Assembly: GCF_014207635.1 (NCBI RefSeq) | Contig: NZ_JACHIE010000008.1 | Coordinates: forward strand, 62,001-126,000 | Direction: 5' to 3' | Length of the DNA: 64,000 bases | DNA from: Acetobacter lovaniensis | GTDB lineage: Bacteria > Pseudomonadota > Alphaproteobacteria > Acetobacterales > Acetobacteraceae | Shown here: positions 1 through 64,000 of the stretch, piece by piece | Position numbering within the stretch: position 1 is the first letter of the stretch | Layout: each line of letters opens with the position of its first letter | The notes under the pieces: model-generated | The model's input: only the letters and a program-made list of their open reading frames with translations | Databases searched by the model: none | Told to the model about the DNA's origin: nothing | Position numbers and translations under genes: made by a program

Positions 1-363
1 CAGCCCCAGAATACCATTGCTGCTCGCCCGTTCCCGCGCGTAGGAGGCATTGGCCTCCATGTGGGGAAGTTGGGCAGCACTGGCAATGCGCCGCTCCGCC
101 CGGCTCTGCATCAACCGCAGACTGGCAGCCTGCAGGTCCAGATTGGACGCAGCAACCTCCCGCTCCAGCCGTGACAGAACCGGATCATGGAAGAGGGTCC
201 ACCAGGCAGGATCGGTTGAGGCCGTGCTGATCCGGCTTTGCGCGGGAGGCTGTGTCGCCCGCCATGTCGCGGGCGCACTGACCTGAGGTTTATGATAATC
301 CGGCCCTACAGTGCAGCCCGCAAGGGCGAGGAATGAAAGGCCGGTAAGGAGCAGGTGCTTCAT
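1..363 (-). CDS. Outer membrane efflux lipoprotein, NodT family (3' end outside window)
   Basis: The reverse strand from an ATG at 363 is open to the window edge, giving the first 121 residues. They begin with a lipoprotein signal peptide ending in LALAGC, followed by TVGPDYHKP, the typical start of NodT/OprM-type outer membrane factors, and later WWTLFHDPVLSRLE, also typical of the family. The protein should be lipidated and form the outer membrane channel of a tripartite pump. It starts 4 bp after the stop of the membrane fusion gene and is the third gene of the efflux operon. The C-terminal three quarters lie outside the window, so completeness cannot be judged. Confidence 0.9.
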   Translation of the reverse strand, partial: MKHLLLTGLSFLALAGCTVGPDYHKPQVSAPATWRATQPPAQSRISTASTDPAWWTLFHDPVLSRLEREVAASNLDLQAASLRLMQSRAERRIASAAQLPHMEANASYARERASSNGILGL

Positions 364-367
364 GCCG

Positions 368-1444
368 TTACTGCCAGATATAGCGTGCATCATGGGCATG
401 CGACCCTTCGGGTTTTGAGGCTGTGTCAATATTCACTTCCACCGACATACCAACCCTGACCTTAGCCGCCATGGGCTGGTCAGGGTCAAATGTCAGCTTG
501 ACCGGAATACGCTGGACGACCTTGGTAAAGTTACCGGTGGCGTTATCTGGCTGAATGGGGGCAAAAGCCACGCCAGTGGCAGGGGCCAGTGAATCCACAT
601 GGGCCTTGAGTGGCTGACCGGGGAACGTATCCACCCAGACAGTTGCCCGCTGGCCTGCCTGAACGTTGGTGAGTTGCGTTTCCTGAAAATTGGCAAGCAC
701 ATAAGCTGACTGCGTGGGCACCACCGCCAGAATACCCGTGCCCGGATGGACATAGGCCCCAACGCGCACACCACGCTCACCCACAACCCCGTCCACCGGT
801 GCTGGAATGGAGCAATAGGACAGGTTGAGCTCCGCCTGTTTGGCGGCCCCTTGCGCGTGCAGCAGAACGCCTCTGGCATGTTCAAGCTGCGCCTGAAGCA
901 CCGCAACCTGACGTACTGCGGCATCTACCCCCGCCTGGTCGCGGGTCATGGCTGCCAGTGCTTCTTTTTCATGCGCTTCGGAAGACTGCTTCTGCTCAAT
1001 GGTACCGGCCCCGCCGGATGAGAGGTTGCGGTAGCGTGTGGTGTTCTGGCGTGCGAACATCAGGTCAGCCTGATCTGCCAGAACAGCCGCACGGGCCTGT
1101 GCTATAAGGGCGTCCTGACGGCTCAGTTCCGCACTCAGGTTTGCAACATCTCCTTCAGCCGCCGCCACATTGCCTTTGGCAACGTCCAGGGCTGCGCGGT
1201 AGTCATCATCCTCAATATGGGCCAGTTCCTCACCTGCACGCACACGCTCGTTGTCCTGAGCAATAACGCGGTCTATGCGGCCCGCGACCTTGGGAGCTAC
1301 GGTTGTAAAATCGGCCGTAACATACGCATCATTTGTGTACTGGTTGACACCATCCCCATTAACCAGATGTGCGCCGCCCCATGCGGCAAGGGCAAGGACG
1401 CCAGCGGCACATCCGGCATAAAGCAGAGGTTTTTTGTAAATCAT
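368..1444 (-). CDS. HlyD/EmrA-family membrane fusion protein
   Basis: A 358-residue periplasmic adaptor. After the short cytoplasmic start MIYKKPLLY there is one membrane anchor, then an N-terminal lipoyl half (VTADFTTVAPKVAGRI), a long alanine/glutamine-rich coiled-coil hairpin, a second lipoyl half (LSYCSIPAPVDGVVGERGV) and beta-barrel segments, the usual EmrA order. The open frame extends 26 codons further upstream, but that would overlap the MFS gene, so I chose the ATG at 1444, 16 bp after the MFS stop. With the MFS gene and the NodT lipoprotein it should export drugs or toxic acids across both membranes. Confidence 0.9.
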   Translation of the reverse strand: MIYKKPLLYAGCAAGVLALAAWGGAHLVNGDGVNQYTNDAYVTADFTTVAPKVAGRIDRVIAQDNERVRAGEELAHIEDDDYRAALDVAKGNVAAAEGDVANLSAELSRQDALIAQARAAVLADQADLMFARQNTTRYRNLSSGGAGTIEQKQSSEAHEKEALAAMTRDQAGVDAAVRQVAVLQAQLEHARGVLLHAQGAAKQAELNLSYCSIPAPVDGVVGERGVRVGAYVHPGTGILAVVPTQSAYVLANFQETQLTNVQAGQRATVWVDTFPGQPLKAHVDSLAPATGVAFAPIQPDNATGNFTKVVQRIPVKLTFDPDQPMAAKVRVGMSVEVNIDTASKPEGSHAHDARYIWQ

Positions 1445-1460
1445 GATCTGTTGTTCCGGT

Positions 1461-3098
1461 TTAATGAGCAGGAGTATTGGGGGCAGGTGCGCGCGGCGGA
1501 TACACGCGATGCGGCAGAACAAGATTCATGGCGGCATAACCGAGACAGACCCAGATCAGCACGTAGTACAGATCGGTCAGTGCAAGAACCAGCGACTGCT
1601 CATGCACAAAGGTGTGGAAAACCTGCAATCCATTCCACGCAACATGCGCACCATCGACTGATGTGCCACCAAGCTGCTGGTCAATTGGATTAGCCATACC
1701 CTGTAGCGCCAGTTGCTGTGTGCCGTGGTGATCGAGCAGCATGGTAGAATGGTATTGCTCGCGTCTGCGGGTAGCGGTTGAAAAAATGGCAAAAGCGACC
1801 GCACTGGCCAACCCTTTGAGCATGTTCACCATACCGGAAATAAATGGCCCATCTGCGGGCCCCATAGCCATTGTCGCCAGCATAAGGGTGGGGATAACGG
1901 TCATAGGCTGGCCAAATACCTGAAGGATCTGAAGCGGGTAAAAATTATCCCGCACCCAGTCCACCGTCAGCCACGTGCCTAACCAGGCGGAAACGGCAAG
2001 ACACACCATGCCGCCCGCCAGTACGAAGCGGCAGTCCACCTTGCGGTTATTGCATATCCAGGCGATCAGGGGCAGCATGATCAACTGCGGCAAAGCCACA
2101 ACCAGAGATACCGGCACCATTTGTATCGGCCTGTAACCCCGCACGGATTGCAGGTACGCCGCCGGTATTTCCGCCATAATGGAGCAAATGGCCAGAATAC
2201 CCACCAGCGACAGCAGGGATGCCTGGATATTGCGCGAACGCCAGTACTGAATTCTAAAATACGGGCTGGGATGAAACGCCTCATTGATCACAAAAACAAT
2301 AAATGCCGCCCCTCCCCAGAAGGTAAGATTGGTAATGATGGGGGAACGGAACCAGTCAAGCCTGTCCCCCTGATACAGCACGATCACCAGAGAGCAGATG
2401 GATGGCAGCCCGACCAGAATGCCCAGCCAGTTGAACTTCTCAAACCGTTCAAAATGCATTGGATCACGCGGCAGGCCATAGGCCATCATGGCGATGGCAA
2501 GGGCTGCTGTGGGTATGACCTCCCAGTACAGCCAGTGCCAGCCAACATGCTCAAACCAGAATGCTTCCAGCGGCAGGCCAAGATTAGGGCCAAAAGTGGC
2601 ACTCATGGCGTAGCCTCCAATGCCAAACACACGGAGCTGCGGTGGCAGGTATTTCAGCATCACGGTCATGAGCACCGGCGGCAGACACCCGCCCGATAGC
2701 CCCTGAAACGCCCGAAGAATACAAAGCGATGTAACGTCCGGCATAAAGGGTGCCGGAATGGACAGCAGCGCCAGAACCGCGGTCACGAAAATGGAAAACC
2801 GGTAGATCGAGAACGTCGTGTAAAACCAGGGGGTAAACGCCATGGCTGCGATGTTGAACGCTTCGTAAATGGCGATAAGCCACGTCCCTTCGTCATGACC
2901 AATATGCATGGCCCCACGAATGTCGGACAGGCCAATGTCGGTCACGTGCTCATTAAAACCTGCGACATGCACGGCAAGCAGCATGCCCAGACACCCGATA
3001 ACGGTGCGCAGGCCAAATGGCGGAATATAGGAAAACTGCGGTGGTGACGCATGGATTACAGACGCACCAGCCGCTGGTGCAGGAGCGGCATTTGTCAT
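1461..3098 (-). CDS. DHA2-family MFS multidrug transporter (EmrB-like)
   Basis: A 545-residue hydrophobic protein with about 14 membrane segments, the DHA2 size and topology. The N-terminal half has the pattern GTWLIAIYEAFNIAAMAFTPWF and later RAFQGLSGGCLPPVL, matching EmrB-type drug:proton antiporters. It is the first gene of the minus-strand operon followed by the EmrA-like adaptor and the NodT lipoprotein. A LysR gene lies divergently 119 bp away and probably controls it. The substrate cannot be told from the sequence. The C-terminus is short and hydrophilic (PRAPAPNTPAH). Confidence 0.92.
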   Translation of the reverse strand: MTNAAPAPAAGASVIHASPPQFSYIPPFGLRTVIGCLGMLLAVHVAGFNEHVTDIGLSDIRGAMHIGHDEGTWLIAIYEAFNIAAMAFTPWFYTTFSIYRFSIFVTAVLALLSIPAPFMPDVTSLCILRAFQGLSGGCLPPVLMTVMLKYLPPQLRVFGIGGYAMSATFGPNLGLPLEAFWFEHVGWHWLYWEVIPTAALAIAMMAYGLPRDPMHFERFEKFNWLGILVGLPSICSLVIVLYQGDRLDWFRSPIITNLTFWGGAAFIVFVINEAFHPSPYFRIQYWRSRNIQASLLSLVGILAICSIMAEIPAAYLQSVRGYRPIQMVPVSLVVALPQLIMLPLIAWICNNRKVDCRFVLAGGMVCLAVSAWLGTWLTVDWVRDNFYPLQILQVFGQPMTVIPTLMLATMAMGPADGPFISGMVNMLKGLASAVAFAIFSTATRRREQYHSTMLLDHHGTQQLALQGMANPIDQQLGGTSVDGAHVAWNGLQVFHTFVHEQSLVLALTDLYYVLIWVCLGYAAMNLVLPHRVYPPRAPAPNTPAH

Positions 3099-3217
3099 GC
3101 CTCACATGTTCCCGATCAGAATGCCAGAAACAACCCCCATTCATAGCAACTGACGATTCCACTTTTCGGAATAATAAATTGTGGTGCCTGCGCCAGATAA
3201 CGTTTATTTTCGTAGCC

Positions 3218-4138
3218 ATGAGAGGCTACGACCTAGATCTGCTGCGCTTCCTTCAGGTTCTGATAGAAGAGGAAAGCGTCTCGCTGGCGGCAAGGCGGCT
3301 GAAGGTAAGCGAGCCAGCCATGAGCCGCCATCTGGCCAAATTGCGCGCGGTCTTTGCTGACCCCATTCTGGTGCAGTCCGGCCGTAGCATGAGCGCCTCT
3401 GCCTTTGCCGCAGGCATTCTGGACCGGGTGCAGGAACTTGTTCGGGCGGCAGACAGCCTGATAGAAACACGCGCGCTGGCCAATCTGGCCAACATGGCGC
3501 CTACCTTTACCATCCGCGCGAATGATCTGGTTGTGGCCTCCCTCGCCCTGCCACTCCTGCAGGCCCTGAAAAAAGAATGCCCACGCTGCGAACTGGTCTG
3601 GGCGCCAGAGATTGATGACCCGGCTTCCGACCCGCTACGCAATGGTCGCGTTGACCTCTATATTGGCGCAACAGATGTGATGAAGCCCGAAATCAGGCGC
3701 CAGACCCTGTTCCGTGACCATATGCGGGGCGTTGTACGTCGCGACCACCCTATTCTGGCAAAGCCTGTTACCCCCCAGAGCATGGTGCTTTACGATTATA
3801 TCAGCGTTTCCCGCCGTGGCCGTGCTCAAGGCCCGATTGACTGGATTTTACGCAACCAGTTCGGGCTGACGCGGCGTATCGCCATGGTGGTGCCCAATTA
3901 CCATTGCATGGTGGAAAGCGTGAAGGAGTCTGACCTTATTCTTCCACTACCGGGTATTGTTGTGGAACATATTTCGATCAAGGCACTAAAACTGGCAACT
4001 TTTGAGTTTCCGTTATCCCTGCCCAGCATTGATGTTTTTCAGGCATGGCACCCACGGCGGGACACGGACCCCGTGCATCGTTGGATGCGCGAAACCCTTT
4101 TCCGCGTTTCACGGCAGGTTCTGGGGTCTTACACATAA
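3218..4138 (+). CDS. LysR-family transcriptional regulator (NodD/NahR-like)
   Basis: A 306-residue regulator. Residues 1-60 form the winged helix-turn-helix (LDLLRFLQVLIEEESVSLAA, then RRLKVSEPAMSRHLAKLR) and the remainder is a two-lobed substrate-binding domain. The frame is open further upstream to 3017, but that extension is anti-sense to the MFS start and has no helix-turn-helix relation, so the ATG at 3218 is preferred. It is divergent from the efflux operon across 119 bp, the normal arrangement for a LysR regulator and its target. It ends 14 bp before the stop of a convergent second LysR gene. Confidence 0.9.
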   Translation: MRGYDLDLLRFLQVLIEEESVSLAARRLKVSEPAMSRHLAKLRAVFADPILVQSGRSMSASAFAAGILDRVQELVRAADSLIETRALANLANMAPTFTIRANDLVVASLALPLLQALKKECPRCELVWAPEIDDPASDPLRNGRVDLYIGATDVMKPEIRRQTLFRDHMRGVVRRDHPILAKPVTPQSMVLYDYISVSRRGRAQGPIDWILRNQFGLTRRIAMVVPNYHCMVESVKESDLILPLPGIVVEHISIKALKLATFEFPLSLPSIDVFQAWHPRRDTDPVHRWMRETLFRVSRQVLGSYT

Positions 4139-4151
4139 TAATCAGACGGTT

Positions 4152-5063
4152 TTACAAAAAACCTGCTGTGCGGATATAGGGTCGCAGATCACTCAAAAAA
4201 GCCTTAACACTTGCGCGCGTGTGCTGCCGCGTTGGCAGAACAGCGTACAGGTCAATTTTTTCGCCCTGCAGGTCTGGTAAAATACGCACCAGTTTTCCTT
4301 CTTCAAGGTCCTGATAAACGTCGCAGAGCAGCTTATAGGCAATGCCCTGCCCCGAGAGCGCCCAGTCGTGAATAATCTCGGCGTTGGTGGTGGAAAGACG
4401 AGGTTCCACCATAACCACATCTGTTGCTGTCTCGTTCCCGATGACCCACTTGTTTAACAGAGCCATGGTTTTGTTTTTGCGCAGACATAAACAGTCGTGT
4501 CTGGAAATATCACGCGGGTGCGTTGGCATAGAATGGCGCGCAATATAGGCAGGGGATGCACACAGCACCCGCATTGTGGAAGCAAGGCGGGTTACCACCG
4601 CCCCCGGTGTTTCTGGCAGACCAAGACGGAGCACCACGTCCAGATAATCGTTAAAGTCATAGTTCCCTTCAGGAGCAAGAGCCAGATTAATCATCAGGCG
4701 TGGGTGTTTGGCGCTAAAGGATTCAATAAACGGCGCGATCTGCCTGCGGCCCAGTTCCACCGGAGCACCAATGCTCAACGTGCCACGCGGCGCGTTGGTG
4801 CTGGACGATATTTCCTCTTCCAACTGGTCAATATCGGCCACAATGGTCAAGGCACGTTCGTAGTACAAACGTCCTGTCTCGCTTAGTCCAAAATGGCGGG
4901 TGTTCCGGATAACCAGCATACTGCCCAGCCGCATTTCCAGACGTGCCAGACGGCGGGATACCGCCGCAGGAGATGTGCCCAGACTGCGCGCCCCGGCGGA
5001 AAGACTGCCTGCATCCACCAGACTTATGAAAAAACGTAGGTCCCCGGTTTCGTCATAAGACAC
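4152..5063 (-). CDS. LysR-family transcriptional regulator
   Basis: A 303-residue protein with the LysR helix-turn-helix at residues 8-66 (FFISLVDAGSLSAGARSLGT, then SPAAVSRRLARLEMRLG) and an effector-binding domain of the DsdC/CrgA-like group (APVELGRRQIAPFIESF). It is divergent from the lipocalin-like gene at 5262 with a 198-bp intergenic space, making that gene a likely target. It converges on the other LysR gene; the two share little sequence, so this is not a recent duplication. Confidence 0.9.
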   Translation of the reverse strand: MSYDETGDLRFFISLVDAGSLSAGARSLGTSPAAVSRRLARLEMRLGSMLVIRNTRHFGLSETGRLYYERALTIVADIDQLEEEISSSTNAPRGTLSIGAPVELGRRQIAPFIESFSAKHPRLMINLALAPEGNYDFNDYLDVVLRLGLPETPGAVVTRLASTMRVLCASPAYIARHSMPTHPRDISRHDCLCLRKNKTMALLNKWVIGNETATDVVMVEPRLSTTNAEIIHDWALSGQGIAYKLLCDVYQDLEEGKLVRILPDLQGEKIDLYAVLPTRQHTRASVKAFLSDLRPYIRTAGFL

Positions 5064-5212
5064 GGTGTCTGCTCCTTTGATAACACGCTCTGGTCGCCCA
5101 GCTTTGCGTTTAGCGTAATATTATTTTTCCTTAATTGTCACTACCGAAGATGTGAAAGGAGAGGCATATTGAGCCAAGAACATCATGGTAAAGCGCAAAA
5201 CATCCTTTGCCT

Positions 5213-5234
5213 ATCTGTCAAAACACGGACAGAT
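5213..5234. promoter_or_regulatory. Inverted repeat upstream of lipocalin-like gene, candidate operator
   Basis: ATCTGTC, an 8-base spacer, then GACAGAT form a perfect 7-bp dyad ending 27 bases before the lipocalin-like start codon, inside the space between divergent LysR and lipocalin-like genes. This placement would suit a regulator site, but no family-specific consensus is matched. Confidence 0.3.
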
Positions 5235-5261
5235 GATACGAACTAGCAACGGAATGAGACA

Positions 5262-5759
5262 ATGCCAATGCAAGCGACCGCCGAGCGGATCAAGGAAGAT
5301 TATAACGACCCTGCCTTATCGCCCGAAGACATCCTGAGACAGAACCTTATCGGCACATGGGAACTCGTGTCTTACAAGGTGGAAGAGAAAGAAACCGGCA
5401 ACTTTATCAACGCAATGGGGCCAGCGCCCCGCGGCCGTGTTGTCTTTACCCCCGATGGCTGGGTCGCTTTTAACCTGGAAGGCAGTAACCGCCTTGCCGC
5501 AACAACAGATGCCGACCGCTCCCAGTTGATGAAAACACTGGTAGCCTATATCGGGCGCTACCGTGTTGAAGGTGACCAGTGGATTACCAGCGTGCAGACC
5601 GCATGGGCACCAGAATGGGTTGGTACCGAACAGCGTAGAACAGTCACCCTTGACGGTGATTACGCGGATGTTGTTACCCCATGGCGTAAAATGCCCAACT
5701 GGGCGGCCGGGCGGCTGTCGCGCAGCATTATCCGCTTCCGCCGGGCAGGCACGGCATAA
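5262..5759 (+). CDS. Lipocalin-like domain protein
   Basis: A 165-residue cytoplasmic-looking protein without a signal peptide. The core LIGTWELVSYKVEEKETG, then GRVVFTPDGWVAFNL and YIGRYRVEGDQWI, follows the lipocalin-like (Lipocalin_5) pattern, in which a GxWxLVS strand opens a small beta-barrel and the C-terminus ends in an arginine-rich strand (RLSRSIIRFRR). Members often sit beside hydrolases or regulators and bind small hydrophobic ligands; the ligand is unknown here. GGAATGAG lies just before the ATG. A convergent terminator hairpin follows 22 bp after the stop. Confidence 0.8.
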   Translation: MPMQATAERIKEDYNDPALSPEDILRQNLIGTWELVSYKVEEKETGNFINAMGPAPRGRVVFTPDGWVAFNLEGSNRLAATTDADRSQLMKTLVAYIGRYRVEGDQWITSVQTAWAPEWVGTEQRRTVTLDGDYADVVTPWRKMPNWAAGRLSRSIIRFRRAGTA

Positions 5760-5781
5760 TGCCGCCACGTAGAGCACTGTG

Positions 5782-5818
5782 CATGCAAACCATGCGTTAG
5801 CAAAGCATGGTTTGCATG
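5782..5818. terminator. Bidirectional terminator hairpin
   Basis: CATGCAAACCATGC and GCATGGTTTGCATG form a perfect 14-bp stem around a 9-base loop. It lies between the convergent lipocalin-like and ribonucleotide reductase genes, so it can serve both strands. No long T-run follows on either side. Confidence 0.75.
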
Positions 5819-5834
5819 TGGCAGCTTGACCCGG

Positions 5835-8249
5835 TCAGACCGGGCATGCGCCACTTGCACATTGCAGATGGGCCCAGTCCACAACCTCCTGCACTTTTTC
5901 GTCCGCAATTCCTGCGGTAATGGCTGCAAAACGACCTGCGGAAACTTCCTCTTCCGGCAGATATTCGTAGCCAAGGTCTGAATCCGCACGGCTTGGCAGC
6001 ACAGCACAGCACCTGACCCCCGGCTGGTACGTGGCGACCATGGCACGAAAATTTTCCAGATCATGACGATCCGTATAAATTTTGAGCGTGTAGGAAACCT
6101 GATTCCCCTGCTCTGCACCAATCCAGTATTTTTCCAAAAGTTCCAGCCAGCGAAACTGCTCCTCCGGCGTGGCTTCCGGCGCCGTCAGAACCCGCTCTCC
6201 CATACCCAGCCGCTGGATCAGGGGCACCGTTGGAAATCCGACAATGCTCATACCGGGAAAACTCCGTAACGACCGAACAGGGTAGCCTTTTGCCTCGTAG
6301 GTAGACAAAAGCGGGTCCGTACCGTTTTCCCATACACCATCTTCACGCCGCACGCCTTTAAACTGTACCCAGCGCAAATACTGCCGTCTGGCAGGCAGGT
6401 GTGCCCCTTCGGTCAGGCCGAACAGCTTGGAAGTTGTTCCTGCGGGTTTGACCGTGGTGACCGTAACCGGGCGTTCCGCGCCCATATCCTGCGCATAAGC
6501 GTTGGCCTCTGCTTTGGCGATGCAGGAAAGCTGGTGCACAGTCTTCCAAAAAGATGCTGCCCGTTTTTCGTCCAGCATATCCTTGAAGCCAAGGCCAAAC
6601 CGCAGCCATGCCCATTCATGTAGCCCGGTGGGGCCAATGCCTATGCGGTTTGTTCTGGCCACTTCCTGCGCATACAATGCATCCATCCGGTTTGCCCGCA
6701 GCAGAAAACGAACGCCCAGCCGTACGGAATCCCTTACCCGTGCGTCCCACGCCTGTTCCAGTTCAAGCGGAAGTTCGCCCGGAGTAACGTCCTCCAGAGG
6801 CACAGGACATGCCAGCAGCGGTGCAAAATCCCCGATAACGCAATAGCCACCAGTTACGTGAAGCGTTATTTCACCACACGGATTGGTCGTAACCGGAAAA
6901 TGCGCCTTAGCCGCGCAACCAGCCAGCTCCGCCAATAATGCCGCGGCATGCGTTGCCTGATAGCGGGACGAGCGGAAGTCCCTGCCATCCGCATACACGG
7001 GTTTACGACGCGCACTGCCAGTACGATTATCTTCCTGCTTGTCGCCGTTAATGAAACCGGGCTCACCGTTAATCCAAGCGCAACGGGTTGCTTCCGCAAA
7101 CACCGCTCTTGCATGCTCTGCAAGCGGTCCCACCTGCGCTGGATCATTTACACACTGCCAGAATTCCTGATCCACCATGACCGAATGGTTGGCTGTCCAT
7201 AACCCCCCTTCCTCCTTGGCGCGAATAAAACGGAGGACTTCCGTATCCCGCCAGGATTTGGTGGCCATGCGCGCAGCACGGCGAGCACCACCGACCTGCA
7301 CCTCAACAGACAGGTAGTGGTCCACACGTAACGCCTGCTCCCATTTGGGCATGCCGTTGCTACGTGCGGGTTCAATCACATGGACGCGCACATTCAACAG
7401 CCCACGCAGGAGCGAGATCGGACCAGAGGCGGGCCGCCCCTGCATACCGGCAATAGGGCTTCCCGCGCAGCGAATGCGGCTGAAATCCAGCACCAGAGGA
7501 CGCCCCTGCGCGCCCTGAAAGGCCATAGCCTCGATCATTTCAACCGCTTTGGCCCATCCTTCACGGCTATCTTCTATAACATGCACAAGGGCATCGGGCT
7601 GTTCTGGCATGGAGGTGTGAACAAACTGGTTTAAAAAACTGCTAACCTGCGCTTCCATGTCGGCATCAAACGCATCCAGCAGTGTGCCCCAGGGCAATAT
7701 CTGCATTTCCAGACCAAAATGGAGCAACCCTGCCCGGTCATGCGGATAATCCGGATGATCATTCCCCAGCACAAAATACAGGTCGGGAGCCTGTGCCCAA
7801 TCTACAATGCAGAGTTCATCATCATACGCACGACCTACCCCCGAGCCATTCAGCAACAGGTAGAACTTGGCAAAGGAGCTGATAGCCGTTGCGCAATTGG
7901 TAAACACTTCCATATTGCGCCCGGGCTGATCCTTATCCCCGTGCTGAAGGTGCCTGCCGGATGTCAGCAACGCGCCGGTGGCAATGGCATTGCGCAGTTG
8001 CCGGGTTTCCCTCTCATCCACAGAAGCAAGCAGGCCCGTATTGCCTGCGGCTACTCTGCTGGCCACTGTCCCAAAACTTTCATGATCCGATGGCCGGAAG
8101 ACTGTTCGCCGCCCGACCGCCTCCCCCATGCCACGATCAAGCGCACGGGCCGGTGCGGGACGCAGGCCAAAAGCCTCTTCAAACGGGTAGCGCGGCGCTG
8201 CCACAGGTCGCGCGGCAAGAGTGCTCGCGTGTAAAAAATGCCCGTTCAT
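5835..8249 (-). CDS. nrdJ: Adenosylcobalamin-dependent ribonucleoside-triphosphate reductase (class II)
   Basis: An 804-residue single-chain enzyme reducing ribonucleotides to deoxyribonucleotides with coenzyme B12. All catalytic cysteines of the Lactobacillus-type monomeric enzyme are recognisable: C119 (TNCATAIS) and C470 (GGYCVIGDF) as the redox pair, C458 and E460 in NPCGEI as radical cysteine and base, and the C-terminal relay pair in CASGACPV. GEPGFINGD and TVKPAGTTSKLFGL are further family motifs. The ATG at 8249 has GGAG 8 bases upstream. It is monocistronic, divergent from the DyP-encapsulin pair. It should support dNTP supply without oxygen-dependent radical formation. I did not find a convincing cobalamin riboswitch upstream. 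Confidence 0.93.
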   Translation of the reverse strand: MNGHFLHASTLAARPVAAPRYPFEEAFGLRPAPARALDRGMGEAVGRRTVFRPSDHESFGTVASRVAAGNTGLLASVDERETRQLRNAIATGALLTSGRHLQHGDKDQPGRNMEVFTNCATAISSFAKFYLLLNGSGVGRAYDDELCIVDWAQAPDLYFVLGNDHPDYPHDRAGLLHFGLEMQILPWGTLLDAFDADMEAQVSSFLNQFVHTSMPEQPDALVHVIEDSREGWAKAVEMIEAMAFQGAQGRPLVLDFSRIRCAGSPIAGMQGRPASGPISLLRGLLNVRVHVIEPARSNGMPKWEQALRVDHYLSVEVQVGGARRAARMATKSWRDTEVLRFIRAKEEGGLWTANHSVMVDQEFWQCVNDPAQVGPLAEHARAVFAEATRCAWINGEPGFINGDKQEDNRTGSARRKPVYADGRDFRSSRYQATHAAALLAELAGCAAKAHFPVTTNPCGEITLHVTGGYCVIGDFAPLLACPVPLEDVTPGELPLELEQAWDARVRDSVRLGVRFLLRANRMDALYAQEVARTNRIGIGPTGLHEWAWLRFGLGFKDMLDEKRAASFWKTVHQLSCIAKAEANAYAQDMGAERPVTVTTVKPAGTTSKLFGLTEGAHLPARRQYLRWVQFKGVRREDGVWENGTDPLLSTYEAKGYPVRSLRSFPGMSIVGFPTVPLIQRLGMGERVLTAPEATPEEQFRWLELLEKYWIGAEQGNQVSYTLKIYTDRHDLENFRAMVATYQPGVRCCAVLPSRADSDLGYEYLPEEEVSAGRFAAITAGIADEKVQEVVDWAHLQCASGACPV

Positions 8250-8631
8250 AGATTGACTCCATCATCTCGCCTAGCCGCAGGAAGTCGGCCAAAAATCGTT
8301 CATGTTGTGTCTTGATTGGGAAGATTGCACCATATCTGGTATTTGGCACGTACAAAATTCCGCACAAAACCCCGTTGCTGCGGTAACGGCAGGATTTCCC
8401 TGAACTTCTTCCTTATTTTTTACGAATGCATCGCATTATTAATTTTAAGGCTGGGGACGCGACTCATTCCTGCAGGGCTCTTGTGACTGTCGCAGCCCCC
8501 ATCTCCCGGTGCAACGCCTGCAATGCTCCTGCCCGCAGGCATCACGCATCTTGTATCTTGCCATCCCGCCTCATGGGCTTATGCTGCTTGCCACTGTTAC
8601 CGTGTGCGTTTCTGCTAGGAGCTTGTGTCCG
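8250..8631. other. Divergent intergenic region between nrdJ and the DyP-encapsulin operon
   Basis: These 382 bases should contain both promoters. Short open frames here lack good start signals and homology. A GCAGCAACGG-containing patch on the minus strand faintly recalls part of a cobalamin riboswitch core, but the conserved B12 box is missing, so I do not call one. Confidence 0.5.
8616..8621 (+). promoter_or_regulatory. Ribosome binding site supporting a TTG start for DyP
   Basis: TAGGAG lies 10 bases before the TTG at 8632. The DyP-like reading begins just after this codon, and no in-frame ATG close to the domain has a comparable site, so this element decides the start. Confidence 0.6.
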
Positions 8632-9648
8632 TTGTCCACACCTCAACTTGCTGATCCAAAGCTGACTCAGGCCGCAGTTTTTCTGGTTCTGACCCTTAAC
8701 AGCGATACTTCGGTCAACCCGCAGGTTCTGAACCTTCTGGGGGATATTTCGTCTCTTGTGCGTGGAGTTGGTTTTCGGATTTCAGATGGCAGGCTGAGTT
8801 GTGTTACCGGAATTGGGTCACAGGCATGGGACCAGCTTTTTGGCGCACCGCGCCCCAAAGACCTCCACCCCTTCCGTGAGATCAATGGTGTGCACCATGC
8901 CCCTGCAACGCCGGGGGATCTGCTTTTTCATATCCGTGCATCCCAGATGGACCTCTGCTTTGAACTGGCTACGGCACTTGTGGCCCGGCTGGAAGGTGCT
9001 GCAAGCGTTGTGGATGAAGTCCACGGTTTTAAATATTTTGATGCCCGCGACCTGCTCGGCTTTGTGGACGGAACTGAAAACCCTTCTGGTCAGGTTGCTA
9101 CGAATGCCACAATCATTGGTGAAGAAGACCCCAACTTTGCAGGGGGAAGCTACGTGATTGTGCAAAAATACCTGCACGACATCAAAAAATGGGATGCCAT
9201 TCCCACCGAAGTGCAGGAGCACATTATTGGCCGTAAAAAGGTATCGGATATCGAATTACCCGAAGCCGCAAAGCCCAGCTACGCCCATAATGTTCTCACC
9301 AATATTGAAGAAAATGGTGAGCAACTCCAGATCGTGCGTGAAAACATGCCATTTGGCACCATAAGCAAAGGGGAGTTTGGCACATACTTTATTGGCTATG
9401 CCCGCTCCCCGGCCCGAACGGAGCAGATGCTCCAGAACATGTTCATTGGCAAGCCACCGGGCAATTATGACAGACTGCTGGACGTGAGCACCGCAGTAAC
9501 CGGCTCGCTGTTCTTTACACCCACCTGCGAATTTCTGGACGCTGCTCCGGACATGGAAGGGCAGGCACAACCCGCTGCCCCTGCCCCTCAGCCTCCACCG
9601 CGTGACAAGCAAGACGGTTCCCTAGGCATTGGATCACTCAAGAGTTAA
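8632..9648 (+). CDS. DyP-type (B class) heme peroxidase, encapsulin cargo
   Basis: A 338-residue dye-decolorizing peroxidase when started at the TTG at 8632; the frame is open to 8509, but the extra residues match nothing. Signature residues are present: D146 in GFVDGTENP (distal acid), H219 in KPSYAHN (proximal heme ligand) and R236 in IVRENMPFG. A proline/alanine-rich linker leads to the last 11 residues, DGSLGIGSLKS, the well-known encapsulin cargo-loading peptide of DyP enzymes. The shell gene starts 11 bp downstream, so the two form one operon. The protein should oxidise organic or inorganic donors with peroxide from within a protein shell. The cytoplasmic location agrees with the missing signal peptide in the chosen start. 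Confidence 0.93.
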   Translation: MSTPQLADPKLTQAAVFLVLTLNSDTSVNPQVLNLLGDISSLVRGVGFRISDGRLSCVTGIGSQAWDQLFGAPRPKDLHPFREINGVHHAPATPGDLLFHIRASQMDLCFELATALVARLEGAASVVDEVHGFKYFDARDLLGFVDGTENPSGQVATNATIIGEEDPNFAGGSYVIVQKYLHDIKKWDAIPTEVQEHIIGRKKVSDIELPEAAKPSYAHNVLTNIEENGEQLQIVRENMPFGTISKGEFGTYFIGYARSPARTEQMLQNMFIGKPPGNYDRLLDVSTAVTGSLFFTPTCEFLDAAPDMEGQAQPAAPAPQPPPRDKQDGSLGIGSLKS

Positions 9649-9659
9649 GGACGCCAGAC

Positions 9660-10472
9660 ATGAACAACCTGCACAAACACCTTGCCCCCATTTCCGCCGA
9701 AGCCTGGTCCCAGATTGAGGAGGAAGCCACCCGCACCATCCGCCGCCATCTGGCGGGCCGCCGTGTCGTGGATACTCCAGACCCCAAGGGCATCGCTTTT
9801 GCTGGCGTTGGAACTGGTCGTGGCAAAAAAATCAACATCTCGGATACTGGTGTAATGGCTACCCAGCGGGAAGTGCTGCCTCTGGTTGAACTGCGCATTC
9901 CTTTCACCCTGTCCCGTGAAGAAATTGACGCCGTGGAACGCGGCGCTCTGGATTCAGACTGGCAGACAGTCAAGGACGCGGCGCAAAAAATTGCTTTTGC
10001 CGAAGACCACGCCATATTCAACGGCTTTGAGGCCGCAGGTATCTGTGGGCTGCGCAAAGGCACTTCCAACACGCATATCAAGCTGCCGGAACAGGCCAAG
10101 GACTACCCCCACGCTGTTGCAGAAGCCCTGAACACCCTGCGCCTTGCTGGCGTCAATGGCCCCTATTCGGTTGTTCTGGGCGCACAGGCGTATCTGGCTG
10201 TCAGCGGCGGAGATGATGATGGCTACCCCGTTTGCAAACATATCGAAAGCATGATTGACGGCCAAATCATCTGGGCTCCCGCCTTGGACGGGGCTTTTGT
10301 CGTTTCCATGCGCGGGGGTGATTTTGTGCTCGATATCGGTCAGGATTTCTCTATTGGTTATCTGAGCCATACGGCCGAAACCGTGGAACTCTACCTTCAG
10401 GAAAGCTTCATGTTCCGTGTACTGACCAGCGAAGCAACAGTTACCCTTGAACATACAGCCTCTGCCTCCTGA
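9660..10472 (+). CDS. Family 1 encapsulin shell protein (linocin M18-like)
   Basis: A 270-residue HK97-fold shell protein. It starts with MNNLHKHLAPISAEAW followed by IEEEATRTIRRHLAGRRVVD, which is the N-terminal helix and arm that bind cargo peptides, and continues with TREVLPLVELRIPFTLSREEI-like E-loop sequence and the C-terminal ESFMFRVLTSEA, all standard for family 1 encapsulins. Length matches the family. It follows the DyP gene by 11 bp and a strong hairpin lies after its stop, so DyP and shell are a closed two-gene unit. Expected assembly is a T=1 icosahedral cage, which is an inference from family size. Confidence 0.95.
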   Translation: MNNLHKHLAPISAEAWSQIEEEATRTIRRHLAGRRVVDTPDPKGIAFAGVGTGRGKKINISDTGVMATQREVLPLVELRIPFTLSREEIDAVERGALDSDWQTVKDAAQKIAFAEDHAIFNGFEAAGICGLRKGTSNTHIKLPEQAKDYPHAVAEALNTLRLAGVNGPYSVVLGAQAYLAVSGGDDDGYPVCKHIESMIDGQIIWAPALDGAFVVSMRGGDFVLDIGQDFSIGYLSHTAETVELYLQESFMFRVLTSEATVTLEHTASAS

Positions 10473-10485
10473 CGTCTCTTCCCCT

Positions 10486-10512
10486 CAGCCTGTCTGAACG
10501 TCAGACAGGCTG
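10486..10512. terminator. Hairpin terminator after encapsulin gene
   Basis: CAGCCTGTCTGA, loop ACG, then TCAGACAGGCTG: a perfect 12-bp stem starting 14 bp after the encapsulin stop. No T-run follows, so it may be a Rho-assisted or RNA-stabilising stem. Confidence 0.7.
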
Positions 10513-10712
10513 ATAAAGGGCGGCCTATGTTACGGTACGGGAGCGTCCAGAACGTCCTACCGTTCATAGAGCCGCCTTTTTGCGTGCATATCAGTCCCTA
10601 CGCAAAGCGTGGTCTGCGCGAAACTTAATGCCCGCAGCAGTTTACGAAGCCCCGGTGTTACGCGATAAGACTGCTTTGCTGTTCTCCCATAGGCGTGTTT
10701 TTCCGAGGTTCC

Positions 10713-12335
10713 ATGATCCGTCTCGACAATATCAGTAAACATAATGGTCACCGTGTGATCTTTATCGAGGCGTCTGCTGCCTTGCAAAAGGGCGAGAAAA
10801 TCGGACTGGTTGGCCCCAATGGTGCAGGCAAGACCACGCTTTTCCGCCTGATTACAGGGCGGGAGGAACCGGACGAAGGATATGTGCTGACCGACCGGGG
10901 CATTACCATCGGCTTTTTCAATCAGGACGTAGGGGAGATGGCAGGCCGCAGCGCGGTTGCCGAGGTCATGGATGGTGCTGGCCCCGTAGCCGAAGTGGGA
11001 GCAGAACTCGCCAGACTGGAAACCGCTCTGGCTGATCCCGAGCGGTTTGATGAACTGGATACCATACTGGAGCAGTTTGGCGAGGTTCAGGCCCGTTTTG
11101 AAGAACTCGGGGGCTACGCACTGGATGGCCGCGCGCGGGAAGTGCTGCATGGGCTGGGCTTTAGCCAGGACATGATGGACGGAGACGTGGCACTCCTGTC
11201 CGGTGGCTGGAAAATGCGTGTCGCACTTGCCCGTATCCTCCTGATGAAGCCAGACGTGATGCTGCTGGATGAACCAAGCAACCATCTGGACCTAGAAAGC
11301 CTGATCTGGCTGGAGCAGTTTCTGGCAGGTTATGATGGTGCCTTGCTCATGACATCGCATGACCGGGCGTTCATGAACCGGATCATCAACAAGGTGATCG
11401 AAATTGACGGGGGCGCCCTGACCAGCTTTTCAGGCGATTACGAGTTCTACGAACAACAGCGCGCCCTGAATGAAAAACACCAGCAGGCCCAGTTTGACCG
11501 GCAGCAGGCCATGCTGGCCAAGGAAGTCGCGTTTATTGAACGGTTCAAGGCTCGTGCATCCCATGCGGCACAGGTGCAGAGCCGGGTTAAAAAACTGGAT
11601 AAAATTGATCGGGTAGAACCACCTAAGCGTCGGCAGGCTTTGTCTTTTACATTCCCGCAGGCTCCCCGCTCGGGTGATTCCGTGGTCAACCTGCGCGGTG
11701 TGGATAAAAGCTACGGCTCACGCGTTATTTATAAAGGTCTGGACCTGTTAATCCGGCGGCAGGAACGCTGCTGTGTGCTGGGCGTGAATGGTGCGGGCAA
11801 ATCCACCCTGCTCAAGCTGGTAACAGGCACCACCGAGCCCGATGCAGGCATCGTTACGCTGGGTGGCAGTGTTAAAATGGGCTACTTTGCCCAGCATGCC
11901 ATGGATCTGCTGGACGGCGAGCGCACGGTGTTTGAAACATTGTGCGATACCTTCCCTCTGGCCAATCAAGGGGCTTTGCGCACGGTTGCAGGCGGGTTCG
12001 GTTTTTCCGGTGATGACGTGGACAAAAGCTGCAAGGTACTCTCCGGTGGCGAAAAAGCCCGGCTGGTCATGGCGTTGATGCTGTATGACCCGCCGAACTT
12101 TCTGGTGCTCGACGAACCAACCAACCATCTGGATATCGCTACAAAGGAAATGCTGATTGCCGCATTGGCCGATTATGATGGCACCATGCTGTTTGTCTCG
12201 CATGACCGGCATTTTCTGGCAGCCCTTTCCAACCGTGTGCTGGAACTCACCCCAGATGGCCTGCACCGCTATGATGGGGGATACACCGAATACGTCGCCC
12301 GAACCGGGCGGGAAGCACCGGGACTGCACGAGTAA
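10713..12335 (+). CDS. ABC-F family ATPase (ribosome-associated type)
   Basis: A 540-residue protein with two nucleotide-binding domains and no membrane segments. Domain 1 has Walker A GPNGAGKTT near residue 35, signature LSGGW and Walker B LLDEPSNHLDL; domain 2 has GVNGAGKST, LSGGEKAR and LVLDEPTNHLD. A charged linker (residues about 240-310, rich in K/R/E/Q) joins them, as in YheS/EttA/Uup proteins that act on ribosomes. The start at 10713 is chosen because GAGG lies 5 bases upstream and the first domain begins directly; a longer frame from 10695 is possible. It appears to be a single-gene unit. Confidence 0.9.
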   Translation: MIRLDNISKHNGHRVIFIEASAALQKGEKIGLVGPNGAGKTTLFRLITGREEPDEGYVLTDRGITIGFFNQDVGEMAGRSAVAEVMDGAGPVAEVGAELARLETALADPERFDELDTILEQFGEVQARFEELGGYALDGRAREVLHGLGFSQDMMDGDVALLSGGWKMRVALARILLMKPDVMLLDEPSNHLDLESLIWLEQFLAGYDGALLMTSHDRAFMNRIINKVIEIDGGALTSFSGDYEFYEQQRALNEKHQQAQFDRQQAMLAKEVAFIERFKARASHAAQVQSRVKKLDKIDRVEPPKRRQALSFTFPQAPRSGDSVVNLRGVDKSYGSRVIYKGLDLLIRRQERCCVLGVNGAGKSTLLKLVTGTTEPDAGIVTLGGSVKMGYFAQHAMDLLDGERTVFETLCDTFPLANQGALRTVAGGFGFSGDDVDKSCKVLSGGEKARLVMALMLYDPPNFLVLDEPTNHLDIATKEMLIAALADYDGTMLFVSHDRHFLAALSNRVLELTPDGLHRYDGGYTEYVARTGREAPGLHE

Positions 12336-12385
12336 AACATCAGCAGAACCCGGCAACTGGTTGAGGGTTGAAAGGCCATTCGGAT

Positions 12386-13285
12386 ATGAAGCACTATTCC
12401 GCAGCCCAGACCGCAGAATGCCTGCCTTTTGCCAGTCTGGTCGATGCGCTGGCAGTTGCGGTGCAGGACTACGCCAATGGTGCCATTATCTGCCCCGAAC
12501 GTACGGTTATTGGTGCACCGGAAGGGACGGGCCTGCTCATGGCCATGCCCTGTGCAAGCCCGGATATTCTGGTCACCAAGCTCTTGACCATATGCCCCGA
12601 TAACGCAGGCACCTCACGCCCGACCATTCAGGGGCAGGTAACCTGCGCGGATGCAAAAACGGGCGAACTCCTGTTCTCGCTCGATGGTCCAACAGTAACC
12701 ATGCGCCGCACCGCTGGCATAAGCATGCTGGGCATACGCCTGCTAGCCCGCAAACCGGTCCATAAAGTGCTGATTATTGGCACAGGTGCACAGGCCAGCG
12801 CCCATTGTGCAGCCTTGGCCAGCCTGTACCCCCAGACAACAGTCTTTGTACGCGGCCGAACCCCCGAACGGGCAAAAGATTTTTGCGAACAACACCAAGC
12901 CCTGCCTCTCGACCTGCGCCCGGCAGCCCCGCAGGATACCCGGTTCGATGTCATTATCACTGTTACGCCAAGTAAGGCGTGCCTGTACAATGAACAACCA
13001 ACCCCAGACAGTCTGATTATTGGCGTTGGTGCTTTTCGGCCAGATATGATTGAAGTTGGACCGCGCGCAGTGCATGCAAGCCAGCTTTATGTTGATGATC
13101 CGATAGGCGCACCCAGCGAAGCCGGAGATCTGCTTCAGGCTGGTGTGGACTGGTCGCACGTGCGCTCTCTTGCTTCAGCACTCCATACTCCGCCGTCTTT
13201 GGAGCGGGCTGTCTTTTTCAAGTCCGTTGGGTGTGCCGCGTGGGATCTGGCTGCCTGCCGCGTTGTGCGCACTAATCCGGCCTGA
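12386..13285 (+). CDS. Ornithine cyclodeaminase/mu-crystallin family oxidoreductase
   Basis: A 299-residue protein with the OCD/mu-crystallin fold: an N-terminal substrate half (HYSAAQTAECLPFASLVDAL) and a central Rossmann NAD(P) site VLIIGTGAQASAHC at about residue 130, then VFVRGRTPERAKDF. The close variant named delta-1-pyrroline-2-carboxylate reductase is the best match in style, but activity could also be another imino-acid reductase or a cyclodeaminase. The ATG at 12386 has AAAGG upstream; a TTG 18 bases earlier is an alternative. It opens the catabolic island and converges on the tartrate dehydrogenase-like gene. Confidence 0.83.
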   Translation: MKHYSAAQTAECLPFASLVDALAVAVQDYANGAIICPERTVIGAPEGTGLLMAMPCASPDILVTKLLTICPDNAGTSRPTIQGQVTCADAKTGELLFSLDGPTVTMRRTAGISMLGIRLLARKPVHKVLIIGTGAQASAHCAALASLYPQTTVFVRGRTPERAKDFCEQHQALPLDLRPAAPQDTRFDVIITVTPSKACLYNEQPTPDSLIIGVGAFRPDMIEVGPRAVHASQLYVDDPIGAPSEAGDLLQAGVDWSHVRSLASALHTPPSLERAVFFKSVGCAAWDLAACRVVRTNPA

Positions 13286-13289
13286 GTGT

Positions 13290-13333
13290 CCCCACAGTCC
13301 ATGCACCATCACACGAGGCCATGGACTGTGGGG
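13290..13333. terminator. Bidirectional terminator hairpin
   Basis: CCCCACAGTCCATG and CATGGACTGTGGGG form a perfect 14-bp stem with a 16-base loop between two convergent genes. Confidence 0.75.
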
Positions 13334-13343
13334 AGTGTCGTAT

Positions 13344-14411
13344 TTACGCAGGAATATTCTGCACAATAGCGGCACCAAGTTCACGCGTGCCCGCAGTGCC
13401 TCCCATATCTGGGGTACGGGGCGCTGCCGGATTTTCCAGCGTTTTTTCAATTGCCTGCATCACCAGCCCTGCGGCTTCTGGCTCACCCAGATGTTCAAGC
13501 ATCATGGCCGCAGCCCAGATCTGCCCAACGGGATTGGCAATAAAGCGGCCAGCAATATCGGGTGCGGAGCCGTGAACGGGCTCAAACATGGAGGGGTAAG
13601 CCCGTTCGGGGTTAATATTGGCCGAGGGGGCAACTGCTATTGTGCCCGTAATGCCCGGTCCCAGATCAGACAGAATATCCCCAAACAGATTACTGCCAAC
13701 AACCACATCAAACCGCTCGGGGGACATGACAAACCGTGCGGCCAGAATATCAATATGGTACTGGTCCATCCGCACATCCGGATACTCTTTGCCAATCGCT
13801 TCAAACCGGGAATCCCAGTAGGGCATGGAATGGAAGAGACCATTGGATTTGGTGGCTGACGTCACGTGCAAACGCCCTAGTTTACGGGCATAATCAAACG
13901 CGTAACGGAGAATACGGTCTGTGCCATAACGGGTGAATACCGCAGTCTGCATGGCCCCTTCGGATGGTGTGCCTTCACCGAACACGCCGCCAATCTGGGA
14001 ATATTCGCCTTCACAGTTTTCGCGCACAATCCAGAAGTCGATATCGCCGGGCTTTTTATTGGCCAATGGGCACGGAATACCTGGCAAAAGCCGGACCGGG
14101 CGCAGATTGACATACTGGTGGAACTCCCGCCGAATGGGAATAAGCAGCCCCCAAAGCGAAATATGATCTGGAACGGACGGAAAGCCCACAGCACCCAGCA
14201 AAATGGAATCACTTTGCGAGAGCTGGTCAATGCCGTCCTTTGGCATCATCTGCCCGGTGCGCAGCCAAGTTTCGCAGTTCCAGTCATAATTGCGAAATTT
14301 TATTCCAAAATCGCAAACTTCCGCCACACGCTCCAGAACATTCAGGGCTTCTGGCATGACTTCCGTGCCAATACCATCCCCCGGAATAACGGCTATTTCA
14401 TAAGTCCTCAC
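13344..14411 (-). CDS. Tartrate/D-malate dehydrogenase-type beta-decarboxylating dehydrogenase
   Basis: A 355-residue member of the isocitrate/isopropylmalate dehydrogenase family. It starts YEIAVIPGDGIGTEVMPEAL and carries GAVGFPSVPDHISLWGLLIP, the variant substrate loop of tartrate dehydrogenase/decarboxylases (TtuC, DmlA), then ENCEGEYS, MDQYHIDI and the NAD-binding MFEPVHGSAPDIAGR. It would oxidise tartrate or D-malate with NAD, sometimes with decarboxylation. It is the last gene of a three-gene minus-strand unit after the aldehyde dehydrogenase and M20 hydrolase. The precise substrate is not decidable from sequence. Confidence 0.87.
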   Translation of the reverse strand: MRTYEIAVIPGDGIGTEVMPEALNVLERVAEVCDFGIKFRNYDWNCETWLRTGQMMPKDGIDQLSQSDSILLGAVGFPSVPDHISLWGLLIPIRREFHQYVNLRPVRLLPGIPCPLANKKPGDIDFWIVRENCEGEYSQIGGVFGEGTPSEGAMQTAVFTRYGTDRILRYAFDYARKLGRLHVTSATKSNGLFHSMPYWDSRFEAIGKEYPDVRMDQYHIDILAARFVMSPERFDVVVGSNLFGDILSDLGPGITGTIAVAPSANINPERAYPSMFEPVHGSAPDIAGRFIANPVGQIWAAAMMLEHLGEPEAAGLVMQAIEKTLENPAAPRTPDMGGTAGTRELGAAIVQNIPA

Positions 14412-14456
14412 GTGACTTTATCCTTATTACCAGTGCAACAAACACGTCTTTTTCAA

Positions 14457-15626
14457 TCAGGGGGCATGCTCTTGCGCGGCACATGTATGGGCAAGAGTGT
14501 GCCAGTAGCGCACCCCTCTGGTTATGATTGAATCGTCAAAATCATAATCAGGAGAATGAAGTTTGTAAGACTCACCATTCCCGATCATGGCATAGGCTCC
14601 AGGCTTCTTTTGCAGCATGAAGCCAAAATCCTCGGAAGCCAGACTGGGGGTAATATCCATATCCGGCGCAGGACCACCCATTTGCACGTCCAGTGCATGC
14701 ATGGCTTTGCGTGCAAGCTGTGTGGCATGGTGTTCGTTAACCGTAACGGGATAAGGCTGATGAAAATTGACCTGTATGTTAACGCCATGAGCCATCTGTA
14801 GCCCATTGCACAGGCGTTGCAGCCCATCCTTGAGTTCATCAAGCACCACCGGGTCCAGAGCACGCAGGGTGCCTGCCAGCCGGGCCGTTTCTGGCAATAT
14901 GTTATCCGTGGTTCCTGCATCAAAAACACAGAAGGACACCACGGCAGGAATAGTGGGGTCCGTGCGGCGCGCCACCAGTAACTGGGCCTCCTGCACCAAT
15001 GCAGCCCCAATGGTCAGCGGGTCCGTGCCCAGATGTGGCTGGGCGGCGTGAGACCCCTTGCCTGTAATCTGGATTGCAAAGCGCCAGCCACCAGCCATGA
15101 TCGGGCCAGAACGAACCCCCATGCGCCCGGCTTCCAGCCCCGGCCAGTTATGCAGGCCAAAACAGTAATCCGTTGGAAAGAGATCAAACAGACCTTCATC
15201 TATCATGACCTGTGCACCAGCCCCGCCCTCTTCCGCAGGCTGGAAAACAAAGTGCACCCGGCCACGTGGCGGTGGGTCCGCCTTAAGCAGTGCCGCTGCA
15301 CCGAGCAGCATGGTCGTATGCCCGTCATGCCCACAGGCATGCATGACCCCGGGTGTGCAGGATGCCCATGGCGCTTGTCCTGCCTCGCTTACTGGCAGGG
15401 CATCCATATCGGCGCGCAGCATAATGGCGGGACCGGCAATCCCTGTATCCAGCGTGGCGACAACCCCTGTTCTGGCAAGGCCGGTATGGGGCGTGTAGCC
15501 CAGATGACGCAAATGTTCGGCAACAAGGGCCGATGTTCTGTGCTCCTCAAACCTGAGTTCGGGGTGCGCATGCAAATCCCTGCGTAGTTCAGCCAGAAAA
15601 GCCGCATCAACAGTCAATGCTTCCAT
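14457..15626 (-). CDS. M20-family amidohydrolase (hippurate/N-acyl amino acid hydrolase type)
   Basis: A 389-residue metallopeptidase-fold enzyme. The start LRRDLHAHPELRFEEHRTS, RADMDALPV, MHACGHDGHTTMLLGAA and FQPAEEGGAGAQVMIDEG are the metal and catalytic motifs of HipO/IAA-amino-acid-hydrolase-type M20D proteins; SEDFGF gives the late metal ligand. These enzymes remove acyl groups from N-acyl amino acids. It starts 7 bp after the aldehyde dehydrogenase stop, suggesting the aldehyde dehydrogenase product or its derivative is the substrate. Cytoplasmic, no signal peptide. Confidence 0.88.
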   Translation of the reverse strand: MEALTVDAAFLAELRRDLHAHPELRFEEHRTSALVAEHLRHLGYTPHTGLARTGVVATLDTGIAGPAIMLRADMDALPVSEAGQAPWASCTPGVMHACGHDGHTTMLLGAAALLKADPPPRGRVHFVFQPAEEGGAGAQVMIDEGLFDLFPTDYCFGLHNWPGLEAGRMGVRSGPIMAGGWRFAIQITGKGSHAAQPHLGTDPLTIGAALVQEAQLLVARRTDPTIPAVVSFCVFDAGTTDNILPETARLAGTLRALDPVVLDELKDGLQRLCNGLQMAHGVNIQVNFHQPYPVTVNEHHATQLARKAMHALDVQMGGPAPDMDITPSLASEDFGFMLQKKPGAYAMIGNGESYKLHSPDYDFDDSIITRGVRYWHTLAHTCAAQEHAP

Positions 15627-15633
15627 AACTGTT

Positions 15634-17112
15634 TTACTCCGCCGCCATGAGCACGCTTTTAAGCCTCAGATTAGCTTCAAACGCCTGCCTGCCTAGGTCT
15701 TTGCCAATACCGGAACCGCCAAACCCGCCCGTTGGAATAACAAAATCTGAAGAGCGGCCATAACGGTTAACCCACACCGTGCCAGCCTTGAGCGTACGAA
15801 TGGCGCGCATGGCTCTGGGCAGGGAGGCAGTATGCACACCAGCCGCCAGCCCATAAACAGGATGTTCAGCCAGTGCAAATGCCTGATCATCCTCATCAAA
15901 CACCTGTATGGCCAGAACGGGACCAAACACCTCTTCCTGCCATATGGGGCATTCTGCATTCTGCACCATCATCATACCGGGGGAGAGGAAAACTCCACCA
16001 GTGTTCGTATCCATGCGTTTGCATGCGACCAGTTCCTGAGCCCCGGCATGCGCACTACCTTGCACCAATGCAAGAATACGGTCTGCCTGAGGTTCTGAAA
16101 TAATGGGGGAATACGTGGCGTTTTCATCCCACGGAGCCAATGCCTTTACTTGCCCGCACCGAGCAACAAGTGCTGCAATCAAGGCTTCGGCCACACCGCG
16201 CTGCACAATAAGGCGGGAGCCAGTAACACACACCTGTCCGGCATTGCCCGTAAAGGCGCGGAAAATGCGGTCCGCCACATCATCCACACTCGTAATATCA
16301 TCAAACACCAACTGAGGGCTTTTCCCCCCCAGTTCCAGCGTAACTGGTTTTGGCCCACTTTCAGCCGCGGCCTTCATGACTGCAATACCCGTGCGGGTGG
16401 ACCCGGTAAAACTGAGTTTGCCAATAGCCGGATGCCGACAAATGGCCTCCCCCGTTGCAAGGCCAGTGCCCTGCACAACATTGAACAACCCTGCGGGCAT
16501 TCCGGCCTCAACCGCCAGCTCCGCCAGCCTGACCACTGAAAACGGCGTCATTTCAGATGGCTTGAGCACCGTGCCATTCCCTGCGGCAAGGGCGGGCACC
16601 ACTTTCCAGCTCGCCATGACCAGTGGAAAATTCCATGGTGCAATGGCCCCGGTCACGCCATAGGGCTCATAAACGGTCATACCCAGAAGATTGGTGGCCG
16701 TTGCGGCTACGTCTCCACCAACCTTATCGCAATACTCTGCAAAAAACCTTATCCCTTCAGCAAGGAAAGGAATATCCCAGCCAACTGTCTGGGCAATGGG
16801 GCGAGTGGAACAGACTGTTTCCAGCCGGGCCAGTTCCATGGCATTGCGTTCGACCAGATCAGCCCAGCGACGCAGAACTTTTGCACGCTCGCGCGGGGCA
16901 CAGCTTGCCCACCCACTTTCGCGCTGCACGCGGGCAGCAGTTTGTGCGGCCTCGTCCACCAGATCAGCTCCGGCTTCTGGCAGATATGCCAGAACACGGC
17001 CATTCCCTGGGCTGGTGACAGCAATATCCGCTCCACCGGGCACAAGCTTGCCTGCCAGAAAATGCCCAACGGGCAGCGCTACATCTTCTGGACGAAAACC
17101 AAGATTGCTCAC
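15634..17112 (-). CDS. Aldehyde dehydrogenase family protein (PuuC-like)
   Basis: A 492-residue NAD(P)-dependent aldehyde dehydrogenase. PWNFPLVMASWKVVPALAAG, FTGSTRTGIAVMKAA, the general base in ELGGKSPQLVF and the catalytic cysteine in GNAGQVCVTGSR are intact. Neighbours with amine oxidase and aminotransferase character suggest an aminoaldehyde substrate such as gamma-aminobutyraldehyde or an acylated form. It leads a minus-strand operon (this gene, M20 hydrolase, tartrate dehydrogenase-like) and is divergent from the aminotransferase at 17358 across 245 bp, which should carry both promoters. Confidence 0.9.
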   Translation of the reverse strand: MSNLGFRPEDVALPVGHFLAGKLVPGGADIAVTSPGNGRVLAYLPEAGADLVDEAAQTAARVQRESGWASCAPRERAKVLRRWADLVERNAMELARLETVCSTRPIAQTVGWDIPFLAEGIRFFAEYCDKVGGDVAATATNLLGMTVYEPYGVTGAIAPWNFPLVMASWKVVPALAAGNGTVLKPSEMTPFSVVRLAELAVEAGMPAGLFNVVQGTGLATGEAICRHPAIGKLSFTGSTRTGIAVMKAAAESGPKPVTLELGGKSPQLVFDDITSVDDVADRIFRAFTGNAGQVCVTGSRLIVQRGVAEALIAALVARCGQVKALAPWDENATYSPIISEPQADRILALVQGSAHAGAQELVACKRMDTNTGGVFLSPGMMMVQNAECPIWQEEVFGPVLAIQVFDEDDQAFALAEHPVYGLAAGVHTASLPRAMRAIRTLKAGTVWVNRYGRSSDFVIPTGGFGGSGIGKDLGRQAFEANLRLKSVLMAAE

Positions 17113-17357
17113 GCTCTACTCCCCTGCATTGTGGCTGTTGCAAACACCATATAGGTCATTGCGGTATCGTAGTTTTTCTTATCCCCACCGCTGGCGCAAA
17201 TACTAAAACGGAGCAAAGAGCAATTTAATGCTTTCTGGTAGCCCTCATCCCCAGAACAGCACAATCCGCTATCATAACGACTGGTTACGGCACCATATTT
17301 TCCGCCTGTAGCAGCATAGGAAAAACAAGGCCAACAACACAACGGATACTAACTGCC

Positions 17358-18737
17358 ATGACTCCAGAGACACTCGTATCACTCGATCGCGCTCACCTGA
17401 TTCATCCCGTCTCATCATGGCGTGATCAGGAAGAACATGGACCTCGTATCCTGCAATCCGGTCAGGGATCATGGCTGACCGATATTCATGGCAACACACT
17501 GCTCGACGGGTTTGCCGGGCTCTGGTGCGTTAACGTGGGTTATGGCCAGCAAAGTGTTGTGCAGGCCGCCGCAGAACAGATGACCCGCCTGCCCTACGCC
17601 ACCGGCTATTTTGGTTTTGCAAGCGAGAGCGCCATTACCCTTGCCTCCCGCCTTGCTGCCGTAACCCCCGGTGATCTTAACCGGGTCTTTTTCTCTCAAG
17701 GTGGGTCAGATGCCGTGGATAGCGCCCTGCGCTTTATCCGTTTTTACCAGCATGCCCGCGGCACACCAGAAAAACGCCATGTGATTGGTCTGGCCCGTGG
17801 CTACCACGGCAGCACTTATACCGGTGCTGGCCTTACAGCTCTTGCGGCTTTCCACCGTAATGCGGATGTGCCTCTAGCCTGGCAGCATCACATTCCCAGC
17901 CCCGACCCTTACCGCCACCCCAAAGGGCCGGATGCCGCCGCCATTATTGCTGCCTGTGTGGCTGACCTCCACAACAAGGTGGCCGAACTCGGCGGGCCTG
18001 AACACGTCGCTGCATTCTTCTGTGAACCCGTGCAGGGGTCGGGCGGTGTTGCTGTGCCCCCGGTGGGGTGGCTGAGTGCCATGCGCAACGCCTGCCGGGA
18101 ACTGGATATTCTGTTTGTAACAGACGAAGTGATTACCGGTTTTGGACGCACCGGCCCCCTGTTTGCCTGTGAGCATGAAAATGTTGTGCCGGACATGATG
18201 ACCGTCGCCAAAGGCCTGACATCTGGTTACGCCCCTATGGGAGCCGTATTCATGAGCGAGGGTATGTATGCCACAATCCGCGATGCAACCCCCGCAGGTG
18301 TTGCTGTCGGCCACGGCATGACCTACAGCGCCCACCCCGTGAGTGCTGCCATTGGCCTTGCCGTGCTGGATCTTTACCAGAACGGGCTGCTTGAAAACGG
18401 CGTGCGCTCCGGTGTGCATCTGGCGAAGCGCCTTGCCAGCATGAAAGACCACCCTCTGGTGGGCGATACCCGGTCCATGGGCATGCTTGCAGCCATTGAA
18501 CTGGTGACGGACAAACAGGCCAAAACCAAGCCAGCCGCCTCATTGGGCATTTCTAAAAAACTGGCCCGCATTGGTTACGAAAATGGCGTTCTGTTCCGCG
18601 CCTTTGGCGATGACATCATCGGGCTGGCTCCTCCATTGTGCATGACGCTGGAAGAGACAGATATTCTGTGCGATCGTATCGAGGTCGTATTGAACACCTT
18701 GCTGGACGACAAGGACATAGCCGCAGCAATTGCCTGA
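17358..18737 (+). CDS. Class III (omega-amino acid) aminotransferase
   Basis: A 459-residue PLP enzyme of the aspartate aminotransferase-superfamily class III. It has the substrate-loop LLDGFAGLWCVNVGYG, cofactor-binding SQGGSDAVDSALR, the aspartate in LFVTDEVITGFGRTG and the Schiff-base lysine at about residue 285 in TVAKGLTSGYAPMGA. Relatives use putrescine, GABA, beta-alanine or other omega-amines with pyruvate or 2-oxoglutarate. It leads the plus-strand operon with the three-part dehydrogenase genes. Substrate choice is inference from neighbours. Confidence 0.9.
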   Translation: MTPETLVSLDRAHLIHPVSSWRDQEEHGPRILQSGQGSWLTDIHGNTLLDGFAGLWCVNVGYGQQSVVQAAAEQMTRLPYATGYFGFASESAITLASRLAAVTPGDLNRVFFSQGGSDAVDSALRFIRFYQHARGTPEKRHVIGLARGYHGSTYTGAGLTALAAFHRNADVPLAWQHHIPSPDPYRHPKGPDAAAIIAACVADLHNKVAELGGPEHVAAFFCEPVQGSGGVAVPPVGWLSAMRNACRELDILFVTDEVITGFGRTGPLFACEHENVVPDMMTVAKGLTSGYAPMGAVFMSEGMYATIRDATPAGVAVGHGMTYSAHPVSAAIGLAVLDLYQNGLLENGVRSGVHLAKRLASMKDHPLVGDTRSMGMLAAIELVTDKQAKTKPAASLGISKKLARIGYENGVLFRAFGDDIIGLAPPLCMTLEETDILCDRIEVVLNTLLDDKDIAAAIA

Positions 18738-18791
18738 GACACCGAGCCGTGGCGCAAACACCGCCACGGCCATGGCAGGAGATCCACCCTC

Positions 18792-19091
18792 ATGAAGGGA
18801 CTTTTCCGACGTGTGTCCGAAACACAACGGTCACCCATTACCATCACAGTCAACGGACAGCCCGTAACAGCGCTTGAGGGAGATACTATTCTGACCGCGC
18901 TCCTTCTGGCTGGCGCGCAACTCCGTTTGAACGAGTTCGATCAAAAACCACGCGCGGGTTTCTGCCTTATGGGAGCCTGTCAGGATTGCCGCGTATGGAC
19001 TGAAAGCGGCGATGAACTGCGCGCCTGTTCCACCCCGGCCACCCCCGGCCTACGTATAGTGACAGCAGAGGTGCCATGGACAAGCCAGTAG
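18792..19091 (+). CDS. Small (2Fe-2S) subunit of an opine/amine-type dehydrogenase
   Basis: A 99-residue ferredoxin-like protein with the cysteine pattern GFCLMGACQDCRVW and a fourth cysteine in LRACSTP, the Fer2_4 plant-type 2Fe-2S site. Such proteins are the smallest subunit of heterotrimeric FAD dehydrogenases acting on opines, hydroxyproline or glycine (HcnA-like). It overlaps the next gene by 16 bases and lies 54 bp after the aminotransferase. It should pass electrons between the two FAD subunits or to the membrane chain. Confidence 0.88.
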   Translation: MKGLFRRVSETQRSPITITVNGQPVTALEGDTILTALLLAGAQLRLNEFDQKPRAGFCLMGACQDCRVWTESGDELRACSTPATPGLRIVTAEVPWTSQ

Positions 19092-20461
19092 TTATTGTTG
19101 TCGGAGCGGGGCCTGCTGGCACACGCGCGGCACAAACCCTTGCCCAGGCAGGCCTACGCCCGATTGTGCTGGACGAAAACCGCCAGCAGGGTGGCCAGAT
19201 CTACCGCAGGCAACCGGAAAATTTCATACGCCCTGCCTCAAAGCTCTATGGAGCTTCCGCACGTGCCGCCACAGCATTGCACAAGGCTTTTGCAGACTTG
19301 CTCCCCCGTATCGACTACCGCCCCGAAACACTGGCATGGGGCGTTGTGGACCAGCAGGTTCTGGTCGAACATAACCAGCGGGTAGATGCCATTTCCTATG
19401 ACGCGCTGATCATTGCCACAGGTGCGACCGACCGCATCATGCCCTGTCCGGGCTGGACATTACCCGGCGTATTTACCCTTGGGGGGGCCCAGATCGCGCT
19501 CAAAGCACAGGCCTGCGCCGTTGGTGCGGCCCCAGTCTTTATGGGCACGGGACCGCTTCTGTATCTGGTTGCGTGGCAATATCTGAAGGCCGGGATAAAA
19601 CCGCGCGCGGTACTGGATACATCAACCCTCAAAACCCGCCTTAAAGGCCTGCGCGGCCTGCGCCACCGCCCCGCCATACTGGCGCAGGGTGTGCGTTATA
19701 TGGCCGAGCTCATGCGTGCAGGCGTGGCCCTGCATGCAGGGATACAGCCTGTGCGCATAGAAGAGCGGGATGATGAAGGCGGGTTGCGCGTAAGGGGAGT
19801 AACCTGGCGCAACAGCCGAGGCCAGCTACGCCATACCGTGGGTGATGCCGTAGGCATGGGGTATGGCCTGCGCTCGGAAACACAACTGGCCGATCTGCTG
19901 AAATGCGACTTCGCTTTCGACCCCATATCCCGCCAGTGGCTGCCCGTTACGGACGTGGATGGCGCCACTTCTCAGCACGGTGTTTATACGGCCGGTGATG
20001 GCGCTGGCATACGCGGCGCGGATGGTGCTGAATCTGCTGGAGCTCTGGCCGCCCTGCGCTGCCTTGCTGATCTGGGCTTTAGTGTGTCCCCTCAGGAAGT
20101 CGCGCGTTTGCGTAAGGCGCTGGAGCCTATGACAGCCTTCCGTGAAGGATTGGAAACGGGTTTTCCGTGGCCATGGCGTAATGCTGCCTCCTTACCGGAC
20201 GAGACTGTTATCTGCCGCTGCGAGAACGTGACAGCAGGTGATATCCGCCGGGCAGCTGGCTCGCTGGATGCGCCGGAGCTCAACCGTGCCAAAGCTTTTG
20301 TACGTGTGGGCATGGGCCGTTGTCAGGGGCGCATGTGCGGCCTTGCCGGAGCGGAAGTTCTGGCAGCCGCCCGAAAAATGCCCATTGAACAGGCAGGCCG
20401 TATCCGCAGTGCAGCACCCATTAAACCCTTACCCGCCAAAATCCGGGGTATTATGACATGA
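19076..20461 (+). CDS. FAD/NAD-type subunit with C-terminal (2Fe-2S) site (OoxA/HcnB-like)
   Basis: A 461-residue flavoprotein. The N-terminal dinucleotide site is VVIVVGAGPAGTRAAQTLA; the central ATG motif LIIATGATDRIMP and the late GVYTAGDGAGIRGADGA are typical. The last 90 residues carry a BFD-like cluster CRCEN ... GRCQGRMCG. This is the A subunit arrangement of opine oxidase and hydrogen cyanide synthase-type dehydrogenases. The next gene starts 4 bases before this stop (ATGA overlap), so translation is coupled. Confidence 0.9.
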   Translation: MDKPVVIVVGAGPAGTRAAQTLAQAGLRPIVLDENRQQGGQIYRRQPENFIRPASKLYGASARAATALHKAFADLLPRIDYRPETLAWGVVDQQVLVEHNQRVDAISYDALIIATGATDRIMPCPGWTLPGVFTLGGAQIALKAQACAVGAAPVFMGTGPLLYLVAWQYLKAGIKPRAVLDTSTLKTRLKGLRGLRHRPAILAQGVRYMAELMRAGVALHAGIQPVRIEERDDEGGLRVRGVTWRNSRGQLRHTVGDAVGMGYGLRSETQLADLLKCDFAFDPISRQWLPVTDVDGATSQHGVYTAGDGAGIRGADGAESAGALAALRCLADLGFSVSPQEVARLRKALEPMTAFREGLETGFPWPWRNAASLPDETVICRCENVTAGDIRRAAGSLDAPELNRAKAFVRVGMGRCQGRMCGLAGAEVLAAARKMPIEQAGRIRSAAPIKPLPAKIRGIMT

Positions 20462-21615
20462 GCCAGCCTGTTACAAACACCACTGCACGGGCCGATGTTA
20501 TTATTGTTGGCGGCGGTATTATGGGGGCTGCAACCGCGTTTTTTGCGCGCCAGCGGGGTTTGTCCGTTATTCTGCTTGAGCGCGATCTGGTCGGCCAATA
20601 TGCCTCTGGCACCAATTTTGGGAATGTGCGCCGACAGGGCCGCTTTTTGCCTCAGCTCCCCCTTGCCAACAGGTCCCGCGCCCTGTGGGGCGACCTCCCC
20701 CGCCTGATTGGCGAAAATGTGGAATTCCTGCCCAGTGGGCATGTGCGCGTTGCCTTTAAAGCCGAGGACAGTGCCCGACTGGAACAATACGCGCAGGACT
20801 GCAAACCCTACGGTCTGGAACTGGAGCTTTACAATGGCTGCAAGGCTGTGGAGCGCTTTCCCATGCTCGCGCCTGATGTAGACTGTGCTTCTTTTTCTCC
20901 GCTTGACGGGCACGCCAACCCCCGCCTTGCCGCTCCTGCTTTTGGCCGCGCGGCGCGACGGGCAGGTGCAACTGTGCAGGAACGGGCTGAAGTCAGCAAT
21001 ATTACGCGCACGGCAGAAGATTTTGTGGTGGAAACTGCTGATGGTCTACGCTTTACTGCCCCACTGCTCCAGATTTCCAGCGGGGCATGGGGGCAAAAAA
21101 TGGCTGCCGCTTTTGGCGAAAACCTCCCCCTCACCCCCAAAGCACCCCAGATGGGGGTAACAGAACCTGTTCCTTACCGTATTCACCCGGTTATCGGCTA
21201 TGCTTCGTGGGTGGAAGAAGAAGGCGTATATCTGCGGCAGGTGGAACGTGGGAATATTGTATTTGGTGGCGGGCTGCGTAGCACCGTGGACCTGAATACC
21301 AAACGTGCACAGCTTAACCCGCTGAACCTCGTACGGCAGATGCCACATCTGGAGCGCATTCTACCCGATTTTGCCCGCCTGCGCATTATCCGGACATGGA
21401 GCGGCATTGAGGGCTATACTGATGATGACCTACCCGTCATGGGGCCAAGTGCCCGTGTGCCGGGCCTTTATTACGCCTTTGGTTTCTGTGGTCATGGTTT
21501 TCAGCTCGGGCCGGGTGTAGGGGCCACCATGGCGGACCTTCTGGCTACGGGCAAAACCGAAATCCCCCTTGAACCGTTCAGCATTGCCCGGTTTGCGGCC
21601 CCGGTCGACCCATAA
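20458..21615 (+). CDS. DAO-family FAD oxidoreductase (OoxB/HcnC-like catalytic subunit)
   Basis: A 385-residue D-amino-acid-oxidase-fold protein with ADVIIVGGGIMGAATAFFAR at the N-terminus and GFCGHGFQLGPGVGATMADL at the C-terminal FAD loop. It is the third part of the (2Fe-2S)/FAD/FAD set and should hold the amine- or imino-acid-oxidising site. Similar trimeric enzymes oxidise nopaline/octopine, D- or cis-hydroxyproline. A strong hairpin follows 5 bp after the stop, closing the operon. Confidence 0.9.
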   Translation: MSQPVTNTTARADVIIVGGGIMGAATAFFARQRGLSVILLERDLVGQYASGTNFGNVRRQGRFLPQLPLANRSRALWGDLPRLIGENVEFLPSGHVRVAFKAEDSARLEQYAQDCKPYGLELELYNGCKAVERFPMLAPDVDCASFSPLDGHANPRLAAPAFGRAARRAGATVQERAEVSNITRTAEDFVVETADGLRFTAPLLQISSGAWGQKMAAAFGENLPLTPKAPQMGVTEPVPYRIHPVIGYASWVEEEGVYLRQVERGNIVFGGGLRSTVDLNTKRAQLNPLNLVRQMPHLERILPDFARLRIIRTWSGIEGYTDDDLPVMGPSARVPGLYYAFGFCGHGFQLGPGVGATMADLLATGKTEIPLEPFSIARFAAPVDP

Positions 21616-21620
21616 CATTC

Positions 21621-21657
21621 CCTGATCTGCCTGCCGGTTTGGGGCGGGCAGATCAGG
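21621..21657. terminator. Hairpin terminator after the three-part dehydrogenase operon
   Basis: CCTGATCTGCCTGCC pairs with GGCGGGCAGATCAGG (one G-T pair) around a 7-base loop, immediately after the DAO gene. There is no clear T-run. Confidence 0.75.
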
Positions 21658-21796
21658 CCAGATAAGTCCACCGCATTATCTGTGGTCCCTTTTCCAACAT
21701 ACAGAAGGCTCTGCTGCATAAACCAAGAAAGCAGTAGCATTCTCCATTCGGTTTATGTTGTCATACCGTAACGTTAACCAGACGGATAAAAACATC

Positions 21797-22465
21797 ATGA
21801 CGACGTTCAGGCCAAAATTCGTAACATTTGACTGCTACGGCACACTGACCCGCTTTCGTATGAGCGACATGGCGCGCGAGCTTTACGCGGATGTCGTTCC
21901 CCCCGAAAGCATGGAACAGTTCTGCAAGGACTTTGCCGCCTACCGGCTGGACGAGGTTCTGGGCCCATGGCAGCCCTACCGTTACGTGCTGCTCAATGCC
22001 GTGGAGCGCACCTGCAAAAAGTGGAATGTTCCCTTCGCACCTGAAGTAGCCAACAAGTTTTATGAAGCTGTTCCCACATGGGGTCCGTGGGATGATGTGC
22101 CCGCAGGGCTGTCCAAGGTTGCCAAGGAAGTGCCTCTGGTCATCCTTTCCAACGCCTCCAATACACAAATCCACTCCAACGTAGCCAAGCTTGGCGCACC
22201 TGTGCATGCTGTCTTTACGGCGGAAGACGCGCAGGCATACAAACCGCATATGCGTGCGTTTGAATACATGCTGGACAAGCTGGGTTGCGGCCCGGAGGAT
22301 ATCCTGCATGTTTCATCCTCCCTGCGTTATGACCTGATGACCGCGCATGATCTGGGTATTCGCAACAAGGTTTTTGTCGCTCGCGGGCATGAACCCTCCA
22401 CGCCGTATTACGGTTACACCGAAATCCCTGACATTGGTGGCCTCCCCGGCGTTCTGGGCCTGTAA
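21797..22465 (+). CDS. Type II haloacid dehalogenase-like HAD hydrolase
   Basis: A 222-residue HAD protein. The nucleophile motif FVTFDCYGTL lies at the N-terminus, motif II is LVILSNASN and the late HVSSSLRYDLMTAHDLGI matches the type II L-2-haloacid dehalogenase group. Such genes are often found in amine or opine catabolic loci without any haloacid role, and a housekeeping phosphatase-like role is equally possible. The upstream ATG (21755) was rejected since homology begins at MTTFRPKFVTFD. Another HAD type II gene lies at 34439. Hairpins on both sides suggest it is transcribed alone. Confidence 0.85.
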   Translation: MTTFRPKFVTFDCYGTLTRFRMSDMARELYADVVPPESMEQFCKDFAAYRLDEVLGPWQPYRYVLLNAVERTCKKWNVPFAPEVANKFYEAVPTWGPWDDVPAGLSKVAKEVPLVILSNASNTQIHSNVAKLGAPVHAVFTAEDAQAYKPHMRAFEYMLDKLGCGPEDILHVSSSLRYDLMTAHDLGIRNKVFVARGHEPSTPYYGYTEIPDIGGLPGVLGL

Positions 22466-22481
22466 GCCTTCACTCCGGAAG

Positions 22482-22514
22482 CGGGGCGATTATTCCAATA
22501 CAGTATTCGCCCCG
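22482..22514 (+). terminator. Hairpin terminator after HAD gene
   Basis: CGGGGCGA and TCGCCCCG form an 8-bp stem around a 17-base loop, followed by a pyrimidine-rich stretch (TTCTGTTTCCTTTCCC). Confidence 0.6.
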
Positions 22515-22558
22515 TTCTGTTTCCTTTCCCCCTGTTTTCCCCCAGTTGGAGCGTGTTG

Positions 22559-24184
22559 ATGCTGAACCGACGCAACATGATGAAACAGGGAACATGCCTG
22601 CTGGCCTCAGGTTTTTGTGCGGTGCAACCGTGGTCAGGTGCGGCGTGGGCGGCTGGCGGCAATGCTGACGGGGCCGGTCTGGCGGGAGCCGGGCCGCACA
22701 ACGCACAACCCCGCACCGGTGGGCATGTGCGGGCCGCCTCCACCTCAGGCTCCCTGAGCGATACGCTGGACCCTGCGCGTCAGTCCATGGCGACTGATTA
22801 CATGCGGGGCAATATGTTTTACGATGGTCTTGTCGCACTGGACGAGACCCTGACCCCACATCCCGCCCTTGCCCTGAGCATCGACAGCACCGATTTTAAA
22901 ACATGGCATATCCAGTTACGCAGGGGCGTATGCTTCCATGATGGAGCCCCCCTGACATCGGCCGATGTTGTGTATTCCATCCTTCGCCATAAAGCCCCTG
23001 AACTTGGGTCGCAGGTCCATTATCTGGCCATGGCCATGCGCACCGTAAAAGCCGATGGACCACTTGGCGTCGTGATCGAACTGGATGCACCCAATATTGC
23101 ATTTCCTTCTGTTCTGGGGTTAACCAATTTTGCCATTATCCGCGAGGGTACAACCCAGTTTCATAAAGCCAATGGTACTGGTCCGTTTACCTGTGCCGTT
23201 TTCCAGCCTGGCATCCGTTCAGTAGCGCTGCGCAATCCCAATTTCTGGAAATCTGACGGCGTATGGGTAGATTCTCTCGAACTCATTTCCATCAGCGATG
23301 ATATGGCACGGCATAATGCCCTGCTCTCGGGTGATGTGGACATTATTGCCTCCGTGGACCCCCGGCTTGTAGCACTCATCCGCAAACGCAATATCTCAGT
23401 GCTGGAAAGTCCGACAGGAACTTACACCAATCTGGCTATTCGTCAGGATGTGGGGCCGGGCCAGAACCCGGATTTTGTGCAGGCGATGAAGCTGCTGTTC
23501 AACCGCGAACAGATGCGCAGTTCCATTTATCTGGGCTTTTGCCGCACAGGCAACGACCAGCCCCTCCCCCCCGAACACCGTGATTGCAACACAACCCTGC
23601 CCCAGACCAGATTTGATCCGGACAAAGCGAGATTCCTGCTCAAAAAAAACGGTTTTCTCAACCAGAGCCTGCCACCACTCATCTGCTCTCCCGCAGCAAA
23701 CGGGTCTGTGGAAATGGCCGTGCTCCTCCAGAATGCAGCCCAGAACATCGGATTGAAGCTGGATGTACGCCGTATGCCCGCTGATGGGTACTGGAGCCAG
23801 TCATGGATGCGTTTTCCCATGGGGTTTGGCAATGTTAACCCCCGTGCCTCCGCGGATATGACCTTTGCGCTCAGCTTTACCTCGACTGCCCCATGGAATG
23901 AATCCCACTGGCGCGACCCACAGTTCGACCAGTTGCTCGCCCTCAGCCGCCAGGAGCCAGATTCTGCAAAACGGCATGCCCTGTATAACGATATGCAAGC
24001 CATGATCCATACGGGTTCGGGCGTGTGCATTCCAAGCTTCATTACCAGTCTGGATGGCTTTCACCCCCGCATACAGGGTTTACGCCCGCATCAGGGGGGG
24101 CAGTTGATGGGGTATAATTTTGCCCGTCACATCTGGGTGGATGAACAGACAATCCCCTCTGCAGTAGGGGGAACCGCTCCATGA
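22559..24184 (+). CDS. Peptide/opine-type ABC transporter substrate-binding protein
   Basis: A 541-residue family 5 solute-binding protein. The start MLNRRNMMKQ followed by a hydrophobic stretch and AWAAG looks like a Tat-type signal peptide (twin arginine), so export in folded form is possible. The mature part has GSLSDTLDPARQ, NMFYDGLVALDE and FHDGAPLTSADVVYSI, standard DppA/OppA sequences. The ATG at 22559 has GGAG 7 bases upstream. It starts the importer operon with two permeases and a fused ATPase, and presumably supplies the island's amine, opine or peptide substrate. Confidence 0.9.
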   Translation: MLNRRNMMKQGTCLLASGFCAVQPWSGAAWAAGGNADGAGLAGAGPHNAQPRTGGHVRAASTSGSLSDTLDPARQSMATDYMRGNMFYDGLVALDETLTPHPALALSIDSTDFKTWHIQLRRGVCFHDGAPLTSADVVYSILRHKAPELGSQVHYLAMAMRTVKADGPLGVVIELDAPNIAFPSVLGLTNFAIIREGTTQFHKANGTGPFTCAVFQPGIRSVALRNPNFWKSDGVWVDSLELISISDDMARHNALLSGDVDIIASVDPRLVALIRKRNISVLESPTGTYTNLAIRQDVGPGQNPDFVQAMKLLFNREQMRSSIYLGFCRTGNDQPLPPEHRDCNTTLPQTRFDPDKARFLLKKNGFLNQSLPPLICSPAANGSVEMAVLLQNAAQNIGLKLDVRRMPADGYWSQSWMRFPMGFGNVNPRASADMTFALSFTSTAPWNESHWRDPQFDQLLALSRQEPDSAKRHALYNDMQAMIHTGSGVCIPSFITSLDGFHPRIQGLRPHQGGQLMGYNFARHIWVDEQTIPSAVGGTAP

Positions 24185-25137
24185 CGGCAAAGCTTGGCAT
24201 AGCCATTGCCCGTAGGCTTGGCGCATCCTGCGTATCTCTTGTTTTTGTTGTGGTCGCAGTCTTTTTTATTACCTCCGCCCTGCCCGGCGATGTGGCGCAA
24301 TCCCTTCTGGGGCAGGCGGCAACGCCTGATGCGGTTGCCGCCCTGCGCCACAGCCTGCGGCTGGACGAACCTGTTCTTCTGCGTTTTGCAAGCTGGGCAG
24401 GTGGGTTGCTCCGGGGTGATTTTGGCATGTCACTGGTCAGCCACCAGTCTGTCATGAGCATGGTGCACGAACGCCTGCTGCACTCGCTTTTACTGGCCGG
24501 TATTACAACGCTTTTTGCGGTTCCCACGGCTTTGCTGCTTGGCACGCTTTCGGCCATATTCCGTAATACGGTTTTTGACCGTTGTGTGTCCGTACTGACA
24601 CTTTGCGTTGTATCTGTTCCCGAGTTTCTGGTCGCAACACTGGCGGTTCTGGTGTTTGCCGTGCAACTGCACCTGCTGCCCGCCCTTGCCAGTATTAGCG
24701 ATATTCATTCCATCGGATCGTTTCTGGCGGCGTTCTCCATGCCGGTCGCCACACTGGGATGTGTAATTGTGGGGCAGATGGCACGCATGACACGTGCCGT
24801 TATGGTGAATGTGCTCAGTTCATCATGGGTGGAAATGGCCATACTCAAGGGAGTATCCCCCACCGCCATTATCCTGCGCCACGTTTTACCCAATGTTGTA
24901 GCGCCACTGTTCAACGTGATGGCGCTCAGCCTTTCCTATCTGCTTGGAGGCGTGGTCATTGTGGAATCTGTTTTTCATTACCCCGGGATCGCCAGTCTGA
25001 TGGTGGATAGTGTGACATCGCGCGATATTCCGCTGGTACAATCCTGTGCACTCATTTTTTGCGCCGCCTATCTGCTGCTGACCACGCTGGCCGATATTGT
25101 CGCCCTCTTCTCCGCGCAGGAAAGGAACGGTGCATGA
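24181..25137 (+). CDS. ABC transporter permease (DppB/OppB-like)
   Basis: A 318-residue membrane protein with about six segments. RLGASCVSLVFVVVAVFFIT then ALPGDVAQ is the DppB-type start, and the cytoplasmic EAA-type loop (VEMAILKGVSPTAIILRHVL) contacts the ATPase. It overlaps the binding protein gene by 4 bases and the next permease by 4 bases, so the genes are translationally coupled. Confidence 0.92.
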   Translation: MTAKLGIAIARRLGASCVSLVFVVVAVFFITSALPGDVAQSLLGQAATPDAVAALRHSLRLDEPVLLRFASWAGGLLRGDFGMSLVSHQSVMSMVHERLLHSLLLAGITTLFAVPTALLLGTLSAIFRNTVFDRCVSVLTLCVVSVPEFLVATLAVLVFAVQLHLLPALASISDIHSIGSFLAAFSMPVATLGCVIVGQMARMTRAVMVNVLSSSWVEMAILKGVSPTAIILRHVLPNVVAPLFNVMALSLSYLLGGVVIVESVFHYPGIASLMVDSVTSRDIPLVQSCALIFCAAYLLLTTLADIVALFSAQERNGA

Positions 25138-25949
25138 TGCTTACCCTTCCCCTGCCACGCTCCCTGACCCCGTTTTTGCAGGCGCCATTACTACTCGCCA
25201 TGCTGTGGCTGCTACTGGCCCTTATCGGGCCATGGATTGCCCCTTACCTGCCCGGAGAAGTGGTTAGCACCACTGTATTCGCTCCCATGTCGCTCCAGCA
25301 TCTGCTGGGCACGGACTATCTGGGCCGCGATGTACTGACCCGCCTGCTCTATGGCACCAGCAGCACCGTACTGCTCTGTGCGGCGTCTACCGCCATGGCC
25401 TGCGGCGTTGGCGCCTTTCTGGGCATGATGGCCGCCCTTAAACGAGGAATGACCGATACCCTGCTCTCACGCTTCATGGATGGTGTGATTTCCATCCCCT
25501 CGCTGTTAAGCGGGCTTGTGGCTGTGGCAACCTTTGGCTCTTCCATGCCGGTGCTTGTACTGGCAATGGCGTGCATTTACCTGCCCGGCTCCTACCGCAC
25601 ATGCCGGATGCTGGCACTCTCCATCGTGCAGAAAGACTTCATCCTTGCCGCACGTATGCGGGGAGAAAAAACGAGCTATCTGGTCCTGCGGGAAATCCTG
25701 CCCAACATGGCAGGACCGGTGCTGACCGATGTGGGGCTACGGTTTATTTATGCCGTAAGATTACTGAGCAATCTCAGCTTTCTGGGTGTCGGGTTGCAAC
25801 CCCCGCAGACAGATCTCGGCTCCCTCACGCGGGAAAATCTGCTGGGTCTTGTTTACGGAGCACCAGCCGTTATCGCGCCTGCACTGGCCATTGCGTTCCT
25901 GACAGTGGGGCTCAATCTTGCTCTGGACAGTAAAGGGCGACGCCAATGA
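25134..25949 (+). CDS. ABC transporter permease (DppC/OppC-like)
   Basis: A 271-residue permease. LLGTDYLGRDVLTRLLYGTS near residue 60 and the coupling loop FILAARMRGEKTSYLVLREI are signatures of DppC. The frame is open further upstream, but the ATG at 25134 overlaps the previous stop and is preceded by AAAGGAA. It pairs with the preceding permease to form the channel; the ATPase gene starts 4 bases before its stop. Confidence 0.92.
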   Translation: MMLTLPLPRSLTPFLQAPLLLAMLWLLLALIGPWIAPYLPGEVVSTTVFAPMSLQHLLGTDYLGRDVLTRLLYGTSSTVLLCAASTAMACGVGAFLGMMAALKRGMTDTLLSRFMDGVISIPSLLSGLVAVATFGSSMPVLVLAMACIYLPGSYRTCRMLALSIVQKDFILAARMRGEKTSYLVLREILPNMAGPVLTDVGLRFIYAVRLLSNLSFLGVGLQPPQTDLGSLTRENLLGLVYGAPAVIAPALAIAFLTVGLNLALDSKGRRQ

Positions 25950-27738
25950 ACGGGTATTCTACCCTGCCCCTTATTACGGTCCGGAACCTCTGTCTGACTG
26001 GCAGCAGGGCCGCAGGACCGGAAACCACCATTGTCTCCAATGTCAGTTTTGACGTGGCCGAAGGTGAGATGCTGGCCTTAATCGGTGAATCCGGCTCAGG
26101 TAAAACCAGCATTGCTCTTGCCCTGACCGGCTATGCCCGCGCGGGCTGCCGCATAGCGCAGGGGGAGTTACGGGTAGCCGGACACGACGTACGCAGCATG
26201 GATGCAGGCGAATTACGCAGTTTTCGGGGCAAAACCATTGCCTATATTGCCCAGAATGCCGGTGCCGCCTTTAACCCCGCCCTGCCCCTTATGGAACAGG
26301 TGATCGAACCGGCCCTGACCCACCACATCCTCCGTCGCAAGGAGGCCGTGGACCATGCCATAGCACTGTTCGAAATGATGGCCCTGCCCACGCCCCATAC
26401 CATTGGCGCGCGCTACCCGCATGAATGTTCAGGGGGGCAACTCCAGCGGATCATGGCCGCCATGGCACTGATAACCGAACCTGAAGTGGTTATTTTTGAT
26501 GAACCCACAACAGCACTGGATGTAACGACACAGATCGAAGTGCTGGAAGCTTTTAGGGTCGCCATGCGCAAGTGCGGGTTTACGGGTGTTTATGTCACCC
26601 ATGATCTGGCCATTGTTGCCCAGATGGCCGACCGCGCGGTTGTACTCAAAAATGGCAGTGTGCAGGAAGAAGGCCCGACCAGACAGATCCTGAGCCAGCC
26701 CACCCAGCCTTATACCCGGCAGCTTGTTGCAGCCAGCCAGCCGCAGCTGCGCAACCACAATGCGTTGCAGCCCGCAACACCGCTGCTTGATGTGCAGAAC
26801 CTGATGGTCGGTTATGGGGCCATTATGGCCAACGGTCACCCCAGATATACCATTGTCAACAACGTAAGCCTGCCCGTTCGCGCGGGTGAAACACTGGGGA
26901 TTATCGGCGAATCAGGGTGTGGCAAAAGTACCCTTATCCGGGCCATAGCCGGTATTCAGCCCTGGTCAGGGGGCAACATGCTTTTGCTGGCCAGCCCCTC
27001 CCCCCCAAAATTGAGGACCGTACCCCCCAGCAGCGCCAGCACCTGCAACTGGTCGCGCAGAACGCGGATCTGGTGCTTAATCCGGCCTTGAGCGTAGGTG
27101 CCACGCTCCGTCGTGTTCTGACATTTTATAACGAAGATGCCTCGGACGCAGCCCTGAACCGGGTTCTGGACATGGTACGCCTGCCTGCTGCTGTGGCCGG
27201 GCGCTACCCCACCCAGCTTTCCGGTGGCCAAAAACAGCGTGTCAATCTTGCGCGTGCTCTGGCCGCCCGCCCCCGGCTTGTGCTCTGCGATGAAATTACC
27301 GCAGCGCTCGATACCGTTGTGGCCGCCGCCATTCTGGACCTGATGATGGAACTCAAGCGTGAACTGGGGCTATCGTGGCTTTTTGTTACGCATGACCTGC
27401 ACGCGCTCCGTTCTGTCTGTGACCATGTGGCTGTTCTGTACGCCGGGCATTGCGTGGAGTTCTCCACGGCGTCTGCCATGAACACGCCCCCACACCACCC
27501 CTATACCCGCAAGCTGGAAAACTCCGTGCCAGAAATGCAGCCCGGCTGGCTGGACGGGGTTATTCGGCAAAACGGATTAAAACCGGGCAGAACGACCCCG
27601 GTTCCCGCTCATGGCTGCTGCTACATGCCGCGATGCCCGATCGCTGTCGCAGACTGTGCCCAAACCCTACCCCCAACGTGGCAGGCGCCTTCTGGCGCAC
27701 GGATTAACTGCCACTTACAGGCATCAGACCTATCCTGA
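25946..27738 (+). pseudogene. Fused DppD-DppF-type ABC ATPase with a frameshift
   Basis: The gene should encode both ATPase domains of the importer in one chain. Domain 1 (residues 1-260) has GESGSGKTS, the signature CSGGQLQRI and FDEPTTALDV. Domain 2 has GESGCGKST at about residue 320 in the same frame, but after codons near 26980 the reading must move back one base to continue as GQPLPPKIEDRTPQQRQ, LSGGQKQRV and CDEITAALDT, ending at 27738 with a cysteine-rich oligopeptide-type tail. In the uncorrected frame translation stops at 27091, just after domain 2's Walker A. The change fits loss of one base between TTG and GGC near 26985-26990. It may be a true mutation or a sequence error; otherwise the gene looks well conserved. 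Confidence 0.8.
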
Positions 27739-27763
27739 TCCCCCTTTCATGAGGAGAAATACC

Positions 27764-29224
27764 ATGGCGCAACCTGCCCTGACTGATTCCACACTCTTCC
27801 GCCAGCAGGCTTTTATAGCCGGTATCTGGTGTGATGCGGGAGACAACCAGCGGATTGATGTGGATAATCCGGCAACAGGAGCCATTATTGGATCCGTGCC
27901 TGCCTGCACCGCACAGGATACCCAACAGGCGATTGAAGCCGCACGCGTGGCGCAACTGGCCTGGAGGCGCAAAACCGGCACACAGCGGGCCGAAGTTCTG
28001 GCCACATGGTACCAGCTTGTCATGGACAATCTGGAAGACCTTGCCACGATCATGACCGCAGAGCAGGGTAAGGTTCTGGCTGAAGCACGGGGAGAAGTGC
28101 GTTATGCCGCATCTTTCCTGAAATGGTATGCCGAAGAAGCCCGCCGGAACGAGGGCAGTATTCTAAGCACGACAGACCCCGCCAGACGCGTACTGGTGCT
28201 TAAACAGCCTATTGGGGTCACGGCCGCCATTACACCGTGGAACTTCCCGCTGGCCATGATCACCCGCAAATGTGCCCCTGCTATTGCCGCAGGATGCAGC
28301 ATGGTCATCAAACCTTCTGAACTGACACCTTTTTCCGCCCTTGCTCTTGCCGTGCTGGGTGAACGTGCTGGCCTGCCCACAGGGTTGCTGAGCGTGATTA
28401 CAGGTCTGCCCGCAGCAGTGGGCAAAGTCCTGACCGAGAGCCCGGTTGTACGCAAGCTCACCTTTACCGGCTCTACGGGTGTAGGCAAAATCCTGCTCGG
28501 GCAATCTGCCGCGACCGTAAAAAAATGTAGCATGGAACTGGGCGGCAATGCGCCCTTCCTTGTGTTTGATGATGCGGATGTGGACGCCGCAGCCGAAGGC
28601 ATTATGCAAAGCAAGTTCCGCAATGCCGGGCAGACCTGCGTCTGCGCCAACCGCGTGCTGGTGCAGGACGGCATATGGGACCGCCTGCTAGAGGCCGTCA
28701 TGCGCAAGGTTGAGGCTTTGCAGGTTGGTGCTGGCATGGACGAGGGCAGCACGATCGGGCCGCTTATCAACGATTCTGCCGTAGCCAAAGTACGCGCCCA
28801 TGTGGAGGATGCCTTGAGCCGGGGGGCCCGTTACGTGGGTGCCCCCCTGCGCACGGAGGGCCGTTTTGTCTGGCCGGTCGTGCTTGAAGGTGTAACCACT
28901 GAAATGCGCGTGGCCCACGAGGAAACATTTGGCCCCGTGCTGCCCCTGTTCCGCTTTAAAACGGAAGAAGAAGCCATAGACATTGCCAACAATACGCCTT
29001 TCGGGCTGGCTGGCTACTTTTTTACCAACGACATCCGTCGTTTGTGGCGCGTGGGGGAAGCACTGGAATTTGGCATGATCGGGCACAATACCGGCGCCAT
29101 TTCCATGGAAAGCGTGCCTTTTGGCGGGATCAAGGAATCCGGGCTTGGCCGCGAAGGAGGACATGCGGGCATGGAAGAATTTCTGGAAACAAAAAGTCTG
29201 CACCTTGGCGGGCTTGACGTTTAA
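27764..29224 (+). CDS. gabD: NAD(P)-dependent succinate-semialdehyde dehydrogenase
   Basis: A 486-residue aldehyde dehydrogenase with the GabD-type features TAEQGKVLAEARGEV, ITPWNFPLAMITRKCAPAIA, the base in MELGGNAPFLVFDDAD and catalytic cysteine in FRNAGQTCVCANR; the C-terminus GLGREGGHAGMEEFLETK is also typical. It converts succinic semialdehyde to succinate, the last step of GABA breakdown, which fits the class III aminotransferase upstream. A GAGGAG site 8 bases before the ATG at 27764 fixes the start. It lies 25 bp after the importer ATPase gene, probably in the same transcript. Confidence 0.9.
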   Translation: MAQPALTDSTLFRQQAFIAGIWCDAGDNQRIDVDNPATGAIIGSVPACTAQDTQQAIEAARVAQLAWRRKTGTQRAEVLATWYQLVMDNLEDLATIMTAEQGKVLAEARGEVRYAASFLKWYAEEARRNEGSILSTTDPARRVLVLKQPIGVTAAITPWNFPLAMITRKCAPAIAAGCSMVIKPSELTPFSALALAVLGERAGLPTGLLSVITGLPAAVGKVLTESPVVRKLTFTGSTGVGKILLGQSAATVKKCSMELGGNAPFLVFDDADVDAAAEGIMQSKFRNAGQTCVCANRVLVQDGIWDRLLEAVMRKVEALQVGAGMDEGSTIGPLINDSAVAKVRAHVEDALSRGARYVGAPLRTEGRFVWPVVLEGVTTEMRVAHEETFGPVLPLFRFKTEEEAIDIANNTPFGLAGYFFTNDIRRLWRVGEALEFGMIGHNTGAISMESVPFGGIKESGLGREGGHAGMEEFLETKSLHLGGLDV

Positions 29225-29252
29225 CATCCGGAACATTCTGATCAGTATTTCA

Positions 29253-29273
29253 TCAGCCCCGCGCCGGGGCTGA
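29253..29273 (+). terminator. Hairpin terminator after gabD
   Basis: TCAGCCCCG, loop CGC, CGGGGCTGA: a perfect 9-bp GC-rich stem between gabD and the Lrp-type gene. Confidence 0.7.
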
Positions 29274-29303
29274 CCCATCCTTGCGCTGGAGATCGTCTCT
29301 GCC

Positions 29304-29801
29304 ATGCAGCCCACCCCAAAGCTGGACAGAATTGACCTTAAAATTCTTACGCAGTTGCAGCGCAATGGTCGTCTGACCAATGTCGAACTTGCCAACAGGG
29401 TTGGTCTTTCGGCCAGCCCGTGCCTGATCCGTGTCAAACGGCTGGAAGCTGCTGGCTACATAACAGGCTACGGCGCCCAGATTGATATCCGTAAGATAAC
29501 GTCCATCCTGACCGTGTTTACGGAAATCACCCTGTCTGATCACAGACGCCATGATTTTGCACGTTTTGAAAACCATGTCAGCAAGCTTGATACGGTTGTG
29601 GAATGCCACCTGATCAGCGGTGGATATGACTACCTGGTCAAGTTTATTACCCGCGACGTGGAACATTACCAGACGATCATGGAAAACCTTCTTGAGCTAA
29701 ATATCGGGATCGAGAAGTACTTCAGTTATATCGTGATAAAATCCCCTATTGTAAAAGAGTCTTTTCCGATTCAGGACTTTTTCCCGGAGCAGAAAATTTG
29801 A
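29304..29801 (+). CDS. Lrp/AsnC-family transcriptional regulator
   Basis: A 165-residue regulator. Residues 1-65 form the helix-turn-helix (LDRIDLKILTQLQRNGRLTN, then NVELANRVGLSASPCLIRVK) and the rest is the RAM ligand domain (VVECHLISGGYDYLVKFIT). It sits in the middle of the amine/opine island and ends in a 4-base overlap with the GNAT gene. Lrp-type proteins sense amino acids, so it is a plausible regulator of the island. No binding site was identified. Confidence 0.92.
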   Translation: MQPTPKLDRIDLKILTQLQRNGRLTNVELANRVGLSASPCLIRVKRLEAAGYITGYGAQIDIRKITSILTVFTEITLSDHRRHDFARFENHVSKLDTVVECHLISGGYDYLVKFITRDVEHYQTIMENLLELNIGIEKYFSYIVIKSPIVKESFPIQDFFPEQKI

Positions 29802-30685
29802 CCCAGACCGCAACCTCCCCCCCAATCCTGCAGACCCAGCTCGCATTCCGCCCCATGACCCCGGAAGATCTTCCTCAGGCGTGGCAGCTCTCCAAGGATC
29901 TGGCATGGCCCCACAGGCTGGAAGACTGGGAGCAGATGCTTGCTCTGGGCAATGGGTTTGTCGCCACAACCATGGACGGTTCCATTGTGGGGACACTCCT
30001 GTGGTGGGCCTGGGGCCCCCAGGCAGCCAGTCTGGGCATGATTATTGTCAGCCACGCATGGCAGGGGCATGGCATAGGCAAACACCTTATGGCTCTGGCC
30101 CGCCAAGCCCTGCCAGGTTATAGGCTCCACCTGAACGCCACATCCGCCGGAGTGCCGCTATACGAAAAAAGCGGCTTTCGTTCCACGGGCGTCGTCATGC
30201 AACATCAGGGCAATGTTTCCACCGTCCCCCTGATCCCCCTGCCAGAAGGCTGCCGTATGCGGCCTATGGGCGTTGCCGATCTGGACGCGATCTGCGCTAT
30301 GGACAAAGCGGCTCTCAAACTCGACCGCTCTATCCTGCTCACGCGGTTGATGGAGGACGGACGCGGTATTCTTGTGGATTCAGAAAAAGGTATTCTGGGT
30401 TTTTCCTTCTGCCGTAAATTTGGCTGGGGGCAGGCCACAGGCCCGATTATTGCACTGGATCAGGCTTTTGCCCTGCCCATGCTGGCCTACTGGGCTGGAA
30501 CCTGCGCAGGGCAGTTCCTGCGCGTGGACATTCCACAGGACGAAACCGTGGCAGGACTGCTCGACCAGTGGGGCCTGTTATGTGTGGGCTCTGTTGTCTC
30601 CATGTCCACCGAGATGGCTGAAGCCAGAGATGCAACCATACAATCCCCCACCTGCTATGCCCTGTGCAGCCAGGCGCTGTGTTGA
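29798..30685 (+). CDS. GNAT-family acetyltransferase, two-domain type
   Basis: A 295-residue protein. The N-terminal GNAT domain (residues 15-135) has FRPMTPEDLPQAWQLSKDL and the acetyl-CoA loop VSHAWQGHGIGKHLM, then YEKSGFRSTG. The C-terminal half (RMRPMGVADLDAICAMDK) resembles a second, degenerate GNAT domain, as in the GNAT proteins with a C-terminal DUF1248-like part. I use the TTG at 29798 because it overlaps the Lrp stop and has GGAG 9 bases upstream; the ATG at 29855 would cut the first strand. Substrate unknown; an amine from this pathway is plausible. Confidence 0.82.
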   Translation: MTQTATSPPILQTQLAFRPMTPEDLPQAWQLSKDLAWPHRLEDWEQMLALGNGFVATTMDGSIVGTLLWWAWGPQAASLGMIIVSHAWQGHGIGKHLMALARQALPGYRLHLNATSAGVPLYEKSGFRSTGVVMQHQGNVSTVPLIPLPEGCRMRPMGVADLDAICAMDKAALKLDRSILLTRLMEDGRGILVDSEKGILGFSFCRKFGWGQATGPIIALDQAFALPMLAYWAGTCAGQFLRVDIPQDETVAGLLDQWGLLCVGSVVSMSTEMAEARDATIQSPTCYALCSQALC

Positions 30686-30724
30686 GGCTGGGACGACTGT
30701 TCTTATTTTGTAGGAAACTACGCT

Positions 30725-31654
30725 ATGTCTTTTCTGCTCAAATCCACCCGTGCGCGTGCAGAAGCCTGGAAGCCACTGTTCCAAAAAGCGCTGCCTGACC
30801 TTTCCTTCCATATCTGGCCGGAAACCGGGAACCCGGAGGATGTGCGCTTCATTGCCGCATGGGAGCCTCCGGCGGACCTGCTCCAGCGCTTTCCCAACCT
30901 TGAGGTCCTGTTTTCAGTCGGAGCGGGTGTTGACCAGTTCGATATGAGCGCAATACCCGAGCATGTGACCATTATCCGCATGATCGAACCCGGCCTGACG
31001 GACGGGATGGTTGAGTACGTTCTGTGGGCAACCCTGACACTGCACCGCGAGATACTGACCTACCTGGCCGAGCAGAAGCAGCATGTCTGGAAAACCCGAC
31101 ATAACAAAATAGCCTCACAGCGCCGGGTGGGTGTTATGGGTCTGGGCACACTCGGCACCCCGGTGGCCAGCGCTCTGGCTCATGCCGGGTTTAACTGTCG
31201 TGGCTGGTCACGCTCACGCCATTCTGTAACCAACGTAACCTGTTACGCAGGTGCGGAGGAACTGGACGCTTTTCTGGCTGAAACAGATATCCTGATCTGC
31301 CTGCTCCCGCTGACAGACGCGACACGGGGCATGCTCAACGCCGATCTGTTTGCAAAACTGCCAAAAGGGGCGCAAATCATCAATGTCGCACGGGGCGCGC
31401 ATCTTGTGACACCAGACCTGCTTGCTGCCCTTGATAGCGGCCAGATTGGAGCGGCCATTCTGGACGTAACGGACCCCGAGCCTCTCCCTGCGGACAGTCC
31501 TTTATGGACGCACCCCAATGTGTTGATCACTCCCCATGTGGCCAGCAATAGTCAGGCAGAAACCGCAGGACGTGTGCTCCTTGATACCGTGCAACGCTAT
31601 CTGGCTGGGGAGCGGGATTTCCCCTCCAAAGTCGATCGTTCCAAAGGCTATTAA
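30725..31654 (+). CDS. D-2-hydroxyacid dehydrogenase (GhrA-like)
   Basis: A 309-residue NAD(P)-dependent dehydrogenase. The Rossmann motif is VGVMGLGTLGTPVASALAHAG near residue 137, followed by INVARGAHLVTPDLLAAL, the acid in LDVTDPEPLP and the histidine in VLITPHVAS. This matches glyoxylate/hydroxypyruvate reductase A. It would reduce glyoxylate or other 2-oxo acids. AGGAAA lies upstream of the ATG. It is the last plus-strand gene before the palindromic terminator. Confidence 0.9.
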   Translation: MSFLLKSTRARAEAWKPLFQKALPDLSFHIWPETGNPEDVRFIAAWEPPADLLQRFPNLEVLFSVGAGVDQFDMSAIPEHVTIIRMIEPGLTDGMVEYVLWATLTLHREILTYLAEQKQHVWKTRHNKIASQRRVGVMGLGTLGTPVASALAHAGFNCRGWSRSRHSVTNVTCYAGAEELDAFLAETDILICLLPLTDATRGMLNADLFAKLPKGAQIINVARGAHLVTPDLLAALDSGQIGAAILDVTDPEPLPADSPLWTHPNVLITPHVASNSQAETAGRVLLDTVQRYLAGERDFPSKVDRSKGY

Positions 31655-31677
31655 TCTTTTATCTGGCAACATAAAAA

Positions 31678-31703
31678 CAGGCGGGGATTATAATCCCCGC
31701 CTG
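31678..31703. terminator. Palindromic bidirectional terminator
   Basis: CAGGCGGGGAT, loop TATA, ATCCCCGCCTG: an 11-bp perfect stem between convergent operons. On the minus strand it is followed by TTTTTATG, so it best terminates the oxidase operon; it can also serve the hydroxyacid dehydrogenase gene. Confidence 0.85.
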
Positions 31704-31791
31704 CTCCGTCCCCTTGTTTGATTACCCTTGGCTGTCAATAGCGCTCCGGTTACCCCGATATAAAGAGTAATCGGAGGAAAGCATGAAGCAT

Positions 31792-33075
31792 TCAGGGTTC
31801 CAGATTCTGCACATAATCCTTGGCCCGGTAATATGCCCCCACAACCGGCAGGAAGTGTGACGCCAGACCATAAAACGGAATCTTTGGCCAGGACCGCCCT
31901 GCAAGTGGGTTGGTACCGCTCATGCCGCTCATGGCTTCAGCCATACGCTGGCCCATGTAAACAGACATCTGTGTACCATGCCCGCTATAGCCCATGGTGT
32001 AATACACACCATTCCACTGCCCAGCACGTGGGAGACGGTCAACGGTCATATCCACGTCCCCACCCCAGCAATAATCTATTTTGACATCTGGCAAGGCAGG
32101 AAGTGTACGGCGCATGGCGGCAAGCAGCATATGCCCGCTTGCAATATCCGTTGTGGTCCGTGAACGCGAAAAACTGGCACGACCGCCAAAAATCAGCCTG
32201 TTATCCGCCGTTGCCCTAAAATAGTTATGAATGTTCTGCATGGTCACAACATTGCGGCCACCGGGCATAACCTGCTCAAGAGTTGTGGCATCCATGGGCT
32301 CGGTTGCGACAATAAAGCTCCCCACCGGCATAATGCGCTGGCGGAACCAGGATGGACCATGCCTGCTGGTGCCAGTTGCCATAAGCACGTTTTTTGCAAA
32401 AATCCGACCATGAGGGGTTGAGACCTCAAACCCTCCCTTACCGGATTTGATCCCGGTCATGGGCGTGTTTTCAAAAATCAGGCCGCCCGCCTTCATGACC
32501 GATTGGGCCAGTCCCACACCAAAGCGGCCCATATGCATGCGCGCACTCTGTGGATAGATCAGCCCACTGTTAAACAGATCTGATGCCAGTTCACTCCTGA
32601 TCTGCTGCCCATCTATAAACTTCACGTCTGGGTCAGCTTCTTTCTGGAGTTTTTCATAATCAGACAACAGAGCAGCCCGATGGACCTGCAAGTTGCCAAC
32701 CTTGAGCTTGCCGCAGCGCTCAAAATCGCAGTCAATCGCGTTATCCCGCACAACAGTCTCAACCGCATCAACCGCCGCGTTGAAGACCCTGTAAAGGGAT
32801 GTTGCCTTATCTACCCCCAGATTTTTGCATGCGAAGGAAAAACTGCCCGCAAGGCCGTTGTTTACATGGCCACCATTCCTGCCCGAAGCCTCGCCCACTA
32901 CGCGCTCACGCTCAAGCAGAACAACAGATGCACCCAACTGGCGTAACCGCAGGGCAGCGGAAAGACCGCTAAATCCCCCCCCTACCACCACGGCATCCAC
33001 TGAGCCGGGCAGAGCGGCAATGGGGCTGGCTGTGAATGATGGGGCTGTTTCCAGCCAATAAGAGGTTAACTTCAT
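31792..33075 (-). CDS. DAO-family FAD oxidase (gamma-glutamylputrescine oxidase-like)
   Basis: A 427-residue flavoprotein of the PuuB/OrdL group. AVVVGGGFSGLSAALRLRQL is the N-terminal FAD site; SGRNGGHVNNGLAGSF is the typical PuuB loop, and MGYSGHGTQMSVYMGQRMAE closes the fold. PuuB oxidises an amine to an aldehyde with release of ammonia and peroxide. It is the last gene of a four-gene minus-strand operon after the TonB receptor, HAD and MFS genes. The true substrate may be another N-substituted amine. Confidence 0.88.
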   Translation of the reverse strand: MKLTSYWLETAPSFTASPIAALPGSVDAVVVGGGFSGLSAALRLRQLGASVVLLERERVVGEASGRNGGHVNNGLAGSFSFACKNLGVDKATSLYRVFNAAVDAVETVVRDNAIDCDFERCGKLKVGNLQVHRAALLSDYEKLQKEADPDVKFIDGQQIRSELASDLFNSGLIYPQSARMHMGRFGVGLAQSVMKAGGLIFENTPMTGIKSGKGGFEVSTPHGRIFAKNVLMATGTSRHGPSWFRQRIMPVGSFIVATEPMDATTLEQVMPGGRNVVTMQNIHNYFRATADNRLIFGGRASFSRSRTTTDIASGHMLLAAMRRTLPALPDVKIDYCWGGDVDMTVDRLPRAGQWNGVYYTMGYSGHGTQMSVYMGQRMAEAMSGMSGTNPLAGRSWPKIPFYGLASHFLPVVGAYYRAKDYVQNLEP

Positions 33076-33096
33076 AACGCGTTCCTCATAACCTTA

Positions 33097-34425
33097 TCAG
33101 GAAAGGGTAATATGACTAGCCTGGGAAAGGCTGAGCCCAGCTGTTTCTGGTGCCCAACGCCAGGATATAAGTGCCCCAAGGGCAAGAAGAGCAAAAGCGC
33201 CAAAAAGGGTTGCCTGCACGCCAAAATGGGCCACTCCGACAGGGAGTAGAAAAGTACCCAAAGCAGCCCCCAGCCTACTGACGGAGGAGGCAAAACCAAC
33301 CGCAGTGCCGCGTATTTCTGTTGGGAACAGCTCATTAGGATACACAAACTGAAGGCCACTCCCAGCAGCTTCCACGGCTGAATACACAATAAAAGCAACC
33401 AGAACCGCCCATCCTGCCTGCCCCGGCCAGACAACAATAAAGAGCAGCGACAGTGCAGCCAGTACAAAAGACCAGATCAGGAGCGTTCTGCGCCCAATTC
33501 TGTTGATCAGCCCGAATGTGACCGGCAGAATACCAAGGAACGTAAAGCATGTGACCACACAGGCTGCAAGAACTGGATTGGTCAGGTGCATTTGCGCCAG
33601 AATTTGCGCCTGCAGGGTATGGATGGAAAAGGCAGGAGCACTTTGCAGTATCCAGAACACACTCACAAAAAGCAGCAATCCCCTGTAGCGTGGGCTGCAT
33701 AGCAGAGTCATAACCTGCCGTATTCCCCCATCTGTTCCCGCAGGAGAAGGCGCTTCAAACGCAACATCCATATTCAGGAATGTTTTAACAATATGCCGCG
33801 CTTCCGCCACCCGCCCAACGCTGAGCAGCCAGAGAGGAGATTCCGGCATACCCGCACGGCACAGCAGCAAAAAGAGTGATGGTACAAAGCTGGAGCCAAG
33901 AATAAGCTGCCAGTTACAGGGAAAAAACGAAAGCAGTGCATACCCGACAATAAAACTGCACACATACCCCAGCCACCAGAAGGTGATCAGTCCGCTCAGT
34001 GCCGGTCCACGCCAGCGCCGGGGCATGAACTCGGTCACGTAAGCTGTCGCAATCGGGTAATCCGCGCCAATGGCAATGCCGATAAGAAAACGCCAGACCA
34101 GCAGACCGGCAAAGCTGACACAAAAAAACTGGGCGGCGGAAAAGACCGTGAACATAAGAATGTTCACGGTATAGAGGATCTTGCGCCCGAAGCGGTCAGA
34201 GGTGACCCCTCCCGCCAGCCCTCCCACAAAAACACCGGCCAGAGAGGCAGCCCCCACAAACCCGGTGGCGTTGGCTCCCAGATGGAAACTGGAAACCAGC
34301 AACGGAAGTACAACACCAATAATACCCAGAATATAGCCGTCGCAAAAAGGACCACCACCAGCAATAAGTGCTAGACGTAAATGAAAGGCCGATGCTGGTA
34401 TGTCATCAAGGGTCCGGACTTCCAT
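33097..34425 (-). CDS. MFS transporter (sugar/organic acid:proton symporter type)
   Basis: A 442-residue protein with 12 predicted membrane segments. The loop GGVTSDRFGRKILY after segment 2 and WRFLIGIAIGADYPIATAYVTEFMP in segments 4-5 are typical of the metabolite:H+ symporter/sugar porter branch; the matching second-half loop is INRIGRRTLL. It lies 13 bp after the HAD gene and 21 bp before the oxidase, so it probably brings the oxidase's substrate across the inner membrane after the TonB receptor has moved it across the outer one. Confidence 0.9.
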   Translation of the reverse strand: MEVRTLDDIPASAFHLRLALIAGGGPFCDGYILGIIGVVLPLLVSSFHLGANATGFVGAASLAGVFVGGLAGGVTSDRFGRKILYTVNILMFTVFSAAQFFCVSFAGLLVWRFLIGIAIGADYPIATAYVTEFMPRRWRGPALSGLITFWWLGYVCSFIVGYALLSFFPCNWQLILGSSFVPSLFLLLCRAGMPESPLWLLSVGRVAEARHIVKTFLNMDVAFEAPSPAGTDGGIRQVMTLLCSPRYRGLLLFVSVFWILQSAPAFSIHTLQAQILAQMHLTNPVLAACVVTCFTFLGILPVTFGLINRIGRRTLLIWSFVLAALSLLFIVVWPGQAGWAVLVAFIVYSAVEAAGSGLQFVYPNELFPTEIRGTAVGFASSVSRLGAALGTFLLPVGVAHFGVQATLFGAFALLALGALISWRWAPETAGLSLSQASHITLS

Positions 34426-34438
34426 GCCTTGTATCCTC

Positions 34439-35149
34439 TCAGGAGTATAACATTTGCAGGCCGCCCTGATCCGCCAGGTCTGCGAGTTCCTTCAAGGTGG
34501 AAAAATGGTAGTCTGGCTTTGTCAGGGTTTCGACCGCAATGGTACCACCAAACCCACCAATGGCTTTGCGCCGCTCAATCCAGCATACCGTGTAGCCCAG
34601 TTTGCGGGCTATTCCGATGTCATGATACTGGCTTTGTGCAACGTGCAGAATATCTCCTTGCAGAATACCATCCCGGCTCAGGCGGCCCCGGGCAAAGCCA
34701 AAAAAGGCGGTATCCGGTTTTTCGCACAGCGCATCATCCACCGTGATGGAATCATGGAAGGGCATGCCGAGCGTTTTTTCCATGCCTGAAAAAGCCCAGC
34801 GTTGCGTGTTGGTCATGGCAACGAGCCTGAAGTGCCTGCCAAGGCGCTGCATGGCTTCCACACTATCTGCAAACGCGGGCCAGTCTTTGGCCGCGTAAAC
34901 AAATGCATCTGCGTAAGCCTCTGTCTCAGGCAGGCCAAACTGCGCAGCCAGTTGCAGGTAAATGGGCTTTAAATCCTGCGGGAAAGGCAGGGTCTGCCCG
35001 CGTGCACGCATTCCCCTGTAAGCACTCAGGAATGCCTCACGCTCTATGGTAACCCCACACAACCTTTGCAGCGCGTCCATCATCCCGCTTTCAAAGTCGA
35101 TCAGGGTACCGACAACATCGAAGGTTAATGCTTTGGGAAAACGGGCCAC
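34439..35149 (-). CDS. Type II haloacid dehalogenase-like HAD hydrolase
   Basis: A 236-residue HAD protein with nucleophile motif LTFDVVGTLIDFESG, motif II VAMTNTQRW and the late ILHVAQSQYHDIGIARKLG. Haloacid dehalogenase II enzymes usually have DAYGTL or DCYGTL; here the sequence is DVVGTL, so true dehalogenase activity is doubtful. It is the second HAD type II gene of the island and sits between the TonB receptor and MFS genes in one operon. Confidence 0.85.
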   Translation of the reverse strand: MARFPKALTFDVVGTLIDFESGMMDALQRLCGVTIEREAFLSAYRGMRARGQTLPFPQDLKPIYLQLAAQFGLPETEAYADAFVYAAKDWPAFADSVEAMQRLGRHFRLVAMTNTQRWAFSGMEKTLGMPFHDSITVDDALCEKPDTAFFGFARGRLSRDGILQGDILHVAQSQYHDIGIARKLGYTVCWIERRKAIGGFGGTIAVETLTKPDYHFSTLKELADLADQGGLQMLYS

Positions 35150-35173
35150 GTCAAAATCTCCGTCACTAAATGC

Positions 35174-37708
35174 TCAAAAACCTGTTGAGAAGGAAAGGAC
35201 ACCGGCAAAACCACCGCCAACATAGTACTGCGGAGCACTCCCGGCGACCGTATGGCCATTCACCACCATGCTCCGGGCATTGGTTTTGATGCTGCTTGTG
35301 CCAGACAGGTACCCGCTATTGGCAATATTGAGCAGGTTCAGCTGAATCTGCGGATGTTTCGCAAGCCACATATTCTTGAACCGGTAACCAATATTGGCAT
35401 TAAACGTTTCATAACTGGGAATGGACTCATCGTTCATGAACGTTGAATACTGTTTGCCAATATAATTCATGTTGAACCCGGCAAAGATGGATCCATCATC
35501 GTAGTTCAGACCAATCGCCGCCGTGAATTCAGGCGTATTGACAGCCCTTTTGCCTTTGGTGGGCAGGGCAACTGTCGTATTGGAACCATCGCTGGTGCCC
35601 GCGGACAGATTATTGTCGATGGTCGCATGTTCATACTGCCCCGAAACATAGGGGCTGAAGTGGTGCCACCGACGCAGCCCGACTTCGAGCTGTACGCCAC
35701 GCATGGTCTGCCCACCTGCATCAATCGATTCAGAAACAGGCAGTCCCCCCTGATAGGTGGTTGTGCTCAGTTGCCTGTGCGTAAAATTGTAGTTGAACAG
35801 GGAAACAGATACGTTTGCAAAACCCGTGTGCCTGTAACCAATTTCCTCACCAATAGCAAATTCAGGGTTGATCTTGGTAGCATGACGGGTGGACAGCTTG
35901 CCACTGCTGATGCTGTAGCGGTCCGCATAGGTCATGATCGAGGCAGGCATACGGAAAGAAGAGGTGCCGTTAATATAGATCTGGTCGTTCGGTGTAATTT
36001 TAAAGCTGGCCATGAACTGTGGCAGCGGCTCGGCAACACTCTGCCCGGTAGCGTAAGTCACCCCCGGCACATTGTTGGTTTGCGAACGTGTGACCATGAC
36101 TTCCTTGAACCCGGCTGTAAGTGTCAGCCGGTCATGGAACGCCTTGTACGTATCGTTGATGAACAGCGCATTGGTTTGCTGGATGAGGTGAATGTCATAT
36201 GTCCGCAGCACACTGCCATTGGCAGTCAGAATGGGGTTGTTGCCCCACATGCTCGGCACACTGCCATCCGGGTTGACAGCCTGATAGTTCTGCGGTTCGG
36301 ACTGGTCAAAATAGGAATACCATGCACCACCGGTCACCGTGTTATGCCCGCGCGTCCAGGACAGGGCGGCGTTAATACCCGAATACGCCAGCGTGTAGGT
36401 ATCAATAGAGTCCGCAATAATCGTGTTATTTGTACCCGGAACCTGAAGAGGCCCTGCCGGGTTGGGACCCAGATAACTGTTATTCCGATCCAGCGTGGTG
36501 CCGCCGTTGTCATACCCCCACGAGTAGGTAAAATACGGCGTAACATCCAGCGCCAGCCCGTGATCGAACTTCATATTGATCGGCGCGCCCAGAATGAACT
36601 TCTTCATCCTGTTTTCGTAATACTTGTAGTAATTCCCCGGTGAGGAACCAAACGGCGTATCGTTATAATTGAAGTTGACGCCCTGCGCTTCCCACTGAGC
36701 CTTGGTGGGCGCACGCAGGTAATACTGCTGGGCATCGTTATAGCTCATGACAAAGGCTGCGTGGTTATCGCGTCCCCAGTCTTTCACAAACTTCATATCA
36801 ACATGGTAGCGCTGGGTGCCGCCCACACCGCGCCATTCATCCGCCACACGGTGCGAGAAGGAAACAAAGCCCCGTACACCTGTTTTCCCAATTTCACCCG
36901 TTTCAACACGGATAAAATGACGGCGCAGGCTGAAGGACCCATAAGAAGCATCAATCAACCCACCAAAATGGTGTGAAGGATCATGCATGGTTTCAGACAG
37001 TTCACCCCCAACCGCATTATAGAGTGGGGAGCGTGTATCTGGCGAACCCTGCGTAAGTGTCAGGGACTGGATGTTTTCGTTATCCGCTGCCGCAGAGGTA
37101 TAAGGCAGCAGATACACAGGAGCGGCTGCAGGAATACCTTCAAACAGAAAGCCGATTTCCTGCTGGTTAAGCCCACGCACGGTCAGGCCCTGCTGGTCAT
37201 CATTCGTGCCAAGCGGGTCATTACCTGCATACACAACGCCGGGAAGGCTGGCCACAAGGGCGGCGGGGTTGCTGGTGGGGCTCTGCTTGGCAATATAATC
37301 ACGCGTCAGACCACTGCGGGATTTGGCAATGGTCTGCGGCGGCATCATGCCCCCACCGGGCGTTCTGTTGGTCACCCCATTGGACAGGGTCACGTGCCCT
37401 GTTACGCCCACTTCTTCCGTTCCAGCTGATTCAACTGCTGTTGCACGGCGTTCGGCGGTACCTGTCTTGGACGCCACGGAGTTTTTACGCGGCAGCGCTC
37501 TGGCTTGCCGTTTTGCCACCTGTGTGGACTGATCGGTTTCCGCCCATGCTGTTCCGATACCGGAACAATATAGCCCGCCAAAACTGGCTAATGAGGAAAC
37601 CGAGAGCAGCAGAGCCAGAGAACGGGACATACCCCTCTGCGCCACATTGCGCGGGAACCGCGCCAGCGTACAGTTCCGCGAAACAAAAGAAGTTTGAGTG
37701 TTTGCCAT
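35174..37708 (-). CDS. TonB-dependent outer membrane receptor
   Basis: An 844-residue receptor. It has a long basic N-region and signal peptide ending near GTAWAE, a low-complexity linker, the plug domain (NPAALVASLPGVVYAGNDPL, then GLTVRGLNQQEIGFLFEGIP) and a 22-strand barrel that ends with an aromatic residue (VLSFSTGF). The start is the ATG at 37708, with GGAGGATAGG directly upstream; the longer frame to 37885 is not used. As first gene of the operon with HAD, MFS and PuuB-like genes it probably imports their shared substrate, either an organic compound or a metal complex. Confidence 0.9.
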   Translation of the reverse strand: MANTQTSFVSRNCTLARFPRNVAQRGMSRSLALLLSVSSLASFGGLYCSGIGTAWAETDQSTQVAKRQARALPRKNSVASKTGTAERRATAVESAGTEEVGVTGHVTLSNGVTNRTPGGGMMPPQTIAKSRSGLTRDYIAKQSPTSNPAALVASLPGVVYAGNDPLGTNDDQQGLTVRGLNQQEIGFLFEGIPAAAPVYLLPYTSAAADNENIQSLTLTQGSPDTRSPLYNAVGGELSETMHDPSHHFGGLIDASYGSFSLRRHFIRVETGEIGKTGVRGFVSFSHRVADEWRGVGGTQRYHVDMKFVKDWGRDNHAAFVMSYNDAQQYYLRAPTKAQWEAQGVNFNYNDTPFGSSPGNYYKYYENRMKKFILGAPINMKFDHGLALDVTPYFTYSWGYDNGGTTLDRNNSYLGPNPAGPLQVPGTNNTIIADSIDTYTLAYSGINAALSWTRGHNTVTGGAWYSYFDQSEPQNYQAVNPDGSVPSMWGNNPILTANGSVLRTYDIHLIQQTNALFINDTYKAFHDRLTLTAGFKEVMVTRSQTNNVPGVTYATGQSVAEPLPQFMASFKITPNDQIYINGTSSFRMPASIMTYADRYSISSGKLSTRHATKINPEFAIGEEIGYRHTGFANVSVSLFNYNFTHRQLSTTTYQGGLPVSESIDAGGQTMRGVQLEVGLRRWHHFSPYVSGQYEHATIDNNLSAGTSDGSNTTVALPTKGKRAVNTPEFTAAIGLNYDDGSIFAGFNMNYIGKQYSTFMNDESIPSYETFNANIGYRFKNMWLAKHPQIQLNLLNIANSGYLSGTSSIKTNARSMVVNGHTVAGSAPQYYVGGGFAGVLSFSTGF

Positions 37709-38075
37709 GCCTATCCTCCGGAACACCCAAAATAGGGCGGTAAAGCGTGAGACAGCGCCAGTTGTCCGAATGATTATGTGCGGATCAGTGCAGCGGAATA
37801 CTCCGATTTGCCAAGCTATACAGTACATCATATCGTTTTTATATCGGAATGAGCGAAATTCTCCCGAAGCTTGCCATCCTTTCATAATGGCCTAAGACCG
37901 CCCTTTCCTGCCGACCTGAAAGAAGCCCTGTCGCGGGTGATCTGCTTTGATACAGGACGGCTCGGAGCATCCTTGAAAGTAAGCATAAAAAAAGGCTGCC
38001 ATCAGGGAATGGCAGCCTTTATGATACTTTTTGAAGGAGAAGGTTATGTCACCACATCCTCAGATACCCACTTTT
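37709..38075. other. Intergenic region upstream of the TonB receptor
   Basis: It holds the receptor's ribosome site at its left end, the presumed promoter, and the cupin gene's terminator on the right (37991-38020). A short open frame on the plus strand has no recognisable homology. Nothing else is seen. Confidence 0.5.
37991..38020 (-). terminator. Rho-independent terminator of the cupin gene
   Basis: AAAGGCTGCCAT and ATGGCAGCCTTT form a perfect 12-bp stem with a 6-base loop. On the minus strand it is followed by a run of T residues, a textbook intrinsic terminator 56 bases after the cupin stop. Confidence 0.9.
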
Positions 38076-38765
38076 TTACAGTTCTGCTGGGCGGAAAATA
38101 CCATATATTTTTTTTACCACCTCGAGACTCTCCCACGAACAGCTCGCCCCGCGACAGATCAGAAAAGCATCCCCAGCTTTAAAAGTCTGTTTTTCGCCAG
38201 CCGCGTTGACAAAAGAGACACAACCTTCAAGCAGGTACATGAACTCGTCATGCACATAAGGAATCTTTTTCCTGTAATAAGGGGTTGCTGACCATGTGCC
38301 ACCATAGAACTGTCCCTTGCACGACCGCCATGCAGGCGCGCTCTGGCATTCCGGAGTAGGGCCAATCAGATATTCGGCCGGAGGCGGATTAGAGGGAGAC
38401 ATAGCCGCTGCGGTATCAATTTCAACCACACCGGGCTCTCCCTTTTCCGTTTCCGTTACCCCCATGGCAAACAGCCGGGTACCCGGCGTGGCAGACCATT
38501 CAAACGCCGTGCCTGCATTGACCTTGCTTCCCTGCCCTTCAAACATGGAGGTGTCATTGATGGAAAACTGGCCATTCAGTACAAACAGAAAAACATCTTT
38601 ATCAACGGCGTCAACATGCCCAGTCCCCTGCGGTGCTATCAGTTCAAGCTGAACCGCACCATCTGTTACAGGCAGAGCGTAGCGGGCTGTTATGTAATCT
38701 CCGGCTGTAAGAGGGCATGTTGCCGCCAGTGCCTTCAGGTCCAGGGCACGTTGCATATCGAGCAT
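38076..38765 (-). CDS. Bicupin domain protein
   Basis: A 229-residue protein with two cupin-like halves. The N-terminal half includes DVFLFVLNGQFSIND, the C-terminal half VHDEFMYLLEGCVSFVNAAG and KAGDAFLICRGASCSWES, the latter resembling EutQ/DUF861-type cupins where the EGxV and WE elements are typical. No helix-turn-helix is present, so it is not a PuuR-type regulator. The ATG at 38765 has AGGAA 10 bases upstream; a TTG at 38795 gives ten more residues. It could be a small-molecule isomerase or dioxygenase-like enzyme, or a ligand-binding protein of the neighbouring amine pathway. Confidence 0.75.
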   Translation of the reverse strand: MLDMQRALDLKALAATCPLTAGDYITARYALPVTDGAVQLELIAPQGTGHVDAVDKDVFLFVLNGQFSINDTSMFEGQGSKVNAGTAFEWSATPGTRLFAMGVTETEKGEPGVVEIDTAAAMSPSNPPPAEYLIGPTPECQSAPAWRSCKGQFYGGTWSATPYYRKKIPYVHDEFMYLLEGCVSFVNAAGEKQTFKAGDAFLICRGASCSWESLEVVKKIYGIFRPAEL

Positions 38766-39016
38766 TTTTCTCAATTCCTGTTGCGCATGGTTCAAATCGC
38801 TCAGGCCGGGCAGGCCTATTACCAGTGAGGATAACCTTATCCACTGCGCAGGAAATGGTGGTTTCAGGGCAAAAAACGTTATTTAAATTTATTGCAAAGC
38901 CGTATCCCATACATCTTCCCTGTTAAGCCCGGATACTGCAAACTCCTGTGCCTTACAGTACGAGGCACCCGGATGCCCCGGACTGGACATGCCCTTTATT
39001 GTGATAATCCTGCCGC

Positions 39017-40432
39017 TTGCCTTATCTCCCAGAAACGGCCAGTTTAGAGGTCAAGCGTGTTCCTTCCATTTTGATTTCGAGACTGTGTGTGCCTTCTTCC
39101 AAAGCTACCTGCGCGGTATCTGTCGCGTTCTGTCTTCTTGCGGGCTGCACACCACCTAATTTTAACACCCCCGGCCCCTTGCCGCAGGAAAACGCCTACA
39201 ACGCGATGTTCCCCCAATGGGCAGAACTCTGTGCTGTTTCACAAATTTCCAAAAAACCCGGTTACGGGGCAGATATTGCCGGAGGACCGGGGGGGCATGC
39301 CGTCCTGTTCCTGCATGGGGCCTGTCTGGACCCTTCCTCCCCCTACCCTGTGCTCAAAACCTGCCCGCAGGGTGAGACCGGGGTGAGCATGAACGCCCAT
39401 TTTGTAAATGCAAACTGGGTTGGCATACCCGGACGTGCGTTTTTTTATAATGGCATTCTCAAACCCGGAGACGGCCTGACGCGGGAGGCCTACCAGAGCA
39501 CAAAAAATGCGGCACAGAAGCGCGGCTTATACAGTGCCATTACGTTCCGGGACTGGGCATTGGCAGACAGGCCAGCCAGCACCCCGCCAGAAGACTGGAA
39601 ATACGAAGTTTCCATCGGCACGGATTACGCTATAAGCTACGGACGGGCACGATACTGCGCCCGATTACCGGTCAGTTCGACCCAGATGGTTCAGATTGTC
39701 GATTTTCTGAACAGTCGCAACGCACTGTACCGCTACGGCCCCAAGACATTTGAAACCAATGTCATGCAGGATAACTGCAACCATCTTATCCATAATGCAC
39801 TCGCTGCAACGGACTTCTGGCATGAACTGCCTGTTCATCAGTTCATTCTTCAGGCGGCGCTGACCTTCCCTGTTCCCAAAAACGAGGTGGTCAACCTGCT
39901 GGACCGGGCAGACCGCCACAAACCGGGGGATCTCCACGCACTGTTCCATGACCCGCAAACCCGCCAGACCCTGTTGCGTGATGGTTGGCTACCGGGGGAA
40001 CCGGGGATTATTCTGGACTCTAACCCCGTACAGACCCCCAATGCGGTCTATAACACCAACCTGTCCCTTATTTTTTATGATGACCCGCTGCTTGGCCACT
40101 ACAACCGGGCATTCAGCCGTTACCTGGCTCAACCGCGTTACCATGACCTGCGTGCCAACCTGCTCTGGTATCAAGCACTTTACGCACGGATTGCAGCGGA
40201 ACGTCGGCCTCTCGCTGAGTGGCTGAAAAAAGAGCCTGCGGATTTTGCTGCGTTTTACAATGCCTATTACATATGGCTCGACAACCAGCAGGCTCTTGTG
40301 GCAAAAGGGCTTAGTTTGCTGCCCGCTTCTTCGCCCATTTCCAGCGCATGGCCGCCAGCACGGAGCGAAACGCCAGCAGAGGTGCCTGCACCCGCCAACG
40401 CCCCACAAAATCCCCCGCCAGCAGCGAGATAA
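39017..40432 (+). CDS. Predicted lipoprotein of unknown function
   Basis: A frame of 471 codons. A signal-like stretch ends in FCLLAGCTPP, a lipobox, so the mature part starts at about residue 44. I see GGHAVLFLHGACLD near the N-terminus and DNCNHLIHNALAATDFW at about residue 255; a Cys/His pair of this kind recalls NlpC/P60- or DUF4105-like cysteine hydrolases, but this is only a resemblance. The start is unclear: TTG at 39017 and TTG at 39071 are possible, neither with a strong ribosome site. The proline/alanine-rich last 40 residues overlap the end of the convergent halogenase-like gene by 122 bases. Function not recognised. Confidence 0.7.
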   Translation: MPYLPETASLEVKRVPSILISRLCVPSSKATCAVSVAFCLLAGCTPPNFNTPGPLPQENAYNAMFPQWAELCAVSQISKKPGYGADIAGGPGGHAVLFLHGACLDPSSPYPVLKTCPQGETGVSMNAHFVNANWVGIPGRAFFYNGILKPGDGLTREAYQSTKNAAQKRGLYSAITFRDWALADRPASTPPEDWKYEVSIGTDYAISYGRARYCARLPVSSTQMVQIVDFLNSRNALYRYGPKTFETNVMQDNCNHLIHNALAATDFWHELPVHQFILQAALTFPVPKNEVVNLLDRADRHKPGDLHALFHDPQTRQTLLRDGWLPGEPGIILDSNPVQTPNAVYNTNLSLIFYDDPLLGHYNRAFSRYLAQPRYHDLRANLLWYQALYARIAAERRPLAEWLKKEPADFAAFYNAYYIWLDNQQALVAKGLSLLPASSPISSAWPPARSETPAEVPAPANAPQNPPPAAR

Positions 40433-41579
40433 TGGCATCACGCATACGCAGGATATTCCGGGGATTGAGGAATAACTCCCGTTGCACCGGGTCATTAATC
40501 CCGTAAATCAGCCAGGCTACGCGGCGCATTTCCTGCCGTGTGCAATTTTCCTCATGCCGGGCGGCCTTGCGCCCCTGCGCTGGACTGCGCAGCCATGCCC
40601 GCGCCACCCGTGCCCCACGGTAAGCACTCTTCATGGCCAGCAGCACACCGGACGAAAACACAGGGTCAAGGAACGCAAACGCATCCCCGATCATGTAATA
40701 CCCTTCCCCCCATGTTTTGTCCGCGCAATAGGAGTAGTTTCCGGTGGTTGTCAGTTCCCCCAACTGTTCCGCTGGCGCCAGACGCTGTGAGACACTGGGG
40801 CTTTCCGCCACTTTTTTCCAGAACAGGTCTGTTTTGGGGCCGGTATGGGAGCTGAACGCATTTTTGTCCCCCACAAAACCAACGCTCATAATATTGTCAC
40901 GCAGGGGGATCATCCAGAACCATCCGTCATCCACCAGATGGATGGAAATATAGCCTTCCATATCGGCTTCACGGCGTTCAACATTGCGGAAATGCGCAAA
41001 AATGGCGGCTGTGGAGTTGTTTTTATCGGCATGCCGCGTATGCAAACGCCGCGCCAGAAATCCGTCCCGCCCCGATGCATCCAGCACAAAACGGGGCGTA
41101 AAGGTGTGGGTTTGCCCGGCCTCATCCTGCGCAACAACCTGCGTTGGCTGGCGGGGCGTAAAACGGGCTTCTGCTACCCGCAAGCCTTCAAGGGCTTCCA
41201 CCCCATGAGCCTGAGCGTTGCGGAACAGGATTTCATCAAACTCCGAGCGCCTGACCTGATAGGCATGCGTATCCTTCGGGCGGATCGCATGGCTGAAGGG
41301 AAAAGCCAGCCGCCCTTCACCCCGGTCTGATACAAATTCGGCACCGGGCTTGAACACCCCGATCTCGCGCACCTTATCCAGCACGCCAATGTCGCGGAGC
41401 AGTTCCATGTTGCAAGGCAGCAGGGATTCACCAATATGGAAGCGGGGATGCGGGTCTTTTTCCAGCATAATGACTGACACACCCTGCCGGGCCAGCAACG
41501 TGGCCGCTGTGCTCCCCGCAGGCCCGCCGCCAATAACCAGAACATCGCATTCCCGCGCAGTCATATCCGAACCACTCAT
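40311..41579 (-). CDS. Flavin-dependent halogenase-like oxidoreductase
   Basis: A 422-residue FAD protein. The GxGxxG-type site is VLVIGGGPAGSTAATLLA, followed by HIGESLLPCNMELLRDIG and the lysine in GVFKPGAEF (residue 78), which is where flavin halogenases keep the lysine that relays hypohalous acid. The halogenase hallmark GWxWxIP is present at residues 219-225 (GWFWMIP). The C-terminal FAD loop is MIGDAFAFLDPVFSSGV. It is the last gene of the aryl-polyene-type operon and overlaps the ketoreductase stop by 4 bases. Xanthomonadin loci also carry a halogenase-like gene. A geranylgeranyl-reductase-like activity is the alternative. Confidence 0.85.
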   Translation of the reverse strand: MSGSDMTARECDVLVIGGGPAGSTAATLLARQGVSVIMLEKDPHPRFHIGESLLPCNMELLRDIGVLDKVREIGVFKPGAEFVSDRGEGRLAFPFSHAIRPKDTHAYQVRRSEFDEILFRNAQAHGVEALEGLRVAEARFTPRQPTQVVAQDEAGQTHTFTPRFVLDASGRDGFLARRLHTRHADKNNSTAAIFAHFRNVERREADMEGYISIHLVDDGWFWMIPLRDNIMSVGFVGDKNAFSSHTGPKTDLFWKKVAESPSVSQRLAPAEQLGELTTTGNYSYCADKTWGEGYYMIGDAFAFLDPVFSSGVLLAMKSAYRGARVARAWLRSPAQGRKAARHEENCTRQEMRRVAWLIYGINDPVQRELFLNPRNILRMRDAIISLLAGDFVGRWRVQAPLLAFRSVLAAMRWKWAKKRAAN

Positions 41580-42295
41580 GCCATACCCCCATTAACCCCA
41601 ATGGTCTGCCCCGAAATGTAGGCAGCCTGCTCCGAGGCCAGAAACCCGACCAGATCAGCCACTTCCTCCGGTTGTCCCGCACGGCGGGCCGGAACCACAG
41701 CGGCAATATCAGCTTCGCTCATAACCGCTGCCGTAGCGGGGGACGCAATAATGCCCGGCGCGATGGCATTCACTGTAATGCCACGGCTGCCAACTTCGCG
41801 CGCAAGGGAGCGTACCGCACCCTCCAGCCCGGCTTTTGCTGCGCCGTAATTGACCTGCCCTCTGTTCCCCATCTGCGCGGTAATGGACGACAGGGCAATA
41901 ATACGCCCCCAGCGGGTACGGGTCAGGGGGAGCAGCAGTGGTTGCACCACATTAAAAAAACCATCCAGCGATACGGCCAGCACATCCCGCCACTGGGCCG
42001 GAGCCATGCCCGCCATCGTTACGTCATCATGGGTGCCTGCATTGTGGACGATAATCTGCGGAACGCCCGCTTCCAGCACGGGGGCCAGACCTTGCCTCGT
42101 CGCATCTGCATCTGTCAGGTCGCAGCACCATAATTCAGCGGAGCCACCTTCGGCCCGTATGCGCTCCACAACTTCCTGCGCCCTGCTGCGCGAGGCATGG
42201 GCATGCAGCAGAACATGCAGGCCATTCCCCGCCAGTTTATGGCAAATTGCGGCCCCGATCGGGCTGCTACCACCGGTTACAAGTGCGCGCTTCAT
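41576..42295 (-). CDS. 3-ketoacyl-ACP reductase (ApeQ/FabG-like)
   Basis: A 239-residue short-chain dehydrogenase. ALVTGGSSPIGAAI is the NADPH site (GGSSPIG), HNAG follows, and the catalytic set is S (ALSSITAQMG), Y and K (VNYGAAKAGLEG). It reduces the beta-keto group during each chain-extension cycle. It overlaps the dehydratase stop and the halogenase-like start by 4 bases each, so all three are translationally coupled. Confidence 0.92.
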   Translation of the reverse strand: MKRALVTGGSSPIGAAICHKLAGNGLHVLLHAHASRSRAQEVVERIRAEGGSAELWCCDLTDADATRQGLAPVLEAGVPQIIVHNAGTHDDVTMAGMAPAQWRDVLAVSLDGFFNVVQPLLLPLTRTRWGRIIALSSITAQMGNRGQVNYGAAKAGLEGAVRSLAREVGSRGITVNAIAPGIIASPATAAVMSEADIAAVVPARRAGQPEEVADLVGFLASEQAAYISGQTIGVNGGMA

Positions 42296-42762
42296 TCCGT
42301 CGCCCCTGCGCCAGTTGCAACCCGTTGAAACATGACCGTTCCGCGACCTTGCAAAAGCAAATCCCCAGATTGGGAATGGACGGAAAACCCATAGACCATA
42401 CCAGCGCTATCGACCTGCTCACGCAGGACGTCAATCTGCAACAGGCCATACTCCGCACAATCCAGCCTGTCGCACTGCGCCTGCAGGTCGCGCAGGGCTG
42501 CTAGATAACCGCCTGTTCTGGCCATGGTCTGCCCTGTAAGGGCACCATGGAGGGCAGCGGCCTGCATGGCCATTTCCGCCCCGACCAGCACCCCCAGCCG
42601 TCCAGCATGGCGCAATGGGTTATCGGGGCGCAAATGGGCCGTTGTATGCGCGCGCAACGTGGTATCCGACCAGAAGGAGCAGGTATCCAGCAGGCAACTG
42701 GCCCCCTGATGCGGGATTAAGGCCAGAATATCCACACGCTCCAGCTTTACACGCTCTAACAT
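42292..42762 (-). CDS. Hotdog-fold 3-hydroxyacyl-ACP dehydratase-like protein (ApeP-like)
   Basis: A 156-residue protein with the start ILALIPHQGASCLLDTC, where the PH element holds the catalytic histidine position of FabZ-like dehydratases, and MAMQAAALHGALTG along the hotdog helix. It matches the stand-alone dehydratase of aryl polyene loci in size and position. It should work with the dehydratase domain fused to the acyl-AMP ligase. It overlaps the chain-length-factor-like gene by 7 bases. Confidence 0.83.
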   Translation of the reverse strand: MLERVKLERVDILALIPHQGASCLLDTCSFWSDTTLRAHTTAHLRPDNPLRHAGRLGVLVGAEMAMQAAALHGALTGQTMARTGGYLAALRDLQAQCDRLDCAEYGLLQIDVLREQVDSAGMVYGFSVHSQSGDLLLQGRGTVMFQRVATGAGATE

Positions 42763-43550
42763 GGCTTTACCTCCGCCAGAATGGTCCCCGGCTGGCAGGT
42801 CATATGCACAGTACCCTCCTGCCCGCTGGCAATCTGCTGGAGTAATGCCAGCCCCCCTGCCGCGGGGTTACTCCGCGCAAGCTCTGCAAGTTGGGGTGGC
42901 AAGGTTGTATCCTGCGCCATGGCACCGGGAGCATGGGTTATATCCAGCGTGCAAACCGCGCCCTGCCTGGCCTGTGGCACCAGCACAAAAGCGCAACCAA
43001 ATGTGTTGTGCGTAATACGGACTTTGCCAATTGGCCCGGGTATGGGCAGGTCATAAGCCACAAACAACACGGGAGCATTTTCCACCACGCATTCGGCCGC
43101 CGCCTTAAGTAACCCTTGTGCAAAGGACCAGTCATAACACCCCAATGCCACAACGGGGGCCAGACTGGCATGCCCTATGGTCCAGTACCCCGCAGGCGCA
43201 TTATGCACCGAGTTATGAAACTGGGTTGGAGAAACCTCCCCTCCGGGTGTGCTCAGAGCGGTTAAAATACTATCCACCACGGCCCCATCCCCATTGGAGC
43301 TGGCAAATACCCCCCTTATGTCTGCCGCCTGCACGCCCGCCTGTGCGCAGGCTTCCTCCGCCAGTGCAATTGCCAGGCGGGTTAACGGGCCACAACGCCG
43401 CCGCTCATTGGCGGGCAGGCAGGTCGCAGGCGGAACCTGCACCGGTGCGGGTTCCCAGTCTTCCTGCCCTTGCAAAACACGGGCGGTATGTGGCCACCCA
43501 GACAAACCCGGCCCCCAGACCGAAATCCCCTGCACAGAAACCTGCATCAC
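42756..43550 (-). CDS. Beta-ketoacyl synthase-like chain-length factor (ApeC-like)
   Basis: A 264-residue, shortened thiolase-fold protein of the Ketoacyl-synt_2 type. GVFASSNGDGAVVDSILTAL and SPTQFHNSVHNAPAGYWTIG are family hallmarks. The usual nucleophile cysteine is not in its place (the matching region reads HNAPAGYW), so it should not condense by itself but form a heterodimer with the full ketosynthase encoded just upstream, setting chain length. It overlaps the neighbours at both ends. Confidence 0.87.
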   Translation of the reverse strand: MMQVSVQGISVWGPGLSGWPHTARVLQGQEDWEPAPVQVPPATCLPANERRRCGPLTRLAIALAEEACAQAGVQAADIRGVFASSNGDGAVVDSILTALSTPGGEVSPTQFHNSVHNAPAGYWTIGHASLAPVVALGCYDWSFAQGLLKAAAECVVENAPVLFVAYDLPIPGPIGKVRITHNTFGCAFVLVPQARQGAVCTLDITHAPGAMAQDTTLPPQLAELARSNPAAGGLALLQQIASGQEGTVHMTCQPGTILAEVKPC

Positions 43551-44737
43551 ACGCCCTCAAAAATCAGGCTGCAATTGGTTCCACCAAAACCAAAAGCATT
43601 ACTCATCACCCGCCGGACCGGCTTATGGAGTGTGTCTGTCAGCACATGGCTGTTAAATGTGGGGTCAATCTGCTGCACATTCAGGCAGCCCGGCGCAAAT
43701 CCCGCCCGCATCATAACAAGTGCAAACATGGCCTCGATAATCCCGGAGGCCCCCAGAGTATGCCCCGTCCAGCCTTTGGTGGAAGAACAGGGCACGCTAC
43801 GGCCAAACAGGGTATGCACGGCGTGGTCCTCCATGGCGTCATTCACAACCGTACCGGTCCCATGCAGATTGATATAGTCCAGTTGTGTGGCATCCAGCCC
43901 GGCCCGTTCCAGCGCCTCACGCATGGCCGCCACAGCCCCGCGTGCCAGCGGGTCGGGGGAGGACATATGGTGGCCATCACTACTCACCCCATAGCCAACC
44001 CACCGGCCCATGACGTCAGCACCAGAGCGCGCTCCTTCACGCTCAAGCAGAACAAAACCTGCTCCTTCCCCTACGGAAATGCCGGTGCGCTGCGCGTCAC
44101 ACGGGCGGGTTGGTTCCGCACTCACCAGCCCGAGGGCGGCAAACCCACGTAATGTCATACGGCACAGGCTGTCTGCCCCACCAACGACAACGGCATCGCA
44201 CAACCCAGCCTCCAGCCAGTGACGGGCATCCACAAACGCACGGGATGAGGACGCACAGGCGTTGGAAACACTCAGTATTGGCCCTTCCAGCCCCAGTCGG
44301 GCGGCGACAAACCGGGGAAGTGAGAACAGGTCCTGCGTATGCGCCTGATCAAACTTCATGGGCGGGGCGCCGGTTACCGGGTCCAGTGCCTCATAGGCAT
44401 CTTCGGCTGAAAGAATGCCAGACGTGGAAGTGCCCAGCACCACGGCAATCCTGTGGGCACCATAAAACTGGCGGGCATTCCGCACCGCCTGCGCAAACCC
44501 GTCCTGCGCACAGGCCATATCCGCCAACTGGTTGTTGCGGCACGTAAAGCTAGGGGCAACTCCCTCCAGCACATACGTACCAGCTTGTGGCACACAGCCG
44601 ACATAGCCTGTTTTTATTCCGGCAAAGTCACATGGCGTCAGCCCAGAGCGGCGCGCCAGCAACGCATCTTCGGTCTCGGCCAATCCTCGCCCGATTGCGC
44701 TCAGGACTGTTCCAGCGGTTATGGCGAGTGGTTTCAT
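43547..44737 (-). CDS. Beta-ketoacyl-ACP synthase (FabF/ApeO-like)
   Basis: A 396-residue ketosynthase with a complete Cys-His-His triad: C161 in SNACASSSRA, H292 in NLHGTGT and H326 in KGWTGHTLGASG. GTSTSGILSAEDAY near residue 102 is the variant of the aryl-polyene/fatty acid KS group. It condenses malonyl-ACP with the growing chain, most likely as a heterodimer with the next gene's chain-length-factor-like product. ATGA overlap with the exporter gene upstream. Confidence 0.92.
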   Translation of the reverse strand: MKPLAITAGTVLSAIGRGLAETEDALLARRSGLTPCDFAGIKTGYVGCVPQAGTYVLEGVAPSFTCRNNQLADMACAQDGFAQAVRNARQFYGAHRIAVVLGTSTSGILSAEDAYEALDPVTGAPPMKFDQAHTQDLFSLPRFVAARLGLEGPILSVSNACASSSRAFVDARHWLEAGLCDAVVVGGADSLCRMTLRGFAALGLVSAEPTRPCDAQRTGISVGEGAGFVLLEREGARSGADVMGRWVGYGVSSDGHHMSSPDPLARGAVAAMREALERAGLDATQLDYINLHGTGTVVNDAMEDHAVHTLFGRSVPCSSTKGWTGHTLGASGIIEAMFALVMMRAGFAPGCLNVQQIDPTFNSHVLTDTLHKPVRRVMSNAFGFGGTNCSLIFEGV

Positions 44738-47070
44738 GGTCGGTCTGGTGGTCCAATATTCGGGCGTTGTCCAGCCAGAAGAAAGCCGTAGATCATGGCT
44801 AGCGCAACACCAAACGCAACGGTTATCCCAATTTCGCGCAGTAATGGGGTCTGGCAGGCTGCCAGAAGGCCAAAAGTCAGCACGGTCATGGCATTGCAGG
44901 TCAGCAATGTGCGCATGGTTCTGGCCCGTTCTTCCGCGTCCAGCTGGGAGCGTGCGAAGAACAGAGCGTAATCCAGACTAACGCCCAGCACAAACTGCAG
45001 GGCAATCAGATGAATGAGTGTAAGAGGCTGATGTAACAGGGCAAACGCCCCCAGCACCGTAATCTGCACCGCTCCCACAGCCGCGATTACACGGAACATG
45101 CGCCCGGCATCGCTCAGGCCAACCAGCAGCACGACAAACGCTAACGCACTCCCGACTGCCATCCAGCGCAGGGTACGACCGGTATGATAGGCAGAAAGGC
45201 TATCCACCTCCCTGCGCATATCCAGCACCAGAACATCCGACTGCCCAGCCAGTGCGCGTTCTACAGCCTGATGGTCCTTCACACTTTCCGGAAAAACGAG
45301 ACCGAACCATTGTCCACCCCGTGCAAACAGCAAGGGAGCCATTGCAGCCCCAACCGGCGTTCCCAGCATATCCTGCGGTAACAACGGGGGCATTTGCCGT
45401 GCACGCGCCACATCAGCCACAAATGCATCAAAGGCCGTTGCACTGAAGGGTAGTCCCTCCCTTGCCTGTGCAATAGCTACCTGCAACGCGGCCGGGGGCG
45501 GCAACTGGCTGGCCCGGCTGCGCTGCATCTGCACCGAAGGCAGCAGACGCGCGGCCTCCTGCACACCAGCCAGAGCACCCTTTTGCTGCAATTGCGCCCA
45601 TACTGGCGCCAGAGCCTCCTCCCGCTCCAGCACTGCCTGCGCATTCTGCCCTGAGACTGCCAGCATGAGTGAAGAGTCCGGCACACCAAGATCACGGCGT
45701 AATGAATCGTCCAGTCGCAGGGTTTCTTCTGGCAGGGGGCTAAGGGCTGTCAGGCGTGTGTCCATAAGTGGGGGAGAACGCCATAACGCCACGGCGCAGA
45801 ACATGACAGGAAGGCAGGCCAGAACCCGGTAACGCCGCCAGCCTTCCGCCACAGCCAAAGGTCTGGAGGGCCCGCTCACATACGGTGCCAGATCCGCTGC
45901 CACGACCAGTCCGGGCATGATATGCAGGGTAACAAGCGCTGCCACCACAAGCCCCACGGCAGCAAATACGCCCAGTTGCGCCAGCCCCGGCAGACCGCAA
46001 AACACCATGCCGGTCAGCCCCAGCACAGCCGTTGCAACACCCAACCGCAAACTATGGCCAATACGGTGCAGGGTTGACTGTGGGCCTTCGCCATGGTCAC
46101 GATGCCCGATAAGCAGCACCGGGTAATCCAGCGCAACACCCAGCATGGTCATGCCAAAGCCGAATGCAATGCCATGCACAAAGCCAAAGGCCAGACGCAC
46201 AACAAGCATGGCAGCGCTCAGCGAGAGCAAAAACGGCACACCAATAGCTGCCAGCACCCACAGTGAGCGGAACCGCCAGTAAAGAATACCCACAACCAGC
46301 ACAAAGGAGCACAGCGCCATCATATCCACATCGCGCCGCATGCCCGCGGCACTGGACACTGCAAAAACCGACGGGCCGCTCATGAGCAGTCTGGCCGAAC
46401 CGGGGTGCAAGGCGGCAAATGCCGTCGTTATGGTCTGTTCAACACGAGCCTGCCGGGCAAGGTCCATACCCGGGGCCCGTGTGCGTAACAACAGCAGGGC
46501 ACGAGGCCGGTCCGGCGCAAACCAGACGCCCTGCACCACCCGGACACGCACATCCGGCTCCAATGCGCGCACAGTTTGCACAAAAGCGTTTGTCGGGTCC
46601 CGCAGGAGTGCGTCCGACAAAATGGAACCTGCGGCGGAATCCAGCCCATCCAGAACATTGGAAAACGCCTGCCCCAGTGCCAGTGCATCCAGCTTGCGCA
46701 CAGAATTATCAGGGACAAGCTGGTAGCGATGCTCAAACAGGAGATTACGCAAGGCTTCGGCCTGATCCGTGGCGAAAACGCCATTCAGGACGGAGACAAA
46801 CTGGGAATCCCCAGCAAGGGCTGCATGCAGGCCCAGACTAAGCCGCGCAAGCTCAGGCTCGGGGGCTCCCTCCACCCCCAGCATGATGACAGTACCCGCC
46901 ACACCGCCCTGCACTTCGCGCAATAAAAAGCGTGTTCCGTCATCGTGCCCTTTGGGCAAAAACCCCGCCATATCCATCCGCAGCGGGATATTCAGGAACA
47001 CCAGCACGGCAAACAGAGCCGAAACCGCCAGTGTAATGGCCAGAACCCCGGGCTTTCTACGCGGCCTCAC
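44734..47070 (-). CDS. MMPL/RND-family exporter
   Basis: A 778-residue membrane protein with the two-fold plan of MMPL exporters: one segment, a large periplasmic domain (residues about 40-230), five segments, another segment and periplasmic domain (about 410-600), then five segments. GFGMTMLGVALDYPVLLIGH and FVLGVSLDYALFFARSQ are the conserved SDYAL-type TM4/TM10 motifs. The start is GTG, overlapping the LolA-like stop. It should move the polyene lipid toward the outer membrane together with the LolA-like carrier. Confidence 0.9.
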   Translation of the reverse strand: MRPRRKPGVLAITLAVSALFAVLVFLNIPLRMDMAGFLPKGHDDGTRFLLREVQGGVAGTVIMLGVEGAPEPELARLSLGLHAALAGDSQFVSVLNGVFATDQAEALRNLLFEHRYQLVPDNSVRKLDALALGQAFSNVLDGLDSAAGSILSDALLRDPTNAFVQTVRALEPDVRVRVVQGVWFAPDRPRALLLLRTRAPGMDLARQARVEQTITTAFAALHPGSARLLMSGPSVFAVSSAAGMRRDVDMMALCSFVLVVGILYWRFRSLWVLAAIGVPFLLSLSAAMLVVRLAFGFVHGIAFGFGMTMLGVALDYPVLLIGHRDHGEGPQSTLHRIGHSLRLGVATAVLGLTGMVFCGLPGLAQLGVFAAVGLVVAALVTLHIMPGLVVAADLAPYVSGPSRPLAVAEGWRRYRVLACLPVMFCAVALWRSPPLMDTRLTALSPLPEETLRLDDSLRRDLGVPDSSLMLAVSGQNAQAVLEREEALAPVWAQLQQKGALAGVQEAARLLPSVQMQRSRASQLPPPAALQVAIAQAREGLPFSATAFDAFVADVARARQMPPLLPQDMLGTPVGAAMAPLLFARGGQWFGLVFPESVKDHQAVERALAGQSDVLVLDMRREVDSLSAYHTGRTLRWMAVGSALAFVVLLVGLSDAGRMFRVIAAVGAVQITVLGAFALLHQPLTLIHLIALQFVLGVSLDYALFFARSQLDAEERARTMRTLLTCNAMTVLTFGLLAACQTPLLREIGITVAFGVALAMIYGFLLAGQRPNIGPPDRP

Positions 47071-47642
47071 GGGTCGAGGGTCAGGGTTTGCACATCCCCA
47101 TTGGCCTGTACAATCTTCAGGCTCTGTATGGCGTTATTGCGCCCCTTCAGCACGACCAGACGCACCAGATGCACCGCCTGCGGGGAAAGAGGCACCATGT
47201 TGAGTGTCCATGCGCCAAGGTCTCCCTGTGCGCTCAGGGTGTAATCATGCGCCAGGCTTGCCATGTCGCCTTCCAGCGGAGCACGCATGGTTGTGACCAG
47301 CAGTGCCAGAGCAGGGCTTTGCGACAGCGGCACATTATGCACACTCCCCGCTCCCCGCTGGATGGAGACCATACTCCCGTCGATCACCAGTTTTTCGGGG
47401 CGTGGAGCCTGCGTGTTTTTCTCCAGATATGCGGGGCGATGGAACAGTAGCACGCCACTGGAGAGCAATGGGTGCGTAAGAGCCGCCATATCCTTCTGTT
47501 CATGGAAAGGCTGGGCACGCTCGGGCACCTGCCCCAGATGTGCAATGATCTGTCCGCTCAGGTCTGCTCCGTTATCGGCCGCCCATGCCTGCCCCATGCC
47601 TGCAAGCAGCCCCCATGCCACCAGAAGAGAAAAAACTTTCAC
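47067..47642 (-). CDS. LolA-like outer membrane lipid/lipoprotein carrier
   Basis: A 191-residue periplasmic protein with signal peptide ending in GQAWAAD. The phrase FHEQKDMAALTHPLLSSGVL followed by LLFHRPAYLEK matches the LolA-like proteins of aryl-polyene loci (the F-x-Q-x-K-x-L-x-S-x-G pattern). It starts with GTG, overlaps the acyltransferase stop by 4 bases and the exporter start by 4 bases. It probably carries the product or its lipid anchor through the periplasm. Confidence 0.87.
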   Translation of the reverse strand: MKVFSLLVAWGLLAGMGQAWAADNGADLSGQIIAHLGQVPERAQPFHEQKDMAALTHPLLSSGVLLFHRPAYLEKNTQAPRPEKLVIDGSMVSIQRGAGSVHNVPLSQSPALALLVTTMRAPLEGDMASLAHDYTLSAQGDLGAWTLNMVPLSPQAVHLVRLVVLKGRNNAIQSLKIVQANGDVQTLTLDP

Positions 47643-48541
47643 GGCAGGTCTTTCCAGTAATCATAAAAATTAAACCATGAGAACGGGTGCCTGCGGCACA
47701 GCGCCTCCATCCAGCAGGCGTATCGCTCCGCCGCCTGTTGCACAAAAGCGGACCGTCCCTGCCGGGATGTGGGGTAAGACACATCAAACGGCACAAAATT
47801 TACGTCATAAACACCATCTGCCGCACGTATGGCGCTCACGAGCACAATGGGAACCCCTGTAACCAGCGCCAGCCGAAAAGGCCCTTCGGGGAGGAAAATA
47901 TCCCCTCCCAGCATTTTTGTGCGGATACACCGGTCTGTATCGGGCGCCCTGTCGCCCAGAATACCAACTACCTCCCCACGCCCCAGACTTTCCGCAACGC
48001 GAAGCATGGTATCCACCTGCCCGATGGCAATAATGGTTTGCGCGTACGTGGGGTCCAGCGTCTCCAGCACATCCGTGGCTCCCCCCAGATTGGAACGGTA
48101 CATGAGCATACGTAATGTTATGGAATGCTCCCGCCCCAAGGCCCTGAGCGCCTCAAACGACCCAATATGCGCCCCCAGCAGAAGGCACCCTCGCCCACCC
48201 GCCAGGACCTGTAAAAAACTCTCCCGCCCCGTAACCCGCACATGGGGCATGTCCGTGGTGTTTTGCAGAAAAAAGATACGGTCCAGCACAACCTGTGCGA
48301 AGCACCGCATATGCCGCATAATGGTGATTATTGTGGGGCGGATGGGCAAAGCACGACGCAAATAAGCGCGCGATGCCCTACGGGCCGCCCCGTTATACAG
48401 AAAAAAATACAGCGTAATGGGGCCAAGAAGCCACTCCAGCCGCCGCCTTCCAACCTTGCGGGCCAGAAGCAGCGCCACCTGCATGGCAAAGCGGTTCCCC
48501 CGCTCCGGTACAATCCAGCGCCTGTCAGCCGTGCGTGGCAT
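47639..48541 (-). CDS. LpxL/HtrB-like lysophospholipid acyltransferase
   Basis: A 300-residue protein of the LPLAT family. A basic N-region leads to LLGPITLYFFLYNGAARRAS, then the acceptor motif LLLGAHIGSFEALRALG where H and E are the HxxxxE catalytic pair, and EVVGILGDRAPD. In aryl-polyene loci such an acyltransferase attaches the polyene chain to a lipid head group. It overlaps the upstream ligase gene by 17 bases. Confidence 0.88.
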   Translation of the reverse strand: MPRTADRRWIVPERGNRFAMQVALLLARKVGRRRLEWLLGPITLYFFLYNGAARRASRAYLRRALPIRPTIITIMRHMRCFAQVVLDRIFFLQNTTDMPHVRVTGRESFLQVLAGGRGCLLLGAHIGSFEALRALGREHSITLRMLMYRSNLGGATDVLETLDPTYAQTIIAIGQVDTMLRVAESLGRGEVVGILGDRAPDTDRCIRTKMLGGDIFLPEGPFRLALVTGVPIVLVSAIRAADGVYDVNFVPFDVSYPTSRQGRSAFVQQAAERYACWMEALCRRHPFSWFNFYDYWKDLP

Positions 48542-50186
48542 GCTCTTGTTTTGCCTTTAACACGGCCCGCATGACAGGCTGATCATTCAACTTGGCGGTC
48601 AGGCGCACAACGGGGCCTGTACTCCGGGCCAGAAAAATCACTTTCTGGCCCGGAAGAACCGGATGCAGAAACTTGACCATATCCACATGCAACCCGGCCT
48701 GCCCCAACTGTTCCAGCCCGGCCTCCAGCAGCAAAACGCCCGGTACAACCGGATTACCGGGAAAATGGCCCGGCAGGCAGGGATGATCAGAAGACAGCGT
48801 AAAAGACCCGACTTCCTCCTCCTGCATGGCCTGCCCTGCCATGGCGCGCAACGCCTGCAGGGTCAGCTTGCCCAAGGCATTACGGGGCAAGGCGGGCACC
48901 AGCCTGACACTGCGCGGCAGAAAAACCGGCTCAATCTGCTCCCGCAGGGACAGCAGAATGCTCTGGGCACTCAAGGTGGAAGAGACGGCAAAAACCTGCA
49001 TCCGCGCCAGAACATTGCTGGCATCACCTTCAGGAGGAAGAAATGCCCCATCCTCCACGCCAGGAATGGCGTTTAACACGGCATTCAGCGCAGCAAGCGA
49101 GGCCCGCTTGCCACCCAGTTTGACCACATCCTTCATGCGGCCCAGCAGCAGGAATGTACCATCGCTCTGAGTTTGAATAAAATCGGCGAGCAGATAGCCC
49201 TGCACACCCGGTGCCGAAACTTCAACACCGTCCGCACTCTCATGCGGGGTGACACCTTCATACCATCGCCAGTGCGCCCCGCTTACCGTTCGCCGCATGG
49301 CCATGGAGCCTGTTTCAGTCGAACCGTAAATTTCGGTTACTTCTGTATCCAGAACCTTTTCCGCCTCAGCAGCCAGATCGGAGGCCAGAGGAGCCGAGGC
49401 CGAAACCACGCGCCGGATGGCGGGCCATGTCAGACCCGAACGCAGCATGGTCCTCAGTTGCAGAGGTGTTGTGACCAGAATACGCGGAGCAAACGCCCGG
49501 CTCAGACTGGCCTGCCAGTCCGCCGGATACCCCCCGCTCCCAGCAACCACTGTGACGCGTGTATTCAGGCATTGCAGAACCAGTGCCTCGAACCCGTACA
49601 TATGATAAGGTGGCACTGTGCCGACCAGACAGGCAGGAGCATCATCGGGGTCCAGCAGAACACGGGCGGTCACACTGCGTGTCACCAGCCCACCCCAATA
49701 TTTACGATGCCCGACCGGTTGCCCCGTACTGCCCGAAGTAAAAACCAGAGCCACCAGAGCATCCGCCCTGATGACAGGATTATGGCAGAGCCGGGTCGCA
49801 TGCCCGGCGGAAGAAGACATTGCCAGAACATCTGGCACCACCAGCCCGCTACCAGCCAGCAGGGCGCTCTCGGAATCCCCCTCAACACTGGCGCAGACGG
49901 CATTATGTTCCAGAGCAAGTTCGGCCAACCGTGCAGGATTCCGCTCACTACTCAGAAGCACATACTGCCCGCGCAGTATGGTGGCAGCCAGCAGAAGTGC
50001 AAAACTGCTTACACCTGAGCAGACGGGCACAATCGGGCGGTCTGGTAGCAAAGCGGCTACCGCATGCGCGGCATGCAGAAAACTCCAGCCGGTCACACTG
50101 CCCCGATCAGTCAGAAAAAGTGGTCGATCAGGAGCATAAACAAGGGAAAGATCAGGCCATTGCTGGTCAAACCGGACGTCTGCCAT
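48525..50186 (-). CDS. Acyl-AMP ligase fused to a C-terminal dehydratase domain (ApeH-ApeI-like)
   Basis: A 553-residue two-part protein. Residues 1-440 are an AMP-forming acyl/aryl-ACP synthetase: LVFTSGSTGQPVGHRKYW is the P-loop-like motif, ITEIYGSTETGSMA-type sequence (VTEIYGSTETGSM) follows, and PRNALGKLTLQAL holds the late lysine. From about residue 460 a hotdog dehydratase domain begins: SSDHPCLPGHFPGNPVVPGV is the FabZ-like PGHFPG motif. The ATG at 50186 is chosen, 5 bases after the ACP stop; a longer frame to 50228 would overlap ACP. It loads a starter acid on ACP and dehydrates intermediates. Confidence 0.88.
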   Translation of the reverse strand: MADVRFDQQWPDLSLVYAPDRPLFLTDRGSVTGWSFLHAAHAVAALLPDRPIVPVCSGVSSFALLLAATILRGQYVLLSSERNPARLAELALEHNAVCASVEGDSESALLAGSGLVVPDVLAMSSSAGHATRLCHNPVIRADALVALVFTSGSTGQPVGHRKYWGGLVTRSVTARVLLDPDDAPACLVGTVPPYHMYGFEALVLQCLNTRVTVVAGSGGYPADWQASLSRAFAPRILVTTPLQLRTMLRSGLTWPAIRRVVSASAPLASDLAAEAEKVLDTEVTEIYGSTETGSMAMRRTVSGAHWRWYEGVTPHESADGVEVSAPGVQGYLLADFIQTQSDGTFLLLGRMKDVVKLGGKRASLAALNAVLNAIPGVEDGAFLPPEGDASNVLARMQVFAVSSTLSAQSILLSLREQIEPVFLPRSVRLVPALPRNALGKLTLQALRAMAGQAMQEEEVGSFTLSSDHPCLPGHFPGNPVVPGVLLLEAGLEQLGQAGLHVDMVKFLHPVLPGQKVIFLARSTGPVVRLTAKLNDQPVMRAVLKAKQEHATHG

Positions 50187-50191
50187 CAGCT

Positions 50192-50491
50192 TCACCCAGC
50201 AGTGCGATTTGCCTGCACAAATGCACACAAAGACCGTAATGAACTAAAAATCTGTGCATTATCAGGGTCTTCTGACCGCAGAGCCACACCGTAATCACGC
50301 CCGACAAACAGAGCAATTTCCAGCGCATCAATGGAATCAAGGCCCAGCCCTTCCCCAAACAGGGGGGCTTCGGGAGCGATCTCCTCAGCCATGACTTCAA
50401 GCTGAAGTGCCGCAACAAGCCGTTCTGCGACTTCATGCTCAAAAGGCGTTTGTATTATTGTCGAGCGGGTCGTATTCACAGCATGTCTCAT
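50192..50491 (-). CDS. Acyl carrier protein
   Basis: A 99-residue carrier protein. The phosphopantetheine attachment site is LGLDSIDALEI with serine 53; upstream APEAPLFGEG is typical of the ACPs in aryl polyene operons. The frame stays open upstream to 50533, but the ATG at 50491 gives a normal ACP length. It is the first gene of the ten-gene operon. Only one ACP is found, while the described E. coli-type loci have two. Confidence 0.88.
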   Translation of the reverse strand: MRHAVNTTRSTIIQTPFEHEVAERLVAALQLEVMAEEIAPEAPLFGEGLGLDSIDALEIALFVGRDYGVALRSEDPDNAQIFSSLRSLCAFVQANRTAG

Positions 50492-50507
50492 GTTAAGTGC
50501 AGATACC

Positions 50508-51194
50508 ATGAGTGAGCTAACACAAACGCGCATGATCGCAAAACCAGCATGGCTGGAAAAACGGCCTGCTTTCCGGCGCGGAACTAGCGCTATGCTTGTC
50601 TCTCTATCAATTCTTCTTGGACATATACCCTATGCATCTTCTGTAATAATTCCCATTAGTATCGCCTCGCTCACCATGCAGTGTATGGCGTTTGCTCTTC
50701 TGAGCCTGCATCTTAAAAAAAGTGCCGTTATGGCCATCTGTCTTGTGCCTCTGACCATATACTGGCCGCATCAGGTAACGGTCGCCGATGGCTGTGTGCT
50801 TTATGCGGTCTCTCTGGGCATGATGCTGTTCATTTTTGGCCGTTCCCTCCTGCCATCCCGACAGCCTCTTGTTGCTGTTGTGGCCAGCCGGGTACATGGC
50901 CCTTTACGCGCGGATATTGCACGCTACACACATGCCCTGACCATTGTGTGGACACTGTTTTTTGCCGCAGCCCTGATTACACCACTCCTTCTGTTCTGGC
51001 TTGGCCCGACCGGCACGTGGCAGTGGCCGCTATCTGGCGGCACATTTGCCATGGCGCTGCTGTTCATGCTTGTGGAATCCGGGGTCAGGCGCCTTGTCAT
51101 ACGCAATTTCCAACACGTATCGCTCAGGACGACAGTCGCGGCTTTCCGCAGCACGCACGCCTCAACCATGCGAACAACAACCTCAGATGCATAA
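50508..51194 (+). CDS. COG4648-like membrane protein (ApeG-like)
   Basis: A 228-residue protein with about six membrane segments. The sequence ASRVHGPLRADIARYTHALT followed by IVWTLFFAAALITPLLLFWL resembles the COG4648 membrane protein found in aryl polyene clusters, where its exact role is unknown. It is divergent from the ACP gene, with only 16 bases between start codons (an ATG at 50490 would even overlap). Its last 71 bases overlap the convergent glycosyltransferase gene. Confidence 0.75.
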   Translation: MSELTQTRMIAKPAWLEKRPAFRRGTSAMLVSLSILLGHIPYASSVIIPISIASLTMQCMAFALLSLHLKKSAVMAICLVPLTIYWPHQVTVADGCVLYAVSLGMMLFIFGRSLLPSRQPLVAVVASRVHGPLRADIARYTHALTIVWTLFFAAALITPLLLFWLGPTGTWQWPLSGGTFAMALLFMLVESGVRRLVIRNFQHVSLRTTVAAFRSTHASTMRTTTSDA

Positions 51195-51873
51195 AGACGA
51201 GGCGTATATTATCCCGCACATAACGAAAATGAGAAATACCGCCATCCGCTGCATTGAAATACTGCACCATGGCTGGTTTATTGAGCACGGGCGCTCCCTG
51301 CCAGACCATACGCACCACAACCTCAGGGTCAAAGTCAAAACCCCGCATATAGCGTGATGCCTGAAGAACCCCCACCAGAAGCCTGAGCGGGTAAACCCTG
51401 AAGCCAAACAGGCAGTCCTTAACTGCCCCCCCTGTTTCCATACCAATGAGAATATTGGATAACTTGCGCCCCCATATGCGCAGGAGCGGCGCTTCCGGCC
51501 CAAAGACTGGCACACCCAGCACCAGAGCCTGCGGGACAGAGCAGGAGAGCGATATAAAATCCGGCACGGCCTGAACTGGGTGCTGGCCATCTGCATCCAT
51601 GGTCAGGACATGCGTATACCCTGCCTGCATGGCCCATAACGCCCCCTGCAAAACAGCCTGCCCCTTCCCTCCATTCTGCGTCAGGTGCAGAATTTTAAGC
51701 CCCGCATGTGCTGGCAGCAGATCATCCAGTGTGCGTTCGCTGCCGTCGGTACTGCCATCTGTCACCACCACCACATCCGGCCAGACGGCCAGCACGGCAG
51801 AGACCGTACTCCGTAGCAATGGTCCGGAATTATAGGATGGAACGAGAACAATGCAGCGGAACATGGCAGACAT
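51124..51873 (-). CDS. Family 2 glycosyltransferase
   Basis: A 249-residue GT-A-fold enzyme. It opens with CIVLVPSYNSGPLLRSTVSAV, then VVTDGSTDGSERTLDDL, GGKGQAVLQGALWAMQAGYT and the metal site LTMDADGQHP. This is the dolichyl-phosphate-mannose-synthase-like branch also found in aryl polyene loci. ATG at 51873 or 51864 are both possible starts. It probably glycosylates a lipid head group. The end overlaps the membrane protein gene by 71 bases in opposite orientation. Confidence 0.87.
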   Translation of the reverse strand: MSAMFRCIVLVPSYNSGPLLRSTVSAVLAVWPDVVVVTDGSTDGSERTLDDLLPAHAGLKILHLTQNGGKGQAVLQGALWAMQAGYTHVLTMDADGQHPVQAVPDFISLSCSVPQALVLGVPVFGPEAPLLRIWGRKLSNILIGMETGGAVKDCLFGFRVYPLRLLVGVLQASRYMRGFDFDPEVVVRMVWQGAPVLNKPAMVQYFNAADGGISHFRYVRDNIRLVFMHLRLLFAWLRRACCGKPRLSS

Positions 51874-51966
51874 ACCTGTGTGGCCAAAACCGGATAAAAC
51901 ATGGCAGGACTGGTCCACATACCTCAATTACGATAAGAACCGAATACCAAGATCATTGAACCGGAA

Positions 51967-52716
51967 ATGGCAATGTCTGAGCGCATACCCTGCCCACCTC
52001 ACCCCGTCCTGCCTGACTATTACCGCACCAAGGGGGAACACAGGCAGTTTGTTCGCTCTATTTTTGACAAAACAGCCTGTTATTATGACCGGATCAACGC
52101 GGTTTTTTCGCTTGGATCAGGTAAGTGGTACCGGCGCTGGATGCTGCGCATGGCCGGGCTGCGCGCAGGGCAGACATTGCTGGATGTTGCAACCGGCACG
52201 GGTCTGGTTGCGCAGGAAGCGGCAACCATAACAGATGCCGCCAACATTATCGGGCTGGATATGAGTGCAGGCATGCTCGGACAATGCCGTGACAAGTTGC
52301 CCATTCAGGTTGTTCTGGCGGATGCTCAGGCCCTGCCGGTTGCTCCGGCCAGCATGGACATGCTGAGCATGGGTTACGCGTTACGGCATGTGCATGACCT
52401 GAGGGCAACCTTTGCAGGCTATCTGGATGTACTCAAACCCGGCGGGCATGTGCTGATTCTGGAAATCGGGCGCGCTGACAACCGCCTTGTCCAGCTTCTG
52501 CTGCGTTTTTACCTTGGCCGGGTTGTACCGCTGCTATCCGGTGTTGCAGCCTCGCAGGACAGCAGAAGGCTCATGGCCTATTACTGGGATACGATTGAGG
52601 AGTGCGTGCCTCCGGCCCGTATTCTGGACACCATGCAATCCGTAGGGTTTAGCAAAGTGCGCAAACACACGTCATTTGGTGTGTTTCACGCTTATATGGC
52701 CGAGCGACCGCTATAA
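51967..52716 (+). CDS. UbiE/COQ5-like SAM-dependent methyltransferase
   Basis: A 249-residue class I methyltransferase. VRSIFDKTACYYDRINAVFS followed by LGSGKWYRRWML is the UbiE-type N-terminus; the SAM site is LLDVATGTGLVAQEA and the late MGYALRHVHDL is also UbiE-like. It could be a quinone methyltransferase paralogue or the methyltransferase of the adjacent polyene locus. It is divergent from the glycosyltransferase, with a 93-bp gap, and followed by a strong hairpin. Confidence 0.85.
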   Translation: MAMSERIPCPPHPVLPDYYRTKGEHRQFVRSIFDKTACYYDRINAVFSLGSGKWYRRWMLRMAGLRAGQTLLDVATGTGLVAQEAATITDAANIIGLDMSAGMLGQCRDKLPIQVVLADAQALPVAPASMDMLSMGYALRHVHDLRATFAGYLDVLKPGGHVLILEIGRADNRLVQLLLRFYLGRVVPLLSGVAASQDSRRLMAYYWDTIEECVPPARILDTMQSVGFSKVRKHTSFGVFHAYMAERPL

Positions 52717-52730
52717 ACACCACCAATACC

Positions 52731-52770
52731 CCGCAAGGTGCATACTTCTATCCGGGCATGCACCTTGCGG
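52731..52770. terminator. Bidirectional terminator hairpin
   Basis: CCGCAAGGTGCAT and ATGCACCTTGCGG form a perfect 13-bp stem with a 14-base loop between the methyltransferase and the convergent small secreted protein gene. Confidence 0.75.
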
Positions 52771-52777
52771 CCATGCG

Positions 52778-53104
52778 TCAGGCTGCCCCTGAAGGCAGGC
52801 ATACCCCATGAAATTCGCGATTGGGATGCTCCTGCTGTTCACGGAAGAACTTCAACGCGTCTTCACAGGCCGCTTTGGTATAAAACGACGCTGTCATCAT
52901 GGCATCTTCATTATCCGGACCACGCTGCGCCAGCAGCACCCATAGCGGACGCATGGAGTGTCCATTTTCCGTGCCATTTTTTGCACTGTCCGCACTCACG
53001 TCCGGCTGCGTATCAGCCATGGCGGGAGACACTGCGGCCGCCAGACTGACCATAGCCAGACACACCGACACATAACGCGGCATACGCCTGAAATTGACCT
53101 TCAT
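52778..53104 (-). CDS. Small secreted protein of unknown function
   Basis: A 108-residue protein with a clear signal peptide (basic MKVNFRRMPRYV, hydrophobic core, cleavage after PAMA). The mature part is about 77 residues, with the phrase WVLLAQRGPDNEDAMMTASF and two cysteines (AACEDAL and GVCLPSG) that could form a disulphide. No family is recognised. It stands alone between two terminators or hairpins. Confidence 0.7.
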   Translation of the reverse strand: MKVNFRRMPRYVSVCLAMVSLAAAVSPAMADTQPDVSADSAKNGTENGHSMRPLWVLLAQRGPDNEDAMMTASFYTKAACEDALKFFREQQEHPNREFHGVCLPSGAA

Positions 53105-53301
53105 TCATCAGACTCCCAATATATAATTCCAACAGGAACTTCTTACTCTCCTGATCAAATTATGTGTCCCTTTCCATGTATTCTATCTGGGATACAGAAT
53201 TATCAATACTGCTCCTATCTGATCCGTGTCGCTGACCGCTTTCATACATTGTCAATTTCATCTGCCTTGCTCCACAGGCAAGGCTGCGCCAAATTACAAA
53301 A

Positions 53302-53778
53302 ATGATCCGTATTTTTATCGATTCCGACGCCTGCCCTGTCAAAGACGAAGTGTACCGTGTCGCCACGCGTTATAAACTGCATGTTTTCGTTGTTTCCAAC
53401 CGTATGATTGCAGTACCTGACTCTCCACTCATTGAGCGCATTGTTGTAGATTCCGGCCCCGACGTAGCCGATGACTGGATTGCCGAGCGTGTCCGGAGCC
53501 GGGATATAATCATAACCGCCGACATCCCCTTAGCCGCGCGCTGCGTGGAAAAAGGCGCTTATGTCCTTGAACATAAAGGCAGGTTACTGGACAGTGATTC
53601 CATAGGCATGGCGCTGGCCATGCGAAACCTTATGACCGATCTACGCTCAGCCGGAATGGTCACATCCGGGAGCGCCGCATTTTGTAAAACAGATCGCTCC
53701 CGTTTTCTTTCTGAACTCGATACACTGATCGTCAAAGCCCGCAAACCGCCAATACGTCTGTTACCTCCCAACGGGTAA
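53302..53778 (+). CDS. YaiI/YqxD-family (DUF188) protein
   Basis: A 158-residue protein starting IRIFIDSDACPVKDEVYRVA, the DUF188 hallmark, with IIITADIPLAARCVEKGA and the late KTDRSRFLSELD. The acidic residues suggest a PIN-like nuclease fold, though no activity is established for the family. It carries a hairpin overlapping its stop codon. Confidence 0.92.
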   Translation: MIRIFIDSDACPVKDEVYRVATRYKLHVFVVSNRMIAVPDSPLIERIVVDSGPDVADDWIAERVRSRDIIITADIPLAARCVEKGAYVLEHKGRLLDSDSIGMALAMRNLMTDLRSAGMVTSGSAAFCKTDRSRFLSELDTLIVKARKPPIRLLPPNG

Positions 53779-53783
53779 CAGAC
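53756..53783. terminator. Hairpin overlapping the YaiI-family stop codon
   Basis: GTCTGTTACC and GGTAACAGAC form a perfect 10-bp stem; the stop codon (53776-53778) lies in its right arm. No T-run follows, so terminator function is likely but not certain. Confidence 0.55.
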
Positions 53784-53863
53784 TGGTCATGCTTTACTTA
53801 TCTATGTACAATAATACGACGTAGCTGCGTATGGCAGCTATAAACGTCTTTCTGGTAGAATGC

Positions 53864-54925
53864 TTACTGTGCTTCTGAGGCAAAAATGTTAACGCCCAGC
53901 GCATCGGCAATAAACTGTACAGCAAGTTGCCCGCGTACACTGTTCCCGGCCGCGTCAAGACGGGGCGAATAAACACCAATGGCCAGCCTGCCGGGGACCA
54001 CGGCCACAATACCGCCACCTACCCCACTTTTTCCGGGCAGCCCAACCTTGAACAACCACTCGCCAGACGTATTGTACAGACCCGCCGTAGCCATAACAGC
54101 CAGCACGTGCGCACTTGTAGCCGCATCAACCACAACATGATGGGTGCGTGGGTTGGTCCCTCCATTTGCGAATGTCGCCCCCATGGTTGCGAGATCGACC
54201 GCATCCACATCATAGGAACATTCGCGCGTATAAAGATCAACCGTTTCCGATACATCAGCATATAAATGGTCATAACTTTGCAGTAACATTGCAATAGCCT
54301 GATTATGCTGGTTACTGGCCATTTCAGACCGGTAAACATTATCATTCAGACGCAATGTGTGCCCGGCAAATGCAGAGGCAGTATCAATAACATTCTGCCA
54401 TTTTGCATCCAATGTTTTACCTTCGACCAGACTGGCAGTTGCAATGGCGCCTGCATTAACAAGCGGATTACCTGAAGGCGGGCTACCACCCAGCCTGTCA
54501 TTATTCAGTTCTACCGCCAGAACGGAATTAAACGGCAGACCAGTCGCATTCACGCCGATCTTGTGCAGAATACTCTCGGCTCCCTGCTTGTGCAGAACAT
54601 CCGCAAGCGTAAAAATTTTAGAGACAGATTCCACAGGAAACGGATGCCCTGCATCCCCAATCCGGAATACCCGCCCATCCACGGTTACAACAGCAATGCC
54701 ATAGAGTTTGCTGTCCGCCTTGGCCAGATACGGAATGTAACTGGCATTTTTTCCGTCCATGACAGGCTTATACTTCTCGTAAGCCTCTTCGATCACTTTC
54801 TGGATAGCGGCAGAAGATACCAGCTGTGGCTTGTCCCGCGCAACGGCTTGATCCGCAGACCCCACGGTAAACCCTGCTGTTAATATTAACAGGGCTGATA
54901 TTTTGATAAAAAACTTATTCCGCAT
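53864..54925 (-). CDS. glsA: Glutaminase A with N-terminal signal peptide
   Basis: A 353-residue serine-dependent beta-lactamase-like enzyme that turns glutamine into glutamate and ammonia. FPVESVSKIFTLADVL holds the S-x-x-K catalytic motif, NPLVNAGAIATASL and YTRECSYDVDAVDLA the substrate residues, and GLPGKSGVGGGIVAVVPG the glycine-rich loop. Unlike the common cytosolic form (about 308 residues) it begins with a signal peptide (FFIKISALLILTAGF ... AVARDK), so it should act in the periplasm. The ATG at 54925 has GGAAGA upstream; upstream residues to 54985 are discarded. Monocistronic, with a convergent neighbour. Confidence 0.9.
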   Translation of the reverse strand: MRNKFFIKISALLILTAGFTVGSADQAVARDKPQLVSSAAIQKVIEEAYEKYKPVMDGKNASYIPYLAKADSKLYGIAVVTVDGRVFRIGDAGHPFPVESVSKIFTLADVLHKQGAESILHKIGVNATGLPFNSVLAVELNNDRLGGSPPSGNPLVNAGAIATASLVEGKTLDAKWQNVIDTASAFAGHTLRLNDNVYRSEMASNQHNQAIAMLLQSYDHLYADVSETVDLYTRECSYDVDAVDLATMGATFANGGTNPRTHHVVVDAATSAHVLAVMATAGLYNTSGEWLFKVGLPGKSGVGGGIVAVVPGRLAIGVYSPRLDAAGNSVRGQLAVQFIADALGVNIFASEAQ

Positions 54926-55357
54926 GACATAGATCTTCCGAAAATATTTGTATGATATATTATTACAACACACTTCATGGAACATAAAATCTTACGCTAT
55001 CATTTAAAATAACATACTCCCTTCTCTCTCCGCAGAAATGGACTGGAATTCATAGACAAAACATTTCTTCATCTCGATATTAAGTGATGTTGAAGCATCA
55101 CACATGGTTAGGCCAGTAGATACGCATATGCCGTAGCAGAAATGGAGATTTCAGCTCCTCTCGTTCTCCCGGCTCCAGCGTAAAAAACTGGCCGGAAAAT
55201 TTTTACCTGCCTACGGGGGAAGACCAACAATCCGCCGTATTATGGTCAACAGCAGACATGGCGGAATGGCATGACAGAATGGCGCTTCAGCACGATGATC
55301 GGCTTGCAGGTTGCCGAATGCACGGCTCCAAGCCATGCAGGGCCGGAGCATCGGTCA
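54926..55357. other. AT-rich intergenic region between glsA and the sigma factor gene
   Basis: A divergent spacer expected to hold both promoters. A small dyad GTGATG-6-CATCAC lies at 55084-55101. The open frame from 55271 is in phase with the sigma factor but lacks a good ribosome site. Nothing else is seen. Confidence 0.45.
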
Positions 55358-55942
55358 ATGGCGGGTGAGCGTCGCCGCTATGGCGAGGCATCCGATGACG
55401 ATCTTCTGCGCTGGTCAGGGATGGGAGATCGTGACGCGTTTGACCAGATCGTGCTCAGGCATGGTCCATATGCGCTGCGCACGGCCTGCCGCCTGACGCG
55501 TAATGTCGAAGCCGCAGAGGATCTGGTGCAGGACGCCTTCGTTCGGGCATGGAGCCATGCACGCAATTTCGATGGTTCACGCGCACGGTTTACCACATGG
55601 CTCTACCGGGTCATCGTCAATCTCAGCATTGATCTTACCCGCCGGAAGCAGATGGAGCCCCTACCCGAAGGATTCGACATGGCCGATGACGGACCGTCCG
55701 CTGAAAGCCGTCTGGAAGCAATGCAGGAACGTCTGGCGCTTGTCACAGCACTTCAGGCAGTACCGCCGAGGCAGCGGGCAGCGATGGCGCTGGTATATGA
55801 CGAAGGTCTGTCCGGTGCGGAAGCAGCACGCCGCATGGGGCTTTCAGCCAAGGCGGTGGAACGGTTGCTCGCACGGGGGCGAGCGCTCCTGCGGGAGACG
55901 CTGGGGAGAGACGCTCGCGCGGAAGGAAAACAAAGCTCATGA
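55358..55942 (+). CDS. ECF-type RNA polymerase sigma factor
   Basis: A 194-residue sigma factor. Region 2 is DAFDQIVLRHGPYALRTACR to DLVQDAFVRAWSHARNF and region 4 is ALQAVPPRQRAAMALVYDEG followed by LSGAEAARRMGLSAKAVERL, the helix-turn-helix for the -35 element. ATG at 55358 is preferred because GGAG lies 9 bases upstream; 55271 and 55295 are alternative starts. It is followed by two overlapping genes, a membrane protein and a periplasmic metal-sensor-like protein, a plan like CnrH-CnrY-CnrX. Confidence 0.88.
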   Translation: MAGERRRYGEASDDDLLRWSGMGDRDAFDQIVLRHGPYALRTACRLTRNVEAAEDLVQDAFVRAWSHARNFDGSRARFTTWLYRVIVNLSIDLTRRKQMEPLPEGFDMADDGPSAESRLEAMQERLALVTALQAVPPRQRAAMALVYDEGLSGAEAARRMGLSAKAVERLLARGRALLRETLGRDARAEGKQSS

Positions 55943-56451
55943 TGACGCAGAAAAGATTCCGCTATCTGGCGGAGTGTTACGGCGCGGACTTTTCCCGCTG
56001 GCCTGCGGCTGATCGTGGACCGGCTGAGGCCCTGCTCGCTGGCTCAACCGAAGCACACCTTGTCCTGCACGAGCAGCAGAGGGTGGACACGATCATTGCC
56101 TGTGCGTTTGATGCCCAGAATGCGGAGTTTATCGCACAGACTGCTCATGAAGACACACATGCAGCCCTGATGCGCCTGCGCGCGGGCGTGGCCGGGCGGA
56201 TTGCCGAACAGGGCGGGACAAAAAGTTCATCGCGTGGATGGTGGCGCTTCATGCCCCGTCGGCCAATAGTCTATCCAACCTGGATGATGACAGCAGGCGA
56301 GCTTGTCATCTTCCGTCGCGCCGGATTGGTACTCAGTTGCGCCTTTGTCGTAACAGGTGGTTTATGGCTGGGGTGGATACAGTCATCCGGAGGGGTGAGT
56401 GACATGCTCAACACGCTTCTTGTGATTCCAGTAAGCGGTGGCGAATTATGA
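55939..56451 (+). CDS. Single-pass membrane protein, probable anti-sigma factor
   Basis: A 170-residue protein with a cytoplasmic N-terminal part of about 110 residues, one membrane segment (AGLVLSCAFVVTGGLWLGWI) and a short periplasmic end. YLAECYGADFSRWPAADRGP is an N-terminal sequence common in alphaproteobacterial sigma-linked proteins. Position directly after, and overlapping, the sigma gene by 4 bases suggests that it holds the sigma factor at the membrane. No zinc-binding motif is seen. Confidence 0.75.
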   Translation: MMTQKRFRYLAECYGADFSRWPAADRGPAEALLAGSTEAHLVLHEQQRVDTIIACAFDAQNAEFIAQTAHEDTHAALMRLRAGVAGRIAEQGGTKSSSRGWWRFMPRRPIVYPTWMMTAGELVIFRRAGLVLSCAFVVTGGLWLGWIQSSGGVSDMLNTLLVIPVSGGEL

Positions 56452-56918
56452 TTGTTTACAATGCAAAGGGCCGGACTTACCGATGGCTGCTGGCTGGTTC
56501 TCTTCTGCTGAATCTCTTCCTTGTAGCCAGTGTTAGCGGTCAATATCTACGCCATCATGCAAGGCATATGCCCGTTTTCATGCGCGTTCTGCAGCATGTA
56601 ACATCCCGGCTTGATGCACAGGACGCAAAGACTTTCCGCTCTGTATTGCGTCAGGAAGCACCACATTATGCTCAGGCACAGGAGAACCTCGCACGGGCCC
56701 GTGCGGAAATTGACCGTCAATTACTGGCACCGCAATTCGACCCGGTGGCAACCCGCGCCGCCATGCAACAATGGCAGGCCGCGTGGAATGTCTTTGTCAG
56801 CACATTCAGCGATGCTCTGGTCGAAGCCATGGACCGTCTGTCTCCAGAAGGGCGTCGTGCGCTGGTCAGTGCCACACCACACCAGCGACCTGTCTCTGAT
56901 CCATTTTTAACAAAGTAG
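56448..56918 (+). CDS. Periplasmic heavy-metal sensor-like protein (CnrX/ZraP type)
   Basis: A 156-residue protein with an N-terminal membrane anchor (WLLAGSLLLNLFLVASVSG) and a helical periplasmic domain: VLQHVTSRLDAQDAKTFRSV, then QEAPHYAQAQENLARARAEI, the four-helix Metal_resist plan. Histidines cluster after the anchor (YLRHHARHM), a possible metal site. Overlaps the anti-sigma gene by 4 bases. It likely senses metal or envelope stress and releases the sigma factor. Confidence 0.8.
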   Translation: MIVYNAKGRTYRWLLAGSLLLNLFLVASVSGQYLRHHARHMPVFMRVLQHVTSRLDAQDAKTFRSVLRQEAPHYAQAQENLARARAEIDRQLLAPQFDPVATRAAMQQWQAAWNVFVSTFSDALVEAMDRLSPEGRRALVSATPHQRPVSDPFLTK

Positions 56919-57067
56919 GATACCGCTGAAACGCCTGAACCGGGGGACGCTGATCCGTCATCCGTAGAATATCCGGTCGCCAGTGCGATCAGACGCTCTC
57001 CCCACCTCTGCTGGTTCAGACTTCATGTTTCACAAACACTATGCCACGATTTCTCTGCGGGGAGAGC

Positions 57068-57602
57068 ATGTTTTCTCCGCTCGACGCTCTCACGCTTACG
57101 GCTTGCACGTCGCCCGCTCCCGTCACTCCGAGTTTTATGGTCTTGCCCCGACCCGACGAGACTTTTGCGGCGTTCCAGAAAAATAATGCCGAATGCCGTC
57201 TCTACGCACAGACACAGACGGGCGCAACGCCTTCGCAAAACACGGCATCAAGCGGCCTGAAAAGCGCCGTTCTTGACACTGGCATCGGCAGCGCTTCCGG
57301 CAGCTTTGCTGGGAAGCATAACCTGCAATGCCGGTCACGGAGCAGCAATCGGTGCAGGAAATTGCCTCCTGCTTGGCGCGATCATCGGAGTTGGTCGCGC
57401 CAAGTAGGCCAGCCAGACGCTCCAGCATTGATATGACAGCGCATATGCCCAATGCATGGTCGGCCATGGCGAGCGACTGCCCCTACTCCCGATGGCCTAT
57501 GGCACACCGCCCGTTGTTGCGTATCCTCCCCCTATCTGCGTGTTTCCCATTCGACCTGCGCCATGGATTGCCATGACCCCTGATGATGGATGGTGCATCT
57601 GA
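57068..57602 (+). pseudogene. Broken glycine-zipper lipoprotein gene
   Basis: From the ATG at 57068 a lipobox-like LTACTSPAP begins, then FAAFQKNNAECRLYAQ, the usual opening of glycine-zipper lipoproteins. Near 57310 the frame shifts; in the new frame AGSIT, GHGAAIGAG and LLLGAIIGVGRAK continue the zipper, followed by a TAG, then ASQTLQH, a TGA, then YDSAYAQCMVGHGERL and a proline-rich end stopping at 57602. One frameshift and two in-frame stops make it non-functional. It lies about 150 bp after the metal-sensor gene. Confidence 0.8.
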
Positions 57603-57961
57603 CCCTCCACAAGATAAGGACGCCTTCTATTTGTCGGCTCCCAGAATGTTCAAATTCGTCAGAATGGTGCCGGACGCGAGGATAGCTGAGAACCGCTTAG
57701 GCACCATGCACTCTCACAGCCGTTCACCGGGCCTCCCCCGCATCATCCCGACGGCGATCATCTGGCTCTAACGGTCAAACTTGTGTCAGAACTGCCATGA
57801 AGCAGACAACGCATGTGTTTATGAAAAATACATATGTTTATAATATCTATATCTCTTACCAATCGAGGTATGGGTCAAAAACGGTGGTGGTTTTCGGTTT
57901 CAAGTCAAGATAACTGTCATATCGCCATGAAACTACTGTTCGCCGTTAGACAGCCCCTGCG
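57603..57961. other. Non-coding spacer before the recombinase
   Basis: No convincing gene. A low-GC stretch (about 57810-57860) with CATATGTTTATAATATC lies in the middle, unlike the flanks, which suggests acquired DNA. Confidence 0.45.
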
Positions 57962-57968
57962 TCAAAAA
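57958..57968 (+). repeat. 11-bp direct repeat, left copy, at the recombinase 3' end
   Basis: TGCGTCAAAAA. It covers the recombinase stop codon on the minus strand. An identical copy lies at the gene's start (58543-58553). Confidence 0.6.
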
Positions 57969-58543
57969 GCCAGTTTCTGGTGCACTCGTGGGTATACCAA
58001 ACGCTGGATCGTTGATGCCGACACACCCAACAGATCGGCGATTTGTCGGTTCGATAAGCCTGATTGAGACAGTTCGATGGCATGCGTGCGCTGACGCATT
58101 GACAATTTAGGCCGTCGCCCGAGCTTTATGCCTGCCTCTCTGGCTGCGGCAAGGCCCGCAAGAGTTCGCTCGCGGATGATCTCACGTTCAAATTCAGCGA
58201 ATCCCGCCAATATTGTCAGGAACAACCGGCCGTTTGGCGTATTCGTTTCAATGCCAATGTTGAGAATACGCAGATTAATCCGCCGCTCGTTCAGAATTCT
58301 AATTAACCCCATGACATCAATGGTATCACGGCCTAGCCGGTCGAGTTTGGCGGCAATCAAGTGGTCGCCCTCCTGAAGCCTCTCAAGTAACGACGACATC
58401 CCCGGTCGCATCAGAGCGGGAACACCACCTGAAATTACATCCTGAGTGATCTGATCGTCAGTCAATCCTTCATGACGAAGGACCGTAAGTTGTGCGTCCG
58501 TTGATTGGTGGTCAGTCGATACCCGCGCATAGCCATATCTCAT
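57962..58543 (-). CDS. Serine recombinase/resolvase family protein
   Basis: A 193-residue resolvase/invertase. The catalytic serine is S9 in YARVSTDHQ; LIAAKLDRLGRDTIDVMGLI and GFAEFEREIIRERTLAGLAA are the typical active-site and long-helix sequences, and a C-terminal helix-turn-helix (SNRQIADLLGVSASTIQRL) binds DNA. The length and plan fit Tn3-type resolvases or DNA invertases. No transposase gene is adjacent, so it may be a transposon or plasmid remnant. It is framed by 11-bp direct repeats. Confidence 0.9.
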   Translation of the reverse strand: MRYGYARVSTDHQSTDAQLTVLRHEGLTDDQITQDVISGGVPALMRPGMSSLLERLQEGDHLIAAKLDRLGRDTIDVMGLIRILNERRINLRILNIGIETNTPNGRLFLTILAGFAEFEREIIRERTLAGLAAAREAGIKLGRRPKLSMRQRTHAIELSQSGLSNRQIADLLGVSASTIQRLVYPRVHQKLAF

Positions 58544-58553
58544 GCGTCAAAAA
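58543..58553 (+). repeat. 11-bp direct repeat, right copy, at the recombinase 5' end
   Basis: TGCGTCAAAAA, identical to 57958-57968, starting at the recombinase start codon. Confidence 0.6.
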
Positions 58554-58798
58554 CCCCTTTTTCGGTCCAATGGAACAAGAGCTCGTAAGGGCACAGGTCC
58601 GTAGGATCAAAAACCACCGATTATGAACCGCTGTAGGCAATAATCAAAGAACCGACAACTGTTCTGCACACTACGCATTGATACGGAGGCCTGACATTCA
58701 GTCCATGACCTGACCGTCAGTGAGAGTTGAGCGATTAACAAGTTTTGTCGAAGAATGAATGGGATTGGAAAAACAAAGTGGAACAAGACGAGTGTTGC

Positions 58799-60136
58799 AT
58801 GGCTGACCTTCAGCGCCGACACGATTTCATCGGAATGGATGCGGGGGATTTGCATGCCCTGCGCGCTCTTCGTGTTCCTCTTACCAAGGTTTTGCCAACC
58901 GCTCTCGAAGCTCTTTACGCCCGTATTCGCAAAACGCCTGAAGTCAGCCATTTTTTTACCTCCGAAGCCAAGCTTGATCAGGCCCAACGAGCCCAGATGG
59001 CGCATTGGGAGGCCATCATGGATGCGCGTTTTGATGCTGCCTACGTGGCAAAGGTCCGCAGTATCGGTGAGGTGCATGCCCGGATCGGCCTGACGCCACA
59101 ATGGTATATCGGCGCTTATACGATTATTCTCGACCAGCTTATCCGATCCATCATCGAAGAAGATGGCGCAGGAAGCAGTGGTTTGTTCTCCAGATCGTCC
59201 GGCCGAAAGCGTCTGGCCGAAAGCGTGACCAGTCTGTGCAAGGCCGTTCTTACGGAAATCGACCTCACCGTATCGTTCTATCTGGAAGCCATAGAAGCCG
59301 AACGCGCCAAGCTACGCGCGGAGCAGGAACAGCGCGTAAGGGACGATCATACCATTCTCTCTGCACTCAACGCCGCGCTGTCATCCCTGGCTGACGGGGA
59401 CCTCACCTATCGTGTGACAGAGCCCCTGCCAGAGCACGCGATGTCCTTGAAGCAGCGCTTCAATGCGTCTGCCCAGCAACTCGCGCAGAGCATGAGACGG
59501 ATCGCACAGTCCACCCATGACGTCATGGCAAACGCGGATGGTATCCGCCATGGCGCTGACAGCCTGTCCCAAGCCACGGAGCAACAGGCTGCCGCTCAGG
59601 AAGAAATGTCTGCAGCCGTAACGCAGATTGCTCTTGGCGCATCTGAGACGGCCAGGGAGACGGCCAAGGCCCGCCAAATGGCGGTATCCGCGCAATCTGA
59701 TGCCGAACAGGCCAGCCAGATCGTGGCCGACGCGATCGAAGCGATCAGCCGGATCGAAAAATCCTCTCAGGAGATTTCGAATACCATCAGTGTTATTAAC
59801 AAAATATCCATGCAGACGAATATTCTGTCACTGAATGCAAGCGTTGAAGCCGCGAGAGCAGGTGGTGACGGGCGTGGCTTCGCTGTGGTCGCCAGCGAGG
59901 TTCGTGCGCTCGCAGAGCGTTCGGCAAATGCCGGCAAGGAGATTGCCTCCCTGATCACCAAAGCGGCCGAAGATGTAATGTCGGGCGTGACGCAGGTTCA
60001 CAGAGCGGGAGAAGCCTTGCAGCGCATTACCTCCCAGGTCAGAGACATGAACGCTGTCATCACCACGATCGCCACGGCATCACAGGCACAGTCCGCTGGA
60101 CTGGATGAGGTCAAAATCGCGATCCGCAGCCTGTAA
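58799..60136 (+). CDS. Globin-coupled methyl-accepting chemotaxis protein, truncated by an in-frame stop
   Basis: A 445-residue soluble chemoreceptor. Residues about 1-160 form a protoglobin sensor; the proximal histidine is H93 in GEVHARIGL, followed by [15 protein letters not shown], as in HemAT-like oxygen sensors. A HAMP-like stretch ([10 protein letters not shown]) leads to the signalling coiled coil with the hairpin tip [20 protein letters not shown] and [22 protein letters not shown] at 60134 stops translation; in the same frame 64 more codons (TISEESAAAAYELV-like tail, here NTAISEESAAAAYELV) run to a TAG at 60329-60331. The C-terminal methylation helix is therefore lost. No membrane segment. 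Start at ATG 58799; a TTG at 58745 is possible. Confidence 0.88.
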
Positions 60137-60333
60137 CAGACCACGCTGAAGAACACGGCCATCTCCGAGGAAAGTGCCGCAGCCGCATACGAGCTGGTCA
60201 CAATAGCTGACGAACTGGCGCAGTCGGTTGCATCGTTCAAGACCCAAGCTGGATCTACAGGCAGCATTGCCAAAAAAACAAACAATCAATTACGGCTGGT
60301 CAGTACAAACGACTCTAATCGTCAGGTGTAGGC

Positions 60334-62079
60334 ATGAAAGAGAGCTTCATCCGATATGCGCTTGATAATGCCGCCATTGTCGCCACGACAGATGCGCACG
60401 GGACTATTACAGGTGTAAATAAGAAATTCTGTGAAATAAGCGGGTATAGTAAAGAAGAATTAATTGGCGCCAACCACAGGATTTTGCGTTCGGGGATACA
60501 TCACAAAGAATTTTTCCGTTTGATGTACCAAAAGATCAAGGCCGGACATATCTGGCATGGAGAAATATGCAACAGAAGGAAAAATGGTTCCCTTTACTGG
60601 GTGGACACGACAATTGTTCCCCACCTTGTCGGCTCGGACAAAGTAGACGGTTACGTTGCCATCCGCTTTGACATTACGAAGAAAAAAGAGCTGGAAGAAG
60701 AACTCCAGATTAATATACGCCAACTTGAAGCAACGGCGAATACTGATTTCCTGACCGATCTTCCCAACCGCAGACTGTTTTCCCAATACATGGAAGATCT
60801 GATCAAACGGAAAGGTGAAGAGGCAGGCACGTTTCATCTGGCTATCCTTGATATCGATCTGTTCAAGGAGATAAATGATTCATTCGGCCATGTAATGGGA
60901 GATTACCTGCTCAAGGTCATTGCATTGCGTCTGCGTAATGTCGTGGACGATCATGTTTTTATCGCGCGTTTGGGAGGGGATGAATTTGGGATCATCCTTG
61001 ATCGACAAAATACTCATGACAATCTGAAACTTTGTGAAAAAATACTCGATGCGGTGCGCGAGCCGGTCACGATCGGGTCGATAACCCACCATTTTTCGGC
61101 CAGCATGGGCTGCGCAATTTTCCCCCAGCATGGAGCAGATGCGGCCAGCTTGTTACAAGCTACCGATATCGCGCTTTATCGCGCCAAGGCGCTGGGGCGT
61201 GACAGATTTGAAGTATTCAGCAATAAAAGCATGGAGGCCATTAAAAGAAAGTTCCAGCTTTTATCTGATGTTAATATTGGACTTCGTCGTGAGGAGTTCA
61301 TGTTTTTCTATCAGCCGATACTCTATCCTGCGTCCCATCCGGCAATCTCATTCGAGGCCCTCGCCCGTTGGGATCATCCACAGCGCGGCATTATCGGTCC
61401 ATCCGACTTTCACACAGCTCTCACTGATCCGGCCACGTGCGCTATTTTCGGCCTTTATCTGCTGGAGCACGTGTTCGACGATATGGCGATTATGCGTAAC
61501 AAAGGCCTTCTCTTCGGAAGGGTTGCGATCAATCTGACCAATGCAGACTTCCGCTCGGATGCTTTTCTGGAACGGTTCTTCAAACGATGTGCCCAGACTG
61601 CTATCGGCCCCGAGCAGTTTTGTGTTGAAGTTACCGAAACCATGTTGCTGGGCGACGACCAGAAACGGGTAGAACGAGGCTTGAGACAATTGCATGATGC
61701 CGGTGTCGAAGTGGCATTGGACGATTTCGGTACCGGTTATGCGTCACTGACACATCTGCGCGAGTTTCCGATCGACCGCCTTAAAATTGACCGCCGTTTC
61801 GTGTCGAATATCGAAACGTCGCCCGAAGACTCTGTAATCGTGCGCGGTATTATCAACATTGCTCATGGATTGGGAAAAACCGTTACCGCGGAAGGCATAG
61901 AGAGCACACAACAGGCGAAAATTCTCCTCGATATGCATTGTGACTCCCTTCAGGGCTGGCTGTTCAGCAGGGCATGTCGCGTAGAAGATTTGTATTCGAC
62001 TATCCAGAAGATTCCCGAAATCCTGAAGACGCTTGATTGCAAGCCACTCACGAAAGCAGAGACTCTCCATCTGACCTGA
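60334..62079 (+). CDS. PAS-GGDEF-EAL protein (cyclic di-GMP turnover)
   Basis: A 581-residue protein. Residues 5-120 are a PAS domain (NAAIVATTDAHGTITGVNKK), followed by a GGDEF domain with intact RLGGDEFGIIL at about residue 212 but no clear RxxD inhibitory site, and an EAL domain with EALARWD, the NLTN asparagine, EVTET, DDFGTGYASL, LKIDRRF and TAEGIES, so the full phosphodiesterase metal/catalytic set is present. Breakdown of cyclic di-GMP is likely; synthesis is possible. It starts 2 bases after the old end of the globin chemoreceptor frame, so the two were built as one operon, linking oxygen sensing with cyclic di-GMP. Confidence 0.92.
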   Translation: MKESFIRYALDNAAIVATTDAHGTITGVNKKFCEISGYSKEELIGANHRILRSGIHHKEFFRLMYQKIKAGHIWHGEICNRRKNGSLYWVDTTIVPHLVGSDKVDGYVAIRFDITKKKELEEELQINIRQLEATANTDFLTDLPNRRLFSQYMEDLIKRKGEEAGTFHLAILDIDLFKEINDSFGHVMGDYLLKVIALRLRNVVDDHVFIARLGGDEFGIILDRQNTHDNLKLCEKILDAVREPVTIGSITHHFSASMGCAIFPQHGADAASLLQATDIALYRAKALGRDRFEVFSNKSMEAIKRKFQLLSDVNIGLRREEFMFFYQPILYPASHPAISFEALARWDHPQRGIIGPSDFHTALTDPATCAIFGLYLLEHVFDDMAIMRNKGLLFGRVAINLTNADFRSDAFLERFFKRCAQTAIGPEQFCVEVTETMLLGDDQKRVERGLRQLHDAGVEVALDDFGTGYASLTHLREFPIDRLKIDRRFVSNIETSPEDSVIVRGIINIAHGLGKTVTAEGIESTQQAKILLDMHCDSLQGWLFSRACRVEDLYSTIQKIPEILKTLDCKPLTKAETLHLT

Positions 62080-62084
62080 AAAGG

Positions 62085-62118
62085 CTTCACGCGACTTCAC
62101 TCTCCATGGGGCGTGAAG
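62085..62118. terminator. Hairpin after the PAS-GGDEF-EAL gene
   Basis: CTTCACGC and GCGTGAAG form an 8-bp stem with an 18-base loop, 5 bases after the stop codon. No T-run. Confidence 0.4.
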
Positions 62119-62346
62119 GGGACCCGACGCATCCATTACTGAACGGCTCTGAGTTTAGCAAAGAGAGAATTATTCAGGCCGCATGCTACAATCTCAAATC
62201 CATTCTGATTTACATAAAAAGCCCGTTCGGCTCCGGCACGCACCGTAGCCAATAAGTGCCAGCACGCGTTAACATTAGATAATCCACCCATAAAAAAAGT
62301 GGCTTTTGAAAGAGAATTTTCTCAGCGTAAGGATGAGGAGATTCTG

Positions 62347-62544
62347 ATGAAGAGTGATCGCTTTACTGACGCCCAGATCATGGGTGTGATCCGTCAGGCT
62401 GAAGATGGCGTTTCTGTTCCTGATTTGTGCCGGGAGCATGGGATCAGCAACGCCACGTTTTACCGGTTGCGCGCGAAATATGGCGGTATAACCATGACAG
62501 ACCCAACATGGGGAACGGCGGGTTCACACCCGCCCAGAAACTAA
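62347..62544 (+). mobile_element. IS3-family OrfA fragment
   Basis: MKSDRFTDAQIMGVIRQAED then VSVPDLCREHGISNATFYRL and RAKYGG are the N-terminal helix-turn-helix half of an IS3-type OrfA (normally 85-90 residues). After KYGG the frame continues into unrelated sequence and stops at 62544, so the gene was cut, probably by a later insertion. GAGGAG upstream of the ATG at 62347 is the original ribosome site. OrfB is absent. Confidence 0.8.
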
Positions 62545-62605
62545 AAAGAAGCTATCTGAATTCTCAGTTAGAACCCTACTAAAAAGGGGAAGATTACCAC
62601 AGGAG

Positions 62606-63054
62606 AGCGGATCACGCACCGGGTATGATGGCGCGAAAAGAAAGAAGGGATCGAAGCTGCGTATGGCAGTCGATACTCTAGGTCATCTTCTGGCCCCGCA
62701 CGTCCCCCCGGCAGAGGGCGAAGTCGGACCGCTGGCACAGGCTATCCAGCAGGCAACAGACGGCAGCGTGCAACTGGTCTGGGCTTATCAGGGCTATACC
62801 GGGGCCAAAGCGGAAAACGCTGCCAGAGAACAGGATATCACACTCGAAATCGTCAGGCCGCCTCAGGCAAAGCGGGGTTTGTGCTACTGCCCCCGATGCT
62901 GGATCGTGGAGAGATCGTTCGCATGGGCGACACGGTGCAGAAGATTGGTCAAGGACTACGAACGCTGCGCCTCAACGCTCGCCCAATGCATACCATCACC
63001 TTCGCAGGGTTCATGCTGAAAAACGTAGCCGAACTCCTCATGCAAAGTGCATAA
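62606..63054 (+). mobile_element. IS5-family transposase C-terminal remnant
   Basis: SGSRTGYDGAKRKKGSK then LRMAVDTLGHLLAPHV is the start of the DDE domain's second half, and WIVERSFAWATRCRRLVKDY carries the catalytic E of an IS5-group transposase. The stretch KRGLCYCPRCW replaces the expected KRGFVLLPRRW, which can be explained by one lost T and one extra C, and near 62975 the frame shifts again so that the natural end GFMLKNVAELLMQSA is read in a different frame, stopping at 63054. The N-terminal half is missing. A dead insertion sequence remnant. Confidence 0.82.
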
Positions 63055-63143
63055 TACCCTCTAGTGTCATGGTAACTCCATCATGGCACATCGATGCCGT
63101 AGGGAGATCATTTACCTCATCAGGAAGGTCCTTCAAATTGTTT

Positions 63144-64000
63144 TCAAAACTGCAGCTTCTGGCCAACACCAAGTCTGGTTGCCTTGTTCAGCAGAGCGGC
63201 ACCCAATGCAATATCGGTAATGCTCAACCCACGGTGCCAGAACAGGATTGTCTCGTCATCATTTTCCCGCCCCAGTAATTTTCCCCCGACAATATCACAC
63301 AACTCTGCGTAAAGAGTTTCACGCGTGATCTTCCCCTGATCCACGTGCTGGCGCAGAGCACCGTATGGACGGCCCGGACCGCACTGCCCCCAGTCATCCA
63401 CCACCACTTTATCGATCACGTCAGTCAAGCTGAGTTCGAGTGCGCTCATGGTACCGTATGGAATAATCAATGCGCCCTTGCGAACCCACTCGGTTTTCAG
63501 GAGTGGTGCTGGCTCTGGTAGCCGACTGGCCTCTACCAGAATATCCGCCCTGTCCAGACAGGCCTCCCATGTTGTTGTAACAGTCACCTTTTTACCCAGA
63601 TCCTGCTCCAGCCTCTGAGCAAAGGCCTCCCGACTTTCCGGTCTACGGGAATGCACACGGATTTCCTCAAAATCAAAGATATGATCAAGTAGTCTGATAT
63701 TCCAGTACGCCGTTCCGCGTGTACCAATATGGCCAAGTATGCGGCTATTTCTGGGAGCCAGAAAACGCGCGCCCAGTGCGGTCATCGCTCCTGTGCGCAT
63801 ATCTGTAATCCGTGTTGCGTCAATAATAGCTTTAGGCATGCCGGTCACGGGGTCAAACAGATTGAGCACCGCCATTTCGGATGGCAGATTCTGTTTGTAA
63901 TTGTTTACAAAATCACCAACAATTTTCACACCAGCCAGACCAAGTGGCTGAATAACACCACGCAGGACATTAAAATGACCTTTGTCCGAACTCTCGGGCA
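63144..64000 (-). CDS. Ornithine cyclodeaminase/mu-crystallin family protein (5' end outside window)
   Basis: The last 285 residues of an OCD-family enzyme; the frame is open to the right edge. It has AVLNLFDPVTGMPKAIIDAT, the arginine-rich ITDMRTGAMTALGARFLAP and the Rossmann region ILGHIGTRGTAYWNIRLL, then EIRVHSRRPESREAF. The GTG at 63929 could be mistaken for a start, but conserved-looking residues (HFNVLRGVIQPLGLAGVKIV) lie before it. It is only distantly similar to the OCD gene at 12386. Substrate unknown; amino or imino acid reduction or deamination is expected. Confidence 0.87.
   Translation of the reverse strand, partial: PESSDKGHFNVLRGVIQPLGLAGVKIVGDFVNNYKQNLPSEMAVLNLFDPVTGMPKAIIDATRITDMRTGAMTALGARFLAPRNSRILGHIGTRGTAYWNIRLLDHIFDFEEIRVHSRRPESREAFAQRLEQDLGKKVTVTTTWEACLDRADILVEASRLPEPAPLLKTEWVRKGALIIPYGTMSALELSLTDVIDKVVVDDWGQCGPGRPYGALRQHVDQGKITRETLYAELCDIVGGKLLGRENDDETILFWHRGLSITDIALGAALLNKATRLGVGQKLQF

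Follow-up and report, generated by a model that had tools for sequence, protein, structure and literature searches.

In aryl polyene (APE) clusters of the xanthomonadin type, it is usual to find a single acyl carrier protein (ACP), one ketosynthase (KS) paired with a chain-length factor (CLF) and a flavin 'halogenase', and no thioesterase, as far as the available portions of the relevant reports go (PMC3691225, PMC3949708, PMC8253772). The xanthomonadin clusters of Xanthomonas and Lysobacter have a KS with an adjacent short CLF and lack a thioesterase, and a halogenase gene is present in Xanthomonas but missing in Lysobacter, according to the cluster descriptions seen in PMC3691225. The arcuflavin cluster of Azoarcus sp. 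BH72, as set out in the accessible part of PMC3949708, contains a halogenase (arcA), one ACP, an AMP ligase, dehydratases and a ketoreductase (KR), together with an exporter, a LolA protein, an acyltransferase, a glycosyltransferase and a methyltransferase, all of which have counterparts in the locus described here. Azoarcus differs from our locus in having the chorismatase arcB (XanB2), a polysaccharide deacetylase, an antiporter, MipA-type genes and a division between two unlinked loci.

The Escherichia coli APE cluster shares with our locus the KS/CLF, KR, dehydratases, ligase, LolA, exporter, acyltransferase and glycosyltransferase, but differs in having two ACPs, the thioesterase ApeK, the DUF3261 protein ApeN and ApeR, in lacking a flavoprotein, and in taking 4-hydroxybenzoate from UbiC (L019; PMC8253772, in the sections available). 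Within the Acetobacteraceae, APE clusters with a 'probable halogenase' have already been reported, in a survey that lists a KS-linked adenylate-forming enzyme, a dehydrogenase, the probable halogenase and transport genes for 28 of 96 acetous strains; its accessible sections do not discuss the starter gap or the lipoprotein considered below (PMC8776678).

In Acetobacter lovaniensis, ORF reading of the window (the whole 64,000-nucleotide stretch analysed) places ten minus-strand genes in 40311-50491, with overlaps of 4 to 37 bp between neighbours, just as an earlier note on this DNA had read them; the reading frame of the ACP gene is open to 50533 (Table 1). Pfam and NCBIfam back the names given there to nine of the ten genes. 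The exception is the stand-alone dehydratase, whose name derives from its place in the operon and from homologues that occupy the corresponding position in related APE loci. Characteristic motifs are present in the KS, KR, ligase and flavoprotein (Table 1) and in the ACP (DSI). The APE core of KS, short CLF, KR, ACP, AMP ligase and dehydratase (the last by synteny only) thus lies together, and the LolA-like carrier, MMPL exporter and acyltransferase of APE export and anchoring are at the same locus.

An end of the cluster at 50491, as first proposed, was not borne out: the lipoprotein gene on one side and the membrane protein, glycosyltransferase and methyltransferase genes on the other belong to the cluster or are strongly associated with it. 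The membrane protein is similar to the COG4648 protein of APE clusters. A scan for regulatory sites was uninformative: promoter-like sites numbered 9 where 7.3 were expected, and terminator-like sites 23 where 15.3 were expected.

Table 1. Genes of the Acetobacter lovaniensis locus, with positions in the window and the basis of each name.
Feature	Position	Strand	Basis
Unclassified lipoprotein	39017..40432	+	no Pfam/NCBIfam; APE-associated; convergent with flavoprotein gene
Halogenase-like flavoprotein	40311..41579	-	Trp_halogenase/FAD_binding_3; Lys77, G219WFWMIP
Ketoreductase (FabG-like)	41576..42295	-	FabG family match; YxxxK
Stand-alone dehydratase (ApeP-like place)	42292..42762	-	no family match; synteny
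Short chain-length factor (CLF)	42756..43550	-	PF13723, Ketoacyl-synt_2; synteny
Ketosynthase (KS)	43547..44737	-	NF006618, 480.8 bits (cut-off 407); ACASSS
MMPL/RND-type exporter	44734..47070	-	PF03176
LolA-like carrier	47067..47642	-	PF19574 (LolA_3)
LpxL-type acyltransferase	47639..48541	-	PF03279 (Lip_A_acyltrans)
Acyl-AMP ligase fused to FabA-like dehydratase	48525..50228	-	PF00501 + PF07977; TSGSTG, HFPGNPVVPG
Acyl carrier protein (ACP)	50192..50491	-	PF00550; NF006617, 117.8 bits (cut-off 70)
Hydrophobic membrane protein, divergent	50490..51194	+	no family match; homologues at APE loci
GT2 glycosyltransferase	51124..51927	-	PF00535; homologues at APE loci
UbiE-like methyltransferase	51967..52716	+	PF01209; KS also in 30/31 genomes carrying methyltransferase

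Families, motifs and synteny agree in assigning this gene set to the aryl polyene/xanthomonadin type, and an APE cluster of xanthomonadin-like layout, spanning about 39017-52716, is the reading that we favour, with a probability of roughly 70%. The locus has the single ACP, the single KS/CLF pair and the halogenase-like gene of that type, and no thioesterase. Queries from Pseudoalteromonas for the second ACP, the thioesterase and the DUF3261 protein had no match in window positions 30001-60000, where the second KS query matched only the cluster KS, at 35%; one KS is present in the window. The earlier note had recorded the lack of a second ACP, second KS and thioesterase correctly, but this is no anomaly, being normal for the xanthomonadin type, and its view of the reduced gene set with a halogenase as a variant finds no support, since this is the xanthomonadin/arcuflavin pattern already published (PMC3691225 and PMC3949708, in the parts that describe the clusters). 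Assignment to the E. coli type was rejected, as the second ACP, thioesterase, DUF3261 protein and ApeR were not found in that stretch of 30001-60000. Queries for the Azoarcus deacetylase, antiporter and MipA genes also had no match in positions 30001-60000. Compared with the xanthomonadin clusters, as far as PMC3691225 presents them, the locus is missing a XanB2-type gene and has a dehydratase fused to the ligase.

The KS is 97% identical to its A. fabarum counterpart, and the genome contains two KS matches, the cluster KS and one that is 42% identical. Synteny extends to named Acetobacter and Acidomonas loci and to loci from Roseomonas, Azospirillum and Caballeronia; a Variovorax VAI-C KS locus (L017) was dropped as a precedent because no APE genes surround its KS. 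Among 200 sampled genomes, KS and flavoprotein occur together in 65, KS alone in 6 and flavoprotein alone in 3, so that the flavoprotein is found in 65 of the 71 KS-bearing genomes, and in the best five plasmid records for the flavoprotein the KS is on the same record, about 4 to 15 kb away. The KR was not seen in the cluster stretch of three (G130, G158, G170) of four XanB2-bearing relatives, and gene content is therefore more variable than would be expected of a fixed pathway.

The flavoprotein, which had been named a halogenase on account of a GWxWxIP motif and the halogenase lysine, does fall within that family, with the fold, the catalytic lysine and the motif all confirmed. It is 27-31% identical to the halogenases of solved structure PltA, Mpy16, Bmp2, CndH, CmlS and FasV, and in the alignments it is one residue shorter than these near the lysine. 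Halogenation of the product by this protein is predicted from its sequence, and is unproven. The protein might instead be an oxygenase (a ring hydroxylase, for example) or another flavin oxidoreductase acting on the aryl head or the chain, leaving the polyene without halogen. This reading is somewhat unlikely, but several observations lend it weight. Acinetobacter and Pseudoalteromonas APE clusters contain flavoproteins that share this lysine and the WxWxIP motif at 33% identity, and the Cytophaga protein 3nix, to which no activity is assigned, scores level with true halogenases. Profile scores are 198 bits for CmlS and 167 bits for QhpG, both below the cut-off, and the LodB model also matches; QhpG itself is a monooxygenase, and the structure closest to its own is that of CmlS, according to the available part of PMC7876137.

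No starter gene was recognised in the window, as had been noted before, and the gap extends to the rest of the genome. A family search of the genome, in which UbiA is present, found neither UbiC, XanB2 (PF21168) nor an Rv2949c-type lyase (PF01947), and the locus is thus without the XanB2-type chorismatase of a strictly defined xanthomonadin cluster; the PF21168 model has no match in 14 controls and matches in 9 of 200 relatives. Because the assembly consists of 57 contigs, an apparently absent gene could sit in a gap, despite a completeness rating of 99.99%. Both UbiC and XanB2 are also missing from 64 of the 71 KS-bearing Acetobacteraceae among the 200 genomes sampled.

An ammonia-lyase is likewise absent from the window, as stated earlier (the query from the Pseudoalteromonas APE cluster had no match in positions 30001-60000), but a PF00221 ORF starts 204 bases beyond the window end (G000:C8:126204-127745). 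As the ammonia-lyase-family gene closest to the cluster, at a distance of about 14 kb, and one of a kind contained in the Acinetobacter and Pseudoalteromonas APE clusters, it could be thought to supply a cinnamate or coumarate starter. This is highly improbable, and the gene was rejected as a starter source: the Ala-Ser-Gly triad of MIO aromatic ammonia-lyases, kept in HutH and in two APE lyases, is replaced by Ser-Glu-Gly with a one-residue gap, and the gene adjoins an ornithine-cyclodeaminase-family gene, outside the APE gene order.

A starter other than hydroxybenzoate, for example 4-aminobenzoate or some plant- or food-derived acid that the cell imports, would account for the missing UbiC and XanB2 and for the lack of a known hydroxybenzoate source in the genome. 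Alphaproteobacterial UbiA reportedly takes 4-aminobenzoate, with Hyphomicrobium lacking both enzymes (PMC12423496, in the portion available). We consider such a starter doubtful, however, because XanB2 lies in some sister clusters having the same kind of ligase, which points to hydroxybenzoate. The source of 4-hydroxybenzoate in bacteria without UbiC or XanB2 is called open in the accessible text of PMC12423496 and PMC5615194, and no open-licence paper was found on the APE starter unit or chorismatase in Acetobacteraceae. We infer that an enzyme system outside the cluster makes the starter acid without using UbiC or XanB2, and that this is plausibly the same source that feeds ubiquinone synthesis here.

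The lipoprotein has its Cys44 directly after LLAG, and the KS is present in 27 of the 29 sampled genomes (among 200) that carry it. In six relatives examined its gene is directly upstream of the KS, at the place where E. coli has ApeN. A search by hmmscan matched no Pfam family even with E values of up to 10 allowed, and there was no NCBIfam match; the label 'DUF4105', which comes from the source's names on two relatives only, was discarded. A PDB profile search with the lipoprotein alignment returned nothing at E up to 1, and Foldseek by itself found no structure below E 0.001. His94 and Cys254 are invariant in 41 of 41 aligned relatives, and a structure model compared with known folds suggests that the protein may have a papain-like (NlpC/P60-type) fold with a Cys/His pair. 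No open-licence paper was found tying an aryl polyene to a papain-like lipoprotein. The protein is a concrete candidate for a previously undescribed step in the maturation of aryl polyene lipids.

From gene content, family membership, conservation and co-occurrence we infer the reactions and product of the pathway as follows. The AMP ligase would charge the single ACP with a benzoic-acid-type starter, and the KS/CLF, KR and two dehydratase activities would extend it to a conjugated polyene. The acyltransferase, glycosyltransferase, LolA-like carrier and MMPL exporter would then place the polyene on a lipid and pass it to the outer membrane, and the methyltransferase and halogenase-like flavoprotein may introduce changes on the aromatic head. 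A further and speculative proposal, which we hold to be improbable in full, is that the Acetobacteraceae branch of APE clusters combines an unrecognised ring-acid enzyme, neither UbiC nor XanB2, that serves both pigment and ubiquinone, with a papain-fold cysteine lipoprotein that replaces ApeN and acts on the APE lipid at the outer membrane by attaching, trimming or anchoring it.

In having a halogenase-like gene this pigment cluster is ordinary, and plant-associated bacteria have already furnished examples of the kind. More useful is the finding that so many of the KS-bearing Acetobacteraceae sampled have neither known enzyme for the usual starter, which is a ubiquinone precursor too. If a coloured product does need the same precursor, the missing starter enzyme would be easy to screen for.

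Judged from its genes, the Acetobacter lovaniensis locus is an aryl polyene (APE) cluster with a xanthomonadin-like layout, in a 3.46 Mb draft genome of 57 contigs (completeness rating 99.99%); the window covers positions 62001-126000 of contig C8. The ten core genes described in the earlier note are borne out: all lie on the minus strand, with neighbours overlapping by 4 to 37 bp, and nine of the names are backed by Pfam and NCBIfam family matches. The tenth, the stand-alone dehydratase, matches no family in either database and is named from its place. Active-site motifs of the core genes are intact. In a search from which the genome's own records may have been excluded, the nearest named match to the ketosynthase (KS) is from Acetobacter fabarum (97% identity), followed by A. 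lambici, A. okinawensis, A. persici, Acidomonas methanolica and A. indonesiensis (71-84%).

The feature that had seemed most surprising, a halogenase with a reduced APE gene set, is ordinary. Halogenase genes are present in Xanthomonas clusters (PMC3691225) and in Azoarcus, where arcA is the halogenase and arcB is XanB2 (PMC3949708). APE clusters are reported from 28 of 96 acetous and 19 of 43 acidophilic Acetobacteraceae strains, with a probable halogenase among the KS-linked genes (PMC8776678), and xanthomonadin clusters are described as lacking a second ACP (PMC8253772). Among 200 family genomes, evenly drawn from a larger group, KS (E up to 1e-60) occurs in 71, the halogenase-like flavoprotein (E up to 1e-30) in 68 and both in 65; at genus level, 42 of 43 flavoprotein genera are also KS genera. 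In 36 of the 65, the two genes lie within 15 kb on one contig. In four they share a contig at a greater distance, 15.3 kb in one genome and near opposite ends of a single 2.7 Mb contig in two others; in the remaining 25, many of them fragmented drafts, they are on separate contigs. KS occurs without the flavoprotein in G002, G015, G019, G082, G113 and G167, and the reverse holds in G017, G039 and G163. The sample contains three further genomes of the window's genus, as the data set divides genera, and KS, flavoprotein, lipoprotein and methyltransferase were undetected in all of them. In the plasmid collection, the best five flavoprotein records all have a KS about 4-15 kb away. A Variovorax paradoxus VAI-C plasmid (L017:13989-15194) carries a solitary KS, 46% identical to that of the window, with no APE genes around it.

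No recognised starter gene was found in the genome as a whole either: UbiC (PF04345; the same model matches the E. coli control), XanB2 (PF21168) and PF01947 (three controls matched) were not found. UbiA is present above its model's cut-off. The suggested search for an ammonia-lyase or chorismatase recovered the lyase family and no XanB2 chorismatase. There are two PF00221 proteins: HutH, whose neighbours read by eye as hut genes, and a protein at C8:126204-127745, in which Ser-Glu-Gly replaces the MIO Ala-Ser-Gly and which is perhaps not an ammonia-lyase. The region of this second gene (L006:144-2745, or G000:C8:125144-127745) has its left part at window 63144-64000; an ornithine-cyclodeaminase-family gene and, by eye, a TonB receptor adjoin the PF00221 gene. 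Pseudoalteromonas and Acinetobacter APE clusters (L020:12038-13279, L021:13995-15290) carry an ammonia-lyase plus a relative of the window flavoprotein, to which their annotation assigns no role. Because XanB2 is missing, the locus falls outside the strict definition of a xanthomonadin cluster.

This starter gap is real, and common across the family sample. UbiC occurs in four of 200 genomes, none with KS, and XanB2 in nine, seven of them KS-bearing (its model matches none of 14 controls, yet finds these nine); therefore both are absent from 64 of 71 KS-bearing genomes. A different subtype may be present in the five KS genomes with low scores (215-257 bits); with these left out, the count is 59 of 66. 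In published work, UbiC is the 4-hydroxybenzoate source in E. coli (PMC8253772), a XanB2-type gene supports pigment formation by KS and a short chain-length factor (CLF) in Lysobacter (PMC3691225), and Hyphomicrobium has neither gene, with no explanation there of its 4-hydroxybenzoate source (PMC12423496).

XanB2 lies within about 12 kb of KS in five genomes, and APE genes surround it in the four compared (G086, G130, G158, G170). The ketoreductase was not found between dehydratase and flavoprotein in G130:C59:158000-177000 (L078), G158:C25:76000-94000 (L081) or G170:C1:138000-156000 (L080). The G158 order is flavoprotein (two tandem copies), dehydratase, CLF, KS, MMPL, LolA, acyltransferase, ligase and ACP, then a divergent membrane protein, methyltransferase and XanB2, a layout close to that of the window but with XanB2 added and without the ketoreductase and glycosyltransferase. 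The tandem flavoproteins (G158:C25:79365-81991) share 59% and 55% identity with that of the window. The XanB2 distribution may reflect either loss in most lineages or gain in few. In A. persici (L015), the ligase and acyltransferase matches do not adjoin but are about 5 kb apart, and the lipoprotein gene is split in two; either the locus is disturbed or the assembly is faulty there.

The cluster is larger than ten genes. Homologues of all three flanking genes on one side occur in the APE clusters of A. fabarum, A. lambici, A. indonesiensis, Azospirillum and Caballeronia insecticola. In Roseomonas, the locus includes the glycosyltransferase and methyltransferase, and the protein in the hydrophobic protein's place is 29% identical to it. 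The stretches compared from Acidomonas, A. okinawensis and A. persici gave no match to the methyltransferase, although the A. persici stretch begins at the ACP; in the family sample, 30 of 31 genomes with it (E up to 1e-40) also have KS.

Features of the extended locus (window positions)
Feature	Position	Strand	Remarks
Lipoprotein	39017-40432		unclassified
Ten-gene core cluster	40311-50491	minus	
Hydrophobic protein	50490-51194		no family match; homologues at APE loci
GT2 glycosyltransferase	51124-51927		homologues at APE loci
UbiE-like methyltransferase	51967-52716		homologues at APE loci

The lipoprotein is tied to APE clusters, and in six relatives sits directly upstream of KS, the place of ApeN in E. 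coli. A papain-like fold is possible for this protein, which represents a new lead.
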